In this document: positions 1 to 64,000 of the stretch, piece by piece
Layout of the letters: the number at the start of each line of letters is the position of its first letter
Numbering within the stretch: position 1 is the first letter of the stretch
Origin: Anadara kagoshimensis
Taxonomy: Eukaryota; Mollusca; Bivalvia; Arcoida; Arcidae
Assembly (NCBI GenBank): GCA_021292105.1
Contig: CM037866.1
Coordinates: 7,597,163 to 7,661,162 of the forward strand
Length of the DNA stretch: 64,000 nt
Reading direction: 5' to 3'
The notes under the pieces: model-generated
Seen by the model: only the letters and a program-made list of their open reading frames with translations
What the model was told of the DNA's origin: nothing
Database searches by the model: none
Made by a program: the position numbers and the translations under genes

Positions 1-242
1 AAAGAGTTTCAGCAAATTTATCCAAAAGTAGAAAATTAATCAAGAAAATGTCACCTTTATGTCAAATTTTCCTCAAATATATTCAAATTAAGCCAACAGT
101 GACATTTATCCTATCTTTGAATGTTCAGGCTAACATTACTTGTCATTTTATTGGCACTAAGTCGGTATTAGTAGTAACCATCATACAATACAGGCTCGTC
201 CAAAGTTTAACACTCGACTATAGTCCGTCACCGATATTTTGG

Positions 243-601
243 TTGGTTGGTTGAATTTTGCTTAACGTCGCATCAGCAATTTTTCAGCTATTCGCGACGA
301 GAACTATTTAATTAATCTCTATGAATTAATCTATGAACAATTTTGTGTATGCATGTGAAGTGCGAGTGTGTTGTATGGTCTGCCTTGTACTAGCGCGCAC
401 TCAGGGCGACTTTACCGTGCTAGCTCACAGAGTCAGTACGCCGCAGACAAGCGTACCACTCACCCAGTCCATTATACTGATACCAGGTGAATCAGTAAAG
501 GCCAACGGTAAGGAAAATTCACTTTCCCACATGTGGTCCGAGCGGGACTCGAACTCACAGCGGTGAGAGACCCTGGATTTGAAGATTGGTGTCTAATCCA
601 T
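243..601 (-). mobile_element. SINE-1 copy nested in MITE-1
   Basis: Reading on the minus strand, the element ends in the CCAACCAACC tail and starts inside the tRNA-like head. The B-box-like GAGTTCGAGTCCCG lies at about 544-557. The direct repeat CCGATATTTTGG flanks it at 231-242 and 602-613, a 12-bp target-site duplication typical of LINE-mobilised SINEs. The first bases of the head are missing. It is almost identical to the copy at 55719-56043, so both probably come from the same recent subfamily. Confidence 0.8.
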
Positions 602-773
602 CCGATATTTTGGCTATATATAAATATAAACAAGGGTGAGTATTAATTACACAAATAGGTATTACGCTCGTAATATGTGTTAATTCACGCCTTCATACGT
701 TCATCCGTCAAACTCACCTTTAAATATGATCCCTATTTTCATTAAATAGACCCTTCCAAGTTTATAAACACCC

Positions 774-832
774 TGTCATGTGCTGATTTTGAATGCATTA
801 TTTTAACAAAAATTCTAAATCAGCGCATGACA
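774..832. mobile_element. MITE-4, 59-bp palindromic element
   Basis: The 59-bp element has terminal inverted repeats TGTCATGTGCTGATTT and AAATCAGCGCATGACA with one mismatch. The flanking four bases are ACCC and ACTC, which would be a 4-bp duplication with one change. Length and ends match the copies at 3248, 18655 and 44014. It has no coding capacity. Confidence 0.7.
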
Positions 833-1184
833 ACTCTGCCAAGATTTCGCCGACGGACTATAACAAATCAACATCGAATCGGCGGTCAATCTCGGTCTCT
901 CCTGTTCAGAAGCCGAGTTTCGACTCCCTTCGTAAGTTCGGTGTTCATGTTAGCCTAGCTTTGACTCTTTTTTGCGTTAGCTCAATGTTAAACTTTCGAC
1001 AGGTCTGTTCTGTATGCAGACACGTCTAAAACGATATATATATAGGTCAGACAGTATTACTCTGGGATCGATGGATTGGGTTTGACAGATTTTTCTAAGA
1101 GTTCAGAAAAACTGATATATACTTCGTCAAAACTGGACACAAGATCAGTCTTTTGTTTGCTTGGTATCTATCTGTATATACATA

Positions 1185-1600
1185 GTACAGGCCTGTCGAA
1201 AGTTAAACACCGAGCCTAGAAAAATTAATCGAAGCTAGACTGCCGAGTGACTCAGATAGGGAAAACTGGTGACAAAAAAGCTGTCAGGATATAGCTGCCG
1301 AATATCTGTCAGGATATAGCTGCCGAATATCTGTCAGGATATAGCTGTCGAATATCTGTCAGGATATAGCTGTCGAATATCTGTCAGGATATAGCTGTCG
1401 AATATCTGTCAGGATATAGCTGTCGAATATCTGTCAGGATATAGCTGTCAAATATATGTCAGGATATAGCTGTCAAATATATGTCAGGATATAGCTGTCT
1501 TTTATCTGTCAGGATATAGCTGTCTATTATCTGTCAGGAAATAGCCAAGATGAGCTGACAATTCGGCACTTATTCGTTAGCATAGTGTTAATATTTGTAT
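1185..1600 (+). mobile_element. MITE-1 copy with 25-bp internal minisatellite
   Basis: The left end GTACAGGCCTGTCGAAAG matches the MITE-1 terminus. The right part has the usual pre-terminal ATTCGGCAC, ATTCGTTAGC and AGTGTTAA, but the last bases of the inverted terminus have decayed. The middle is replaced by a tandem array of a piece of the element itself. Confidence 0.65.
1282..1545. repeat. 25-bp minisatellite, about 10-11 units
   Basis: The unit reads CTGTCAGGATATAGCTGTCG plus AATAT. The first two units carry GCTGCCG, the middle ones GCTGTCG, and the last ones drift to GTCAAATAT and GTCTTTTAT. The unit comes from the MITE-1 interior (compare GAGATATAGCTGTCG-like words elsewhere), so the array arose by local amplification inside this copy. 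Confidence 0.9.
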
Positions 1601-1780
1601 ATACCTATGTTTCCTGGTAGCCAAAATCGCCATTGGCTACTAATTTCTTAGAAATTCTTTCAAAAAGTAACCTATTTTAGCAAATTTGTGGACAATACTT
1701 TAAAAAGGACTATTTTTTCACAAATTTTGGAAATTTGGCCACTAATAATTTTAAATTTGTGGAAACCTAGCTATACAGTA

Positions 1781-2470
1781 CATGTACAGATCTGTTGAAA
1801 TTTTAACACCGAGCTATAAAAGAGTTCAAGCTCGAGTGCCGTGTGGCTCAGATATGGATGCCTAGTGACAGACAAGATGCCAATAGATAGAAAACAGCTG
1901 CCAAAAAGCTATCAAGATATAGAAAACAGCTGCCAAAAAGCTATCAAGATATAGAAAACAGCTGCCAAAAAGCTATCAAGATATAGAAAACAGCTGCCAA
2001 AAAGCTATCAAGATATAGAAAACAGCTGCCAAAAAGCTATCAAGATATAGAAAACAGCTGCCAAAAAGCTATCAAGATATAGAAAACAGCTGCCAAAAGC
2101 TATCAAGATATAGAAACAGCTGCCAAAAAAAGCTATCAAGATATAGAAAACAGCTGCCAAAAAACTATCAAGATATAGAAAACAGCTGCCAAAAAGCTTT
2201 CAAGATATAGAAAACAGCTGCCAAAAAGATCTCAAGGTATAGAAAACAGCTGGCTGCCAAAAAGATTTCAAGATTTAGAAAACAGCTGCCAAAAAGCTAT
2301 CAAGGTATAGAAAACAGCTGCCAAAAGCTATCAAATTAAAAAACAGCTGCCAAAAAGCTCTATCAAGATATAGAAAACAGCCGCCAAAAGCTTTTCAGAA
2401 ATAGCCAAGATAAGCTACCTATTTGGCACAATTTCGTTAGCATAGTGTTAAACGTTCGACAGGTCTGTTC
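1781..2470 (+). mobile_element. MITE-1 copy with 32-bp internal minisatellite
   Basis: The left terminus is TACAGATCTGTTGAAATTTT and the right end is AGTGTTAAACGTTCGACAGG followed by TCTGT. Between 1889 and 2394 the interior is a tandem array. The sub-terminal words GAGCTATAAAAGAGTTCAAG and ATTCGTTAGCATAGTG are shared with other copies. Confidence 0.75.
1889..2394. repeat. 32-bp minisatellite, about 16 units
   Basis: The unit contains ATCAAGATATAGAAAACAGC followed by TGCCAAAAAGCT. The first six or so units are nearly identical. Later ones carry small indels and substitutions (AAGATTTC, TATCAAGGTATAG), so decay is polarised to the right. It comes from the same interior region of MITE-1 as the 25-bp array at 1282 but with a different unit. 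Confidence 0.92.
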
Positions 2471-2484
2471 ATAATGTATATATA

Positions 2485-2888
2485 CAGTACAGACCTGCTA
2501 AAGTTTTACGCTGAGCTAACGCAAAAGAGTTAAAGCTTGACTGCTGAACTGTCGGTATATTGATAGGTAGTGGCCACAAAGCTGTCGAGAGATACAGTCA
2601 AGACTGTCTATGAAGGCCACCAAAGGGAACTGCTAAAAGTGGCATCTATGGACAGGTGGGTTTATATACAGGTCCAAATAATATGAATAAAGGACAATTG
2701 GGATATAAGGCTACTGGCCTTTATAAGCAGGTGACCCATATATAGAGGTGACCTTTAAGGCAGGTTGGACTGTATATAACAACTGCCGAAAAACTGTCAA
2801 AGTATAACGAACGAGGGAGCGGGAAGAGCCATTTCGATTGGGCTCATATTCGTTAGCTCCGTGTTAAACTTTCGACAGGTCTGTATTG
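2485..2888 (+). mobile_element. MITE-1 copy with MITE-2 nested inside
   Basis: The left end CAGTACAGACCTG and right end CAGGTCTGTATTG are inverted repeats directly bordered by TA on both sides (2483-2484 and 2889-2890), as expected for Tc1/mariner-type insertion. A MITE-2 occupies 2595-2772. Confidence 0.8.
2595..2772. mobile_element. MITE-2 nested in MITE-1
   Basis: The ends are CAGTCAAGACTGTCTATGAA and the inverted GGCAGGTTGGACTG, flanked by TA (2593-2594, 2773-2774). Internal words such as GGCCTTTATAAGCAGGTGAC match the copies at 17160 and 35178. The start CAGT and TA target fit Tc1/mariner-derived MITEs. Confidence 0.8.
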
Positions 2889-2890
2889 TA

Positions 2891-3247
2891 CTATAAGCCT
2901 ATTATTGGTCATTACTATGACAATGTTTATTTACTTCAACAAACAAATTGGTCTAAATAGCTCCGCTGATGAACTCAGAAATTAGTTTTGTCTGAACATT
3001 CTGTCTTTGAACTATATAGAACATTACACGATTGTAGCTATTTGACCGAATTTGGTAGACAATTGATTCATGGTTTGTTTTAATTTGAACACTTGTATCC
3101 TTTTGAATAGTGTTGTTCTTGTCCTCATAGTCTAAATCGAAAAAAGAAACACACCTGTAAGTGTCCAAATCACAAGTTACCAAAGTAAAAACTATAAAAG
3201 CTGGCAAATTAAATTAAACATCAGAACGTCCATCAATCAGAACATAC
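2891..3247. other. Unique AT-rich spacer
   Basis: I see no gene, strong repeat or hairpin here. A short minus-strand open frame (2953-3207) lacks any recognisable feature and looks like chance. Confidence 0.5.
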
Positions 3248-3311
3248 TGTCCGATGATGTGCTGTTTTTGAATTTCTATTAAAATACTGCATTCAAAAAC
3301 AGCACATGACA
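3248..3311. mobile_element. MITE-4, 64 bp
   Basis: The inverted repeats TGTGCTGTTTTTGAAT and ATTCAAAAACAGCACA end in TGTC on the left and TGACA on the right. The left end carries about five extra bases (CGATG) near the terminus. The direct repeat ATAC flanks it at 3244-3247 and 3312-3315, a 4-bp target duplication. Confidence 0.8.
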
Positions 3312-3840
3312 ATACTAATGCATGTCCAAATCACAATCCCAAAGCAAAGCAAAAAACTTTGAAAACTAGAAAATTAAATTAATCACGGGAGCGTCCACTA
3401 ATCAAACAGAAACATACCAATCCATGTCCAAACCACAATCCCAACGACAAATAAAAACGTTGAAAACAGGAAACTAACTATTACGGGAACGTTTACCAAT
3501 TAAAACATACTAGTGCATGGCCAAAACACTATCCTTAAACGCCAAGTAAAACAAAAAATTGAAAACTAAAATAAAGTTAAAAACGATAACGTCCACCAAT
3601 CAAAGACAAACTTACCAATCCATGTCCATATTACTACCCCAACGACAAGTAAAAACGTTGAAAACCGGAAAATTATATACAGGTTCAACCTTCTTTATAA
3701 AAGATTTGTAAAGCTACTTCATTTGGCTTTGGTACTTTTTTTCCAGTTATTTTGACAAGTTATATTTTTTATCTATCCACCCTCTCTCACTCTTCCGGCG
3801 AATGTTATACCAATGGGCGATCGAGAAGGCGCGTTTCAAA

Positions 3841-3974
3841 ATGTGGTGAACCAGTAAAGACAAATGGTAAGGAAAATTCACTTTCACTCATATAGTCTGA
3901 GCGGAACTCGAACTCACAGCGGCGAGAGATCCTGGAATTCTACAAATTGTTTATCCGTTAGGCCACCGCGGCCT
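3841..3974 (-). mobile_element. SINE-1 fragment (head half)
   Basis: The minus strand reads GAGGCCGCGGTGGCC at the head, then the B-box word GAGTTCGAGTTCCG. The body stops at about 3841, so the tail half is missing. The sequence just after the head (CAAATTTTCAAAGTA) is the same as after the full copy at 4513-4889, suggesting a head-plus-array block was duplicated together. Confidence 0.75.
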
Positions 3975-4512
3975 CAAATTTTCAAAGTATAAAGGTGCAA
4001 ATTATATTAAAACCACTAAACAGATCACAGTAAACAACAAATAATAAAAAATAACAGTTCATGTTCAAATAAATTAAAAAAAACAAATCAAAGTAAAACC
4101 TGAAAACTGACAAATTTAGCTAAACACTTTACTTGTATCAGGAAAAGATACATTAAATTTTCAAAGTATGTAAGTGCAATCAAAAACAAATATACTAATC
4201 CATGTCCGAATCACAATCTAAAAGCAAAGGCAAAGAATTTGGAACTGACAAATCAGGCTAGACACGTGACTTCCGCCAGGGAAGCGAGGTCGGGTGCTCT
4301 GGAAGGGTAAGCACCTCCTGTTTAGCTAGCTACACCCGCAAATTATATTAGAACCAGATCACAGAAAACAACAAATGAAAAACAAACATACCAGGTCATG
4401 TTCAAATCAAATTTAAAACAAAATAAAGTTAAAAGCATGAAACCTGACAGATTTAGCTAAACACGTTAACTTCTATCATGAAAAAAAGACATTGATATTG
4501 AATTTTTGAAAG

Positions 4513-4889
4513 TTAGTTGGTTGAATGTTGTTTAACGTTGCATAAGCAATATTTCGGCTATTCGCGAAGAGAACTACTTTATTAATCTCCATGGATTAAT
4601 CTATGAACAAGTACGTGTATGCCTGATTAGTGTTGGGTGGATGTGTTTGGTCTGCCTTGTACCAGCGCGCACTCGGGGCGACTTTAAGGTGCTAGCTCAC
4701 CGAATCAGTACGCCACAGACAAGAGCACCACACCCCAGTCCATTATACTGACACTAGGTGAACCAATAAAGGCCAATGGCAAGGAAAATTCACTTTTCCA
4801 CATGTGGTCTGAGTGAAACTCGAACTCACAGCAGTGAGAGACCCTGGATTTGTAAGCTGATGTCTTATCCATTTGGCCACCGCGGCCTC
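4513..4889 (-). mobile_element. Full-length SINE-1
   Basis: It runs from the complete tRNA-like head (GAGGCCGCGGTGGCC, like animal tRNA-Arg 5' halves) to the tail CAACATTCAACCAAC. The flanks GAATTTTTGAAAGT and AAATTTTCAAAGT match the array word GAATTTTCAAAGT, so they are a slightly decayed target duplication. About 377 bp, close to the copy at 57456. Confidence 0.8.
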
Positions 4890-5069
4890 AAATTTTCAAA
4901 GTAAATAAGTAAAACCACTAAACAGATCACAGTAAACAACAAATAAAAAAACAAACATAACAGTTCATGTTCAAATTAAAATTTCAAACAACAAATAAAG
5001 TAAAAATTGAAAACTGACAAATTTAGCTAAACTCGATAACTTCCATCATGAAAAAGAGGCATTGATATT

Positions 5070-5650
5070 AAATTAGTTAAGTCAATGAGAAAAGGGTTGT
5101 TTCTAATGAAAATAAATGACTTGTTAAGTTAACAGTTGTCATTCGGTTTTTTTCTGTTAATTCATATTATATTAAAACCACTAAACAGATTACAGTAAAA
5201 TTCAAATAAAAAACAAACATAAAACTTCATGTTCAAATTAAAATTTCAAACAACAAATCAAAGTAAAAACGTTAAAAACTGACAGGTTTAGCTAAACATA
5301 ATAAATTCCATCATGAAAAAAGGCATTGATATTGAATTTTCAAAGTATAAAGGTGCAAATTACATTAAAACCACTAAACAGATCACAGTAAAAATCAAAT
5401 AAAAAACAAACATAACAGTTCATGTTCAAGTTGAATTACAAACAACAAATCAAAGTAAAAAAATTGAAAACTGACAAATTTAAAATTTAGCTAAATCAAG
5501 AATAAAGACATTGACATTGAACTGATGAGTCACAAAAATTAACAAAAAAAAAAGATAAAAACCTGAATGACAACTGTTAACTTAACAAATCATTAATTTT
5601 CATTAGACACAATTTTTTCTCACTGGTTTAACTAATTTAAGTTTTTGACA
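5070..5650. repeat. Inverted repeat with arms of about 80-90 bp
   Basis: The left arm (about 5070-5155, with TTGTTAAGTTAACAGTTGTC) reappears reverse-complemented at about 5555-5645 (GACAACTGTTAACTTAACAA). Words on both sides of this core also match. The roughly 400 bp between the arms are Repeat-F-derived units. I estimate about 85% arm identity by eye. Confidence 0.7.
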
Positions 5651-5655
5651 TGACT

Positions 5656-6375
5656 AAAACAAAATTCCTACAATTTCAGATTATATTATTGGGTGATTGA
5701 CAAAAATTTCCAATAAAAAAATGTAACCTACTAAGCAGCTTTGATTTCAAGATAGTATTTTCGAAAAAAATCTTAATTAAAAGCGTGCTATTTAACTGAA
5801 GCCTGGAAACCAAATCGTCAATTCCATTTTCATTTCTAGTCATTAGAGTTGACAAATCGTAATCCTGAAAACGCTTGTTCAGCTGTATCAAATCAACAGA
5901 ACGCTTTTGACAGCTTATTTACCTTCACATTGAAAACCGATATTATCTATGGCGAGTAGTGGCAATTGTTTGCTTAATTTCTATATTGGAATCTGAAGAT
6001 GGCGATAATGTCTTCGAAGATAAAATAACACTGTTGAACACAAGGCGTGTAATTACCCAGAAGACATGTACCACAAGTCAGTTATTACCGCAAGCATGTT
6101 GGATTAATGGCGCCATTCTATAAACGCATAATGACAAACTGATGATTTTCTTATGAGCAAGTTGTTGTTCTTAACAAGAAAAACCTGCATAAAATTGCTT
6201 CAATATGCAACAGTTACATGTTAATTACAACCATAACTTAGAATTATTGGCTTTAAGATGTAAAATCTAAAATTGAGATGATTCGATCTTGGGTTAGTTA
6301 AAACCTAACAAGCAATTTATACGGATTTATTAGGCGAAATCTTATTTATATTGGACCATTACTAATTTTGTCTTT
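5656..6375. other. Unique AT-rich region
   Basis: No gene or repeat recognised. The minus-strand open frame 5676-5891 shows no domain or composition shift. Confidence 0.5.
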
Positions 6376-6680
6376 TTGTTGTTGGTTTTTCATAACAAAG
6401 GAATATCAGAAAGAATTCGTAATTGCACTTTGACAACAGTGAAGAATCCAAAACTATGGCACACCACAAGTAAAATTATAGCCACAACAGAACAAACACC
6501 ATACACAATATACAACGACATATTATGACTATTAAAAATAAACATTTACACGTTTTATAAATTTTAATTTTTATACCATTTAATATATGTTGAAGGATAT
6601 ACCTTGAATTAAAAGGATCGGAAATCATTTGCAGTAATTTTGTTTTACTCCCCAATCAGAACTCCTTCACTTTTACCTAG
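6376..6680 (+). repeat. Left copy of a direct duplication of about 330 bp
   Basis: Shares GTTGGTTTTTCATAACAAAG, GACAACAGTGAAGAAT, AGTAAAATTATAGCCACAAC and ATATGTTGAAGGATATACC-like words with 7058-7413. A SINE-2 sits exactly between the copies. The preceding words (AATCTTATTTATA, ACTAATTTTGTCTT) recur once more at about 7700-7735. Confidence 0.75.
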
Positions 6681-6704
6681 ACGATCAGTTCCTGGTATAA
6701 TGGT

Positions 6705-7046
6705 AACCACTGCAGTAGCTCAGTTGGAAGAGTGCTCGCTCCGTAAGTGGGAGGTCGAGGGTTCGAGCCCCGACCGGGTCTGACCAAAGACTTGAAAGTG
6801 GGTAGTGACTTTTCTTTCACCAACCAATCGGTATTACAAAATGAAACAGTCACGGTTCTTTCGGATGGGAACTTGAAATAAACGAGGTCCCGTGTCACGG
6901 TAGGCGTGGCACGATAAAGAACCCTGCTGTATAATGCCATCAGCGCTACGCACAGGCAAAATTTCTGTACCTTCACCTATAGCTGGCGACGTCTCGATAT
7001 AAGTGAAATATTCTTGACTTGGACGTTAAGCACCATTACTCAACTC
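6705..7046 (+). mobile_element. Full-length SINE-2
   Basis: The head AACCACTGCAGTAGCTCAGT gives an RNA polymerase III A box, and GGTTCGAGCCCCGACC gives the B box. The body carries CGGTTCTTTCGGATGGGAAC and GCTGGCGACGTCTCGATATA. The tail is CACCATTACTCAACTC. It separates the two halves of the surrounding direct duplication. Tails of this form suggest mobilisation by a partner LINE, but the partner is not visible. Confidence 0.85.
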
Positions 7047-7057
7047 ATCGCCTTGTA

Positions 7058-7413
7058 TGATGTTGGTTTTTCATAACAAAGGAATACAACAAAGAAATTT
7101 GTAATTGTACTTTGACAACAGTGAAGAATATGGTACATTACAAGTAAAATTATAGCCACAACAGAAAAAAACCATACAAAATTTAGAAAGACATATTGTG
7201 GTCACTGCTTATTAAACAACCCATACCATGTTACATGCATATTATCTTAATAATTATAAGCAAAACTGTAGCATAAATATATATTTTTATATCCATTCAT
7301 TATATGTTAGACGTTATGCCTGGAATTAAAAGGTGTACGTTGGGGTTGGGGTTGGGATTAACTTGTAGTAATTTGGATTCACGCCCTCTCTAATTACACT
7401 CTTTTACCTATAT
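7058..7413 (+). repeat. Right copy of the direct duplication
   Basis: Matches 6376-6680 with indels. The 3' part contains a G-rich insertion (GGGGTTGGGGTTGGG at about 7343-7357) absent from the left copy. Both end near CTCTTTTACCTA or CACTTTTACCTA. Confidence 0.75.
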
Positions 7414-7744
7414 CGAGGCAAGCAGTGCTCAGAGAAACTTAACCACCTTTTACAGGCGAATCTATAACTTTTTTACACTAAGGTCTGCCCGTGTTGGATT
7501 CGAAGCAAAAGAAATGTCTGAAAAGTTAGGGCTAAATGCTACGTTTGCTACAACAGATGATAATTGCAGAGATGAACAGGGTATGAAAGAAACATTGAAA
7601 GAGAAAAATAACTCTCCAATATTTTCTTATCTTGCATAACGATAAGCTTTTTATCCTGCATAAGTTTCATTTATTTACGCTTTATTGGGTGAAAAATCTT
7701 ATTTATACCAATCGATACTAATTTTGTCTTCTACGTTGTCGGTT

Positions 7745-7880
7745 TTCAAAGCCTTTGCCGTCCCATAGTTCCATGTTCCTACCATCTCGATTCTAATTAC
7801 ACACGTGGCGGGTGTTGTTAGCTATACAGAAGGTTCTAACCTTTCCGGAGCCCTCGACCTTACTTCCCTAACATTTACGA
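7745..7880 (-). repeat. Repeat-F fragment
   Basis: Minus-strand match to the Repeat-F core: TTCCATGTTCCTACCATCTC, TTACACACGTGGCGGGTGTT, TTAGCTATACAGAAGG and GGAGCCCTCGACCTTACTTC. Confidence 0.7.
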
Positions 7881-9190
7881 GCTTAACTTGCAAATTTTCA
7901 GTTTCAAGGTAAAAACATTTGTTTATATAGGGTGGTTGAAGGCTCTCCAATAGTAATGTAACCACACCACTGCACATTTTTTCCAATTGAAATTATTTTT
8001 AGCATGCAGTGTCTTTACAAAGTTGGCTATTTTTAAAAAAGTGGTCGCAATATGTGTTTGTCTTTTTGTTGTTTTGCTTGCCTTAACTTGTATAGTTGCG
8101 TTCTTTGTTGCGTGCGTTGGCTATTGCTACGTACATGTTTTCATTTGCTAATTCCGTTCTTCTATTCCAGAAACGATTTTTGGATTTTTAAAAAAAGGTT
8201 TTTGAAATATTCGTTAAGCCCGCGTCACACTGTCCCAAAATTAACAACAGATGACCACACAAAAAAAAAAAAAAGAAATTGATCAAATTCGCCTCTGATC
8301 GTGAAACCATCGGCTATTCGTGAGGGCATCTTTAATCATCGTATGGCCACCTCTTCAGTTTTTTTCAGACTTCAGTAGCAACATCGATTGCGTTGACAAA
8401 ATCTTTGGCATGTCAAAAAATTGCCGAAAGATCATAGCAAAATCATCGCAGAACATTTTTTTGTCTCTTGTGTTTTCCTGATTTTGATTAACATCATCTT
8501 GAACTACACCCAACCATTTCAAATCACACACCTTAAATGATCATAAATCTGGTTGAATTTTTTGGTGAACTAAGAAATCACGTTATTTTTTAATTTATAC
8601 ACTTTGAGGTTGTCAGGATGTTATTAAAGTGATATGAAACAGTCTGAACTAAGGGATGAAATGTTGGTCCATTAATAACACATTATAATCTGGATCCGTG
8701 TAATATCACTGCATTCTTTATTGTTATAGATAGCATTAAAACATTTTATTGACGAAGATTTCCGGAAGAGGCCCCGAAGCTGGATATTAAGTTGGTGTTT
8801 TATTTACAAAATTTTCTCAAGCTTTTGATCTTGCGAAAAGAAATAATTTCATCGAACTAGGTGATTAATTTAAAATATTTTTTCAAAGGAAATTCACCCG
8901 CAACAAATTATGTTAAGTTCCGCTTTTTCAGAAATTACATCAATTAGTTGTTTATTCTATGCCTCGATGCACAATTGCATGGTTGCCATATTGCGAAATG
9001 CCATTTTTTAAAAAGGGCCCATTTAATGAATAAAAATTATTGGGGCCATCTGTCTGGTGCAAAGCCTTTGATCATCCTTACAATGGAACATAAAAAAGAT
9101 GAGAAAAAAATAAAAATTCCTGAAACTATAAGGGAAATGAAGCCATATTGTCTTTGAAAGGGACATTTGGCCTCGGAGACAATTCAGAAA
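7881..9190. other. Unique region without recognised gene
   Basis: No domain-bearing frame or strong repeat. Overlapping short frames on both strands at 8948-9208 are not conserved with any family I know. A poly-A run lies at about 8263-8276. Confidence 0.5.
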
Positions 9191-9196
9191 TGTGCT

Positions 9197-10320
9197 TTGA
9201 AATACCAATTTGAAAAATTGAGTTCAATCGGGGTTAGTTTTTATTATTTAGTTTTATAATTCGTTATTCTTTTTTTCAGGAATTAGAATATATGTGTTTG
9301 TCGAAGACCATTTTGAAGGTACTTGAAACAAATATATGGGCAACGTATAAAACAGATTGTAACACTAGCATAAAATAAGGCGATCAGTCTCAGACATTAT
9401 GAAAAAATCCCGTGGTGTGGTTAAATTAATATTTGGTCATTTGAAATACTACTTAAAATGGATGCAATTGGGTTGTTTTTTTATTATTTGATTTTATAAT
9501 TTGTTCTTCTTTTTCAACGAATATATGTGTTTGTCGAAGACGATTTTAAAGCCACTTGAAACAAATGTATGGGCAACTTTAAAAAACAAATTATAAAACT
9601 TGCACGAAATAAGTCGGTCAACAGCTCAGGCATTACGAATAAAAAGAAAGTAAGGCGGTGTGGTTAAAATAAAATATTTTGTCATTTAGTTATTTATATA
9701 TAATTATTACCAAAACTCTTTTAGTTTGCAGTTTGAGTAATCTTACTTAATTAAATCAATTTCTAAAGCAAAAATTGACATGTCTCGATGTTCAGATGGT
9801 ATATGTTTTGAAATACTACTTTGAAAAATTGGGTGCAATTGTGGTGTGTGTTTTAATTATCATTTATGTTTTTATAACTCCCCGCTTAAAAAGTGGGGGG
9901 GGGGGTATAGTGATAGGGGTTTCCGTCCTCCCGTTACACCTTAGGGTACCTATCTCTTATCCGCAACTCCTAAACCCTTCAATGGATTTTCATGAAACTT
10001 TCACACAATCTTTGTGATATAATGTAGATGTGCACCTCCTATTTAAAATTTTGATCCGATGGATTTTTTTATGTGGGGGGAGCGGGGGTATTTGTTGTGA
10101 GCTTGTGGCTCACAGTTTTTCTAGTTTTTAATTCTTTTTTAGCGAATATATGTGTTTGTCGAAGATCTTTTTGAAGCTTCTTGAAACAAATATAGGGGTA
10201 ATGTAAAAGAACATTATTAAGCTCTCACGAAACAAGTTGGTCATCAGTCACAGACATAATGAAAAAGAAAGTCTGGCGGCGTAGTTAAAACAATCAAATG
10301 CTTAATCATGGGTACAAGAC
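9197..10320 (+). repeat. Three diverged tandem units
   Basis: Units start near 9197, 9438 and 9806 at TTTGAAATAC(C/T)A. Each continues through TTTTATAATT(C/T)GTT, GAATATATGTGTTTGTCGAA and CTTGAAACAAATATATGGG-like words and a CAGTC(T/A)CAGACATTATGAA-like word. The third unit is interrupted by the Helitron-like element at 9878-10124. Confidence 0.8.
9878..10124 (+). mobile_element. Small non-autonomous Helitron-like element
   Basis: Comparison with the two uninterrupted tandem units (TTTTATAA directly followed by TTTGTTCTTC or TTCGTTATTC) shows a 247-bp insertion between A and T with no target duplication. The 3' end has a hairpin with 7-bp stem TGTGAGC/GCTCACA (10096-10114), then GTTTTT and CTAG, followed by T. 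Known Helitrons end in a hairpin plus CTRR and insert at A/T. The 5' end begins CTCCCC rather than the usual TC, so assignment is probable, not certain. It contains an 11-G run at 9895-9905. Confidence 0.6.
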
Positions 10321-11374
10321 AGTTTTATACAAAATATGGAACAAGTCTAAATACAGGTCCGTATTTCTAAAAAGTGAACATTTGCGAAACACAACAAACA
10401 CGTTTTCTATCAAACTAGCATTTTGTTGATGGTGTTTTGCAGTCAGTATGGTGCTTCACAAAGTAACCAGGATTCCTGTTCAGCATATTTATATCCTCGC
10501 TTACCGTTTTTGTTTTACCTTAATTTGCCTTAATTTGCCAGATTTCAGAGTTTTTTATTTGCTTTTGGGATTGCGATTTGGACAAGGAGTGGAATGCGTG
10601 TTTTTGATTTGAAATTTGGTAAAAGAGCGCTAAATAACTAATAAGCTTTGTTGATGTTTGTCGATTGTGGTGAAAACAAAGGGAACCATGAACATGTAAT
10701 AGTTCATATATGTTAAGAAGGAATATATTGGTGTCACGTTATTTTTTTCAATTTTTATAAAATAAAAAAATATAAAAAGTATTTAAAAATTAGCACATAC
10801 CAACTTGTTATGCGTTAATTCTTTATTATGAAAAATTGATACTTGTAGTTTTCGCGTCAGTTATTTTGCCTGAAAATTGTCATTTGAAGATATAAGGTAC
10901 TTTTATTTTCGCAATGTAGGGTTGATGGTTGTTTGATCAGTGCATTTGCAATTAAATAATATCAAGATAAAAAATATTCGCGAAAGTTTTATTTTCGTTT
11001 CTTGTTTTTCTCGCGAATTAAAGCGAGAATATAATAAAAATTTGTATATTATTAGTACTTTATTTTGTAAAATTATAAAACAATTGTCATATTATAATTT
11101 TTTTATTTTTCTGAATGAAATGTTCAAAAAATTATATTATGACACAATGACACATGTAAGAAATATGACAATATTATATTCCTTTTTTTTTGTCCTTTGA
11201 AAAAATCCAAAAATTAGCACCTGACAGAAATAACAAAAGAACATAACGCAATCAGTGAAGTAAAACGTATTGATTGGGATTGATATAATTGTTATGACCA
11301 CACGTCTAAATAAAGAAATTTGATACAGTTTACGCTTTGATAGAGCATAAATATTTAAATAGAGACAAAAAATA
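10321..11374. other. AT-rich region with Repeat-F and CGCG fragments
   Basis: A minus-strand Repeat-F fragment lies at 10535-10600 (TTTTGGGATTGCGATTTGGA). Short CGCGAAAGTTTTATTTTCG-type words at 10850-11030 resemble decayed MITE-3. The plus-strand frame 10940-11200 is low-complexity AT-rich and is not supported as a gene. Confidence 0.5.
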
Positions 11375-11805
11375 CAGTACAGACCTGTCGAAAGTTTAAC
11401 AACAGAATAAAGAATAAGTACCTTATTGGAAGCTCTTTTTTGACCTCTTGTTAGCTTTAATTCGGCAGCTTTCGACAGCTGCTATCTACTGTAAACGTAT
11501 TTAATTTCGCGGTATACTAATTTTCGATTATTTCGCGGTCTTTTATTTTACGCGAAAATTAATACCGAGAGAAAATAAATTATGTTTATTTTGTTATAGT
11601 GCATATTTCAAACATTTCAAAAATTTAACTACGCGGAATTGTCTTAGTTTTCTATACAGCGAAAATAAATACACGCGAAATAAAATAATTGTACAGTATT
11701 TCTCGGTAGCTGTTCGGCAACATGCTTTCAACATTTCGGTAAGCGAGATTCGACACCGTTTCGTTAGCTAATTATAAGTGTTAAACTTTCGACAGGTCTG
11801 TACCG
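11375..11805 (+). mobile_element. MITE-1 copy with MITE-3 nested inside
   Basis: The left end CAGTACAGACCTGTCGAAAG is preceded by TA (11373-11374). The right end GACAGGTCTGTACCG is followed by TT, a decayed TA. The interior keeps the GGCAGCTTTCGACAGCTGC words. A MITE-3 occupies 11489-11696. Confidence 0.85.
11489..11696. mobile_element. MITE-3 nested in MITE-1
   Basis: The ends are CTGTAAACGTATTTAATTTC and an inverted CTGTACAATTATTTTATTTC, flanked by TA at 11487-11488 and 11697-11698. The interior is rich in TTTCGCGG and CGCGAAA words. No coding potential. The layout is that of a Tc1/mariner-like MITE. Confidence 0.75.
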
Positions 11806-11966
11806 TTTGAATAAAAAAAATCTAAATAAAAAGACATTTTTTATTAACAGATGGCTCAACTGACCCCTGTGGTGATAAAATTAGATTACATTTGCGTAAA
11901 AATTATGAGAAAAAAAACTATATCCAGAATTAATCAAGCGATTATTATTCATGGTAAAATGAATAC

Positions 11967-12873
11967 AATACAGGCATATCGAAAGTTTAACTCTCAGCTG
12001 ACGAAAAGGATTCGAAGCTCGGCTGCCAAGTGGCCGAGATATGGGTAGCTAGTGATCAAAAGTTGAACCTGTCGAGAGATAAATGACAGCTGCCGAAAGA
12101 AAGATACAGAACAAACCTGTCGAAAGTTTAACACTCGGCTAACGAGAAAGAGTCGAACCTTGACTGACCAGTGGCCGAGATGTGGGTAGCTATAACCGAA
12201 TAGCTGGTTAGACATAGATGCAGTACTGACCTCTTGAAAGTTTAATTTTCAGCTGACGAAAAGGAGTGAAAGCTTGATGGCCGAATGGCCGAGATATGGA
12301 TAGCTAGTGGCTGAACAACTTCATAACATAGGTGCATGTAGCAGCTGCCGAGAGATAAATAAAGCACAGACCTGCCGAAAGTTTAACACTCAGCTAACGA
12401 GAAGAAGTCTAAGCATGACTGTCCAGTGGCCGAGGTATGGCTAAAGGTGGCCCAAAAACCGGTCGAAAGATAGATACATTACAGACCTGTCGAAAGTTCA
12501 ACACTAAGTTAACGAAGAGGAGTCGAAGCGTGACTGTCCAGTGGCCGAGATGTGGATAGCTAGTGGCCGAAACTAGATCGAAAGATAGATAGCTATTGTC
12601 GAGTAGCTGTCGAGATGTAGCTAAAGAGGATGAAAATAAGCTCCCGATTTGGCACTGTCGTAAGTTTAACGCTGAGCTAACGAAAAGAAGCCGAGACTCG
12701 GCTGCCAAAACTCCGAGATATGGATAGCTATTCACTGAAAAGCAGAAGAGAGATACATATAAATATTAGCTACCGAAAAGCTTTCGAACTGTTGGTAACG
12801 AGATGCCGAAAACAGCTGCCGGTTCGGTACTAAGTCGTTAGATTAATTAGTGTTAGGTTTTTGACGGGTCTGT
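11967..12873 (+). repeat. Concatemer of MITE-1 5' halves with one 3' end
   Basis: Five clear left-type termini occur in the same orientation (near 11971, 12111, 12223, 12367 and 12481), with a further degenerate one near 12652. Most are followed by GAGCTAACGA-like, CTGCC(A/G)AGTGGCCGAGATAT and GGATAGCTAGTGG words. Only one right terminus is present (GTGTTAGGTTTTTGACGGGT, ending about 12873). Spacing alternates around 110-170 bp. Antisense open frames at 11994-12735 are by-products of this array. Confidence 0.75.
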
Positions 12874-13480
12874 ACTTTATTGGAATGAGGAAACTCATTA
12901 CATTTTTGTACTTTCATTTGTTTTGAGGGCGTTTTAATATCAATTGAGTTAAAGTTGTGGATTTTCATCTAAAAGTCTCAAGAGATCTAAACTCCAAATG
13001 AAAACAATGAAATCTCCATTTATAAGCCAAAATGAATGAATGAAAATCAACATTAGAATAATATATTATTTATCAATATTCAACGCTTGTTTTTCAAATG
13101 ATACAAAAGCAATAAAATTCCGGCTAATTTAATTAATTGTATCAAAAATGTAAAATTTGTTCAATGAATCTTTGACAAATAGTTTTTTAAGTAATATAAT
13201 TTGTAACCGTTATAAAACCAAGCATAAAACATTGGACATTAATTTCTTCCATTAGATGTAATGTCCAGTTTAAGTATTTTCTGCCAGTTAAATTTCTTTT
13301 GAAATATTGAATTAATGACATTCACACAACTGTTTTCTAAATTGCACCGTGCATAATAGTTGTTTCCTAAACTTTTCACACGAAATAAATTATGATATCC
13401 ATGCAAATTTTGTAATAAAAGAAAACCAAATTGTTATTGACAAATTAAACATAAACTGATAAGCAAATGAAGCTTAATAC
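12874..13480. other. Unique AT-rich region
   Basis: No gene, hairpin or known family seen. Confidence 0.5.
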
Positions 13481-14150
13481 AAACATACCGATAGATGTTC
13501 AAATCACAACCACAAAGCAAAGTAAAAACTTTTTCAGTCTGAAGAAATTGTGACATCCATACTTGCGAACGTTAAAAAAAAACACGTATAATTGAAGCGC
13601 ATGAATTTGCGAACAACCAATGGAATTGTCACAAACATACCAATCTATGTTTAAACCACAATCCCGAAACCAAAGAAGGGAATTTTGACGTCCATGCTTA
13701 TATTGAATAGAAAAGAAATATGTACTATACTTGGCAACAACCAATGAAATTAAACGCGAACATACAGATCCATGTCCAATTCACAATCCCAACTGTCAAC
13801 TACAAACATGCGGGCCCATGTTCTATCACAATTCCAAAACAAAGTAATACCTGGCAAATATAAGTCAAAAATGTAAGTCAAAACAGGCTGACTTTCACCA
13901 GGTAAATGAGGCAAGGTGCTCTGGAAGATTGAAATAAGAACACGATAGAATAATTGTTTAGCATAAACAAACATACCAAGCCATGTCTGAATCACAACGC
14001 AGAAGCAAAGTAAAAACTTTGGAACTGACAAGTTAGGTTAGACACGTGAACTAGCACCATAGAAGTGAGGTCGGGTGCTCCGGAAGGGTAAACATCCCCT
14101 GTTTAGCTAGCTACACCCGCCACGTGTGTAATCACAATTGTGTGAAAGGA
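13481..14150 (+). repeat. Repeat-F array ending in a full core
   Basis: Three to four left-part units (CATACCGATAGATGTTCAAA, CATACCAATCTATG, CATACAGATCCATGTCCAAT, CATACCAAGCCATG) are followed by a complete core at 13971-14150. That core contains AAGTAAAAACTTTGGAACTG, ACACGTGAACTAGCACC, GGTCGGGTGCTCCGGAAGGG and CACGTGTGTAATCACAATTG. Confidence 0.8.
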
Positions 14151-14261
14151 AAAAACAAGAAAGAGATCAACAGTATTGAGACCGCAATGGGTTTAATTGT
14201 AACATAATGTCCAGTGGTTTAAAACAGCCAGCGGTAAATAAGACATATGATCAATCACATA

Positions 14262-14325
14262 ACGGTAACTCAGTTGGTAACGTTAAAATGAGGAGATTTA
14301 TGTTCGATTCCAAGTCGAGTCAAAC
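14262..14325 (+). mobile_element. tRNA-like SINE head fragment
   Basis: AACGGTAACTCAGTTGGTAA looks like a pol III A box in tRNA-like context, and ATGTTCGATTCCAAG like a B box 30-40 bases later. The body is not clear, so the family is undetermined. Confidence 0.5.
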
Positions 14326-14336
14326 CAAGAACTTTG

Positions 14337-14366
14337 CTTTTGGGGGTGGGGTGGGGGTGGTGGTGG
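14337..14366 (+). other. G-rich tract with G-quadruplex potential
   Basis: Four or more runs of three to five G separated by single T (TGGGGGTGGGGTGGGGGTGG). Confidence 0.6.
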
Positions 14367-14861
14367 CTTAAAATTGACATCTGGTCGGTGTTTCAAATGA
14401 CGCGCGTAAAACGTGAGGATCTGTTTCTTGGCAGGTATGAATTGTACGGCGCATATATACCGTAATACTTCACCCAAATGCTTTTTTAAAATTCCAGAAA
14501 TCCGGGGCTCCACACTCTTTTTCCTATAACTGTAATCAATTCTGGGGTGGTGGAGGGCCGAAAATGGTGTTTTTCGTCCCAGTCAAGATTCTTTCACTTA
14601 TGTCGAATTTTTGGATGATAGAATGGAGTAATGGTGGCGTTTTTCTATCAACCTCTACTACAAAAATTAGAAAGCCCGTTCGGTGCGGGAGTTTTGCAGA
14701 TGGGTTGACCATTAACATGTATTTAGAAGTCATCACTTAATTACAGTATTAAGATATCACAAAAATAAACCACTAAAAAGCTTAAATCTAAAACTGAGGA
14801 AAGATAATAAAGACACTCAATTTTACAAGAAACCTATCACGCTTTTTTATGTTACCCGACA

Positions 14862-14960
14862 CTGTGATACTATCAAAGGCTTTAGCAAAGTCAATAAAAG
14901 AGCAATAAAAATGTAATTAAAATTGATACCAATACGAAATTAATACTGGTTATTAATCCT
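14862..14960 (-). pseudogene. LINE reverse-transcriptase motif A fragment
   Basis: The minus strand encodes SFIDFAKAFDSI (about 14866-14901), matching the catalytic motif A of non-LTR reverse transcriptases (xYCxFxDFxKAFD, where the first D binds metal). The flanks on both sides are not open in this frame. The same block with the same flank recurs at 16134-16232. Only a short remnant; the clade cannot be told. Confidence 0.45.
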
Positions 14961-15147
14961 ATCTTCATTACAACAGTGTTTGGGTTTGTCACGTTTTCTT
15001 CTAAGTAATATTTAAGAACTGACATGCCAATTACACGTTGTCCGACGTCCCGTATGGTCATTGTCCGAAGTCCCGTATTTAGATACAAAACGGTCAATAC
15101 ACAAAGTGATTTAAACTACAAATACGTGTTTATACTATTTTTTTAAT

Positions 15148-15318
15148 TGAGTGAATGGGGTTTTACGTTCCAGTCAAGAATATTTCACATATATCGAGAC
15201 GTCTCCAGCTATAAATGAAATGACAGGATTTTGTTTTTACCTTTGCGGTGTCCTCAGGTCAATGTACAGGAAGGGTTCTTTAATGTGCTCACCCTGTCGT
15301 AACACGAGGCATTTCGCT
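15148..15318 (-). mobile_element. SINE-2 fragment, diverged
   Basis: The minus-strand tail half matches GTTTTACGTTCCAGTCAAGA, CATATATCGAGACGTCTCCA and GGGTTCTTTAATGTGCTCA. The head is missing. Confidence 0.7.
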
Positions 15319-15420
15319 ACATGTACAAGGTTAACTCAACCAGTGCAAAAAAGTCCAGTTCTACCAGTTGTACTAATTTTACAACAGCTTGCGACAAGTT
15401 TCATATGAATTAATAGAGGT

Positions 15421-15545
15421 TTGGTGTTGTGCACACAGTCAAAATTCAATCACTTAGAGGCGATCAGGTCTGGGAAAGTAGAGTAAGACGGGGTACCGAG
15501 AGAAAGTACCTACCTTCGCCAAGTGAGCTGACTAACCCTTTTGAT
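15421..15545 (-). mobile_element. SINE-3 body fragment
   Basis: Shares the SINE-3 body words AGGCGATCAGGTCTGGGA and GGTACCGAGAGAAAGTACCTACC with the copy at 61676. Confidence 0.5.
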
Positions 15546-15894
15546 ATAAATATCACGCCTGGTACACAAATTTTTAAAAGGAAAATAAATCGTAGATAAC
15601 CTCAACCGTAAATTGTCGAGTTTTCAAAAACCTCGTATTTCTTTAACAAACTCTGCCCCCTTTACACTGCTCTATGACCTTGACTATGTTAATATCTTTT
15701 CATTTTTTAACTTAATTCGTTATACAAGGTAAAAACTATTTTTCCCCAACAAGTGTCTTATTGCATAATTTCCATAAAGAAATGCAACAAATATTTTAAA
15801 AATTCTTATATTATCAATTCCTGCTTTATTTCTATATATAAATCTTCACACTTGTGTATGTACCCCTCTTTTTTCAACCAAACAGTTTTCACTG

Positions 15895-16013
15895 GAATTT
15901 CCCTACTTAGATGACCCTTAAGTTCCGACTCAGTGGGATTTAAACCTAGGCATTTAAGAACTTCGTGATCTACATAGATATTCGTGGTTTAGCCCACTCA
16001 GCCACCGTGACCC
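15895..16013 (-). mobile_element. SINE-3 head fragment
   Basis: The minus strand reads GGGTCACGGTGGCTGAGTGG (A-box region, Ser/Leu-tRNA-like) and GGTTTAAATCCCACTGAG (B box) separated by a long variable region, as in type II tRNAs. Confidence 0.6.
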
Positions 16014-16133
16014 TATGCAGGGTTTTTTGTCAAAGTATAATTCTTATTTCATATGGAACAAAACTTCGTAATTGTGACTGAAAAAGGACACGGTGTATAA
16101 TCAGACTGATATCGCTCTCTTTGTTTGTCAGCA

Positions 16134-16232
16134 CTTTGAGCCTGTCAAAGGCTTTAGCAAAGTCCATAAAAGAGCAATAAAAATGTAATTAAAATTGATA
16201 CCAATGCGAAATAAATACCGGCTATTAATCCA
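16134..16232 (-). pseudogene. Second LINE motif A fragment (paralogous)
   Basis: The minus strand encodes FYCSFMDFAKAFDR, a good match to reverse-transcriptase motif A. The following sequence on the plus strand (AGCAATAAAAATGTAATTAA onwards) is nearly identical to that after the 14862 copy, so the fragment was duplicated as part of a larger repeat. Confidence 0.5.
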
Positions 16233-16349
16233 AGTTTCTAAATGTCCATTTAAACAATATTTTGTATTTGTCGCGTTTTCCAAAGCAATACTTAAAGATG
16301 ACATGAAAATTGCATGCTGTCCGAAATTCCGTGATCGGACATCAACAAA

Positions 16350-16745
16350 ATGGACAATGGTCAACGACCAGAAATTGATAATAGAATGTCTGAATCCAAG
16401 AAAATTATTGACGGTGTCAAAACAACATATTTCATGGCTTGGATCATGTTACCAAGCAGGACAGTAAAACACAGAAAATTAATACGCGCACGTGCATGAT
16501 CGCAAAACTAACGTCCCAGCATTGTACCATTTATCGAAGTTGGGTATTCGATTCTATGTGGTTTTTAGAAAAGGAAGTGAAAATAATTTCGCTAAGACAG
16601 TGGTCAAACAAATGAGATTGTCCTTAAATATTCTAAAATATGAAAAACAATATATAATTTGGGTTGGATCAGATTCCAAATTACGGATCATTAAACCACA
16701 GAAAATGAATACGCGCACGTGTTTTCAAACAAAACTAATGACCTC
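16350..16745 (+). repeat. Direct duplication of about 220 bp
   Basis: CACAGAAAATTAATACGCGC with ACGTG (about 16472-16495) recurs as CACAGAAAATGAATACGCGC with ACGTG (about 16697-16720). GGCTTGGATCATGTT and GGGTTGGATCAGATT also pair. Confidence 0.6.
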
Positions 16746-16856
16746 AATATAATTCAACAAAGGTGACATTAAGGCCGGGTGTGATTTTTGTTCTAAGACA
16801 TTTGGCCTTGGCCTAATTTTCCTTCTATAAATTTTACCTTCTAGTTTATTTTGGTG

Positions 16857-17010
16857 CTTCAGTGGCTGAGTGGTCTAAAGAACGGTTTTCTGATTACAGC
16901 GCCTTTCATTGCCTTGGTTGGTTTGAACCCCACTCAGGACAGATCCTAGTGCGAGAAAGCTTGTCGATTCGCTTTCCGAAAGTCGATGGTTTTATCCGGA
17001 CACTAATTTT
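16857..17010 (+). mobile_element. SINE-3 copy, partial
   Basis: The head CTTCAGTGGCTGAGTGGTCT and B box GGTTTGAACCCCACTC have a long variable region between them, as in tRNA-Ser/Leu. The body then diverges. Confidence 0.6.
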
Positions 17011-17159
17011 TTCAACCAAAAAATATTTTCCTCTTTTTAGAAACATAGTAATTTACTCGGCAGGAGACGGAGACAGGTTAATATTGACACCATCCTTTTT
17101 ACTAAATTTTATATGTATATGTTTATTTATTTATGCATTTTTGTTTACTGAATAAAATA

Positions 17160-17320
17160 CAGTCAAATCTTTTCATAAAGACCACCCAAGAGAACCAGTA
17201 ATAATGGCCTTTACGGTCAGGTGGCCTTTATATACATGTTCAAATAATATAAATAAAGAACAATTGGGGTTAGTTTTACTTGCCTTTATAAACAGGTGGC
17301 CATTAAGGCAGGTTCGACTG
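17160..17320. mobile_element. MITE-2
   Basis: The ends CAGTCAAATCTTTTCATAAA and inverted GGCAGGTTCGACTG are flanked by TA at 17158-17159 and 17321-17322. The interior shares GGCCTTTATATACATGTTCA and AATAAAGAACAATTGGGG with the other copies. Confidence 0.85.
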
Positions 17321-17322
17321 TA

Positions 17323-18344
17323 GTGTTTAAACTTTCAATATGTATACTTAACGTGTCTCACTTTCGTTTGACTTGTACAGGTGCGTGTTCTTGTTAACTC
17401 TGTATTTTGCCAACAGTATTTAATTCAACTGAAGTCAATTGCTAAATTTCATTTGTCACAAAAACAAAAGAAATTACAGGAATTAACTTGACAGTAAGCA
17501 GATACAGGAATCCTCGGAAAAAGTTTAGAAACCTAGGATCAATGGATGACCATGTTAATATGATTACAGCGTAAGACAAAGACCAATATTTTGACGTATT
17601 TTTATTCCCGGAGGTCGGTCAGCCATTAATGACCTATTCCGTGCAATATTCTACAAATTATATGATAATTTGTCTTTTGTCATTTGTCATTCAAAGTGAC
17701 GAGAAAATAACCTCTTGTCAAATTTTCCTGTCATATTTTCAATGTTTAAACGCGGGAATGAACTGGTCACAATGTTAGGGTCTATTGTTGACATTTACCA
17801 TCTTATGTTTGGTGTCCTAGCGGTCAAGCTGGTTTTAATTCCCATAAGAATGACCATAATGGACATTAACTATAATGATGAAGTTTTTAGTAAATATTTT
17901 TTTCTCATTTATTCGAATATTAATGTTTTTAGAATGATTTTGATGTAGCGATGCCGCTGGGTTACAGTGAAGTGAATAAGTCGGTGTTAATAATTATAAT
18001 GTAATCAAAGGACAGCAACGGTGAGTCATTCTTTGCAATTGTTGATGGGAAAAAAAGACATTGATAAATAATAAAATCAAAATTTAATAAATTATTTTTC
18101 AAAAAGAGAAATTATATAAACAAATAAATAAAACTTAAAATAATGAAATGAACAAGATAAGAACGGCAGACATTTTTTCAAAATAAAAAAAAATATTCTA
18201 AAGATAAATGGTCATTCTTCATCATATTGATACCTTGAAAGCCCAGGAATTCGCAATTTGTTTAGAATACAAAATGTCCCCTAAAAGTCCTGGACAAAGT
18301 CTTGTATTATGTCAGACTAAATCTACACGTACCTTTGCTATGTA
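17323..18344. other. Unique region, no gene recognised
   Basis: Only low-complexity AT stretches (18040-18200). The plus-strand frame 17715-17948 carries no recognisable domain. Confidence 0.5.
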
Positions 18345-18637
18345 CAGTACAGACCTGTCGAAAGTTATTGCAAGCTCGGCTGTCGATATGGTTAGTTAGT
18401 GTCCGAAAAGCTGCCGAGATACAGTGCAGACCTGTCGAAAATTTAACACTAAGCTATCGAATCAGTGCTATATCGGCATTTAATCATGGCTATATCCCGA
18501 CAGCTCTTTAGCAGCTGTATTTTTTTTCTCTTTACAGCCGCAGGTTTTCTGTCACTAGTTATCCATATCTGAGCTACTCAGCATCCGAGCTTCAAGTACT
18601 TTTAGTTAGGTTCAGTGTTAAACTTTCGACAGGTATG
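18345..18637 (+). mobile_element. MITE-1 copy with a doubled 5' end
   Basis: Left termini are at 18345 (CAGTACAGACCTGTCGAAAG) and again near 18423 (CAGTGCAGACCTGTCGAAAA). The right terminus ends in GTGTTAAACTTTCGACAGGT. TA precedes the first terminus. It is a small version of the concatemer at 11967. Confidence 0.75.
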
Positions 18638-19005
18638 GATTAGTTTATTCACTATGTCATATACCATTTTTGAATTTAATCATAAAATACATTCAAAAAT
18701 GGTATTTTTGAATGTATTTTATGATTAAATTCAAAAATGGTATATGACAACTATATCGGGTAATTGAATAGCCTTTTGTGTACCTGGAAAGATCATACCA
18801 AAACTCAGTTCTGTGTGACAGAACATGATTGAAAGATGACGCAAGAACTCGGCGGTAGTTAACTATAGTCAGTCCCACTAGTATTTGGTAAGACAAAACA
18901 ATGTGTGCCATCCCTTTTTTGGGTGTGTGTGTTTGTGTACACAATAACCCGATAATAAATTTGGACATTTCCCGGGATAGGCAATGCCTATTTTCATATT
19001 AGTTA
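18638..19005 (-). repeat. Repeat-G copy 1, carrying a MITE-4 palindrome
   Basis: Apart from the 95-bp insertion it matches 62010-62250 in reverse orientation. Shared words include AACTCAGTTCTGTGTGACAG, ATTTGGACATTTCCCGGGAT and AGGCAATGCCTATTTTCATA. Function unknown; ends show no inverted repeats. Confidence 0.8.
18655..18749. mobile_element. MITE-4, perfect 95-bp palindrome
   Basis: Two 46-bp arms (18655-18700 and 18704-18749) are exact reverse complements around a 3-base centre GGT. It looks like two MITE-4 units fused head to head. ACTA flanks it on both sides (18651-18654 and 18750-18753). The Repeat-G paralogue at about 62230-62250 lacks the palindrome and has one ACTA, which confirms insertion with a 4-bp duplication. 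Confidence 0.9.
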
Positions 19006-19087
19006 ACGAGTTGTCGAGATGAGCTTCAGAATCGATTCAGTACTTATTCGTTATCCTTGTGTTCAATTTTCGTCAGGTCTGTACCGT
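19003..19087 (+). mobile_element. MITE-1 right-end fragment
   Basis: Carries GAGTTGTCGAGATGAGCTTC, CAGTACTTATTCGTTA and a decayed right terminus TTTTCGTCAGGTCTGTACCG. Confidence 0.6.
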
Positions 19088-19299
19088 GAATTCAATTTAC
19101 ATGGATAAAGGACTCAATCGGACTATATGTATTTTAACACCAAAATCCATGGATATTGAAGAAACAATCTAAATAATTCAATTTTGATTTCATTGCAGAC
19201 GATTGTTACATCTAACGCAATACGCAGCCTGTTTGAAAATAAGCAGCTGATACATTTGTCACCAATTATCTCCCTTGTTTAAAGTGAATATTACAAGCA

Positions 19300-19519
19300 C
19301 GGTGCAGACCTGTCGAAAGATTAACACTGAGCTAACGAAAAAAAGAATCGGAACTCGTCTACCGGTTGGCCGTGAGTGTACAAAAAGTTCCCGTGAAACA
19401 GAACCATAGCAACTGCTAAAATGTTGTTGATATATAGGTAACGAGCTCGAGGAGCCTAGATGCCCAGTTGGCATAAATTCATTATTGCTGAGTGTTAAAC
19501 TTTCGACAGGTCTCCACTG
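19300..19519 (+). mobile_element. MITE-1 copy, 220 bp
   Basis: The left end CGGTGCAGACCTGTCGAAAG and right end AACTTTCGACAGGTCTCCAC plus TG are inverted repeats. TA follows the right end (19520-19521). Confidence 0.8.
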
Positions 19520-19521
19520 TA

Positions 19522-20264
19522 ATTTTCACTTTTTCACAGGAATTTCTCAATTGTTCATCATGTTCTATCAATTTCAAAGTTTTTCTAAAACCTTCGCTAA
19601 ACTAATCAGTCAATCAAAGCGAGTCATGTCAGAGCGAATTAAGTGCGGTCCTAATCCCCATACAAAATGGCTGACATTCCTCAGCAGTAAATGGGAATGT
19701 GCAATATCATTGGTCCTAATTTAATTTTGCAATTTTAAGAATTTATGACTCAATGTTGTCAGACGCTTATTGCGTCTAGAACACCATCAAGCATTATCTC
19801 TCATTATGAGTTTTTCAATTCCTTTCTGTAATTTACGGTAAGGACAATTGAATCCAAATTCCTTCACATACAATGGACGGGATATTGGCGTGATTCAAAG
19901 ACTTGGAAATTCCGGTGGAATGGTCCTATTAGATGCATTGCGATGAAATAACATTAAAAATTGTAAAGAATGGTTTACGAGTCGTACAAAGCATCAATGA
20001 AGTCGTGTTGAAGACTTGACTTTTTAAAATGCATTCCGACTGCAGACTTCCGATTGGATTTTTTTCCCAAATTGCCAATGGAGTTTTTTGGGGTGTTTTT
20101 TTTTTTAAAAATTGTCTCAATTGATTGAAAAGTATCTCACATCTGTGATAAATGCTGTTTGAGTCATTCTCATTCCAAAACATATTTAAAGACAGGGTTA
20201 TTGTAACTTGACTATTTGTTTAAAGGACTCCATATTTATTGTGAGTTTTGAAAATATTAAAAGA

Positions 20265-20265
<1 letters not shown>
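19522..20265. other. Unique region, no gene recognised
   Basis: Short overlapping frames (19485-19724 plus, 19929-20183 minus) have no recognisable features. The rest is featureless. Confidence 0.45.

Positions 20266-20303
<38 letters not shown>
20266..20303 (+). repeat. Poly-A run of 38
   Basis: Homopolymer followed by (AAC)n. It may be the tail of an old retrotransposed sequence, but no donor is recognisable upstream. Confidence 0.9.
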
Positions 20304-20304
<1 letters not shown>

Positions 20305-20402
20305 AACAACAACCCAAAAACGTCAAAATTAAGCGAATAAATAAATAAATAAATATATACGGACATAATACAGACCTTGCTACTGTCTACCTATTCATTC
20401 GC

Positions 20403-20405
<3 letters not shown>

Positions 20406-20438
<33 letters not shown>
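20406..20438 (+). repeat. (CT)n microsatellite
   Basis: Uninterrupted dinucleotide array immediately before the SINE-2 head at 20444. Confidence 0.95.
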
Positions 20439-20440
<2 letters not shown>

Positions 20441-20443
20441 GAA

Positions 20444-20787
20444 AACCACTGCGGTAGCTCAGTTGGTAGAGTGTTCGCTCCGTAAGTGGGAGGTCGTGGG
20501 TTCAAACCCCGGCCGGGTCTGACCTAAGACTTGAAAGTGGGTAGTAACTGTTCTTTCGCCAAGCACTTGGCATTACGAAATAAAAGTCACGTTTCTTTCG
20601 GATGGGAACTTAAAATAAACGAGGTCCCGTGTCACGGTGGGCTTGGCACGCTAAGGAATCCTGCTGTATAATGCCATCAGCGCAACGCACAGGCAAAATT
20701 TCTGCACCTTCGCCTCAAGCTGACGACGTCTCGATATAAGTGAAATATTCTTCAATGGGACGTTTAACACCATTACTCAACTCTCTT
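20444..20787 (+). mobile_element. Full-length SINE-2
   Basis: The head AACCACTGCGGTAGCTCAGT and B box GGTTCAAACCCCGGCC are intact. The body is collinear with the copies at 6705 and 21844. The tail is ATTACTCAACTCTCTTTCTC, so the 3' end merges with a CT-rich tail. Confidence 0.9.
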
Positions 20788-20861
20788 TCTCCTAAAAACA
20801 GTCAACCTAACAACAGAACTAGTGTTGGGTACGCCAAAAAATGAAGCTTGATTGATAACAT

Positions 20862-21150
20862 AGTGATCCACGTCCAAGTCAACAATATTTCGCTAATATT
20901 AAGTAATATTAAGACGCCACCAGCTATAGGAGAAGCGGTAGGAATTTGCAGTGCGTTCAAGGCAATGTGCAGAAAGGTGCACACAGGGCATCGGTTTTAA
21001 GGTCTTTTACGAAGGACCCCGTGACTTTTATTTCTAAATGACATGTGGTCGGCCAAAGATTGGCCACTACATTTTTTTTTTAAATCTTGAATCGACCGGC
21101 CGAACCCACGACCTCCCTCCCACATACGGAGCGAGCACTCTACCAGCTAA
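20862..21150 (-). mobile_element. Diverged SINE-2 copy
   Basis: The minus-strand head is recognisable (GCTCGCTCCGTATGTGGGAG, then GGTTCGGCC near the B box). The body retains CCGTGACTTTTATTTC and CACCAGCTATAGGAGAAG but is heavily mutated, with an internal TTTTTTTTT run. Confidence 0.7.
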
Positions 21151-21154
21151 AAAG

Positions 21155-21786
21155 GAAGAGAGGAGTATGTGCTAATGTTTGAAACTGTGATTATGACTTC
21201 ATGTAATAAAACATGGTGGAACCATAATATTTACAAAAAACTAAAAAATAAAAAATAAAAATAAAAAAAATAAATAATACATCACAAAATAATGAAATTG
21301 AAAACAAGGCAAATTTTACTTGAGATGCATGTAATGCAATATTTATTGCATTTCCGTTTTTTGAAATTTTCTAATTTGTTTTGTAACAAATCCAAATGTT
21401 ACTCAACACAAGCATGCATCATTCCCACACACAAATCAAATAAGAACTTCAACATCTGACTCCGTGTTTACATGTGGTTTTTAAGACCGATTTAATTCTG
21501 GGACTTTTTGCAATTCGTCAATCCTCCGAAATATCGAAACTTGGTGTAAATTTCTGTTTGTGATTCCTGGAAATTGTTTATATTTTTTATATCTGTCATT
21601 TCGGGGTTTCTATGTCGTGTGGTTTGTTTCAATTTACGCTCAGAATTAAATCTAATTGCTGGATGAGTTAACGAGAGGCACCCATAGTGTAAATACGAAC
21701 ACGTTTGTCTAACAGTTATATGACTAACCGAGATTAAAAAGAAACTGTTTTGAAATCTGAAGGATTTGATGAGAAATACAGCATGT

Positions 21787-21788
<2 letters not shown>
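21155..21788. other. Unique AT-rich region
   Basis: Contains an A/AT-rich stretch (21236-21285). Nothing else recognised. Confidence 0.5.

Positions 21789-21841
<53 letters not shown>
21789..21841 (+). repeat. (CT)n microsatellite
   Basis: About 26 CT units ending three bases before the SINE-2 head at 21844. Confidence 0.95.
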
Positions 21842-21843
<2 letters not shown>

Positions 21844-21845
<2 letters not shown>

Positions 21846-22178
21846 CCACTGCGGTAGCTCAGTTGGTAGAGTGCTCGCTCCGTAAGTTGGAGGTCGTGGG
21901 TTCGAACCCCGGTCGTATCTGACCCAAGACTTAAAAGTGGGTAGTGACTTTTCTTTCGCCAAGCACTCGGCATTACGAAATTAAAGTCACGGTTCTTTCG
22001 GATGGGAACTTAAATAAATAAGAGGTCCCATGTCTTGGTAGGCTTGGCACGATAAAGAACCATGTTGTATAATGCCATCAGCGCAACGCACAGGCAAAAT
22101 TTCTGCACCTTCGCCTATAGCTGGCGACGTCTCGATATAAATGAAATATTCTTGACTGGGACGGTAAACACAATTACT
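21844..22178 (+). mobile_element. Full-length SINE-2 between two (CT)n arrays
   Basis: Complete head (AACCACTGCGGTAGCTCAGT), B box GGTTCGAACCCCGGTC, and full body. The tail ATTACTCTCTCT continues directly into (CT)n. CT arrays on both sides suggest insertion into a CT tract or growth of the tail. Confidence 0.9.
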
Positions 22179-22201
22179 CTCTCTCTCTCTCTCTCTCTCT
22201 C
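22177..22201 (+). repeat. (CT)n tail of SINE-2
   Basis: Short CT array contiguous with the SINE tail. Confidence 0.9.
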
Positions 22202-22239
22202 TGTAAAAGAGAGGAGAGACCTTACTACACATTGCCCGA

Positions 22240-22345
22240 CCACAAGTGTGAAGGTCAAAATCACTTGCACTTCACCTATAGCTAGTAATGTCCCGATATA
22301 AGTGTTAATATCTTCACTGGAACCAAAACCCTAATTAAATTAACA
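22240..22345 (+). mobile_element. SINE-2 tail fragment
   Basis: CTTCACCTATAGCTAGTAAT, CCCGATATAAGTG and TCTTCACTGGAAC match the SINE-2 3' part. It lies immediately downstream of the full copy. Confidence 0.6.
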
Positions 22346-22459
22346 AACATTTGGAGTTTTTACTAACAAAGCGAAAAAAGCGCATGGCATATCTTCCCCT
22401 CCTAAATGGTCAGCCCTATACAAGTTTAGCTGTCATGATAATGTTAACATGACAAAAAG

Positions 22460-22749
22460 TTGAGTTGAGTAATAGTGTTTCACGTCCCAGTGAAGAATAT
22501 TTCACTTATATCGAGACGTCGCCAGCTATATGCTAAAGTGCAGGAATGTTGCCGTGCGTTGCGCTGATGGCATTATACAGCAGGGTTCATTAGAGTGTCA
22601 ACCCCACCGTGACACGGAACCTCGTTTATTTTAAGTTCCCATCCGAAAAAAAACGTGACTTTCATTCGTAATGCCGAGTGTTTGGCGAAAGAACAGGCAC
22701 TACCTACTTTCAAGTCTTGGATCAGACCCGGCCAGGTTTAGAACCCTAG
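22460..22749 (-). mobile_element. SINE-2 copy, head truncated
   Basis: Minus-strand tail GAGTTGAGTAATAGTGTTTC, and body through CAAGTCTTGGATCAGACCCG. It stops inside the B-box region (CAGGTTTAGAACCC), so the tRNA-like 5' half is missing. Confidence 0.85.
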
Positions 22750-23137
22750 CGTGTCAAAGAGTGCGGATAATTCAAAAAGTAAAATTGTACACAGAATCTT
22801 GGTTCTTATATATCTCTCAGACCTACAAATATCAAAGATTGTTTTCTGAAATTCTGAAGAAATTACAAATTTTGAAAGAAAAATCAAATTGTTTCGTTAA
22901 ATCAAAAAGTGCACATGACATGCAGATGAGTGCATACGGTGCATAAAAACGGCAACAAAATCCGGTTTCAACAGTCATAACGTCAATCATACAGCCCATC
23001 GATGAATAACTCGTAATACGGAATTTAACCCTATAGATTTCCTCTGACAAGCGAACAATGATTAAAAGAAAACAGTACAGAATAAAGCCAGTCAGTTTAT
23101 AAGAGTACAGGAATCCTAAACGTTTCCTAATACAATA
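22750..23137. other. Unique region
   Basis: Nothing recognised apart from a GTGCACATGACA word at 22911 that might be one decayed MITE-4 end. Confidence 0.4.
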
Positions 23138-23381
23138 AAGACCTGTCTAAAGTTTGACACTGAAAAAGCGAAAAAAGGAGTCAAAGGTCTGCTTCCAAGT
23201 TGATCAGATATCGGAAATTAGCTTGTATATATAATGACATAAAAGCTGATATACAGTGATGGAAATGCTGCAAAAAAGGTAGATAACAGCTGCCAAAAAG
23301 CTGTCACGATATAGCCTAGATGGGCAGCCGATTTGGCACTAATTCGTTAGCATAATGTAAACTTTTGACAGGCCCGTACTG
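23138..23381 (+). mobile_element. MITE-1 copy, 244 bp
   Basis: Left end AAGACCTGTCTAAAGTTTGA, right end GTAAACTTTTGACAGGCCCG with TACTG, flanked by TA on both sides (23136-23137, 23382-23383). The pre-terminal GATTTGGCACTAATTCGTTA is typical. Confidence 0.8.
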
Positions 23382-23383
23382 TA

Positions 23384-24088
23384 CTTTTAATGTTGCATTT
23401 TGCTTGACTTCTTCTTGCAATCACATCAAAAGATTTACAAAGCAACTCATTTACTGTTGTGAACTGGTGTTGAATAGTGATGGTTTTTCATCTCCTGACT
23501 TGAGAGGTGAAAATGTGTCGATCAAAGATTAAACGGAGCAAAAACTAATTTCACGGTAATTTGACGTAAAAACTTAAGGGAATGTGGTAATTTTGAAGTG
23601 TTTAAACCATTAGCAGGAATGCATCATTAGAATATAGTAAAATACTCGTTCTTCACCCTATGAATAAACAAATAAAAACGCAAATCACGGGTTTATTTAT
23701 TTTGAAAATAAACGCCTTATTTTTTCAGCGATCATTCTACAACAATCATCAAAATCATCCATCAAAAACGAAGTAAAAATTCGCAAGATATATCATTTCG
23801 ACTCAAAAAGAGCTTTTAAACGCTTTTCAGCTCATTATTAAACTTCATTTATTCAACCTTTCAAGTGATCCAGATCTACATCCGGCGTGTTGTTTTATAT
23901 TCAAGAATTTCAGTAAATATAAAAACAAAAACGAACACATGTGGCGTTTAATTATGGCTGTTTAGATTTGATAACAAATGCATTTTCAGTGTCAAAAATA
24001 TTAACTACCTTAGACATGAGATATGCGATTTCTTAGATGAAGGATATTGCAAGCATCGGCTTAGTATTAGTTTCTATGCAAAACTATT
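23384..24088. other. Unique AT-rich region
   Basis: No gene or repeat recognised. Confidence 0.5.
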
Positions 24089-24360
24089 TTGGATATATTT
24101 GACGTCCTCTAAATTCATGTTCCTTTCAATTCCAATTTTGATTACAGAGGCGGCGGGAGTAGCTAGCTAGACAGGAGGTGGTCACCTTTCATGAGCAATA
24201 AGCCTTACTTCCCTAAAGTGCACGCGTACTTAAGTGGTTTTTCACTGTAGTTGAAATAAGAATAAGAAAGTTCACGTGTTTTACCTAATTTTCAAGTTTT
24301 CAAAACTTTTACTTTGCTGTTGGAATGGTGATTTTGACATGAACTGTTTTGTTTGTTTTC
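24089..24360 (-). repeat. Repeat-F, near full length
   Basis: The minus-strand copy runs from GGATATATTTGACGTCC through GAGGCGGCGGGAGTAGCTAG and TTTTACTTTGCTGTTGGAAT to TGACATGAACTG. It faces the plus-strand copy at 24578, forming a divergent pair around a CGCG-rich spacer. Confidence 0.8.
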
Positions 24361-24424
24361 GATAGATATATGGATATGACTTCTGTATTGAAACTTTTGC
24401 CTTAACATCCTTATTAATAATGTG

Positions 24425-24525
24425 ATAAAGTTGCTTTTCGCTACTGTAGATCGGAAATTGTTCGCGTTCGTTTTATTTTCGCGTAAATTCGCAAGAGTAA
24501 CAAGACGCGAAAATAAGACTCTCGT
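24425..24525. mobile_element. MITE-3-like fragment
   Basis: CTACTGTAGATCGGAAATTG and CGTTTTATTTTCGCGTAAAT resemble MITE-3 end and interior words. The inverted CGCGAAAATAAGACTC lies on the other side. Confidence 0.45.
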
Positions 24526-24577
24526 CAAATCTTTTTTTATACATAATTCATTTGCTTTTGCAATTACTCATCATCTA

Positions 24578-24800
24578 ATCAAAAACAAACATACTAATCC
24601 ATGTCTGAATCACAATCCAGAAGCAAAGTAAAAACTTTGGAACTGACAAGCTAGGTTAGACACGTGAACTGCCACCAGGGAATTGAGGCCGGGTGTTCCG
24701 GAAGGGTAAGCACTTCCTGTTTAGCTAAATACACCCGCCACGTGTGTAATCAAAATTGTGTGAAAGGAACATGGAACTATGAGACGTCAAATATATCCAA
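24578..24800 (+). repeat. Repeat-F, near full length
   Basis: From AAAAACAAACATACTAATCC through TGACAAGCTAGGTTAGACAC, GTAAGCACTTCCTGTTTAGC and CACGTGTGTAATCAAAATTG to GAACATGGAACTATGAGACG with TCAAATATATCC. It has no open frame: the TAG in AAGCTAGGTTAG is shared in similar form by sister copies. Confidence 0.85.
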
Positions 24801-24934
24801 ATATATCTAATGTAATAAAATAAAAGTACGAGAATATCTTAAAACAAGAGGCCCATGGGCCTTATACGCTCACCTGATAACTAATGGCTAGCTGATAGAT
24901 TTAAAGAAAACATAAATACTAAACCCCAATGAAT

Positions 24935-26910
24935 TTTTTCTTTACATCAAAATGATCATTGCATCAATATCTACAACATTCTAATATACATGCCTATACA
25001 AAACTTTTATAGTTTTCAAGATAATTAACCATTTCAGTATTGTTTTCGCATCTGTGACCTTGACCTTTGAACCCATGACCTTTTTCTATACGTCAAAATG
25101 ATCATTGTATCAATACCTACAACATTCTAATATACATGCCTATACAAAAAGTTTATAGTTTTCGAGATAATTAACCATTTCGGTATTGATTCGCATCTGT
25201 GACCTTGACCTTTGAACCCATGACCTTTTTCTATACATCAAAATGATTGTTGTATCAATACCTACAACATTCTAATATACATGCCTATACAAAAAGTTTA
25301 TAGTTTTCGAGATAATTAACCATTTCGGTATTGTCTCGCATCTGTGACCTTGACCTTTGAACCCATGACCTTTTTCTATACATCAAAATGATCGTTGTAT
25401 CAATACCTACAACATTCTAATATACATGCCTATACAAAAAGTTTATAGTTTTCGAGATAATTAAACATTTCCGTATTGTTTCGCATCTGTGACCTTGACC
25501 TTTGAACCCATGACCTCTTTCTGTACATCAAAATGATCGTTGTATCAATACCTACAGCATTCTAATATACATGCCTATACAAAAAGTTTATAGTTTTCGA
25601 GATAATTAAACATTTCAGTATTGTTTCGCATCTGTGACCTTGACCTTTGAACCCATGACCTTTTTCTATATATCAAAATGATCGTTGTATCAATACCTAC
25701 AACATTCTAATATACATGCCTATACAAAAAGTTTATAGTTTTCGAGATAATTAACCATTTCGGTATTGTCTCGCATCTGTGACCTTGACCTTTGAACCCA
25801 TGACCTTTTTCTATACATCAAAATGATCGTTGTATCAATACCTACAACATTCTAATATACATGCCTATACAAAAAGTTTATAGTTTTCGAGATAATTAAA
25901 CATTTCCGTATTGTTTCGCATCTGTGACCTTGACCTTTGAACCCATGACCTCTTTCTGTACATCAAAATGATCGTTGTATCAATACCTACAGCATTCTAA
26001 TATACATGCCTATACAAAAAGTTTATAGTTTTCGAGATAATTAACATTTCCGTATTGTTTCGCATCTGTGACCTTGACCTTTGAACCCATGACCTTTTTC
26101 TATATATCAAAATGATCGTTGTATCAATACCTACAGCATTCTAATATACATGCCTATACAAAAAGTTTATAGTTTTCGAGATAATTAACCATTTCGGTAT
26201 TTTCTCGCATCTGTGACCTTGACCTTTGAACCCATGACCTTTTTCTATACATCAAAATGATCGTTGTATCAATACCTACAACATTCTAATATACATGCCT
26301 ATACAAAAAGTTTATAGTTTTCGAGATAATTAAACATTTCCGTATTGTTTCGCATCTGTGACCTTGACCTTTGAACCCATGACCTCTTTCTGTACATCAA
26401 AATGATCGTTGTATCAATACCTACAGCATTCTAATATACATGCCTATACAAAAAGTTTATAGTTTTCGAGATAATTAAACATTTCCGTATTGTTTCGCAT
26501 CTGTGACCTTGACCTTTGAACCCATGACCTCTTTCTGTACATCAAATGATCGTTGTATCAATACCTACAGCATTCTAATATACATGCCTATACAAAAAGT
26601 TTATAGTTTTCGAGATAATTAAACATTTCCGTATTGTTTCGCATCTGTGACCTTGACCTTTGAACCCATGACCTTTTTCTATATATCAAAATGATCGTTG
26701 TATCAATACCTACAACATTCTAATATACATGCCTATACAAAAAGTTTATAGTTTTTCGAGATAAGTAACCATTTTGGTATTGTATTACATCTGTGACCTT
26801 GACCTTTGAACCCATGACCTTTTTCTATACACCAAAATGATTGTTGTATCAATACCTACAACATTCTAATATACATGCCTATACAAAAGTTTATAGTTTT
26901 CGAGATAATA
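24935..26910 (+). repeat. 145-bp tandem array, 13 units
   Basis: The invariant box TGACCTTGACCTTTGAACCC starts at 25055, 25200, 25345, 25490, 25635, 25780, 25925, 26069, 26214, 26359, 26504, 26648 and 26794. The period is therefore 144-146 bp. Each unit also has TATCAATACCTACA(A/G)CATTC and AGTTTATAGTTTTCGAGATA. Diagnostic variants recur every third unit, indicating a three-unit higher-order repeat. Confidence 0.95.
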
Positions 26911-27250
26911 ATTATAATCAGAGGTAAAAAAATTAGGTCACGACCTTCACAATTGACCTTGACCTCAATTTGAAGATACTAACAAGAAGATGTCAAAACT
27001 GAAAACCCCATGTCATTATCTGGCCAAATAGTCAAGTTATAACAATTTGAAGCTATTTTACGATTTTTTTCAAAATTAAACGCAAAAACGCGTAACCTAT
27101 TTTTTGTCCCAATTTCACAAAATGAACAAACTATAGGCTAAAGACCCTAGAGAAGCCAAATATCACATCAGATTTTTTCTCTAATCAATACTTTCGGAGA
27201 AGAAGATTTTTTAAGATTTTTGCACCCCTAGGTCCACCTTGACCTAGTTA

Positions 27251-27264
27251 TGGTAGCCATGGCA
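27251..27264 (+). promoter_or_regulatory. RFX X-box-like motif inside the element
   Basis: GTAGCCATGGCAAC differs from the palindromic RFX consensus GTTGCCATGGCAAC at one position. Function in this place is not shown; it travels with the transposable element. Confidence 0.4.
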
Positions 27265-27344
27265 ACACCACGAACAAATTTGAATTGCACCGACCAAGAC
27301 ATGCATCTGACCCAAGTCTCGTTGAAATCTGCCCAGTGGTTCGT

Positions 27345-27370
<26 letters not shown>

Positions 27371-27406
<36 letters not shown>

Positions 27407-27408
27407 CA
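27371..27408 (+). repeat. (GAC)n microsatellite
   Basis: Near-pure trinucleotide run shortly before the element's 3' hairpin. Confidence 0.9.
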
Positions 27409-27418
27409 GACAACGGAC

Positions 27419-27450
<32 letters not shown>

Positions 27451-27469
27451 TGGCTCAGGTGAGCTAAAA

Positions 27470-28080
27470 ATGAATCTCGATTCTCGCGATATAATAACTG
27501 ACGCCAAAAATTTTACGATTCCAGTATCAATCTTTCATTACAGAAACCAACTCAAATAAAACCTTTAACAAGTTGCCAGATAATTTCTGTTAAAAGTCGT
27601 ACTTATATGTAACAACAGCCAATGCATTAAAAAATAAAAAAATAAAAAATAAAAAAAAAAAACCTATGACTATGAAAGGGTACATGATTAACGACAAAAT
27701 GGTGTAAAGTGGATTGAACATACACTAAATGTTTATCCTTTTGTCTTGCTTGAAACCTGTATAATATATATACATGCATTTTTTTTCGAAATAAAACAAG
27801 GCTTATTTTAATCATGTTATGTTTATTGGTCACTGGTTGTAAAATAAGGGGGGTAGTTCAGCCCCCCCCCCCCCCAAAAAGTACTCGTCACTTGAATATT
27901 TCGCCAGTTGCCGGCCAAAGCCGGAGAATATTATATCTTGTCTTGTTTGGCTGCTTATAGTTTACTTGTTGTTGCTGACGACATGCTTTCAACTGTAAAT
28001 TCCTTTTCTCTAACAATATACCTATATTAAAATACACAACGAGTAGACTAATTTTGCTTATCTCTGAGTAAATGGGGTTG
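27470..28080. other. AT-rich spacer with homopolymers
   Basis: An A-rich tract lies at 27627-27662 and a run of 14 C at 27862-27875. No gene recognised. Confidence 0.5.
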
Positions 28081-28084
28081 ATAG

Positions 28085-28370
28085 TTTTAAAAACCTCAGT
28101 CAGGATTCTTTCACTTGCATCGGGATGCGTGGTCTGTTCTGGAATGGAGGAGTGGAGTGAAACAATGTTTTAAACCCCAGTTAAGACTATTTCACTGAGT
28201 TCGAGGCGCTCAGTTCTTGAATAGCAGAAGAAACTGGAGTATCCACAGACAACCTTCATCCTTCGACAAGCGAACTGATGAAACTTTCTGATATTTGGAT
28301 CTGCCCTAGTGGATTGGAACCTAAGCGGGAAGAGGAGTTGTCATGTCACCGTAATTGCGTGCTTTCAACC
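28085..28370 (-). mobile_element. SINE-3-like copy, diverged
   Basis: The body words CAGTCAGGATTCTTTCACTT and GAGGCGCTCAGTTCTTGAAT occur with a second CCCAGTTAAGACTATTTCAC. The head is nearly lost (GGATTGGAACCTAAGCG, antisense of a B box). Confidence 0.5.
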
Positions 28371-28889
28371 GTTTGGCAACTGATGTCCCTGTTTGTTTGA
28401 AAGACTATCCCAAATTCATCCAAATTATGCGTTTGTATTTATTGATGCCACATGGTTTTTTAATGTGAAGGCGACTTATGTTAAAGGCATTTCATACATA
28501 ATTCATTTTGTACATGTTCCATTTCGACAACAAAGTTGGCAGTAAAAAGATTACATCACGGGTGTTAAGTAAATTGTTATGTAATAGGCGCGGTTTAACT
28601 AGAAATAAATTGTTACGTAATAGTCGCGGGTTATTCATCGTTATATCATCTTAAATAGGGATAGATATCCCGAGGGCAATGCTTGAAAGTTTGCAGAATG
28701 ATTCTCAATATGATGGCACATTCATCATAATGAAAAATGAGTATTGTAAAAGTGCAACAAACTTATAATTAAGTCAGAAAATTGGAAGATAAAGACTTGA
28801 ACTCAACGGATAATTATTTGGAATATGTTTGCTGTTTGGCATAAAGATGAACTGATTCATTAATCATAATGACTGCATGATAATGTTTA
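28371..28889. other. Unique region
   Basis: A short direct repeat TAATAG(G/T)CGCGG occurs at about 28582 and 28619 with AAATTGTTA(T/C)GTAATAG. No gene. Confidence 0.45.
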
Positions 28890-29735
28890 GCGAAAATAAA
28901 GATAATTAAACAGAGATAAATAAACAAACAAATGGTACAGTTCAATGAAAATAAAGACAACTGAAGATGGATAAATATACAAACAAATGTTACAGTTCAA
29001 TGAAAATAAAGACAACTGAAGATGGATAAATAAAAAACAAATGGTACAGTTCAATGAAAATAAAGACAACTGAAGATGGATAAATATACAAACAAATGGT
29101 ACAGTTCAATGAAAATAAAGACAACTGAAGATGGATAATATACAAACAAATGGTACAGTTCAATGAAAATAAAGACAACTGAAGATGGATAAATATAAAA
29201 ACAAATGGTACAGTTCAATGAAATAAAGACAACTGAAGATGGATAAATATAGAAACAAATGGTACAGTTCAATGAAAATAAAGACAATTGAATATGGATA
29301 AATATACAAACAAATGATAGAGTTAAATGAAAATAAAGACAACTGAAGATGGATAAATATACAAACAAATGGTACAGTTCAATGAAAATAAAGACAACTG
29401 AAGATGGATAAATATACAAACAAATGGTACAATTCAATGAAAATAAAGACAACTGAAGATGGATAAATATACAAACAAATGGTACAGTTAAATGAAAATA
29501 AAGACAACTGAAGATGGATAAATATACAAACAAATGGTACAGTTAAATGAAAATAAAGACAACTGAAGATGGATAAATAAACAAACAAATGGTACAGTTC
29601 AATGAAAAAAAAGACAACTGAAGATGGATAAATATACAAACAAATGGTACAGTTTAATGCAAATAAAGGCAATTGAAGATGGATAAATATACAAGCAAAT
29701 GACACAATTTAATAAAAGAACAAAATAGACAATCA
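28890..29735. repeat. 55-bp minisatellite, about 15 units
   Basis: The unit contains TACAGTTCAATGAAAATAAA, GACAACTGAAGATGGATAAA and TATACAAACAAATGG. Units differ by a few bases or single-base deletions. One further unit lies beyond a MITE at 29946-30020, so the array continued before that insertion. All minus-strand reading frames of the unit lack stops, which explains the long minus-strand frames here (for example 29051-29533). Confidence 0.95.
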
Positions 29736-29741
29736 AATAAG

Positions 29742-29945
29742 GTGCGTCAAGTTTGACCTGAACGTTTGACCTTTAATTTGAATATTCAAACAGCCATATC
29801 CATTGTTTAGTTAGGGGCTGTATAAAGTTGATATTTAAGGATATATGTACCGGGTGTTTAAGGTAGTGCAACATGCTCTCTTACCTATACGGCCTAACCT
29901 AATACTTAAATTAAAGGTCAAACGGCGAGGTCAAACTTGACGTAC
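29742..29945. mobile_element. 204-bp MITE inside the 55-bp array
   Basis: The inverted repeats extend about 45 bp: GTGCGTCAAGTTTGACCTGA at the left and the inverted GTACGTCAAGTTTGACCTCG at the right, both continuing through CGTTTGACCTTTAATTT. Array units resume directly on both sides. The target duplication is unclear. Confidence 0.8.
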
Positions 29946-30019
29946 TATATGGATAAAGAAACAAATACATGATGCAGTTCAATGAAATAAAGACAATTGA
30001 AGACTGATTAATGAAAAAG

Positions 30020-31085
30020 ATTCGCTTCAATAAGTATTCATAAAAATAATGATTGTAAATGGATTTATCTTGGAGGCAAAAATAAACATAGACTGATAAC
30101 AAAGAAACAAAAAAAATCTTCTCAATCCTCCGAGGAATTATGTTGCAAGGAAAGTTAAATAAACAAGCTGATTCGCTTCAATTCACCGCAAAATTGTTTT
30201 TAAAATGGCGCCAATTAAATCGGCATCAGGACAAAGCTTGTTATAAACTAGATTTACACATGTTCTAGTTGATTGGAAACAACTTGGATTAAAAATACCC
30301 GTGACAGCACGTGGTTTTAAATCACATTAACACTCCAAATTGAAACACTCTTCCATGAAAATTGAACAATAAATGACACAACAATGAGATTAACTAAATC
30401 TTGTGCGACATATAATTAAGGGACAAAGCGCGTAAAAAACGAGCAAAATTTTTACACAGTATTCAACATCAAACGGGCTGCAATTACTCCCGGTATTATA
30501 ATTGATATTAGATTCACTCTGAACAAGGACATCAGTCTGGATGGCCATGATGACTGATGCATTGTGGTTGGTTAATTTTGATAAATTACGCTTTAACAAG
30601 ACAGAGATTGGTAATGGAGTGCTCTTGGAACGGGATGCACCGAGTCTAGATTGGAAAGGAAAATGACATGATGCGATGTTTATAATTATATGTTGATAAA
30701 ATCAAAATGAAAGAGGAAATAAAGAGTTTCGAGATTATGATCACGTGACAAAAATAAAAAGTAATGTGATTATGATCACGTGACAAGAGTAAACAAAAGA
30801 AGTTTAATTACTTGACCACGTGACAGTCTGATCTCTTTAATCTTTCTAATTTCAAAACAATTTGGGTTAATCTTTTTAAATCAAATGTACTTCATTATGA
30901 AAAATCGCTTAATTATCTTTTTTGAATACCATTAGTTTGAACGTAAACCAGGGACGCAAAAAAAGTCATTTCAGGTTCCATTTCCTTAAGCCGAAAAAGT
31001 CTTTCTCTCGTTTGCTTTTGTCTAACCGATTCGGAGTGGGGGCAGGGGAGGGGTTGAGACTCAAATGGCAATGGTAATTTACTTT
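30020..31085. other. Unique region with CACGTG cluster
   Basis: No gene recognised. The segment is free of the window's repeat families and contains three CACGTG boxes at 30741-30825 (see that entry). Confidence 0.5.
30735..30830. promoter_or_regulatory. Candidate cis-element: three CACGTG E-boxes
   Basis: TCACGTGACA occurs at 30741-30750 and 30776-30785 and CCACGTGACA at 30816-30825. GTAAACAAAA at 30789, a forkhead-type site, and TTTAATTAC lie between. CACGTGAC is the preferred site of bHLH-zip factors of the MITF/TFE and USF type. Homotypic spacing of 35 and 40 bp suggests a regulatory module or a short tandem duplication. No target gene is visible. Confidence 0.35.
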
Positions 31086-31092
31086 GCTTATA

Positions 31093-31315
31093 CATAACAA
31101 ACACGTGGAAAGGTCAACACTAAGCTATCATAATAGTGCTAAATCAGCAGATCAGGATCATTTCGACCCTTCGTTAGCCATATCTTGTCAGCTTTGTGGC
31201 AGTTGCTATCCAAGTATTTCTGGACAACTTTCCGGCTACCCTTATCTTGATCACTCGGCACTCAAGGCTTAAATAACTTTTTTGCTCTTTGTGAAGCTTT
31301 GAGAAGGTCTGTGTT
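31093..31315 (+). mobile_element. Degenerate MITE-1 copy
   Basis: Left words ACGTGGAAAGGTCAACACTA and AGCTATCA, and right words AAGGCTTAAATAACTTTTTT and GAGAAGGTCTGTGTTGTA, correspond to MITE-1 ends with many changes. Confidence 0.5.
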
Positions 31316-31339
31316 GTAGCCTTGTAGCCAAGCCATACT

Positions 31340-31557
31340 TAGTTAAGTAATGGTGTTTAACGTCCCAGTCAAAAATATGTCATTTATATCGAGAGATTGC
31401 CAGTTATAGACGAAGGTGCAGAAATTTTGCCTGTGCGTTGCGCATTATACAACAGGGTTCATTATCGAACCAAGCCTATCGTGACACGGGACCTCGTTTA
31501 TTTTTAGTTCCCATTCGAAAGAACCGTGACTTTAATTTCGTAATGCCGAGTACTTGA
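31340..31557 (-). mobile_element. SINE-2 tail half
   Basis: The minus-strand copy from the tail (AAGTAATGGTGTTTAACGTC) to CCGAGTACTTG. The head third is missing at a sharp boundary with a LINE remnant. Confidence 0.85.
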
Positions 31558-31584
31558 TAGTTCATTCGTTAACCCATTATTCCT

Positions 31585-31700
31585 TAGACCGTTAATTGCT
31601 GGGATCTTCTACCAGCATCAATAGTCCTGTCGCCACCCCTGGACGTTACTACAGTGCCCGCCCAAAGCAGGTGCTCTCACAACAATACGCGTTTGTTTGT
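31585..31700 (+). pseudogene. LINE ORF2 C-terminal remnant
   Basis: Translation gives RTVNCWDLLPASIVLSPPLD after repairing nothing but a missing 5' part (a stop lies just upstream). This matches the RTxxxWNxLPxxVVxAPSLxxFK segment near the C-terminus of many non-LTR reverse transcriptases. Clade cannot be assigned. Confidence 0.5.
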
Positions 31701-31779
31701 TCTTGCTTTGTTTTGTTCTAGTGACTATACCATTGGCTTACATTTTGTTGTGCTATTGGTTGCGATTGCAGTTGCCAAG

Positions 31780-32640
31780 TACAGTCAAACTTGCTGTAGT
31801 GACCACTTCTATATAAATACCACCTGATTATCAAGACGAGTGCTTTGAAAAGTTTTTACAAAAAAATCTATATAAAGACAGCCTGTCCATAAAGACCGGT
31901 GTTATTAATGTCTGTTGTTTTCATATGTTGACTATGTCAGCCAAAATTTATCTCTATATAAATACAAACTGTCCATTATAACTAGTGTTTAAATGTCCCT
32001 TTTATTTAAGAAATAATCAACATTTACCCCGTGGTATATCGTCAAATAGTTCATATGCGGAAGCATATATCACGAGGTGGCTGTTAACGAGGGCTCGTGT
32101 ATTATTCGACGATATACCACGGGTAAATGTTGATCATTTCAATTCTTACATGACTTAGATAAAACATTGCCAACTCTTTCTTCGGAAGTACATTTTATTA
32201 TCTATTTGCAAAAGGTCCATTGAAACAATTCGGCTGTTGAGATTACCGCCGTTGAAATTAATGATTTTATAAATGAAAATTAAGTCACAACCATTTTTCG
32301 CAACACATAGCATGACGTCATAAGATAAGCAAAGGAGTACGTCATTAAAACGAAACAGCGATAGGTATATCGTTTGTTATACCACGGCTGGCTCTCTTCA
32401 TGTTTCATAATATGATCTTGAAGGAAAACGCAGGTCAATGTTAGAATTATACTTTTAACCAAAAAGAACCACTGTATAAAAACAACCTGTCTATTAAGAC
32501 CGGTGTTTTAATGTCCCTTTTATTTATATTTTAAAGTTCATCTGTCTATAAAGACCAGTGTCAGGTCATTCATTTTTCAATTAAAAAGAATATCAATATA
32601 AGAGTCTTTAAACCACTTGTCTATAAAGTCAGAATTTCAA
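31780..32640. repeat. MITE-2-related mosaic
   Basis: CTGTC(C/T)ATAAAGACC-type words recur at about 31886, 32488, 32551 and 32620, with a MITE-2-like left end at 31784 (CAGTCAAACTTGCTG). The segments look like several broken MITE-2 relatives around a foldback at 32010-32140. Confidence 0.5.
32010..32140. repeat. 131-bp inverted repeat (foldback)
   Basis: The left arm contains AATCAACATTTACCCCGTGG and TATATCGTC. The right arm contains the reverse complement (GACGATATACCACGGG, TAAATGTTGAT). Arms are about 38 bp with three or four mismatches. The centre contains a smaller CATATGC/GCATATA pair. Confidence 0.8.
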
Positions 32641-32642
32641 AG

Positions 32643-32881
32643 GTACTGCAGTAGCTCAGTTGATAGAGTGCTCGCTCCGCAAGTGGGATGTCGTTCTTGT
32701 TTCGAACCCCGACAGGGTCTGACCCAAGACTTAAAAGTTCTCTCGCAAAGCACTCGGCATTACGAAATGAGAGTCAGGGTTCTTTCGGATGGGAAATTAA
32801 AATAAACGAAGTCCCCTGTCACGGTATGCGTAGGACGATAAAGACACAAACACGTACACACACAATGTCCTGACTTACACC

Positions 32882-32945
<64 letters not shown>

Positions 32946-33250
32946 CGTCCTGACTTACAGCTTAAACACACGCACGCTCGCACGAACGCACGCACACAAA
33001 AATACACAAACACAAGACCATAACATACACTTTAAACGCACACAATCACGCTTGATGCACGTACGCACACAAACACGCACGCACACACATACATAAAATG
33101 TCCTGACTTACACCTTAAACACACACGCTCGCCCGCATAAAAACAAACACACACACACACACAATAATGCCATCGGTGCAATGCACATGCAACATTTCTG
33201 CAAGTTCGCCTAATATTCTTGACTAGAACTGTAAACACCATTTTTCACCT
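32643..33250 (+). mobile_element. SINE-2 split by a (CA)-rich expansion
   Basis: The head and body (CTGCAGTAGCTCAGTTGATA to GTAGGACGATAAAGA) run to about 32843. The body resumes at AATAATGCCATCGGTGCAAT (33163) and ends in the tail by 33250. In other copies these two points are about 10-15 bp apart. The intervening 320 bp are CA-rich and include four copies of a CCTGACTTACACCTTA-like word. Confidence 0.8.
32843..33163 (+). repeat. (CA)n-rich minisatellite inside SINE-2
   Basis: Pure (CA)n lies at 32884-32942. CCTGACTTACA(C/G)CTTA occurs near 32866, 32946 and 33102, with a diverged version near 33018, separated by CA/CG-containing stretches. Confidence 0.85.
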
Positions 33251-34815
33251 CAAGGGTGCACAGGTCTTATTGTATATTTTTCAGTCACAAAGTACCTTTT
33301 TCTGTGAAAACTAGACAATTTCAACTTATGTGAATCCTATTTGGACTAAATTACCTTTAGTCTTTTCGATAATAAATTCCGATGACTTAATAAGTGATTT
33401 TGAGTCTTTTTAAAAATCCCTTTCTTTAATTTTTTCGTCTCATTTCTCAAAATCAATAAACCTTTGTTTATTATAATATCAACTCCTTATTGTTTGTTAT
33501 TATTATTTATTCATTTTTTTTATTTTTCGTTCAAACAATGATAACATTTGGTTAATGTTTTTTGTTGGCAAATTGACCACGTCATGGGACAATTCATTCT
33601 AGAAAAGAAAAAATGGTTTCCAATTTATAGAATAGCCCATTTAATAAATGATTTATATGAAGGAATTAAGCAAATTAAATGACCAAAAAGGATTCGATAT
33701 TGGCATCAAACATTGACGTGATCTCGGGGATCCGTCCGAAACTATTTATTAATTCACAAAACTGATTGCGTGATCATATGCGAGATTTATAAACGATTTC
33801 TTAAATGCCCCCTAATCTGGTTAATACCCATTTGAGATTCCCTTAAAGTGTGAATCTTCGTGTCCATCATTCCTGAGTTATCACTTAGAACAATAGCACA
33901 TAAAAACCATCATTGGTTCGTATGGTAATTTTTTCCTTTAATAAGTCCCTACTCGAGTTTAGTACCATCTGCCACAATATGGCTTCCCTTTTGTGCTCCA
34001 TAGGTGGCGCCTTGACAAAATGTCGGAGGTCAATAATGTTATCATTCATGGGTATTCACTTTATCGTCAAAAGTTGTCAAAATGAAAGTCAATTACGTAA
34101 AGTGTGGCTAGATGCCGTACCTACCGCGGTCAAATTACAGACTTTCTCTCATAAATCTGGGATCACTTTCCTTTCTCCTTCCAGACATTACACAAGTTAA
34201 TATATTATGTAATTTGAGTGCACAGGAATCGCTTCATAAATCCACATTTGGTTATTTATGAATCGCAGTCAGGCCGTTTTCAAATTATTCAAAATATTTG
34301 ACATTTTTGGGGTGTTTTTCCGATTTAAATATGATTGTTTATTTTGCATGAGTTCGATCTCGACTAAAACAAAAAGTCTATCCATTTGCCCAAAGTATTA
34401 AATATTTGATTTTTTTTCCTTTTAAATAAATCAAAACGGTGTTTTTTCATTTGTATTTTGTGATTTCGTTGCTTGATAGTTAATGAATTTGCCTTAAAAT
34501 TTCGCGATATTTTGTGATTTTCTGAATTTGTCTCTGAAAATTATGATTTTTTTTCTCGATATTTTCAATAACTGTAATTTATCTATTTATGTTGTATAAA
34601 GTTTCTCCGAGGACTACAATTTAGTTAAGTTTAAACAATATTTTATTCACAAAAATACAATGGTACAATAACATACTTATACATAATGAAAAGGATTCGA
34701 GAACAAGACCAAGGTCTTATATTAACTCATCTCCACAGTCTTTGCTTAAAGTACATAAAGTTTTAAGTTCATGAAAGCAAGTTGAAGAATTGCATTAAGT
34801 ATTATATTGCTAAAG

Positions 34816-34818
<3 letters not shown>
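33251..34818. other. Unique AT-rich region, no gene recognised
   Basis: Repeat-free for about 1.5 kb. The plus-strand frame 33913-34200 has no recognisable motif. Slightly higher GC at 33700-34190 makes it a candidate for a conserved non-coding segment, which cannot be judged from one sequence. Confidence 0.45.

Positions 34819-34878
<60 letters not shown>
34819..34878 (+). repeat. (AG)30 microsatellite
   Basis: Uninterrupted dinucleotide array. Confidence 0.95.
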
Positions 34879-34880
<2 letters not shown>

Positions 34881-34979
34881 CAATTTCTCCCAACCAACAA
34901 ACATTATTGTTCTACTTGCCAATAATATACATAGGATATGATTTAGGGAACTCTATAAGAAGTAGAATGGAATTGTGAA

Positions 34980-35165
34980 ATTGAGTTGCACCCTAGGCAA
35001 AATGTTTTCACTCACATTGAGGCGGTCAGTTCTATGACAGTGTCGAAAAACCCATTCTACATTCTAAGCTTGTGCAACAATATTTCATATATTTGATTCT
35101 TCGAACATCAAGCTCGCTGTGATCCGAAATTCGGTGCTTTTAGTCACTCAGTCACAGATCATAAA
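34980..35165 (-). mobile_element. SINE-3-like remnant
   Basis: TTTTCACTCACATTGAGGCG followed by GTCAGTTCTATGA matches the SINE-3 body. A possible antisense head lies near GTGCTTTTAGTCACTCAGTC. Confidence 0.4.
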
Positions 35166-35177
35166 CGCAGAAATATA

Positions 35178-35341
35178 CAGTCCAACCTGCCTTAAATGCC
35201 ACCTCTTACTTATAAAGGACAGTAGAATTGTATCCAAATTGTTCTTTATTCATATTATTTGAACTTGTACATAAAGGCCACCTGCCCATAAGGGCCCCTT
35301 TACTGGTTCCCTTGGGTGACCTTTATAGACAGGTTTGACTG
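35178..35341. mobile_element. MITE-2
   Basis: Ends CAGTCCAACCTGCCTTAAAT and inverted TATAGACAGGTTTGACTG, flanked by TA at 35176-35177 and 35342-35343. Interior TTATTCATATTATTTGAACT is shared with the copy at 17160 in reverse orientation. Confidence 0.85.
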
Positions 35342-35343
35342 TA

Positions 35344-36355
35344 GCTTTAGAAACTACATTTTCCGCGAATAACTAAATTAATCTAAGTTCAGCATTTTTT
35401 TTTTCAATATTGAACAGACTAAATTTTCAAGCATGTCTCGTCTGTCACGAGACTTCAAACTGTGAACAAGGTTAATGTTTTAAATGATAAAAAAACTAAA
35501 TTAAGCAACATCTTGCTGTCGGAAATACAGCACACATAATACAAACAATGCATTATTTGCTCAAACAGCAAACATTAAAAGCGTTTCACTTCCTATTTGC
35601 TTTTCCTTTTAACTCCCTCCGTCAACAAAGCTTCGCTTACATGAGACTCCCTGTGGCTGTAACGATACATACGAAACGTGAACACAAACATTGCACATTC
35701 TCACAATTGAATCAAACTTTATAATTAATTGAATTTAAATGTTCATCATTATTATTTCAAACGCAAAATTAATTTTTTCTTCACGCATGAATGATTTTTC
35801 AATTATGTCGAAATCTGTCGCTGCTAACCCATTTTTTGTTTTATCTTGGAGCGCATGTACCACGTTTCAATAATCACTTCGAATTGTTTAAAAATAATTA
35901 CCTAATTTTTCGAATTACGTTATTATGCCGAATCAGCATGCTAAAACTGCAGACGCCATTTTACTGTACATTAAAACAGTAGGTGGCGACATCTATCGAT
36001 TACGAGTTTTGCAACAATGGCCCATAAAAAAATAAGATTCCGTTGTGTTTTCAATGGGATAAAAGTTATGCGTGCGACTTGCACGAGTTTCATTGGTCGG
36101 GGGTCCAAGAAATAAGACCCTTTTTGTAGAAAAATATGAAATTTATCTTCCAAAATCGGTTTTTGATTGACTAAATTCATGGGGGTTGAAACTGATTATC
36201 ACGTGATAATAAATTTCAAAAGTGACATCTGGTGAGTGCAAAATTTAGTCAAAGTCTCGTGAATGGTTCATTTGATGAACTTATGTAATGAATTTATGAA
36301 GCATTTTTCTTCGTTATATCAGAGACATTTAAAATGTCTCTGGTTATACAATTTT
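35344..36355. other. Unique region
   Basis: No gene recognised. It contains the 16-bp palindrome at 36195-36210 and the 23-bp palindrome CAGAGACATTT-A-AAATGTCTCTG at 36320-36342. Confidence 0.5.
36195..36210. promoter_or_regulatory. Palindrome ATTATCACGTGATAAT
   Basis: A perfect 16-bp palindrome centred on CACGTG with GATAA on both sides. It could bind a bHLH-zip dimer; no gene is near to support a role. Confidence 0.3.
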
Positions 36356-36476
36356 GTTTATTTATTTATTTATTTATTTATTAGACCTTATACGATGGTA
36401 TATTAAGATTTTATTCTTCACCATATATAGTTTATTTATTCATTTATTTATTTATTTTACTTTTGTTTTATTTATT

Positions 36477-36515
<39 letters not shown>

Positions 36516-36517
36516 TT
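36356..36517 (+). repeat. Two (TTTA)n arrays
   Basis: (TTTA)n at 36356-36383 and again at 36431-36517 with a few interruptions. The plus-strand frame over it is low complexity. Confidence 0.9.
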
Positions 36518-37055
36518 CCATGTAAGTTGTGCCATGAACATTACACAGTTTGAAAGGTAACGCGGCTTGCATATACATGTATACTAATTTCACTTATATT
36601 GAGACGTCACCAGTTAATGTTTAAGAAATCATAAAAACAATAATGATACTTATTTTGCAAAGTTACAATGTTGGTTGAAACATTTGTTTGTCCATTAAAG
36701 TTTATGTATACACTGTACATTGCAGAGAAACCCCGAATTGATCGAGTAAAAATACTTTACGTTTTTTTATATCGAAGAGGCCAGATCTAGGATAACGGAG
36801 AAAACCCAGAGTATTCTTTTCCCGGTCTCTTATCTACATTTTTATTCTCGATATCGGATTGAAAACGCGTCGAATTGTTAGGGACCGTGACCGACTGATT
36901 AACGTGCATTTCAAAAGAATACCTATTTGTTTTCAAGTATCTGGTCAAACCAACCCAGTCATGGTTCAGACGACATTATACTAATTTCTCTACAACCTGA
37001 GTTATTGTAGGATATGACAATAGAAAAGCAACAAATATTATTAAATTGCAAGAGT

Positions 37056-37313
37056 TTAGTTTAGTAATGGTGTTTAACGTCCCAGTCGAGAATATCTCAC
37101 TTATATTGAGACGTCACCAGCTATAAGCAAAGGTGCAGAAATTTTGCCTGTGTGTTGCGCTGATTGCATTATACAGCAGGGTTCTTTATCATGTCAAGCC
37201 TACCATGCATGGCACAAGACCTCGATTATTTTAAGTTCTCATCCGAAAGAACCGTGACTTTTATTTCGTAATGTCAAGTGCTTGGCGAAAGAACAGTCAC
37301 TACCCACTTTCAC
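37056..37313 (-). mobile_element. SINE-2 copy, head missing
   Basis: Minus-strand tail TTTAGTAATGGTGTTTAACG through GTCACTACCCACTTTCA. It breaks before the tRNA-like head. Confidence 0.85.
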
Positions 37314-38974
37314 AACGAAAAACAAAATTTGATGAAAACAAACGAACTAGAAAAAGACAATAATCAAACAAATTCTAAAGATATGATTACTACCACTGCA
37401 ACGCAAAGACAACATTTGATAATACAAAATGAACTCATTTTGACAAAAGTGACTTTTAAAATCAGACTAATGTTTAACAGAAATAGACCGATCTAGACTG
37501 TTTTTTATCATCAACTGTCAACTTTGATTGCGGCGTTCTGGAAATTATCAATATTCCAGACACTCTAGATCATTTTTACTGTTTCATAACAATACAATAG
37601 AACTTATTATTATCTCTGCCAATTGTTAGTTATATAATTTTTATGGTGCACTTTTTATGGTTTTCCTAAGAAGGATCCTAAAAGGATTTTTTCCCCAAAA
37701 AATCTCAAATAATCTCATAATTTGTTAATTAGTCAAATTAACTGAGAATATTACTATAATTAAATTGTTGTATCAATTTAAAATCGAAATTTAAAAAATG
37801 AAAATAAAGCAACCCCCCCCCCCCCCCCCACTGCCCCCGCCACTTGAAAAAAAAGAAAGAAAACCCTGAAATTACATAAATTGAATGGGACTGTTACTTT
37901 AATGTCTGTATTAATTCAAAATAGAAATTAAAAAAAAAATCCAATTAAAATAATCATGTTAAAATTATTGACTATTTTTTTAAAATGAAAGAATTTAGGG
38001 AATTTGAAATCTTTTGAAAATGGGTCCGGTCATGTCTGACTCTATTTACTATCGAAATTTTAAAAAAAGATTAATTTATAAAAAAAATCATATTGAAATT
38101 ATTCAATTATTTTAAAATAAAATGATTTTGGGGGATTTAAATTCTTTAAATTGAGTCCGGGGTCATGTCGGACAGAACCTTAACGCATAGCTGCAGAAAA
38201 TTTTTTGGACATAAAAATGATGTCAATTTCCGCATTTCTGATATTTTAATGTCCAAAAAACCTCTTTCCCAAGACGCGTTATTTGGGGTAATTTAGTATA
38301 ATAATTTGACAAGTCTATCCGAGTTCTGATATTTGTCTGATATTGTCCTTTATCTTGCACAGACAAAATACTATTACTTTGAAACTAACTGTCAGAGGAT
38401 TTTGTTTATCATCGAGTCGCCCTTATTTAGGGGCGGTTTCGGGTTCCTTTAATGGGACATATTTGACAAACAAAGAAATTTTGATGAAAACAATGCACAA
38501 CCCCATGCGGAGAAATAGATTGGATTTTATTGTTTTTATCCCAGACAATTAAAAAACGACAAAGTTATCAGGTTTTTTGTCGGGTTGAATTTAGTAAGCT
38601 GTAATAAGCAATTTTGAAAAAAATCATAAATTTTTGTATAATGACACTGAATTAGACATCTCAATTATAAGGAGTTATAGGATAGCTACCACACGGCTAA
38701 TTTATTTGATTGCTTTTCCGTGATTTTTTGCTTCTTTTTTTTCTTTTTTTGCAATCTGTCTGCCGCAACATGATTTTAGAAAAATATCAGAAATGGTAAT
38801 GATAAAAGATTTGTGACAAAAATACCCGTATGTACTTGACAATGTAGGTTAATAACAAACAAACAAGGCGAACGGAGTGAAGTTATGTCGATTAATGGAG
38901 TTTGGAATCAATTTTCTTGCACCCCAGATAGAAAAATCCATAAAAAGACAGGTGCAAGATATCTCCATCTTGTA
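37314..38974. other. AT-rich unique region with repeated block
   Basis: A block with GGGTCCGGTCATGTC (about 38021) recurs as GAGTCCGGGGTCATGTCGGA (about 38153), each after an AT-rich stretch with AAATGA(A/T)(A/T)GAATTT-like words. That is a short direct duplication of about 130 bp. A C17 run lies at 37813-37829. No gene. Confidence 0.45.
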
Positions 38975-38988
38975 CCCCCCCCCCCCCC
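38975..38988 (+). repeat. Poly-C run
   Basis: Fourteen C between GCAAGATATCTCCATCTTGT and TGTGCAAGATAG, which form a small imperfect inverted pair. Confidence 0.85.
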
Positions 38989-39106
38989 TGTGCAAGATAG
39001 CTTACATGCCGTTTTTCCCGCAAAATTTTATCAACAAAATCAGAGGTGTATCGAAGGTTGAAATTGATTTTAAATTGAAAAATTGTACTTTTTGATGCAA
39101 GAAATA

Positions 39107-39258
39107 GAATTAATCACTACTTGTAGTGCCAGATAAGGAAATCTCAACCCTCGTTCTAATATATTTCGTCCAGAACTCGTCAAGCCTTGTTCTGGACCAA
39201 ATATATTAGAACTCGGGTCGAGATTTCCCTATCTGGCACCACAAGTTGTGATAGATTC
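39107..39258. repeat. 152-bp foldback hairpin
   Basis: Arms of about 72 bp (39107-39178 and 39187-39258) are reverse complements with roughly 11 mismatches by eye and a short loop. Paired words include GTGCCAGATA/TATCTGGCAC, GGAAATCTC/GAGATTTCC and TTCTAATATATTT/AAATATATTAGAA. It could be a foldback MITE or a source of a long hairpin RNA. No flanking duplication is clear. Confidence 0.85.
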
Positions 39259-39298
39259 TATTAATCTTTCACTTATATCAAGGCGGTCATTTTTGGGT

Positions 39299-39299
<1 letters not shown>

Positions 39300-39372
<73 letters not shown>
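39300..39372 (+). repeat. (TG)n(AG)n compound microsatellite
   Basis: About 17 TG units followed by about 19 AG units. Confidence 0.95.
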
Positions 39373-39375
<3 letters not shown>

Positions 39376-39735
39376 AGTAATAATGTTTTATACTCCAGTC
39401 AAGATTCTCACTTATATCCAGGCAGTGAATTAGATGGTGTAGAGTGAAGTAATGCTGATTTACACCCATGTAATATACTACGTACTGTATTTTATGATTA
39501 AATTAAAAAAGTGGTATATGGCATCCCAGTCAAGATTCTCTCACTAATTATTCAGGCGGTCAGTTCTGGGATGGTAATGTGGATTGGTTTGGAAATAGTT
39601 TTCCGCCCCAGTCAAGATTTTATATATTATTTCAAGACCGTCAGATCGATGGTGGAGAAAACCGAAGTGAATTGAGAAAACCACCATCCTACGACAAGCA
39701 AACTGACTCAAAACTTTCTTACACTATGATCGTCA
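39373..39735 (-). mobile_element. SINE-3 body mosaic with MITE-4 half
   Basis: Three SINE-3 body starts (CTCCAGTCAAGATTCTCACT, CCCAGTCAAGATTCTCTCAC, CCCAGTCAAGATTTTATATA) occur in the same direction. A one-sided MITE-4 remnant (AAAAGTGGTATATGGCA, 39509-39525) lies between the first two. The third body extends to GGTGGAGAAAACCGAAGTGA and CCTACGACAAGCAAACTGAC. Confidence 0.55.
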
Positions 39736-39849
39736 ATACGAGACGGTATTTTATAGAGGTGATCAGGAAAAACTTGAATTTTAATGTTTCTCGCTTACAA
39801 TACAGCGCTCAAGACTAAGGGCTTCTAGCCGCTTGCTATGGACACTAGT

Positions 39850-40130
39850 TAAGTTAAAGTCTGTCCCGAGCCATTAGGCCCATCAGGCCGGAGCTTATCC
39901 CGGTTTCGGTGGCGTTAAGCGACTGAGAGTACAAGACTCTCCCCTGAATGGAACGCCGGTCCATCGCAGGGTTAACCCCCAGCATTTTGCTGGTACTCAT
40001 TTATTTTTCAGCTGAGTGAACTGGAACAACGTGCAATTAAGTGTCTTGCTCAAGGACACAACACATCGCCCGGTCCAGGGCACTAGTTAGGTTTGTCGGA
40101 AACATATGGTTCTGACCAAGCAAACCCTTT
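39850..40130 (+). repeat. GC-richer interspersed repeat
   Basis: Contains GGAGCTTATCCCGGTTTCGG, GGAACGCCGGTCCATCGCAG, TTAACCCCCAGC and GTGTCTTGCTCAAGGACACA. Such words recur in many marine animal genomes as an interspersed repeat (recollection). Base composition clearly differs from the AT-rich surroundings. No tRNA-like head or long frame; class uncertain. AAGTGTCTTGCTCAAGGACA contains a short palindrome. Confidence 0.55.
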
Positions 40131-40221
40131 TTAAAAACCCCTTTCTTTATTATTTAGTAGTGTTATAACAATATTGTTGATGGGATGCATAATGTCTCTG
40201 TATCCAAACTCATTTATCCTG

Positions 40222-40450
40222 AACTTAGTAGATTTGACGTCCAATAATTCCATGTTCTTTGCCAATTCAATTTGAATTACACACGCGGCGGCTGCAGCTA
40301 GCTAACAGTAGCTGCTTACCCTTTTGGAGCACCCGGCCTCACTTCCCTGAAGAAAATTCAAGTGTTTTAACTTTATTTACCAGTTTTAAAACGGTTTTTA
40401 TTTTCCTTTAGGATTGTGTTTTGAAACTGGACTAGTATGTTTGTGTGATT
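40222..40450 (-). repeat. Repeat-F, near full length
   Basis: Minus-strand copy from GATTTGACGTCCAATAATTC through ACACGCGGCGGCTGCAGCTA and GAGCACCCGGCCTCACTTCC to GGACTAGTATGTTTGTGTG. Confidence 0.8.
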
Positions 40451-40847
40451 GTGTTTGATTCAACGAATTATATTTATTGAAATACATATATTAAAAACAG
40501 CACATAACATTTCTCTTTAACTTTATAACAATATATAAACAATATATATATAAAGACAAAAACACGACTAAACAACCCCAGTTATTTAAACGTGACCGAT
40601 TCATTTCCTAGCAATCTCACAAGCGGCCATGCTTTAAATTGGGTATTAACCAAAATGGAAACGCAACAGACGATATTACGGTTTACCGGAAAGTACAAGA
40701 TTGTCATTAAACGATCTTAATATATCTCTATCTATTTTTGCCCAAATGATTTAAAATCTTATCTGCTCGTCTTCTTTGCTAGGAGATTGGAAAATCTCTC
40801 CAATTTGTTGTTTTCTAGAATCCAATTACGACCTAATTCTTTCAGCG

Positions 40848-41240
40848 TAATGATCAACAAGTAAGAAGTGATTTGTCAAAGCGCAATAATCATTTGTACC
40901 TTGTTACCACAGATAATAGCCTAGAAATTGTTTCTGTGTTTAATTAACTATCAATAAATTTTATTACATTTTCCAATCTCCATGGTATTTAGAAGTTCTT
41001 TAGTTTGACAGTTATTTCGAAATTGGATTGACTTTAAAACATTTTGGTTTTTGTGGTGTACATCACTTAGTTACCAGTAAATAAATACACGTGACAATCA
41101 ACCCCAAAAATCATTTTGAAAATACTAAATCCAATCTAAATTTCCGCTTTTCTTCAAAGTAATTCGTGCCTCAGCTTCCTACATTTTATTTTAAACTTAA
41201 AATCACCCAAAAGATAATTGTCAATCTGGTGTTCGATTGT
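40848..41240 (+). repeat. Repeat-S fragment
   Basis: Shares ATCATTTGTACCTTGTTA, TCAATAAATTTTATTACATT and GAAATTGGATTGACTTTAAA with the copies at 47515, 48570 and 51660. It lies about 6 kb away from the main cluster. Confidence 0.75.
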
Positions 41241-41342
41241 GACCTATGATTCTCCGGAACTTCAATAAATCGGTGTAGTTAAATTGAAAGCGTTTATTGC
41301 AATTGCAATATAGCATTCATTAAAATGAAAAGGGTAGATCTT

Positions 41343-41345
<3 letters not shown>

Positions 41346-41392
<47 letters not shown>

Positions 41393-41404
41393 TGTGTGTG
41401 TGTG
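41346..41404 (+). repeat. (GA)n(TG)n compound microsatellite
   Basis: About 22 GA units then 7 TG units. Confidence 0.95.
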
Positions 41405-41513
41405 CTCGAACCGTTGATTGATCTGGGGACAATTATTGGCTCCATCGCCAGCACACTTGCAAATAAAGATTAATACGTGAATTCCAGGTTAGTCAGGCAG
41501 CCATGTTTTAATC

Positions 41514-41580
41514 AAATTTGGAAAAGTAAAGAAACATGAAACTATGACGCTTCAAATACAACCAAAATATGCTCAATTAA
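41514..41580 (+). repeat. Repeat-F end fragment
   Basis: AAACATGAAACTATGACGCT with TCAAATACAACC matches the right end of Repeat-F only. Confidence 0.5.
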
Positions 41581-41585
41581 AGTTA

Positions 41586-41710
41586 AGAGTTGAGTAATGG
41601 TGTTTAACGTCCGAGTCAAAAATATTTCACTTATATCGAGACGTCGCCAGCTATAGACGAAGGTGCAGAAATTTTGCCTGTGTGTTGCGCTGATGGCATT
41701 ATACAGCAGA
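41586..41710 (-). mobile_element. SINE-2 tail fragment
   Basis: Minus-strand tail GTTGAGTAATGGTGTTTAAC to GGCATTATACAGCAG, then an abrupt junction with unique sequence. Confidence 0.85.
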
Positions 41711-42002
41711 GAAATCTTAATTATTGGAGTGATTCCGAAACTGGAGTTAGGTGTCAATTGTGCTAAAATTATTTGAATAAATAGCTGATATCAAATTTCT
41801 AAGTATATTTACGGTGATTATTCTGAACCAAAATAATATTCTCGTTTTAATTGTTACCAAAATGGATATTTTATTCATTTCAATGATTATAAGTCTGTGT
41901 GATAAAACACAATGTCTTGCAATAATGTTTATAATATGTAAAGACTCGAAAAGTCATTAACTTAAATCTGGCAACGTTTAAATATATTCAACTTAATTTA
42001 CA

Positions 42003-42545
42003 AAAATGTAACAAGAACGGTCTCTTGTGAGCCAAATACCCCCCGACCCAACATCTACAAGGGTGTAATGTATCCAGTAACATTGACCTTTCCCATATAA
42101 CCTTGGTTTAAGGCCATAGCATACGTTTAGGCCATGAATATTATTCATGTGAAGTTTTATAACCGAAGCAATTATGAGATATTGCCCGGACACGCGTTTA
42201 CACGGACAGACAGACATACAGAGTTGAGTTGATTAATGGTGTTTAACGTCCCAGTCAAGATTTTTTTTTTACTTATATCGAGACGTCGCCAGCTAAAGGA
42301 GAAAGTGCAGAATTTTTGTCCTGTGCGTTGCGCTTATGGCATTATACAGCAAGGTTCTTTAGCGTGACAAGCCCAATGTGAAACAGGACTTCGTTTATCT
42401 TAAGTTCCCACCCGAAAAAACCGTGACTTTCATTTCGTAATGCCGAGTACTTGGTGAAAGAACAGTCACTACCCACTTTCAAATCTTGGGTCAGATCCGG
42501 CCGGGGATGGACATACAGACAGACATAGTGATTCATATATACTAG
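42003..42545 (-). mobile_element. Helitron-like fragment interrupted by SINE-2
   Basis: AACAAGAACGGTCTCTTGTG, with GAGCCAAATACCCCCCGACC, is similar to the antisense of the hairpin end of the element at 9878 (GTGAGCCACAAGCTCACA then CAAATACCCCCGCTCC). It continues to (GACA)n-rich sequence. The SINE-2 at 42223 splits the GACATACAGA tract. Boundaries uncertain. Confidence 0.4.
42223..42509 (-). mobile_element. SINE-2 copy with 10-bp target duplication
   Basis: Minus-strand tail to the B-box edge (GGATCTGACCCAAGATTTGA); the tRNA-like head is truncated. GACATACAGA flanks it at 42213-42222 and 42510-42519. The site is in GACA-rich sequence, so part of the match could be pre-existing repetition. 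Confidence 0.8.
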
Positions 42546-42668
42546 TTTACTGAGATTAGAATGATTTTCAAAGTGACACCTTAAATTAACAAAAATAACA
42601 CCATTATATTGATTAAGACTTTGCTCGATTTACGGTTAAGAAGAAATGACCGTGAAACTTTGGCTGGT

Positions 42669-42880
42669 CAGTACAGACCTGTCGAAAGTTTAACACTGCT
42701 AACGAAAAGAGTCGAAATTGGTCTGCCGAGAGGTGGATAGCAAATGATCGAAAAACTTCAGAGGTTTAGATAGCAGCTAATGAAAAGCTCCCGAAATGTA
42801 TCTACTGAGGAACCGAGTAGAGTTGCCGCTTTGGCGCTAATCCGTCAGCTCGGTGTTAAACTTTCGACAGGTCTGTACTG
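42669..42880 (+). mobile_element. MITE-1, 212 bp, best-preserved ends
   Basis: The left end CAGTACAGACCTGTCGAAAG and the right end CTTTCGACAGGTCTGTACTG are exact reverse complements over 20 bp and beyond into GTTTAACAC. TA follows the right end; GT precedes the left. The interior has no minisatellite, so it approximates the basic form of the family. Confidence 0.9.
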
Positions 42881-42882
42881 TA

Positions 42883-43900
42883 TATGTAATACTATATCTA
42901 TTTCATAATTCTTTCACGCGAATCGTTAAACCATCATGATCACATCGGTATTAACCGAGTAATTGCTACACAGGGTTTTTTTCACAATGTGATGAGTGAA
43001 TGTGTGTTTTCTCCTGCAATTAAAAAATAAACTGATATCTTTAATTTAAAACTGCAAACCCCCTTCACGCCCGATTACTTCTCCAAACTAACAGCATTTT
43101 CCCACCACCGACGGCTCAGCCGTAGTAATCATAATCTTCACTTGAAGCTTTATAATCTGCAGAAAAAAACAACTTAACCTTTAGCACGCTATAGCAAATT
43201 TTGAGGGAATAAAGACACAAAATGCATGCTTAATTAGTTTTCTTCATTTTAAAAGTTAAAAAATGGTTTTCACGCTTGAACGAAACTTACAGAAAGAAAA
43301 AGGATGCAAATTTTCTACCTCATTAAATTTTTAATTGGAGCCGAATCTAGATCTGTCATTTTGCGGCTCAGATAGACACTTGAAAGACACATGGGACGGA
43401 CAAGCTAGATAAAACATCTGTCTGAATCAGATGATTAATCCAAACGTTTGAAAATAAAAACATTCCCTCGATTAAAATGCAAATGGCGGCAATATGAATC
43501 ATATTGCAACAAATATGTATAACTAAATATTTTCACTTAACTGAAGAGCTACAATGAGATATTAAAAGATCATTTTTCTGGATTTGCATCAAAACAAAAC
43601 TTCTTTAAACACCTGCAATTTTTGTCGATATATTTGCTGTATAAAGTCTTACTAGGACCTCCCACACATCAGTTTATGCAGAATTTACATTTTTGACATG
43701 AGCCAGTATGTTTGTATAAGATTATAATCATATGAATTAATTTTATATAAGCTTGTTTTTTCACTACGGAAACTTTCTTTATGTACAACTAAGCAATCTG
43801 CTAACAAATGATGGAAAAAAAGATATTGCAAGACTAGGGTTATCATGGCACTAAAAAGTTATATGGCCGGCATTACAATATTGTTGATAAGTATGACGTT
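42883..43900. other. Unique AT-rich region
   Basis: No gene, repeat family or strong secondary structure recognised. Confidence 0.5.
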
Positions 43901-43909
43901 TAGGTATCT

Positions 43910-44013
43910 AAAATTACCATGGGTATATTTGACTTCCTTTAGTGTCATGTTAGTTCATTTTCGATTTTGATTACACACGTGACGAATAATGCTAGTTAAA
44001 CAGGAGGTGCTTA
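43910..44013 (-). repeat. Repeat-F fragment ended by MITE-4
   Basis: GGGTATATTTGACTTCC, TTTGATTACACACGTGACG and GCTAGTTAAACAGGAGGTGC match the right half of Repeat-F. The homology runs exactly up to the MITE-4 insertion. Confidence 0.75.
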
Positions 44014-44072
44014 TGTCATATACCATTTTTTGAATTTAATAATAAAATACATTCAAAAAATGGTATATGACA
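44014..44072. mobile_element. MITE-4, 59 bp, perfect inverted repeats
   Basis: The 22-bp terminal repeats start TGTCATATACCATTTTTTGA and are exact. CTTA flanks the element at 44010-44013 and 44073-44076. It lies inside a Repeat-F copy. Confidence 0.9.
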
Positions 44073-44363
44073 CTTATACCCTTATTTTCTAGTAATCTTA
44101 TGGGGGTAATACGAAAGTTTTCTTAACACCCGACTTTAAATCATATCGTTTTTCCTATTCTCCTTTAATATCTAACATATGTTTTACCAATTGAAAGTTA
44201 TTAGAAGCTTGAATTTTACCAGCAAAGTCGTTATCACTTTATGCTTCAGGCCTCAAGAAAACGGAAATCAAAAATAGAAGTTACCTTTTTATAATATGTA
44301 AGCAGCATGTATCTCGTAAAATGTAGCGGTGACATGAAAGGTCACACTAACACAGACTTTTAG

Positions 44364-45325
44364 AAGGAAACTATACAAAAAGGGCGTCAGAGCGTACTAA
44401 ATGGCAAAGTTATGTGAACACCCTAATGCTTCATTAGAGGCAGTAGCTTATGTCACAAAGACACGACAGTCTTGCTCATTACTCAATATATTATGCAAAG
44501 CATGTGTGAGAATATTTACCTTAAACAGCCAATTCAAAATCGTATTCCTTCCAAGACCAACGTTTAAAAAGGAAAGTACACACGTGTTCAATGGAGAAGT
44601 AATGTGAATGAATACCCTTATGCTTCTATTAGAGTCAGTAGGTTACGCCACAAAGACAGAACATTTGTGCTCATTACTCATTTTTAAGCAAACAATATGC
44701 GAGAACTTATTCAGCCAATTCAAAATTGCATGCATTTCAAAACAAACATTTTAAGAAGAAAGGTATACATAAAAATGTAGAAGCGTGCTAAATGGAGAAT
44801 AAACGCGTATACCTTCGAGCTCATGTTCCCAATAAAGTAAGTAGGTTACGCCACAAAGACGAGACATTTGTGCCCATTACTCAACTTTTTAGCAAAGAAT
44901 ATGTTGACCTTAAACAGCCAAGTAAAAACTGCATGCCTTTCAAAACGAACGTTTTAGAAGGAAAGTATACATGAAGGCGTGGAAGCGTGTTCAATGACGA
45001 AGTAATGCGATTACCCTTATGCTACAATTAAAGCCAGTAGGTAACACCTCGTAGACACGATAGTGTTGCTCATTACTCAATATATGTGATAATATTCATC
45101 TTACACAGCCAATTCAAAATCGCATTCATTCCAAAACAAACGTTTTAGAAGGAAAGTATACATAAAGGCGTGGAAGCGTGTTCAATGAAGAAGTAATGCG
45201 ACTAACCTTATGCTACTAATAGAGCCAGTAGGTTGCGTCATAAAGACATTTTTCACCCATTACCGAAAAAGTTTGCAAGAATATTAATCTTAAACAACCA
45301 ATTCAAAATAGCATTCCTTTGTATG
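44364..45325 (+). repeat. Tandem array of five units of about 195 bp
   Basis: Units start near 44365, 44571, 44757, 44958 and 45149 at A(A/G)GGAAAGTATACAT-like words. Each carries GAGCC(A)GTAGGTT, CAAAGACA, CATTACTCAA and CAGCCAATTCAAAATCGCAT-like words. Units are diverged and open frames across them shift. Confidence 0.85.
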
Positions 45326-45329
45326 GAGA

Positions 45330-46110
45330 AAATAAAATTGCAATTCATCAACCTTGTCTTTTCACAGGTCATCTTGTTCCCGCCGTCTGCTATAAAAACA
45401 AAGCACGCCATTAATTAGCTTCGTTTCATAAGTCACAGTTTCGCACCAAATGGTTCCCAATTAAAGCACTCGATCAAATTTTGTCAAATTTGTCTGCTTG
45501 ATTAAGCAAGCTCTTTTAAAAGCAGTTTATCATCATAAAGTTCTGATGAATGTTTTAATTTTCAAATTCTCAAGTGCCTCTGTGACTTTTTGAATTAAAC
45601 CTAAAATAACCTTTATCGTCGTTAATAGTCGCTTAGTTACTTGAGAATAAAAGTTGAACCTCTTTGTTAACTGGTTTTAAGTTATAAATTTCTTCCACTT
45701 CATTAGAGGGGAAAGTGTTAATCCAAAAAATCTCCATTTTGAAATCAATGTAGTTTAAAAGCACAGATGGGCTATCATAACGGGACTCTTCAAATGAAGA
45801 GATTCAAGCACTCCAATGACCATGAATTAATTTAGTTTATTTTAGACCATTGTCATGGAGGCCGGAAGTTTCGGTATTTTTGGTTTTAAATTAGGAGTGA
45901 ATAATTGATCAAATCTAAATGCAAATAGTAAAAAACGACTTGTTTCATTGTTGTAAGGCTTTTTGAAAGCCAGAATACTCGCAGAAATTCGAAGCCATTT
46001 TGTAACGTCCCTCTAAATTAGAACCTTTTTAGATACTTTTTACTTTTGAATTTAGTGTTTGGTATGTATAATATAAGACTCGTGTATTTAACAATGCAGA
46101 GAAAATTCCC
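45330..46110. other. Unique AT-rich region
   Basis: No gene recognised. Several TTAATTA-type homeodomain-like words are present but expected in AT-rich DNA. Confidence 0.45.
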
Positions 46111-46111
46111 C

Positions 46112-46116
46112 AAAAA

Positions 46117-46152
<36 letters not shown>

Positions 46153-46198
46153 AAATAAATAAATTAATTAATAAATGAATAAATAAATAAATAATAAT

Positions 46199-46262
<64 letters not shown>
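46112..46262 (+). repeat. (AAAT)n then (AT)n microsatellites
   Basis: (AAAT)n with interruptions at 46112-46193, a short (TAA)n, then (AT)n at 46204-46262. Confidence 0.95.
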
Positions 46263-46264
<2 letters not shown>

Positions 46265-46477
46265 CATAGAGGTAAACAACATTGACCTGCCCGATTGACC
46301 TTTCAGTAAAATATTATAAAAATTAGGAGGATCAACTCAATACATGGGTAGTATTATGACTCACAGTTAATACATAAAAATGTATGTGTCCCATGATGTA
46401 GACAAAATATACACATATACCACTTATAAATATACGTATCGGACAGGTCAAAGTTGTGTGCCTATAAAAACGCATAA

Positions 46478-46478
<1 letters not shown>

Positions 46479-46512
<34 letters not shown>
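46479..46512 (+). repeat. (AAT)n microsatellite
   Basis: About 11 trinucleotide units. Confidence 0.9.
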
Positions 46513-46514
<2 letters not shown>

Positions 46515-46805
46515 CCCTAGCTATATAATAATACCGAGGTACTCGAACTACTGAATATTACAAAAACTGGATCCTAATACATTAAAGCTGTGCCAGCGAA
46601 AGTGTCATATTTCAAATCTGTAATTTTCTGAATAAAATATTCAAAAATGTATAATACTAGTATGCCAAAAGCTTTGAATACCAAATATCATAATGACGTA
46701 CTTTGTACGTAAAAAGTGGATGGTTGAGCGACGTCCAACAGCGTTATAACCATTTCAAAGTCGCGCAATGTGATTTTTTTGGTCCGAATATTAGTTTGGC
46801 TTGTC

Positions 46806-46806
<1 letters not shown>

Positions 46807-46844
<38 letters not shown>
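46807..46844 (+). repeat. (GA)n microsatellite
   Basis: About 19 dinucleotide units, roughly 45 bp before the ribozyme-bearing tandem repeat. Confidence 0.95.
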
Positions 46845-46845
<1 letters not shown>

Positions 46846-46979
46846 CTTTCATCTTAAAACTAATGTCAAGATTTTAGTCTGACATCCTACAAAAAACCTA
46901 AGGTATACTCCGTCATGCAAAAACATTCATTAGCTTAATTTGATTAAATATATTTTGGTCCTAAGGCAATTTGGTAAAG

Positions 46980-47023
46980 GCACTAATGATAAAGAATTGT
47001 ATTCCGAAACGGCCGTCTAGTGC
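46980..47023 (+). ncRNA. Decayed hammerhead ribozyme
   Basis: Stem I GCACTA/TAGTGC is intact. The conserved CTGATGA is changed to ATGATAA (46986-46992). Stem II is AGAAT-TGT-ATTCC with one lost pair. GAAA, the palindromic CGGCCG and the GTC cleavage triplet remain. Two core changes predict loss of self-cleavage. Confidence 0.65.
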
Positions 47024-47332
47024 TGTGATACAAACACCGATTTAATATGTCATTCACAGTAACTCAGTATCATCTCAAACGCTTCTATATTTATGACATT
47101 CATTTCACAAATTTTAATGTCAATGTTAAACAACGATTCAGTCATTGAAATCCGTTAAATTTACTATAATTGTCTAAATTTCCTGCAAATTAAAATTTGA
47201 AATTTCTCAAAAACTAAGGTATACTCCCTCATGCAAAGTATTTCCTTAGCTTAATTTGGTTAAATATATTTTGGTCCTTTGGGTAGCTTTTCAACATCTT
47301 CAAAATAATTTTGGTTTCATAATTTTGGTCCA

Positions 47333-47378
47333 AGCACTACTGATGAGGAATTGTATTCCGAAACGGCCGTCTAGTGCT
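47333..47378 (+). ncRNA. Type I hammerhead ribozyme, intact core
   Basis: In order: stem I 5' strand AGCACTA (47333-47339); core CTGATGA (47340-47346); stem II GGAAT-TGT-ATTCC (47347-47359); core GAAA (47360-47363); minimal stem III CGGCCG (47364-47369); TC, with cleavage expected after C47371 (GTC); stem I 3' strand TAGTGCT (47372-47378). All stems pair perfectly and every conserved core base is present. The very short self-complementary stem III is typical of animal hammerheads in retrozymes and Penelope-like elements, which are thought to work as dimers. The RNA would be read from the plus strand. Confidence 0.75.
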
Positions 47379-47514
47379 GTAAAATTAAAACTGGTATAAT
47401 ATGTAAAATAATTACAAAAGAGCAAAAATGCCATAAAATGAAATAAACTAATTGCACCAATAAAAAATAGACCTACATACAAACGACAGACAAAATGTCA
47501 TAAAAACAACAAAT

Positions 47515-48480
47515 TACAACAGTCAATAAAGAAAAACAGATCATATGGCAAACATCAGGAAAGCATTTCTACTAATCGTAAAATAAACAAGAGAAGGTCT
47601 GCCGACGATACATTTAGCATGTCGGATTTCTGAAAAAAAATTAAAAACAAAACTAGATAAATGGTATTTAGTTCATGACAGCCCTTTTTCTGCATTCCAA
47701 AATAAATTTCTATGAGGTATATATCATAAAATGGCTTCTGTTGAAAAATCTAAAATGTCGGATTATTTTTATTGATGCAATAAATGGTTACAGCTCCTGA
47801 CACTTACGTTCTTTATGTCGGGGGCTGAAGAAAATTTCTTACTTGACGAGCTTGTCGAAAGGTAAGCATTTTTGGAGTTTGGAATGAATTATGACTTGTT
47901 TATGTCTAAACATGTTATGTCATGGCTCGCTAAGTCAGAGCTTAGATGACGGAACATCATAGTTCGTTTAAAAAGGAACATCAAATCTATTTAAAATGTA
48001 ATTATATTGTTATTATATTTTTTATCATAGCATGTCATTGTCGAAGAGTAGGCCTATTTTCCAATACACCAATTAACACCCGCCTGATTTTTCAAGATGA
48101 AACCAGGATCGACAAGTCAAATCGCTATAATCATTTGTACCTTGTTAACTTAGGAGATAAAAGCGTATAAATTATTTCTGTGTTAAATTAACTTTCAATC
48201 AATTTTTATTACATTTTCCATTCTCGTGGTATTTAGAAATTCTTTGGTTTGACAGATTTTTCGAAATTGGATTGACTTTAAAGCATTTTTATTTTCTGTT
48301 GCACATAACTTTAGTTAGATAAAACAGAAGTCTGTGACAATCAACCCGACATTTTCATTTTGAACATTTTCTAATTCATCTTTCCGTTTTCTGTGTTAGA
48401 ACTCATTGAGTATATTGGTGTGTAATCTTGGTCAATTATTTTGAAATAAGATGATTGTGAATCTGCAATTTAAATTTAGC
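47515..48480 (+). repeat. Repeat-S, long copy
   Basis: Contains in order CAACAGTCAATAAAGAAAAA, GAAGGTCTGCCGACGATA, TAGTTCATGACAGCCC, GACACTTACGTTC, GGAATGAATTATGACTTG, CGCTAAGTCAGAGC, CTTGTTAACTTAGGAGATAA and GAAATTGGATTGACTTTAAA. Other copies keep the same order. It directly follows the ribozyme repeat. Confidence 0.8.
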
Positions 48481-48569
48481 CCGTAAAACCCCGTTCCCCC
48501 ACATCTAGACTAGAAGAAAGAATGTGTGTCTGAAAATGCAAAAAACAACAACAAAAAGTAACAAAATAA

Positions 48570-49740
48570 ATGTCAAATAAATGGTTATAGCTCGTGACTC
48601 TTGCATTTTTGATGTCGGGAGGCTAAAGAAAGAATTTCTTAGTTGACAAGCTTTACATATTCAAAGTCAAAATTAGTAAGATTTTTGATGACAGATTTCT
48701 GCTACTTATTTTTACATTCCTTATCTTTTCAGAACAAAGGTCGTAATTTAAGATTTTGGAAAAAATAATGACTTGCTAATGTCTAAGTATTTTAACTCAT
48801 CAAATGGCTCGCCAAGTCAGAGCTAAAATGACAGAACATCATGCTTCGTTTAAAAAAGGAACACCAACTCTATTTAAAATGTAATATTATGTCATCGTCG
48901 AAGAGTAAGCTGGATTGGATAAGTGCAGTTTTATGACTAGGTGAAGATTTTTTTCCACTTATATACAGTTGATCAGTTAATTTATGGTGGAGGAAACCGG
49001 AGCGCCTCCAAAAAGTTTCCCACTTTCGGCACTGAGACGTGTTTTTCTTTTTACCATATTATATATAGCTTTTGCTAGACAAGCTGTCCTCGGTGGTTAA
49101 ACATTGTTTTTGGCATTTTAGTTGCCATATTAGCTTTGCATTTCAGATTAAAAACATTCATTACTTGTGATGACAACGTTTTGGCATTAAAACATTTCAC
49201 CTGAATATTCACTGGCGATCTTGATCTCTGACCTATTTTCCAATAAAATGGCTGCTAGAAACATTGTGCTTTAAACCAATTAACATCTGCGTAATGTTGC
49301 AAGATGAAATCAGGATCAACAAGTCAAAGCGCTATTATCATTTGTACCTTGTTAACTTAGGAGATAAAAGCATATAAATTGTTTCTGTGTTAAATTAACT
49401 TCCAATAAATTTTATTACATTTTCCAATCTCGTGGTATTGAGAAATTCTTTGGTTTGACAGATATTTCGAAATTGGATTGACTTTAAAATATTTTGATTC
49501 TCTGTTGCACATTAATTTGTTAAAGATAAACAGAAGACTGTGACGAAGATCTCAACATTTTCATTTTGAGCATTTTCTATCTAATTCTTTTTTCCGTTTT
49601 CAGTGTTAGAAATAATTGAAATAAATTGTGGGTTCACTTGGTCAATTTATTTTAAACTAAGGTGATTGTGATTTTGCAATTTATATTTAGCCCCTTAAAT
49701 TTTGTACTCCGACATCTAAATTAGAAGAAAGAAGTTTTAT
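48570..49740 (+). repeat. Repeat-S with inserted SINE-3-like piece
   Basis: Begins at AATAAATGGTTATAGCTCGT and follows the same order as the 47515 copy. Around 48930-49080 it is interrupted by SINE-3 body words (GGTGGAGGAAACCGGAGC). Confidence 0.75.
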
Positions 49741-49813
49741 CTGAAAATGCAGTCAAACAGCAACAAAAATGACACAATAAATGTCTATACAATAGCCAAA
49801 AACATTTTGGGAT

Positions 49814-49816
<3 letters not shown>

Positions 49817-49850
<34 letters not shown>
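49817..49850 (+). repeat. (GA)n microsatellite
   Basis: About 17 units. Confidence 0.95.
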
Positions 49851-49854
<4 letters not shown>

Positions 49855-50019
49855 ATGTACTATTTAAGGAATCCATGTTTTGACTTGAGATGAAAATAAC
49901 TTAAAATTACTTCATCAGAAATTAAGAATATCATCCAAAAGGCGGTAATATTTGCGACACACTTTACACACATTTTCAATTTAACTGTTACGAACAAAAA
50001 TACTATAAAATAAACAAAC

Positions 50020-50980
50020 TAATCGTAACAGTCAATAAAGAAAAACATACCGTGTGGAAAATATCGGGAAAACATTTCTAATAATCGTAAAAATAAACAA
50101 AAGAAGGTCTGCTGATGATAAATTTTGCATGTCGGATTTCTGAAAAAAATTAAAACAAAAATAGATAAATGGTTTTTAGTTCATTATCGCCTTTTTTCTG
50201 CATTCCAAAATAAATTCCTGTAAGTCATATATCATAAAATGGATTTTGTTGACAAATCTATAATTTTTAAGAAAAATATAATGCAATAAATGGCTTTAGC
50301 TCGTGACTCTTATGTCGGGAGGCTGGAGAAAGAATGTCTAAGTTGACGAACTTTACATATTTCAAATAAAAATTGGTAAGAATTGTGATGATAGATTGCT
50401 GATGATTTTTACATTCCTTTTCTCTTCAGAACAAAAGTCGTAATTTAAGATTTTGGAATGAATTATGATTTGCTAATGTCCAAACATTATAACTCAGTAC
50501 ATGACTCGCTTAATCAGACCTTCTTTAACTACAAAAAATTCTGCTCGTTTTTTTTTTTTGCCCATTTAAAGTGCAATTATATTTTTATCACCATCGCATG
50601 GAATTGTCTTAGAGTAGACCTTCTTAAAATGTTGTACTTGTTTTCAAATATCTATTTTAATTGGAATTATATTTTATCATTACAACATGGCATTGTCGAT
50701 CCCAATCAAGATTCTTTCATTTCTTGATCAGTACATGGATGTGGAGGGATACTTTTCTCGAATTAATATTTTTATTATATAAACCTATTGGTTAGAAAAA
50801 TATCCTCAAAATAATTTTGACATTTTATTTGCAATCTTAATTAAGCTTTGATTTTCAGATTTAAAACACGTATTTCTTTCAATGACAACGTTAAAAATAT
50901 TTAAACATTTCTTCACCTGAATATGAATTGACCACATTTGACCTACAAACCAAAAATGGATGTTGGAAACATGGTGGTTA
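50020..50980 (+). repeat. Repeat-S, third long copy
   Basis: Starts at CTAATCGTAACAGTCAATAA and keeps GAAGGTCTGCTGATGATAAA, TTTTCTGCATTCCAAAATAA and AATGAATTATGATTTGC. A SINE-3 word (CCCAATCAAGATTCTTTC) is inserted near 50700. Confidence 0.75.
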
Positions 50981-51067
50981 AGACACATCCGTTTTCATCC
51001 ACCTAATTTTTAGCATTTTGTAGTTGCCATTTGTTCTCGTATTTCAGTTTTGTGTTTTATCTTCAAA

Positions 51068-51300
51068 ATCAAAAACAAACATACTAACCCATGTCCGAAT
51101 CACAATCCAGAAGCAAAGTAAAAACTTTGGAACTGACAAGTAAGGTTAGGCACGTGAACTTCTACCGGGGAAGTGAGACCGGGTGCTCCGGAAGGGTAAG
51201 CACCTCCTGTTTAGCTAGCTACACCCACCACGTGTGTAATCAAAATTGTGTGAAAGGAACATGGAACTATAACACGTCAAATATATCCAGGGCAATCCTG
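51068..51300 (+). repeat. Repeat-F, near full length
   Basis: From AAAAACAAACATACTAACCC to AACACGTCAAATATATCC, with an intact core (CACGTGAACTTC, GGGTGCTCCGGAAGGGTAAG, GTTTAGCTAGCTACACCC). The open frame over it (51091-51357) is not kept in sister copies. Confidence 0.85.
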
Positions 51301-51497
51301 GACACAGAGACATCAAACTTATCACAATACTGTGATGACGGCCATAAAACTTTTTGAGGGCCTTGATAAGCCTGACATCGTTTATTATACGAAATATTAA
51401 CCCGAATATGAACTGACGACCTTGATCTTTGAGCTACATTCTAGAAATTGACGTATCGCCGGCTACGCCCTTTATGTTCCTACACAGGCCAGTAATA

Positions 51498-51545
51498 GCA
51501 GTACCATGGCAACAAATGACGTTCAAATGTCAGTGACGTCATTAA
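51498..51545. promoter_or_regulatory. RFX-like X-box next to CRE
   Basis: GTACCATGGCAAC (51501-51513) resembles the RFX X-box. The full palindromic CRE TGACGTCA is at 51534-51541, with a half-site-like TGACGTTC at 51518. The local GC content is higher than around it. Promoter-like pairing, but no gene follows that I recognise. Confidence 0.35.
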
Positions 51546-51659
51546 ATGGCACAATTCAGGCCGAGTTTACATTTTTAGTGTGTATTGTCAAGCATGCTAA
51601 GCCTTTGTCGGAACATTGTTGGAGTGGCCGGCGATCGTCAACAGTTAGAATTCTAACTG

Positions 51660-52120
51660 ATTGTTGAAGATGGAACCAGGATCAACAAGTAAAAAGGGAT
51701 TTGTCAATGCAATATAATCGTTTATACCTTGTTAACTTGGGAGATTAAAACGTATAAATGGTTTCTGTGTTTCATTATCTATCAATAAATTTTATTACAT
51801 TTTCCAATCTCGTGGTATTTAGAACGTTTTTGGTTTGACAGTTATTTTGAAATTGATTGACTTAAAACATTCAGTTTTTTTTCTGTTTCACATTAGTAAG
51901 ATTTTAAACAGACTTCTGTCACAATCAACCCAAAATTTACATGTTGAGATTTTTCTATCTAATTCTTCTTTCCGTTTTATGTGTTAGGAATGATTGAAAT
52001 ATATTTTGGATCAATTAATTTTAAACTAAGATTAGTGTAAATCTGCAATATAAATTTAGCCCCTAAAAGTGTAAGCTTGACAAATTTATTTTCAACTAAA
52101 GTTATTTTATTCGCAATTAG
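51660..52120 (+). repeat. Repeat-S, right part
   Basis: GATGGAACCAGGATCAACAA, TACCTTGTTAACTTGGGAGA, TCAATAAATTTTATTACATT and the TGTGTTAGGAATGATTGAAA tail match other copies. It may be the displaced continuation of the copy ending near 50980, split by Repeat-F. Confidence 0.75.
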
Positions 52121-52247
52121 GATACACTCTGTGAAACTTGGTAATTGAAATTTTACATTATAACACTTGGAAAGCAGTCAGTGCAACTAAAAAAACAGTG
52201 CAATGTACCTTAATAATAAAACAGCTAACAAGACAAGACAAGCCAAA

Positions 52248-52262
52248 CAGAGAGAGAGAGAG
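52248..52262 (+). repeat. Short (GA)n run
   Basis: Seven to eight units. Confidence 0.8.
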
Positions 52263-52379
52263 ATAAGGTGCCATCTGAGGTAACGTTAACCATGTTAAAT
52301 TTATTTCAGAACGAAATTAATTAACCAGCTCAAAGGCCCTCTATACATGGTTGTGACACTCATTATACCCCATAAACAA

Positions 52380-52690
52380 ATTAAAGATATGGCAAATAGA
52401 AAAAGTTATAAAAAAGGGTAAAAATGTCATAACATTAAAAATATCTAACTGCAAAAGACATTAAGGAGTGACTTACAGACCCCAAGACAAAATTCAGGGG
52501 GAAAACAATAGGTCTACCGATGCCAAGTTTAGCATGTCGGATTTTTAAGACAAAAAATAGATAAATGGTGTAAGATAATGACGCCTTTTCATCTAAAATA
52601 AATCCCTACAACCTTTTCTATTAACAAATTCATCATATCGGGGTCTTAAGAAATTTTGATTTTGAAATTCCAACAGTTTGACTAATACAG
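52380..52690 (+). repeat. Repeat-S fragment
   Basis: Retains AGGTCTACCGATGCCAAGTT, TTTAGCATGTCGGATTT and AGATAAATGGTGT but is otherwise diverged. Confidence 0.55.
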
Positions 52691-52699
52691 TCTGTGTTC

Positions 52700-52825
52700 T
52701 TGTTCTATACACTTGCGGAGCATCCGGCATCAGTTCATATGTTTAACCTAATTTGCTAGTTTCAAAGTTTTTCACTTTGCTTCTGGATTGTGATTTGGGC
52801 ATGACTAGCATGTTTGTTTTTTATA
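52700..52825 (-). repeat. Repeat-F fragment
   Basis: GGAGCATCCGGCATCAGTTC, TTTTTCACTTTGCTTCTGGA and TTGGGCATGACTAGCATGTT match the minus strand of the left half. Confidence 0.7.
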
Positions 52826-52894
52826 TGTAAAATTAATTTAACTAAACAATAATATATTTCAATCATTTTTAATTTACACACGGAAAGAAGAGTG

Positions 52895-53210
52895 AGTGAG
52901 TGAGTAATGGTGTTTTACGTCCCTGTCAAGAATATTTCACTTGTATCGTGACGTCGCCAGCTATAGACACAGGTGCAGGAATTTTGCCTGTGCGTTGCGC
53001 TGGTTGGCATTATACAGCAAGGATCTTTATCGTGCCACGCCTACTGTTCCCATCCGTAAGAACCATGACTTTCATTTCGTAATAACGAGTGCTTGGTTAA
53101 GGAACAGATACTACCCACTTTTATGTGTTGGGTCAGACCCGGTCGGTTTTGAACCCACGGCCTCCCGCTTACGGAGCAAGCACTCTACAGACTTAGCTAC
53201 CGCAGTGGTC
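52895..53210 (-). mobile_element. SINE-2, near full length
   Basis: Minus-strand tail (AGTGAGTGAGTGAGTAATGG, giving a (CACT)n-type tail) through a head with CACTGCGGTAGCTAAG. About 30 bp of the body around the GGGACCTCG region are missing. Confidence 0.85.
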
Positions 53211-53289
53211 AATACGAACAGGAGAACTTATGCACAATTTTTAAAGGTTGATTGTCACTGTCGTCTGTTTAATCTTATCAAGTGATGTG

Positions 53290-53530
53290 CAGTAGAAAAA
53301 AATCAAAATGTGTTAAAGCCATTCCAATTTCGAAATAACTATCAAAGCAAAGGCATTCCAAATACCACAAGATGGGAAAATGTAATAAAATTTATTGATA
53401 GTTAATTTTAACACAGAAACAATTTATTTGATTTTAACTCCTAAGTTAACAAGATACAAATGATATAGTGCTTTGACAAATACATTTTTACTTGTTGATC
53501 CTGGTTTTATGTTAAAAATGAGGCGGATAA
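53290..53530 (-). repeat. Repeat-S fragment, reversed orientation
   Basis: The minus strand shows AAATTTTATTGATAGTTAATT in antisense form, CTCCTAAGTTAACAAGATAC and CTTGTTGATCCTGG. It is the first minus-oriented copy of the cluster. Confidence 0.75.
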
Positions 53531-53905
53531 TAACAATTGACGGATGGGATTGAAATCCAATTTTTAAAATTTTAACAGCTATTTCCGGAATGTAAGTTCA
53601 GGTAGTCGATTCAGATGCAGGTGGTTGTTTTTAAAATAAAACAATACATATTTAAAAATTGAAAATTAAAGCTAAAATTAGAGAAACGGTGACAATTAAT
53701 ATGCCACACACCATTTCCCCAAAGTTTGCTCCGTGGACATTTTTGTTCTAAGCAAAAGCTTTATATGAAAGAAATGTCTAATATCTTCCAATATATTTCC
53801 AGCTGCATGAGAGTTTTAATCAAGGCTTGTTTGCTCATAATTTTTAAGCCCACTTATATCTTAAAACACCTAAATAATTAAACATCGCTTGACCTTAGAC
53901 AATGT

Positions 53906-54005
53906 CGGGGACCTCGGTGGTCGAGTGGTTCAAAGCAAACTCAGATCACAGTTCCTCTCACCGCCTAGTTTCGAATTCTACTCAAGCAAGTTCTTGCATG
54001 AAAAA
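53906..54005 (+). mobile_element. SINE-3 head fragment
   Basis: GGACCTCGGTGGTCGAGTGG and TAGTTTCGAATTCTACTC are A- and B-box regions of a Ser/Leu-tRNA-like head. The body is absent before the next SINE-1. Confidence 0.6.
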
Positions 54006-54017
54006 TTTTGTCAGTTC

Positions 54018-54381
54018 GTTGGTTGGTTGAATGTTGCTTAAAGTAGCATCAGCAATTTTCCATCTATTCGCGACTAGAACTTTTTCTAAATCTCTATCGA
54101 TTTCTCTATGAACAAGTATACATGTGAAGTGCGAGTGTATTGTATGATCTGCCTTGTACTAGCGCGAACTCAGGGCGCCTTTAAGGTGCTTCACCGAGTC
54201 GGTATGCCGTTCACATGGGTACCACTCCCCCAGTCACTTTATACTGACACCATGTGAACCAGTAAAGGCCAACAGCAAGACAAATTCACATTGCCACATG
54301 TGGTCTGAGCGGGAATCGAACTCAGAGCGGTGAGAGACCCTGGATTTGTAGACTGATGTCTTATCCGTTAGGCCACCGCGG
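54018..54381 (-). mobile_element. Full-length SINE-1
   Basis: Minus-strand tail CAACATTCAACCAACCAACG, complete head ending CCGCGGTGGCC. More diverged than the copies at 243 and 55719. Possible short duplication GTTCG on both sides. The minus-strand open frame 54234-54596 partly runs through the SINE head and is not a gene. Confidence 0.85.
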
Positions 54382-54599
54382 TTCGGTTTCTGACGATGGG
54401 TTGTATTTTCCGGTTTTCCTCGCTCACTCAACAATGACCTTAACGAAAACCACTTTTCCCCACTCCACTCTATAAACCACGTAGCAAAATCATCTGAAAA
54501 ATTACTATATCTCTCTTTGTCATTAATATTACAATATTCATTACTATCATATTTTCCTCGAGATCTGTACTCTTGGGCAATGACATACCGTGCCAATAA

Positions 54600-54930
54600 A
54601 CATGTAATTACAGTTTAAATAGATATGATGTTACTTTTTAAATGGTAACCATAAGGTTTTGTCATCGATGAAGGTCTGATTTACCGAGCCATGCAATGAG
54701 GTAGCATGTTTAGACATTAGCAAGTCATAATTCATTCCAAAATCTCAAATTACGACCTTTGTTCTAGAGAAAAACGGAATGTGAAAATAAGTAACAGAAA
54801 TCTTTCAACATAATTCTTACAAATTTTTATTTCAAATATGCAAAACTCGTCAACTAAAATCCGTTCTTTACCCTCCTGATATAAGAAATGTAAGGGTCAT
54901 GAGCTTTAATAGTTTTTCAATGCCATAACT
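54600..54930 (-). repeat. Repeat-S fragment, reversed
   Basis: Antisense words TTTAAATAGATATGATGTTA, TTTACCGAGCCATG, AGCAAGTCATAATTCATTCC, TTACGACCTTTGTTCT and AAAACTCGTCAACTAA match the middle of Repeat-S. Confidence 0.8.
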
Positions 54931-55125
54931 CCTTCCCCTACTATCGTTTATTTTTACTATAACTAGGTTTTTTTCTTATATTGGCTCTAGGTCGGTTACT
55001 TCTTTATTGAATAAGAATTTTAATTTTTATGCACCGTTTTTGTTAGCGTATTTTAATGACCGAATCATTGTTTTTAAAATGATTTTGAATCAATTTTAAT
55101 TTAACATGGGACCTTTCGATAAAAT

Positions 55126-55178
<53 letters not shown>
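55126..55178 (+). repeat. C10 (CT)n (GT)n compound microsatellite
   Basis: Poly-C followed by about 15 CT and 6 GT units. Confidence 0.9.
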
Positions 55179-55339
55179 TTAGCGATTTCTTTTTTGTCTT
55201 GTTTAGCTGTTACATGATTAAAGAGTATTTTGTTGATTCTTAGTTATGCTGCTTGCGTTTCCAGTTAAAAACTTCCTGAATTCAATTTTTATTTCAGAGT
55301 TCAAGGTTTAAGATGCTAAATTCAAATTGAAGAACAAAT

Positions 55340-55703
55340 GTTGTTTAAAATAAATTGACCAAGCTAAAACAGCAATATATTTCAACTATTCCTAACACAG
55401 AAAACGGAAAGAAGAATTAGTGAAGTATTCTGAAAATGAAAAAGTTGGGTCGGTGGTCACAGTCTTCCGTTGATAAGTATTTTACAGCAAAAGCAACAAG
55501 AATGGCTTAAAGACAATCTAATGTCGAATTTACTGTCAAAGAAATTATAAATACCAAGGAGATTGGAAAAAGTAATAAAATTTATAGATAGTTAATTCAA
55601 CACAGAGACAATTTATACACTTTTATCTTCCAAGTTAACAAGGTACAAGCTATTATAGATTTGACAAATTACTGTTTACTTGTTGATACTGGTTCCATCT
55701 TTA
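55340..55703 (-). repeat. Repeat-S right part, reversed
   Basis: Antisense words ATTTCAACTATTCCTAACAC, ACCAAGGAGATTGGAAAAAG, TCCAAGTTAACAAGGTAC and TACTTGTTGATACTGGTTCC. It resumes after the nested SINE-1 at 56059. Confidence 0.75.
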
Positions 55704-55718
55704 GAAATGAGTTGGGTT

Positions 55719-56043
55719 GGTTGGTTGGTTGAATGTTGCTTAACGTCGCATCAGCAATTTTTCAGCTATTCGCGACGAGAATTATTTAATTAATCTCTAT
55801 GGATTAATATATGAACAATTTGGTGTATGCATGTGAAGTGCGAGTGTGTTGTATGGTCTGCCTTGTACTAGTGCGCACTCAGGGCGACTTTACCGTGCTA
55901 GCTCACAGAGTCAGTACGCCGCAGACGAGCGTACCACTCCCCCAGTCCATTATACTGATACCAGGTGAATCAGTAAAGGCCAACGGCAAGGAAAATTCAC
56001 TTTCCCACATGTGGCCCGAGCGGGACTCGAACTCACAGCGGTG
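55719..56043 (-). mobile_element. Young SINE-1 with 15-bp target duplication
   Basis: AGAAATGAGTTGGGT flanks it at 55704-55718 and 56044-56058 without a mismatch. The head is 5'-truncated just past the B box. Sequence is almost the same as the copy at 243-601, so these belong to one recently active source. Confidence 0.92.
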
Positions 56044-56413
56044 AGAAATGAGTTGGGTGTTTTTGTTTAAAATACTATGTTTTAAAAAATAGCCAAAGGT
56101 CAAGGTAAGATTAGGATGAAATGTTTTCAATATTAAGAAATTGTCACGAGAAACACATTTTCTAAAGATGAAATTTTAAGCTAAAATAAGATGGCAACTA
56201 AAATACCAAAACATAATGCAATTCCCAAATAAATCGACCCGGGGATGTTATCTTAGTAATAGGAATATATGATAAAAAATGATAATTCAAAACCAGTTTA
56301 TTTTGCGAAAGTTTGTCGTTACTATTCGACGATGGTAGCCTCTCAAAGCACTAAGTTTTTCTTTAATCTGCTAAGTTAACTAGGTGCAAATGATAATGGA
56401 GTTTTGACAAATT

Positions 56414-56935
56414 TTTGCTAGATTTCGCACATGTAATCATTTTCTTCTAATTGAAAAGGGAAGATGGGCAAATGTTGAAAGGAGCTACAGAACATGTAGT
56501 CTATGTAATCTATGTAATCTAAACAGAATTGGTGATGAGTATCATTTTTTATTGGAATGTAGCTTTTTTGAAAATAATAGAAAAAAATATATAAAGAAAA
56601 AATATTATATCAGACAAAATATTCTAAAATTACAAATGTTAATAACTAGTACAAATAAAGTTGAACTGTTAAATTTATGCAAATTTCTAAAAGAGGGTTT
56701 AAAATATTATACTTAAATATCAATTTTATTTCTTTTTTCCTGTTTATAACATGTATCTATTGATATCTATCATACTGAGTAATTATTGTAAATCGTTTTA
56801 ATATATATTTTGTTGTAATATAATTTTGTTATATGTGTACCGCCATTGTATATAGATATATATTGTATAGTTTAACCTCTAATACCACCTCCGTGGTACA
56901 GAGTGTAATAAAGAATCTTGAATCTTGAATCTTGG
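56414..56935 (+). pseudogene. LINE 3' end, C-terminal zinc-knuckle-like region and tail
   Basis: An open frame with no stop from 56414 to TAA at 56714-56716 encodes FARFRTCNHFLLIEKGRW, then RTCSLCNLC, then IGDEYHFLLECSFFENNRKK. This arrangement (KFRxSxHxLxIExGR, CxxC, IGDExHFLLxC) is the C-terminal region of CR1/L2-like non-LTR retrotransposon ORF2 proteins. It is 5'-truncated. An AATAAAG signal and the tail repeat (AATCTTG)n at 56913-56934 follow. The intact frame suggests fairly recent insertion. Confidence 0.75.
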
Positions 56936-57455
56936 TACATATGTTGATCCGGGTTCCATCTTAAATCGAGGCATGTTAGTAGAGATCACAAATGTGACTA
57001 AAAAGCCATGTTTCCTACAGCCATTCTGGAATGTACGTCAAATATCGAGGTCGTCAGCTGAAATTACTTTTAAGACTAAAACGACATGCATTTCCAATTT
57101 CTGGAACAGCCAACCAATGACGTCACGCGTAAAGGCGTGAGAAAGTGATAAGGGACGTCTCATAAGCAAGGAATTATACTTCTAAAATTAATATTTAGTC
57201 TCAAGCAGAGTTTATTACAATAAAAATCACAAATGTAAATATTCTTTGATGTACAGCTACAATTTTCTATACGGTAAAACCGCAGTTTGCCTGATTTTCG
57301 AAACCAACTAATATCTTTCAAAAACTCAAGTCCCAAGACATTGACTTCGAACTCGGTGAGTTGCATAAGAATGGATCACAGTGTCTCACAATAATGGGTA
57401 GATTCAAATTCTACTTTGGACAAACACTTTGTCAATTTCTCCCCATCCAATATCT

Positions 57456-57826
57456 AGAGGTCGCGGTGGCCTAATGGATAATACGTCAGTCAACAAATCC
57501 ATGTTCTCTCACCGGTGTGAGTTCGAGTCCCGTTCAGACCACACGTGGGAAAGTGAATTTTCCTAGCCGCTGGCCTTTACTAGTCCACCTGGTATCAGTA
57601 TAATGTGACTGGGGGAGTGGCACGCCTGTGTTTGGCGTACTGACTCAATGAGCTAGCACCTTAAAATTCGCCCTGAGTGCGCGATAGTACAAGGCAGACC
57701 ATACAACACACTGGCACTTCACATGCATACACGAAATTGCTCATAGATTAATCCATAGAGATTAATAAAATAGTTTTGGTCGAAAATTACTAATGCGACG
57801 TTAAGCAACATTCAACCAACCAACCC
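57456..57826 (+). mobile_element. Full-length SINE-1, plus strand
   Basis: Head GAGGTCGCGGTGGCCTAATG, B box GAGTTCGAGTCCCG, tail ATTCAACCAACCAACC. Flanks ATCCAATATCT (57445-57455) and ATCAAATATCT (57827-57837) form an 11-bp duplication with one mismatch. Confidence 0.9.
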
Positions 57827-57929
57827 ATCAAATATCTGGCCGCCCGCAGTTAAAACCGCGGCGTAAAAAACCCATAACTCCACTGCCCTCCACTCGAATA
57901 GATACCCTTTAACAATGACATGTGATGAT

Positions 57930-58250
57930 ACAAGTATAATTACATTTTAAATACATATGATGATACTTCTCAAATGGTAAAACCAGATGGTTGTCATCTA
58001 AAAATTCTGATTTAGCGAGTCATGTAATGAGTTAACATGTTCAGACATTAACAAGTCATAATTCATTTCAAAATCTTAAATTACGACCTTTGTTCTGAAG
58101 AGAAATAGTAGCAGAGGTTCTATCATCAAAAACCTTAATTTTTGTTCGAAATATGTAAAACTCGTCAACTCAAGAATTCTTTCTTCGACCTTTCCACATA
58201 GGGAATGTTAGTGTCACGAGCTAACACCATTTATTTCTTTGTGGATTTTA
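57930..58250 (-). repeat. Repeat-S middle part, reversed
   Basis: Antisense words TTAGCGAGTCATGTAATGAG, TTAACAAGTCATAATTCATT, TTACGACCTTTGTTCTGAAG and AAAACTCGTCAACTCAAG match the copies at 47515 and 54600. Confidence 0.8.
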
Positions 58251-58254
58251 AAAT

Positions 58255-59150
58255 TAAAAACCAACATGCTAGATTTGTCAACAGCAGAGACCCTTTTCTG
58301 TTATTTATAGCTTGTAAAATTTTTTGGAATTCAGACTGAAAGACATGAACTAAAATTCATTTGCCACTTTCATTTTTTTTTTAAAAGTCTGACTTATTAA
58401 ATTTCTCATCGGCAGACATTCTCTTGTGTATTTTCACGGTTATTAGCCAGTTTTCTTTATGTCTGTTATTCTTTTTTGACGGTTGCAATTATATTTAAGG
58501 TCTTTTTATGATCGTCTTATGACAGTTTTTTTAATCTTTCCGTGACACTAAATTTGATGTATAAAATATGGGTCAAACGTATAGCTATAGAGGCCTTTAA
58601 TATGGGCCCTAAAAAAACAACATGCTAGATTTGTCAACAGCAGGCCTTTCTTCTGTTATTTATAGTTTGTAGGAATTTTTTGGAATTCAGATTGAAAGGC
58701 AGTTATGAACTAAACATCATTTACCAGTATCTCCTTCGTTTTTTCTAAAAATTCTGAAATGCTAAATTTGTCATCGGCAGACCTCTTGTTTATTTTCACG
58801 GTTAATAGCAAGTTATCCTTATGTTTGTGCAAATGTCTGTTATTCTTTACAATTTTTTGTGATCATCTTATGACAGTATTTTGAATCTTCCCATGACACT
58901 AAATTTGATGTATAAAATATGGGTCAAACGTATTGCTATAGAGGCCTTTGATATGGGCCCCAAAAAAACCAACATGCTAGATTTGTCAACAACAGGCCTT
59001 TCTTCTTTTATTTATAGCTTGTAGGATTTTTTTGGAATTCAGATTGAAAGGCAGTTATGAACTAAAAATCATTTCTTCAAAATTTTGACATGCTAAATTT
59101 GTCATCAGCAGACCTTCTCTTGTTTATTTTTAAGGTTGATAGCCAAAAGT
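58255..59150. repeat. Tandem triplication of about 355 bp
   Basis: CAACATGCTAGATTTGTCAA occurs at about 58262, 58619 and 58972. Each unit contains TTTTTGGAATTCAGA(C/T)TGAA, TAAATTT(G/C)TCATC(G/A)GCAGAC and TTAT(G/T)ACAGT. The first two also share GGGTCAAACGTATAGCTATA-like and AGGCCTTTRATATGGGCCC-like words. The first part is related in antisense to the left part of Repeat-S (GTTCATGACAGCCC). Confidence 0.85.
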
Positions 59151-59304
59151 AGGAATGCTTGTCCCCAAAAATGTGTTATTTTTTGTTGTAATGATCGTCT
59201 TTTGACAGTATTGTCAATCTTTGTGCATGTGTGACACCTATTGTAAAATGTGTGAAATGTTGGTCACCGGTATGAAAATTTTAAATGGGTTCCTTGGGTG
59301 GTAC

Positions 59305-59308
<4 letters not shown>

Positions 59309-59337
<29 letters not shown>
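59309..59337 (+). repeat. (CT)n microsatellite
   Basis: About 14 units. Confidence 0.9.
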
Positions 59338-59339
<2 letters not shown>

Positions 59340-59512
59340 ATATGTTTTTATTGTTTTTTCTAACCAGAACATTTTACTTCGGTTTGTTTTCAAAATCATA
59401 ATCTTTCTTTCGCTCTCTTATATTGGTACCTTTTTTAAAAAAAACCACATTCATTTTAAATTGTATTTATAAGCAATTAACGAATCACGTCTCGCCTGAT
59501 AAGTTGATTATT

Positions 59513-59765
59513 GGCCTCAACAGTATGGGCATGAGAATGCCCAATGAGAGAATACCAAAAACAGCATTGAATTGGACACCAACTGCAAAAAAAAAAGCCT
59601 GGTAGACCTCGTACCACCTGGAGGAGAACCATTCAAATAGAACTACAGGAGCTGGGATACACTTGGGAGCAAGCCCAACATATGGAAAAGGACAGATACA
59701 AATGGAGGCCACTTGTTGGTGCCTTATTTCCCAGTGGGGATGAAGAGGATAAGTAAGTAAGTATG
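59513..59765 (+). pseudogene. LINE ORF2 C-terminus with frameshift and AAGT tail
   Basis: The first frame gives GMRMPNERIPKTALNWTP. After a frameshift at the run of ten A (59586-59595) the next frame gives GRPRTTWRRTIQIELQELGY, then WRPLVGALFPSGDEEDK and TAA at 59754-59756. This matches the GRPxxTWRRxxExELxxxGxxWxxA C-terminal segment common to many LINE ORF2 proteins. The (AAGT)3 tail directly follows the stop, as in retrotransposon 3' ends. A Repeat-F copy begins about 25 bp later. Confidence 0.8.
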
Positions 59766-59787
59766 GGCAATACCTAAATAAAGCTAT

Positions 59788-60025
59788 CAAAAACAAACAT
59801 ACTAATCCTTGTCCAAATTGCAATCCCAAAGCAAAGTAAAAGCTTTGAAACTGACAATTTAGGTTAAACACACTTTTTTCCACCAGGGAATTGAGGTTGC
59901 AATTGGGTTCTCGGGAAGGGTACGCACCTCGTGTTTGCCCATGGCTTGCTACACTCACACGTGTATAATCAAAATTGAAATTACCATAGGAGTGAGAGTA
60001 TGGAACGTCAAATATATCCATGGTA
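59788..60025 (+). repeat. Repeat-F, near full length
   Basis: From AAAAACAAACATACTAATCC through GGTTAAACACACTTTTTTCC and GGGTACGCACCTCGTGTTTG to GGAACGTCAAATATATCC. More diverged in the core than other copies. The antisense frame 59485-60084 crosses this repeat and the LINE remnant. Confidence 0.8.
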
Positions 60026-61675
60026 ATTTTGAATACATTGACAATAAATTTAAAATGAATATATGTCATTAGTTTTTCACACAAGAAACATATATGTTGT
60101 TATTGAATTTCCGAATCAAAATTCCAAATATGAAAATTGCATTTTTTTAAGATAACATTTACCAGAAATTTTGACAAATGTTGATGATGATGACGACGGC
60201 CGCATCACTGCTATGTCTTGCACTTGCATTTAATACGATAGGGGAAAAGGAGCACTATCCCATAACCATTTCTAGTTGAAAACATTACCGATAAAAGTTG
60301 AGTCACTTCGATTTGAAGAGTTTTTCGTACTTTACATGATTCTGTATTCTGGCAAGAATACAACACATGAAAAGTATCAAATCTTATGTATGCAATTATG
60401 AATTCATGATGAAAAAAAATTATGGCGCTTTTTAGTATTACTTTTTGTCTCTGCACTTCAATTATGAAATAACAAAAAATCAATGGGCGCTATTTAGTGT
60501 TACTTTTTTCTCACTGATCATCTGTATATATGTCGAGAAAAAAGTTTTCTATGGGCGCTTTTTAGCGTCTGTTTTTCTCTCGCCGAGAGCATTTTCGGTT
60601 CTACTGAAGCTAAAACAATTCCCTTGCACCTCGTGCTCGTCTGGCACGTGCATGTCATTTAGATTTAGGGCAGGATACGTAACAAGCACATGCAATTTCG
60701 CTCAAAAATGCCATTATGACAGACACATATTAATTACAACCATGCCTTATGCTTTTACTGTAATTAATTGGATCATGATGGCCGCTGTGCATAGTTTTTT
60801 TGTTTCAGGCGAAATCTGTACATGCCAATTTCAACAAGAAATGTTTATTTCATTAACCAAAACCCTTGATCTGTATAATTGTGTTTGTCAAAAAATATAT
60901 CTGGAGTTATCGTTCTTGCTCTCTGCCCAATGTTGTCGCTGTTCGGAGGCTCAGTTCTACGAGTGCTTGCTGCATACATGAAAGTTCGGAGGATCTGACC
61001 AAGCTGGGCCTTACCAAAACTTGAAAATAGCATCTGCTACAAGTGTCACTTATTATTATATATTAAATTTATATAATCGGTTTGATAAAATAGTTTTGTT
61101 ATTTTTCTTTCACTGCAATTAGTATTAGAAAGTGCAAAGTCCACTTTATGGCCGATAAAGTAAATTAATTAGAATTAAAACAATTTTACATATAAACTTG
61201 TATGTCCTTTTGATAGGTATCTGATAACAAACTAATAATTGTACTGCGCAATTGAAAAAAAAAATCTGCGAGACAGCTCGGTATAAATGTTATTTGTTTC
61301 CGGTTCTTTTGTCTATATTCATTTATAATTACGTATAATCATTATGCTTATATCAGTGACAAGTAAAATATATTTAAACAACAGTGATGTTGAAATATCC
61401 ATGGGGTTTATACTACAATAAACGGTGAAGGGGAGACAACTCTTGCAGACTATCCACACGTGCATTGCACGACCGAAAGAAAATTTTTATAACTGATTCA
61501 TACTTTTTGTTTCAGCTTTTCCGTTTAAGTAAAATAAAGGGAAATTCTCAGGCAAGAACAATTTTATTCAAGAGAACTGTTCATGTATTCTATAATTTTT
61601 TCGATGAACAACTCCAATAAAAAAGAAGATAAAAATTAAAAATCATTACGGTATAATTTTACGGAACTGGTAGTT
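60026..61675. other. Unique region, no gene supported
   Basis: Three related GGCGCT(T/A)TTTAG-plus-T-rich words lie at 60424, 60485 and 60555. A plus-strand frame open from 60445 to 60981 has its first ATG only at 60652 (109 codons). It is cysteine-rich but matches nothing I recognise. Confidence 0.45.
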
Positions 61676-61888
61676 TTACGCTCCCGACAAGATTATTTTA
61701 CTCGCATAGAAACGATTAGTTCAGGAACGGCGGGGATATCCGGGGTACCCTGAGAAAATTACTGACATTCGGCAAGATTATTTACAAACTTTCAGGACCT
61801 GTCCAACCAAGTAGGATTCGAACATAGGCGTCGGAAGGCTGTTTCCCGTAAGCCGACGCTTTACACAGCTCAATCACCGAGGCCTCAA
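61676..61888 (-). mobile_element. SINE-3, near full length
   Basis: The minus strand reads GAGGCCTCGGTGATTGAGCT (A-box region), CTATGTTCGAATCCTACTTG (B box), then the body with CAGGGTACCCCGGATATCCC, and CCGTTCCTGAACTAATCG. The long gap between boxes fits a Ser-tRNA-type head. Confidence 0.75.
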
Positions 61889-62009
61889 TGGGATAATAAT
61901 AAGGCTATGCACGACTGTTTTGGTTCCAGTTTCAGAATCGTTTTTAAACATATTTTTTGCAAATTTTGACAATCTTTTTTAAACACGAGAACAAACATTT
62001 TGACATTAA

Positions 62010-62250
62010 TATGAAAATAGGCATTGCCTATCCCGGGAAATGTCCAAATTTATTATCGGGTTATTGTGCACACACACAAAGGGATGGCACACATTGTTTT
62101 GTCTCACCAAATACTAGTGGAACTGACTATAGTTAACTGCCGCCGAGTTCTTGCGTCATCTTTTAATCATGTTCTGTCACACAGAACTGAGTTTTGGTAT
62201 GATCTTATCAGGGACACAAAAGGCTATTCAATATTACCCAATATAGTGAA
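62010..62250 (+). repeat. Repeat-G copy 2 (empty site for MITE-4)
   Basis: Nearly identical in reverse to 18750-19005 plus the other side of the palindrome there. Near its end, CCCAATATAGTGAATATACT is the uninterrupted version of the MITE-4 target. Confidence 0.85.
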
Positions 62251-62451
62251 TATACTAATTCATATCACGACAACATTCTCACGTTGTAATGTCTTCTCAT
62301 CTTAAATCACCTTTTACCATACCATGTGAATAATTTAATCTACTGATTTGGATTGCATAAATAACTACTCCTGTTTCTTAAAACAAGATGTGTATCATAT
62401 CACAGTTCAAGATTGCCCTATTCAATTAATGAAGCAGTTATACCAATGAAA

Positions 62452-62660
62452 AACAAACATACTAATCCATGTCTAAATCACAATCCGGGAGTAAAGTAAG
62501 AAAAACTTTGAAACTGACAAGTTAGGTTAAACACGCGAACTTCCACCAGGGAAGTGAGACCGAGTTTTCTGGAAGGGTAAGCACCTTCTGTTAGCTAGCT
62601 ACACCGGCCACGTGTGTTATCAATATTAAGTGAAGAGTACATGGAACTAAAACATCCAGG
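62452..62660 (+). repeat. Repeat-F, near full length
   Basis: AAAAACAAACATACTAATCC, CACGCGAACTTCCACCAGGG, GAGTTTTCTGGAAGGGTAAG and CACGTGTGTTATCAATATTA. It continues, like the copy at 51068, into GACACAGAGACATCAAACTT-type sequence to about 62735, so those two copies share a longer 3' extension. Confidence 0.85.
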
Positions 62661-62785
62661 TCAATATTGGACACAGAGACATCAAACTTGTCAACAATAC
62701 AGTGATGATGGTCATAAAACTTTTTGCCGAAGGCCTTGATAAACCTAGGCTTGCAATATCCCTTGGTCAACAATCTATTCTGTTT

Positions 62786-62860
62786 GTGACCGCCTTGGTT
62801 GCTCAATGGTATAGCATCCTCTTGGAGAGTGGAAGGTTTTTGGTTCCAACCTGACTTGTG
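62786..62860 (+). mobile_element. tRNA-like SINE head fragment
   Basis: CGCCTTGGTTGCTCAATGGT and TTTTGGTTCCAACCTG are A- and B-box-like. The body is not clearly one of the three SINE families. Confidence 0.5.
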
Positions 62861-63444
62861 TTATACATATCAATACTTCAAAATTTGAGTTACTGCTTCC
62901 TCATTTTGCAAGCCACATTTGGCTTAAAGGATAGATTATCGACTGGTTATAGAATTATATTAATTGGGAGTGGAATGCTTGTCTGTGACTCTGTTAGGCA
63001 GCACCTTTAACCCACAACCCGATATTAATACAGTGGTATGAGGGTAAGCTCCTCTTACACCTTCAACATTCACAGGCATATAGCACCATGATGAGAATTT
63101 TCTAAAGCACAGACCATTGCAAGTGACAAATGATATGATTAAAACTTGACAGGCTTGTACCGAAATAATGTTAATTTTAGCCCAGCCCCTTTAAATTTCA
63201 CTGCATGAAGAGCCCCAGCCCCGGAGAGTTTTTTTTACCCCAGTCAAGATTATTCATTATTCACCTAAATTGAAATGAAACATTCTGGGATGATATACTA
63301 GAAAGATGGTGCTTTAAGATTTATATTGAAATGGTCGCTTATGTGGATGGTGGAGTGGAAATTGGCATTTATTCACTTATACCAACTTTTTTTTCGAGAA
63401 CCAAGTCTGAAGAAGGTAATGTTGATTTTACCCTAGTTAAAATT
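62861..63444. other. Mostly unique, one SINE-3 word
   Basis: CCCCAGTCAAGATTATTCAT near 63239 resembles a SINE-3 body start. Otherwise nothing recognised. Confidence 0.4.
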
Positions 63445-63577
63445 TTTATATTCATTCCGAGAACTAAATTATTGGAATCCCCTGCCAGCATCAGTAGTCC
63501 AGTCGCCATCCCTGGAGGTTTTCAAGGAGTCAATTCAGACCTTACCTAAGTGGATCTCAACTACAGTCAGCTGCTAA
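63445..63577 (+). pseudogene. LINE ORF2 C-terminal remnant with frameshift
   Basis: One frame gives FIFIPRTKLL; after a one-base shift the next gives YWNPLPASVVQSPSLEVFKE and ends in TAA at 63575-63577. This matches FxPRTxxLWNxLPxxVVxxPSLxxFK near the end of LINE reverse transcriptases, like the piece at 31585. Confidence 0.6.
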
Positions 63578-64000
63578 ACTCAACATGAATGCTTTATTAT
63601 TTTCATCACAACTTTTTGGGACAGCGGTCCATCTCATTGCACAACATGTACAGTTTCCTCATCAGTTATGTCCAAGTTAGATTTTTGATGAGTGCAGTCA
63701 TTGTAGTTGAAGTCAGTTCTAGTCAGCACCTTAAAGTCAAATTGGTCCAGCTCGATCAGCTGATCATGATATCAATGTCACATGTAAACAAACAAGAGGA
63801 TTTGTCAATATTTACATTAAATTCGGAATAAATTCAATAAATTTTATCTGCATTTTCATAAAAATGATTATTGGGACGAACTGTTACTGATTAATTCTTT
63901 CGAAAAACGCATTTTATTATTTTTCTTAAAAATCGATCGTTTGTGAAAACGTCTTTCCCGTCCTGACGAACGCCATTTTTGTTTACACTGCATTCAGCGA
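63578..64000. other. Unique end region
   Basis: A plus-strand frame 63589-63831 runs into the sequence after the LINE stop and is not supported. The last 120 bases are somewhat more GC-rich (GACGAACGCCATTTTTGTTT); a gene could start beyond the window, which cannot be judged. Confidence 0.4.

Follow-up and report, generated by a model that had tools for sequence, protein, structure and literature searches.

A probable decayed retrozyme with one intact-looking type I hammerhead ribozyme in the ark clam Anadara kagoshimensis

Described hammerhead retroelements and the Anadara locus

Retrozymes are small mobile elements known from mussels, corals, and salamanders, with those of animals characterised in the sections of PMC7229834 that concern them by short head-to-tail repeats, type I hammerhead ribozymes, and a low GC content. 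For Mytilus galloprovincialis, the same sections report AT-rich repeats of 350–390 bp with a type I hammerhead, present in about 5000 motif copies, with cleavage at about 0.1 per min, abundant circles, and a motif without most of the archetypal loop contacts (PMC7229834). The helix III of invertebrate hammerheads is described there as two base pairs with a tetraloop cap (PMC7229834), and retrozyme circles have been described as highly self-paired. The hammerheads of newt and axolotl satellites or retrozymes have a short stem III with a palindromic loop able to form a dimeric hammerhead. Dimeric cleavage is known for newt and viroid hammerheads (PMC6155905). Type I hammerheads in tandem arrangement are also found in Penelope-like elements, where, in the passages of PMC7761336 and PMC6155905 devoted to them, they usually lack helix III and form part of coding elements.

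The element described here lies at positions 46893–47404 of a window (the whole stretch of DNA that was analysed) of 64,000 nucleotides from A. kagoshimensis, with all of its features on the forward strand. Compared by description, it resembles the M. galloprovincialis non-LTR retrozymes in its repeat length (354 bp), its low GC content, and its type I hammerhead, differing from them in being a diverged partial dimer in which one ribozyme is very probably dead. It shares with the newt and axolotl hammerheads the short stem III and palindromic loop, and its unit is similar in size to theirs (330–350 bp); however, its stem III has two pairs, against a single pair in helix III of one axolotl class, and it lacks the U-U mismatch that the other class carries in helix II. 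In contrast to the usual Penelope-like arrangement, the element has a helix III and no coding sequence.

The window is repeat-rich, gene-poor, and AT-rich. One interspersed repeat family has copies at 47492–47853, 49997–50353, 58158–58490, and 58620–58849, the first starting 87 bp past the element and the other three being 68–79% identical to the first and unrelated to the ribozyme module (blastn). A second, dispersed family of roughly 250–390 bp is found on both strands (20406–20791, 21805–22207, 6704–7047, 22455–22746, 37050–37312, 42215–42506, and 52897–53209), with a sub-threshold tRNA match at 20452–20515 in one copy (28.0 bits against 29) that suggests a tRNA-derived SINE; ARAGORN reported no tRNAs in the window. 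Two hairpin-like stretches, 39122–39243 and 18653–18751, match miRNA families on both strands below the gathering score and are probably transposon remnants, not miRNAs. Tandem arrays occupy 24935–26909 (145-bp unit, 13.6 copies, 95% matches) and 28892–29701 (55-bp unit, 14.8 copies, 94% matches), and a 102-residue reading frame at 56408–56716, with three relatives at 41–60% identity in a protein search and no Pfam match, resembles the end of a retroelement protein.

The complete hammerhead and its statistical support

The complete hammerhead occupies 47333–47378, and direct reading of the sequence confirmed every conserved element in the order in which the original prediction had listed them: AGCACTA (47333–47339), CTGATGA (47340–47346), GGAAT (47347–47351), TGT (47352–47354), ATTCC (47355–47359), GAAA (47360–47363), CGGCCG (47364–47369), TC (47370–47371), and TAGTGCT (47372–47378). 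The conserved core is complete between 47340 and 47371, comprising C3–A9, G12–A14, A15.1–U16.1, and H17 in the numbering that we take to apply here. Stem I has 7 bp and forms the open end, stem II consists of 5 bp capped by a TGT loop, and stem III comprises 2 bp (A-U and C-G) closed by GGCC, forming part of the palindrome ACGGCCGU, such that stem III reaches 8 bp in the dimer form of the ribozyme. The predicted cleavage site, claimed beforehand to follow C47371, agrees with its placement by the hammerhead model. The reading of the elements, the Rfam match, and the descriptor search support an intact-looking type I hammerhead.

The match to Rfam RF00163 (Hammerhead_1) extends over 47334–47377 and model positions 1–45 of 45, with 28.1 bits and an E-value of 9.1e-5 in a scan of 601 bases. 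On the covariance-model check proposed with the original prediction, the match is locally significant and not at gathering level, its score falling short of the gathering threshold of 34. The site was listed neither by the gathering-score scan of the whole window nor by a whole-window scan at E ≤ 1; the search filters are stricter on longer input, and the 601-base E-value rescaled to 64 kb, by our own scaling, is about 0.01. A descriptor search of both strands of the window for the core with stems of at least 5/4/2 bp, the descriptor having been composed after the motif had been seen, returned 47333–47378 as its single site. In control searches, first-order random sequence totalling 2.96 Gb and sharing the dinucleotide frequencies of the window gave an expectation per window of 0.0043 sites for stems of 5/4/2 bp (100 events) and 0.00017 sites for stems of 7/5/2 bp (only four events). 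The loose core pattern alone is not rare, with two found in the window against 1.19 expected. Furthermore, the folding energy of the 46-mer is unremarkable (z = −1.63, with 16 of 200 shuffles equally good), and its predicted minimum fold differs from the hammerhead fold (−12.3 versus −7.8 kcal/mol).

An outer extension of stem I may exist at 47320–47387, where in the predicted fold of a 91-nt transcript TAATTTT (47320–47326) is able to pair with AAAATTA (47381–47387) across an internal loop, with pairing probabilities of 0.82–0.93. The best flank run reaches 8 bp at the complete copy versus at most 4 bp at the broken copy upstream. As a helix of such length is not rare by chance, being equalled in 2.9% of 5000 flanks drawn at random from the window and in 10.9% of 5000 shuffled versions of the element's own flanks, the extension is suggestive, not significant, and may serve as a lead only.

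Relatives of the motif were also sought in other collections. The motif-specific pattern had no matches in viral_contigs, with looser core patterns recovering 57 stretches of genome_contigs and at least 120 of viral_contigs. Among the 177 loci that these two scans provided (57 from genome_contigs and 120 among the viral_contigs matches listed), a hammerhead-like core with all three stems (4/3/2 bp) was seen in one only (L141, around base 10226 of the locus), and blastn aligned none of the 177 to the element at E ≤ 0.1. A search for the element in phages and plasmids gave no match.

Repeat architecture and competing origins

Self-alignment resolves 46893–47404 into a partial dimer of the form A-B-A', with module A, the 5' copy (46893–47050), and module A', the 3' copy (47209–47404), aligning over 158 columns at 84.8% identity (24 mismatches), with 38 gap positions in two gaps. 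Module B (47051–47208) occurs once, with weak local alignments only, and no blastn match, to the sequence flanking A on the left or A' on the right. The cleavage sites of the upstream and downstream hammerhead copies lie 354 nt apart, and the unit between them (47018–47371; GC 0.308) is a putative circular RNA. No further copy of the element was found by blastn within the window, and none of the 60 stop-to-stop reading frames of at least 80 residues listed in the window falls inside 46893–47404. The 7-mer TACAAAA, at 46888 and 47413, is a candidate target-site duplication that lies within chance, with a shared word of at least 7 nt present in 13.5% of 3000 random stretch pairs.

The upstream hammerhead copy, located by sequence and alignment at 46979–47024, has ATGATAA where the complete copy has CTGATGA, with A in place of C3 at 46986, of G8 at 46991, and of G10.1 at 46993, the last breaking the first stem II pair. 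The original prediction makes no mention of this damage. Its substrate half (47009–47024) is intact and identical to 47363–47378, with a potential cut after C47017. In a Penelope hammerhead, the mutations C3G and G8C are each reported to abolish cleavage, with both C3 and G8 essential (PMC11167929, in the part on these mutants), and because both nucleotides are gone here the upstream copy is very probably dead, by analogy, the exact changes being C3A and G8A. Judged against the conserved core, we infer that these changes are losses upstream and not gains downstream. As the core of the partner ribozyme is broken, a pair of ordinary monomeric cuts should not free the 354-nt unit from the locus, which on its sequence is a diverged relic, a decayed partial dimer.

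The original prediction had associated ribozymes of this kind with retrozymes and with Penelope-like elements. The link to retrozymes is supported by the 354-bp repeat, the low GC content, and the lack of coding sequence, with the link to Penelope weaker. Retrozymes are expected to comprise head-to-tail repeats of ~150–450 bp with type I hammerheads, and here two modules stand 354 bp apart, with one ribozyme broken and fewer than two full units present. The GC content is likewise below the 50% expected of retrozymes, and the element is non-coding at the length given above. The highly self-paired circular RNA described for retrozymes is not predicted here, the test having been made on a relic and the feature being a described tendency and not a strict criterion. 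The short stem III with its palindromic loop, together with the unit size, the GC content, and the lack of coding sequence, fits the animal non-LTR retrozymes. Against this reading stand the presence of two modules only, the broken ribozyme, the Rfam score below gathering, the lack of a significant target-site duplication, and the unremarkable folding of the circle. On balance, we consider it likely that 46893–47404 represents a metazoan non-LTR retrozyme that inserted long ago and has since decayed. Such an element would have arrived in the form of a partial dimer, copied from a circle, after which the two modules would have accumulated about 15% divergence and the core of the 5' ribozyme would have been lost; the 3' ribozyme, in its present state, could continue to cut read-through transcripts after C47371. 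The steps of cleavage, circularisation, reverse transcription, and insertion are carried over from published work on other species and we infer them for this locus by analogy.

An origin as a fragment of a Penelope-like element, with A and A' representing pieces of its pseudo-LTRs and the coding part lost or never there, appears unlikely. Penelope hammerheads are described as minimal and usually without helix III, which weakens this alternative, since stem III here has 2 bp and a palindromic tetraloop; furthermore, the modules are separated by only 158 bp without a reading frame of at least 80 residues. Penelope elements would be expected to encode a reverse transcriptase with GIY-YIG, and no Pfam family above cut-off was found in the 18 of the 60 window reading frames of at least 80 residues that were scanned, with one sub-threshold match to Frizzled (E = 0.09) among these.

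It is less probable still that the element is the remnant of a satellite-like tandem array, spread by unequal crossing-over at the DNA level with no RNA stage. Newt satellite DNA was the first known source of animal hammerheads (PMC6155905), and the two modules do stand head to tail; however, the element amounts to about 1.45 units (512 bp / 354 bp), with no array, and the tandem repeat search lists none here. A chance resemblance to a hammerhead, in keeping with the Rfam score, the absence from whole-window scans, and the unremarkable folding energy, is highly improbable, as the original prediction had held, with about 0.0002 to 0.004 sites expected per window, the motif duplicated in register within a repeat, and the single locus with core and stems among those recovered by the two loose core-pattern scans.

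Predicted folds and the pairing of the two copies

The retrozyme reading places the 354-nt unit in a circle, the predicted fold of which is no more stable than those of dinucleotide shuffles (z = 0.1, with 105 of 200 as stable) and less stable than those of most 354-nt stretches of the window itself, where 83 of 100 are as stable or more. The hammerhead stems rarely form in the predicted circle, with probabilities of 0.00–0.03 (stem I 0.01, stem II 0.02–0.03). Both results run counter to the way in which retrozyme circles have been described.

The intact substrate half upstream raises a second route to the unit, in which the live strand (47333–47370) would cut both its own site and that of the dead copy, through the 8-bp palindromic stem III and the 7-bp stem I, releasing the 354-nt unit. 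We regard this proposal as unlikely. When the 38-nt catalytic half of the live copy is cofolded with the 16-nt substrate half of the dead copy, an exact hammerhead of 7+5+8 bp is obtained at −24.3 kcal/mol; with the dead catalytic half instead, nearly the same fold results at −20.9 kcal/mol, and the cofold energies are therefore uninformative on chemistry. Across three transcript lengths, the energy gap to the minimum is 3.0 to 3.8 kcal/mol for the cross-copy fold, compared with 6.1 to 12.1 kcal/mol for the monomeric fold; in a 91-nt transcript without the other copy, the gap for the monomeric hammerhead fold is 4.5 kcal/mol. In a 541-nt transcript, the pairing probabilities are 0.69–0.80 for the dimer stem III, 0.00 for the cross-copy stem I, and 0.07–0.10 for the live copy's own stem I, which argues against either form assembling readily at equilibrium in the folding model. 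Additionally, the 33-nt identical run shared by both copies is not significant as a constraint on the substrate half (permutation 0.063).

The known animal retrozymes gain one probable, decayed copy with this locus, which also illustrates how a convincing motif can score under the Rfam gathering threshold for type I hammerheads. Furthermore, its pair of a broken and an intact ribozyme provides a simple, natural setting in which to ask if both ends of a unit can be processed by a single ribozyme strand.
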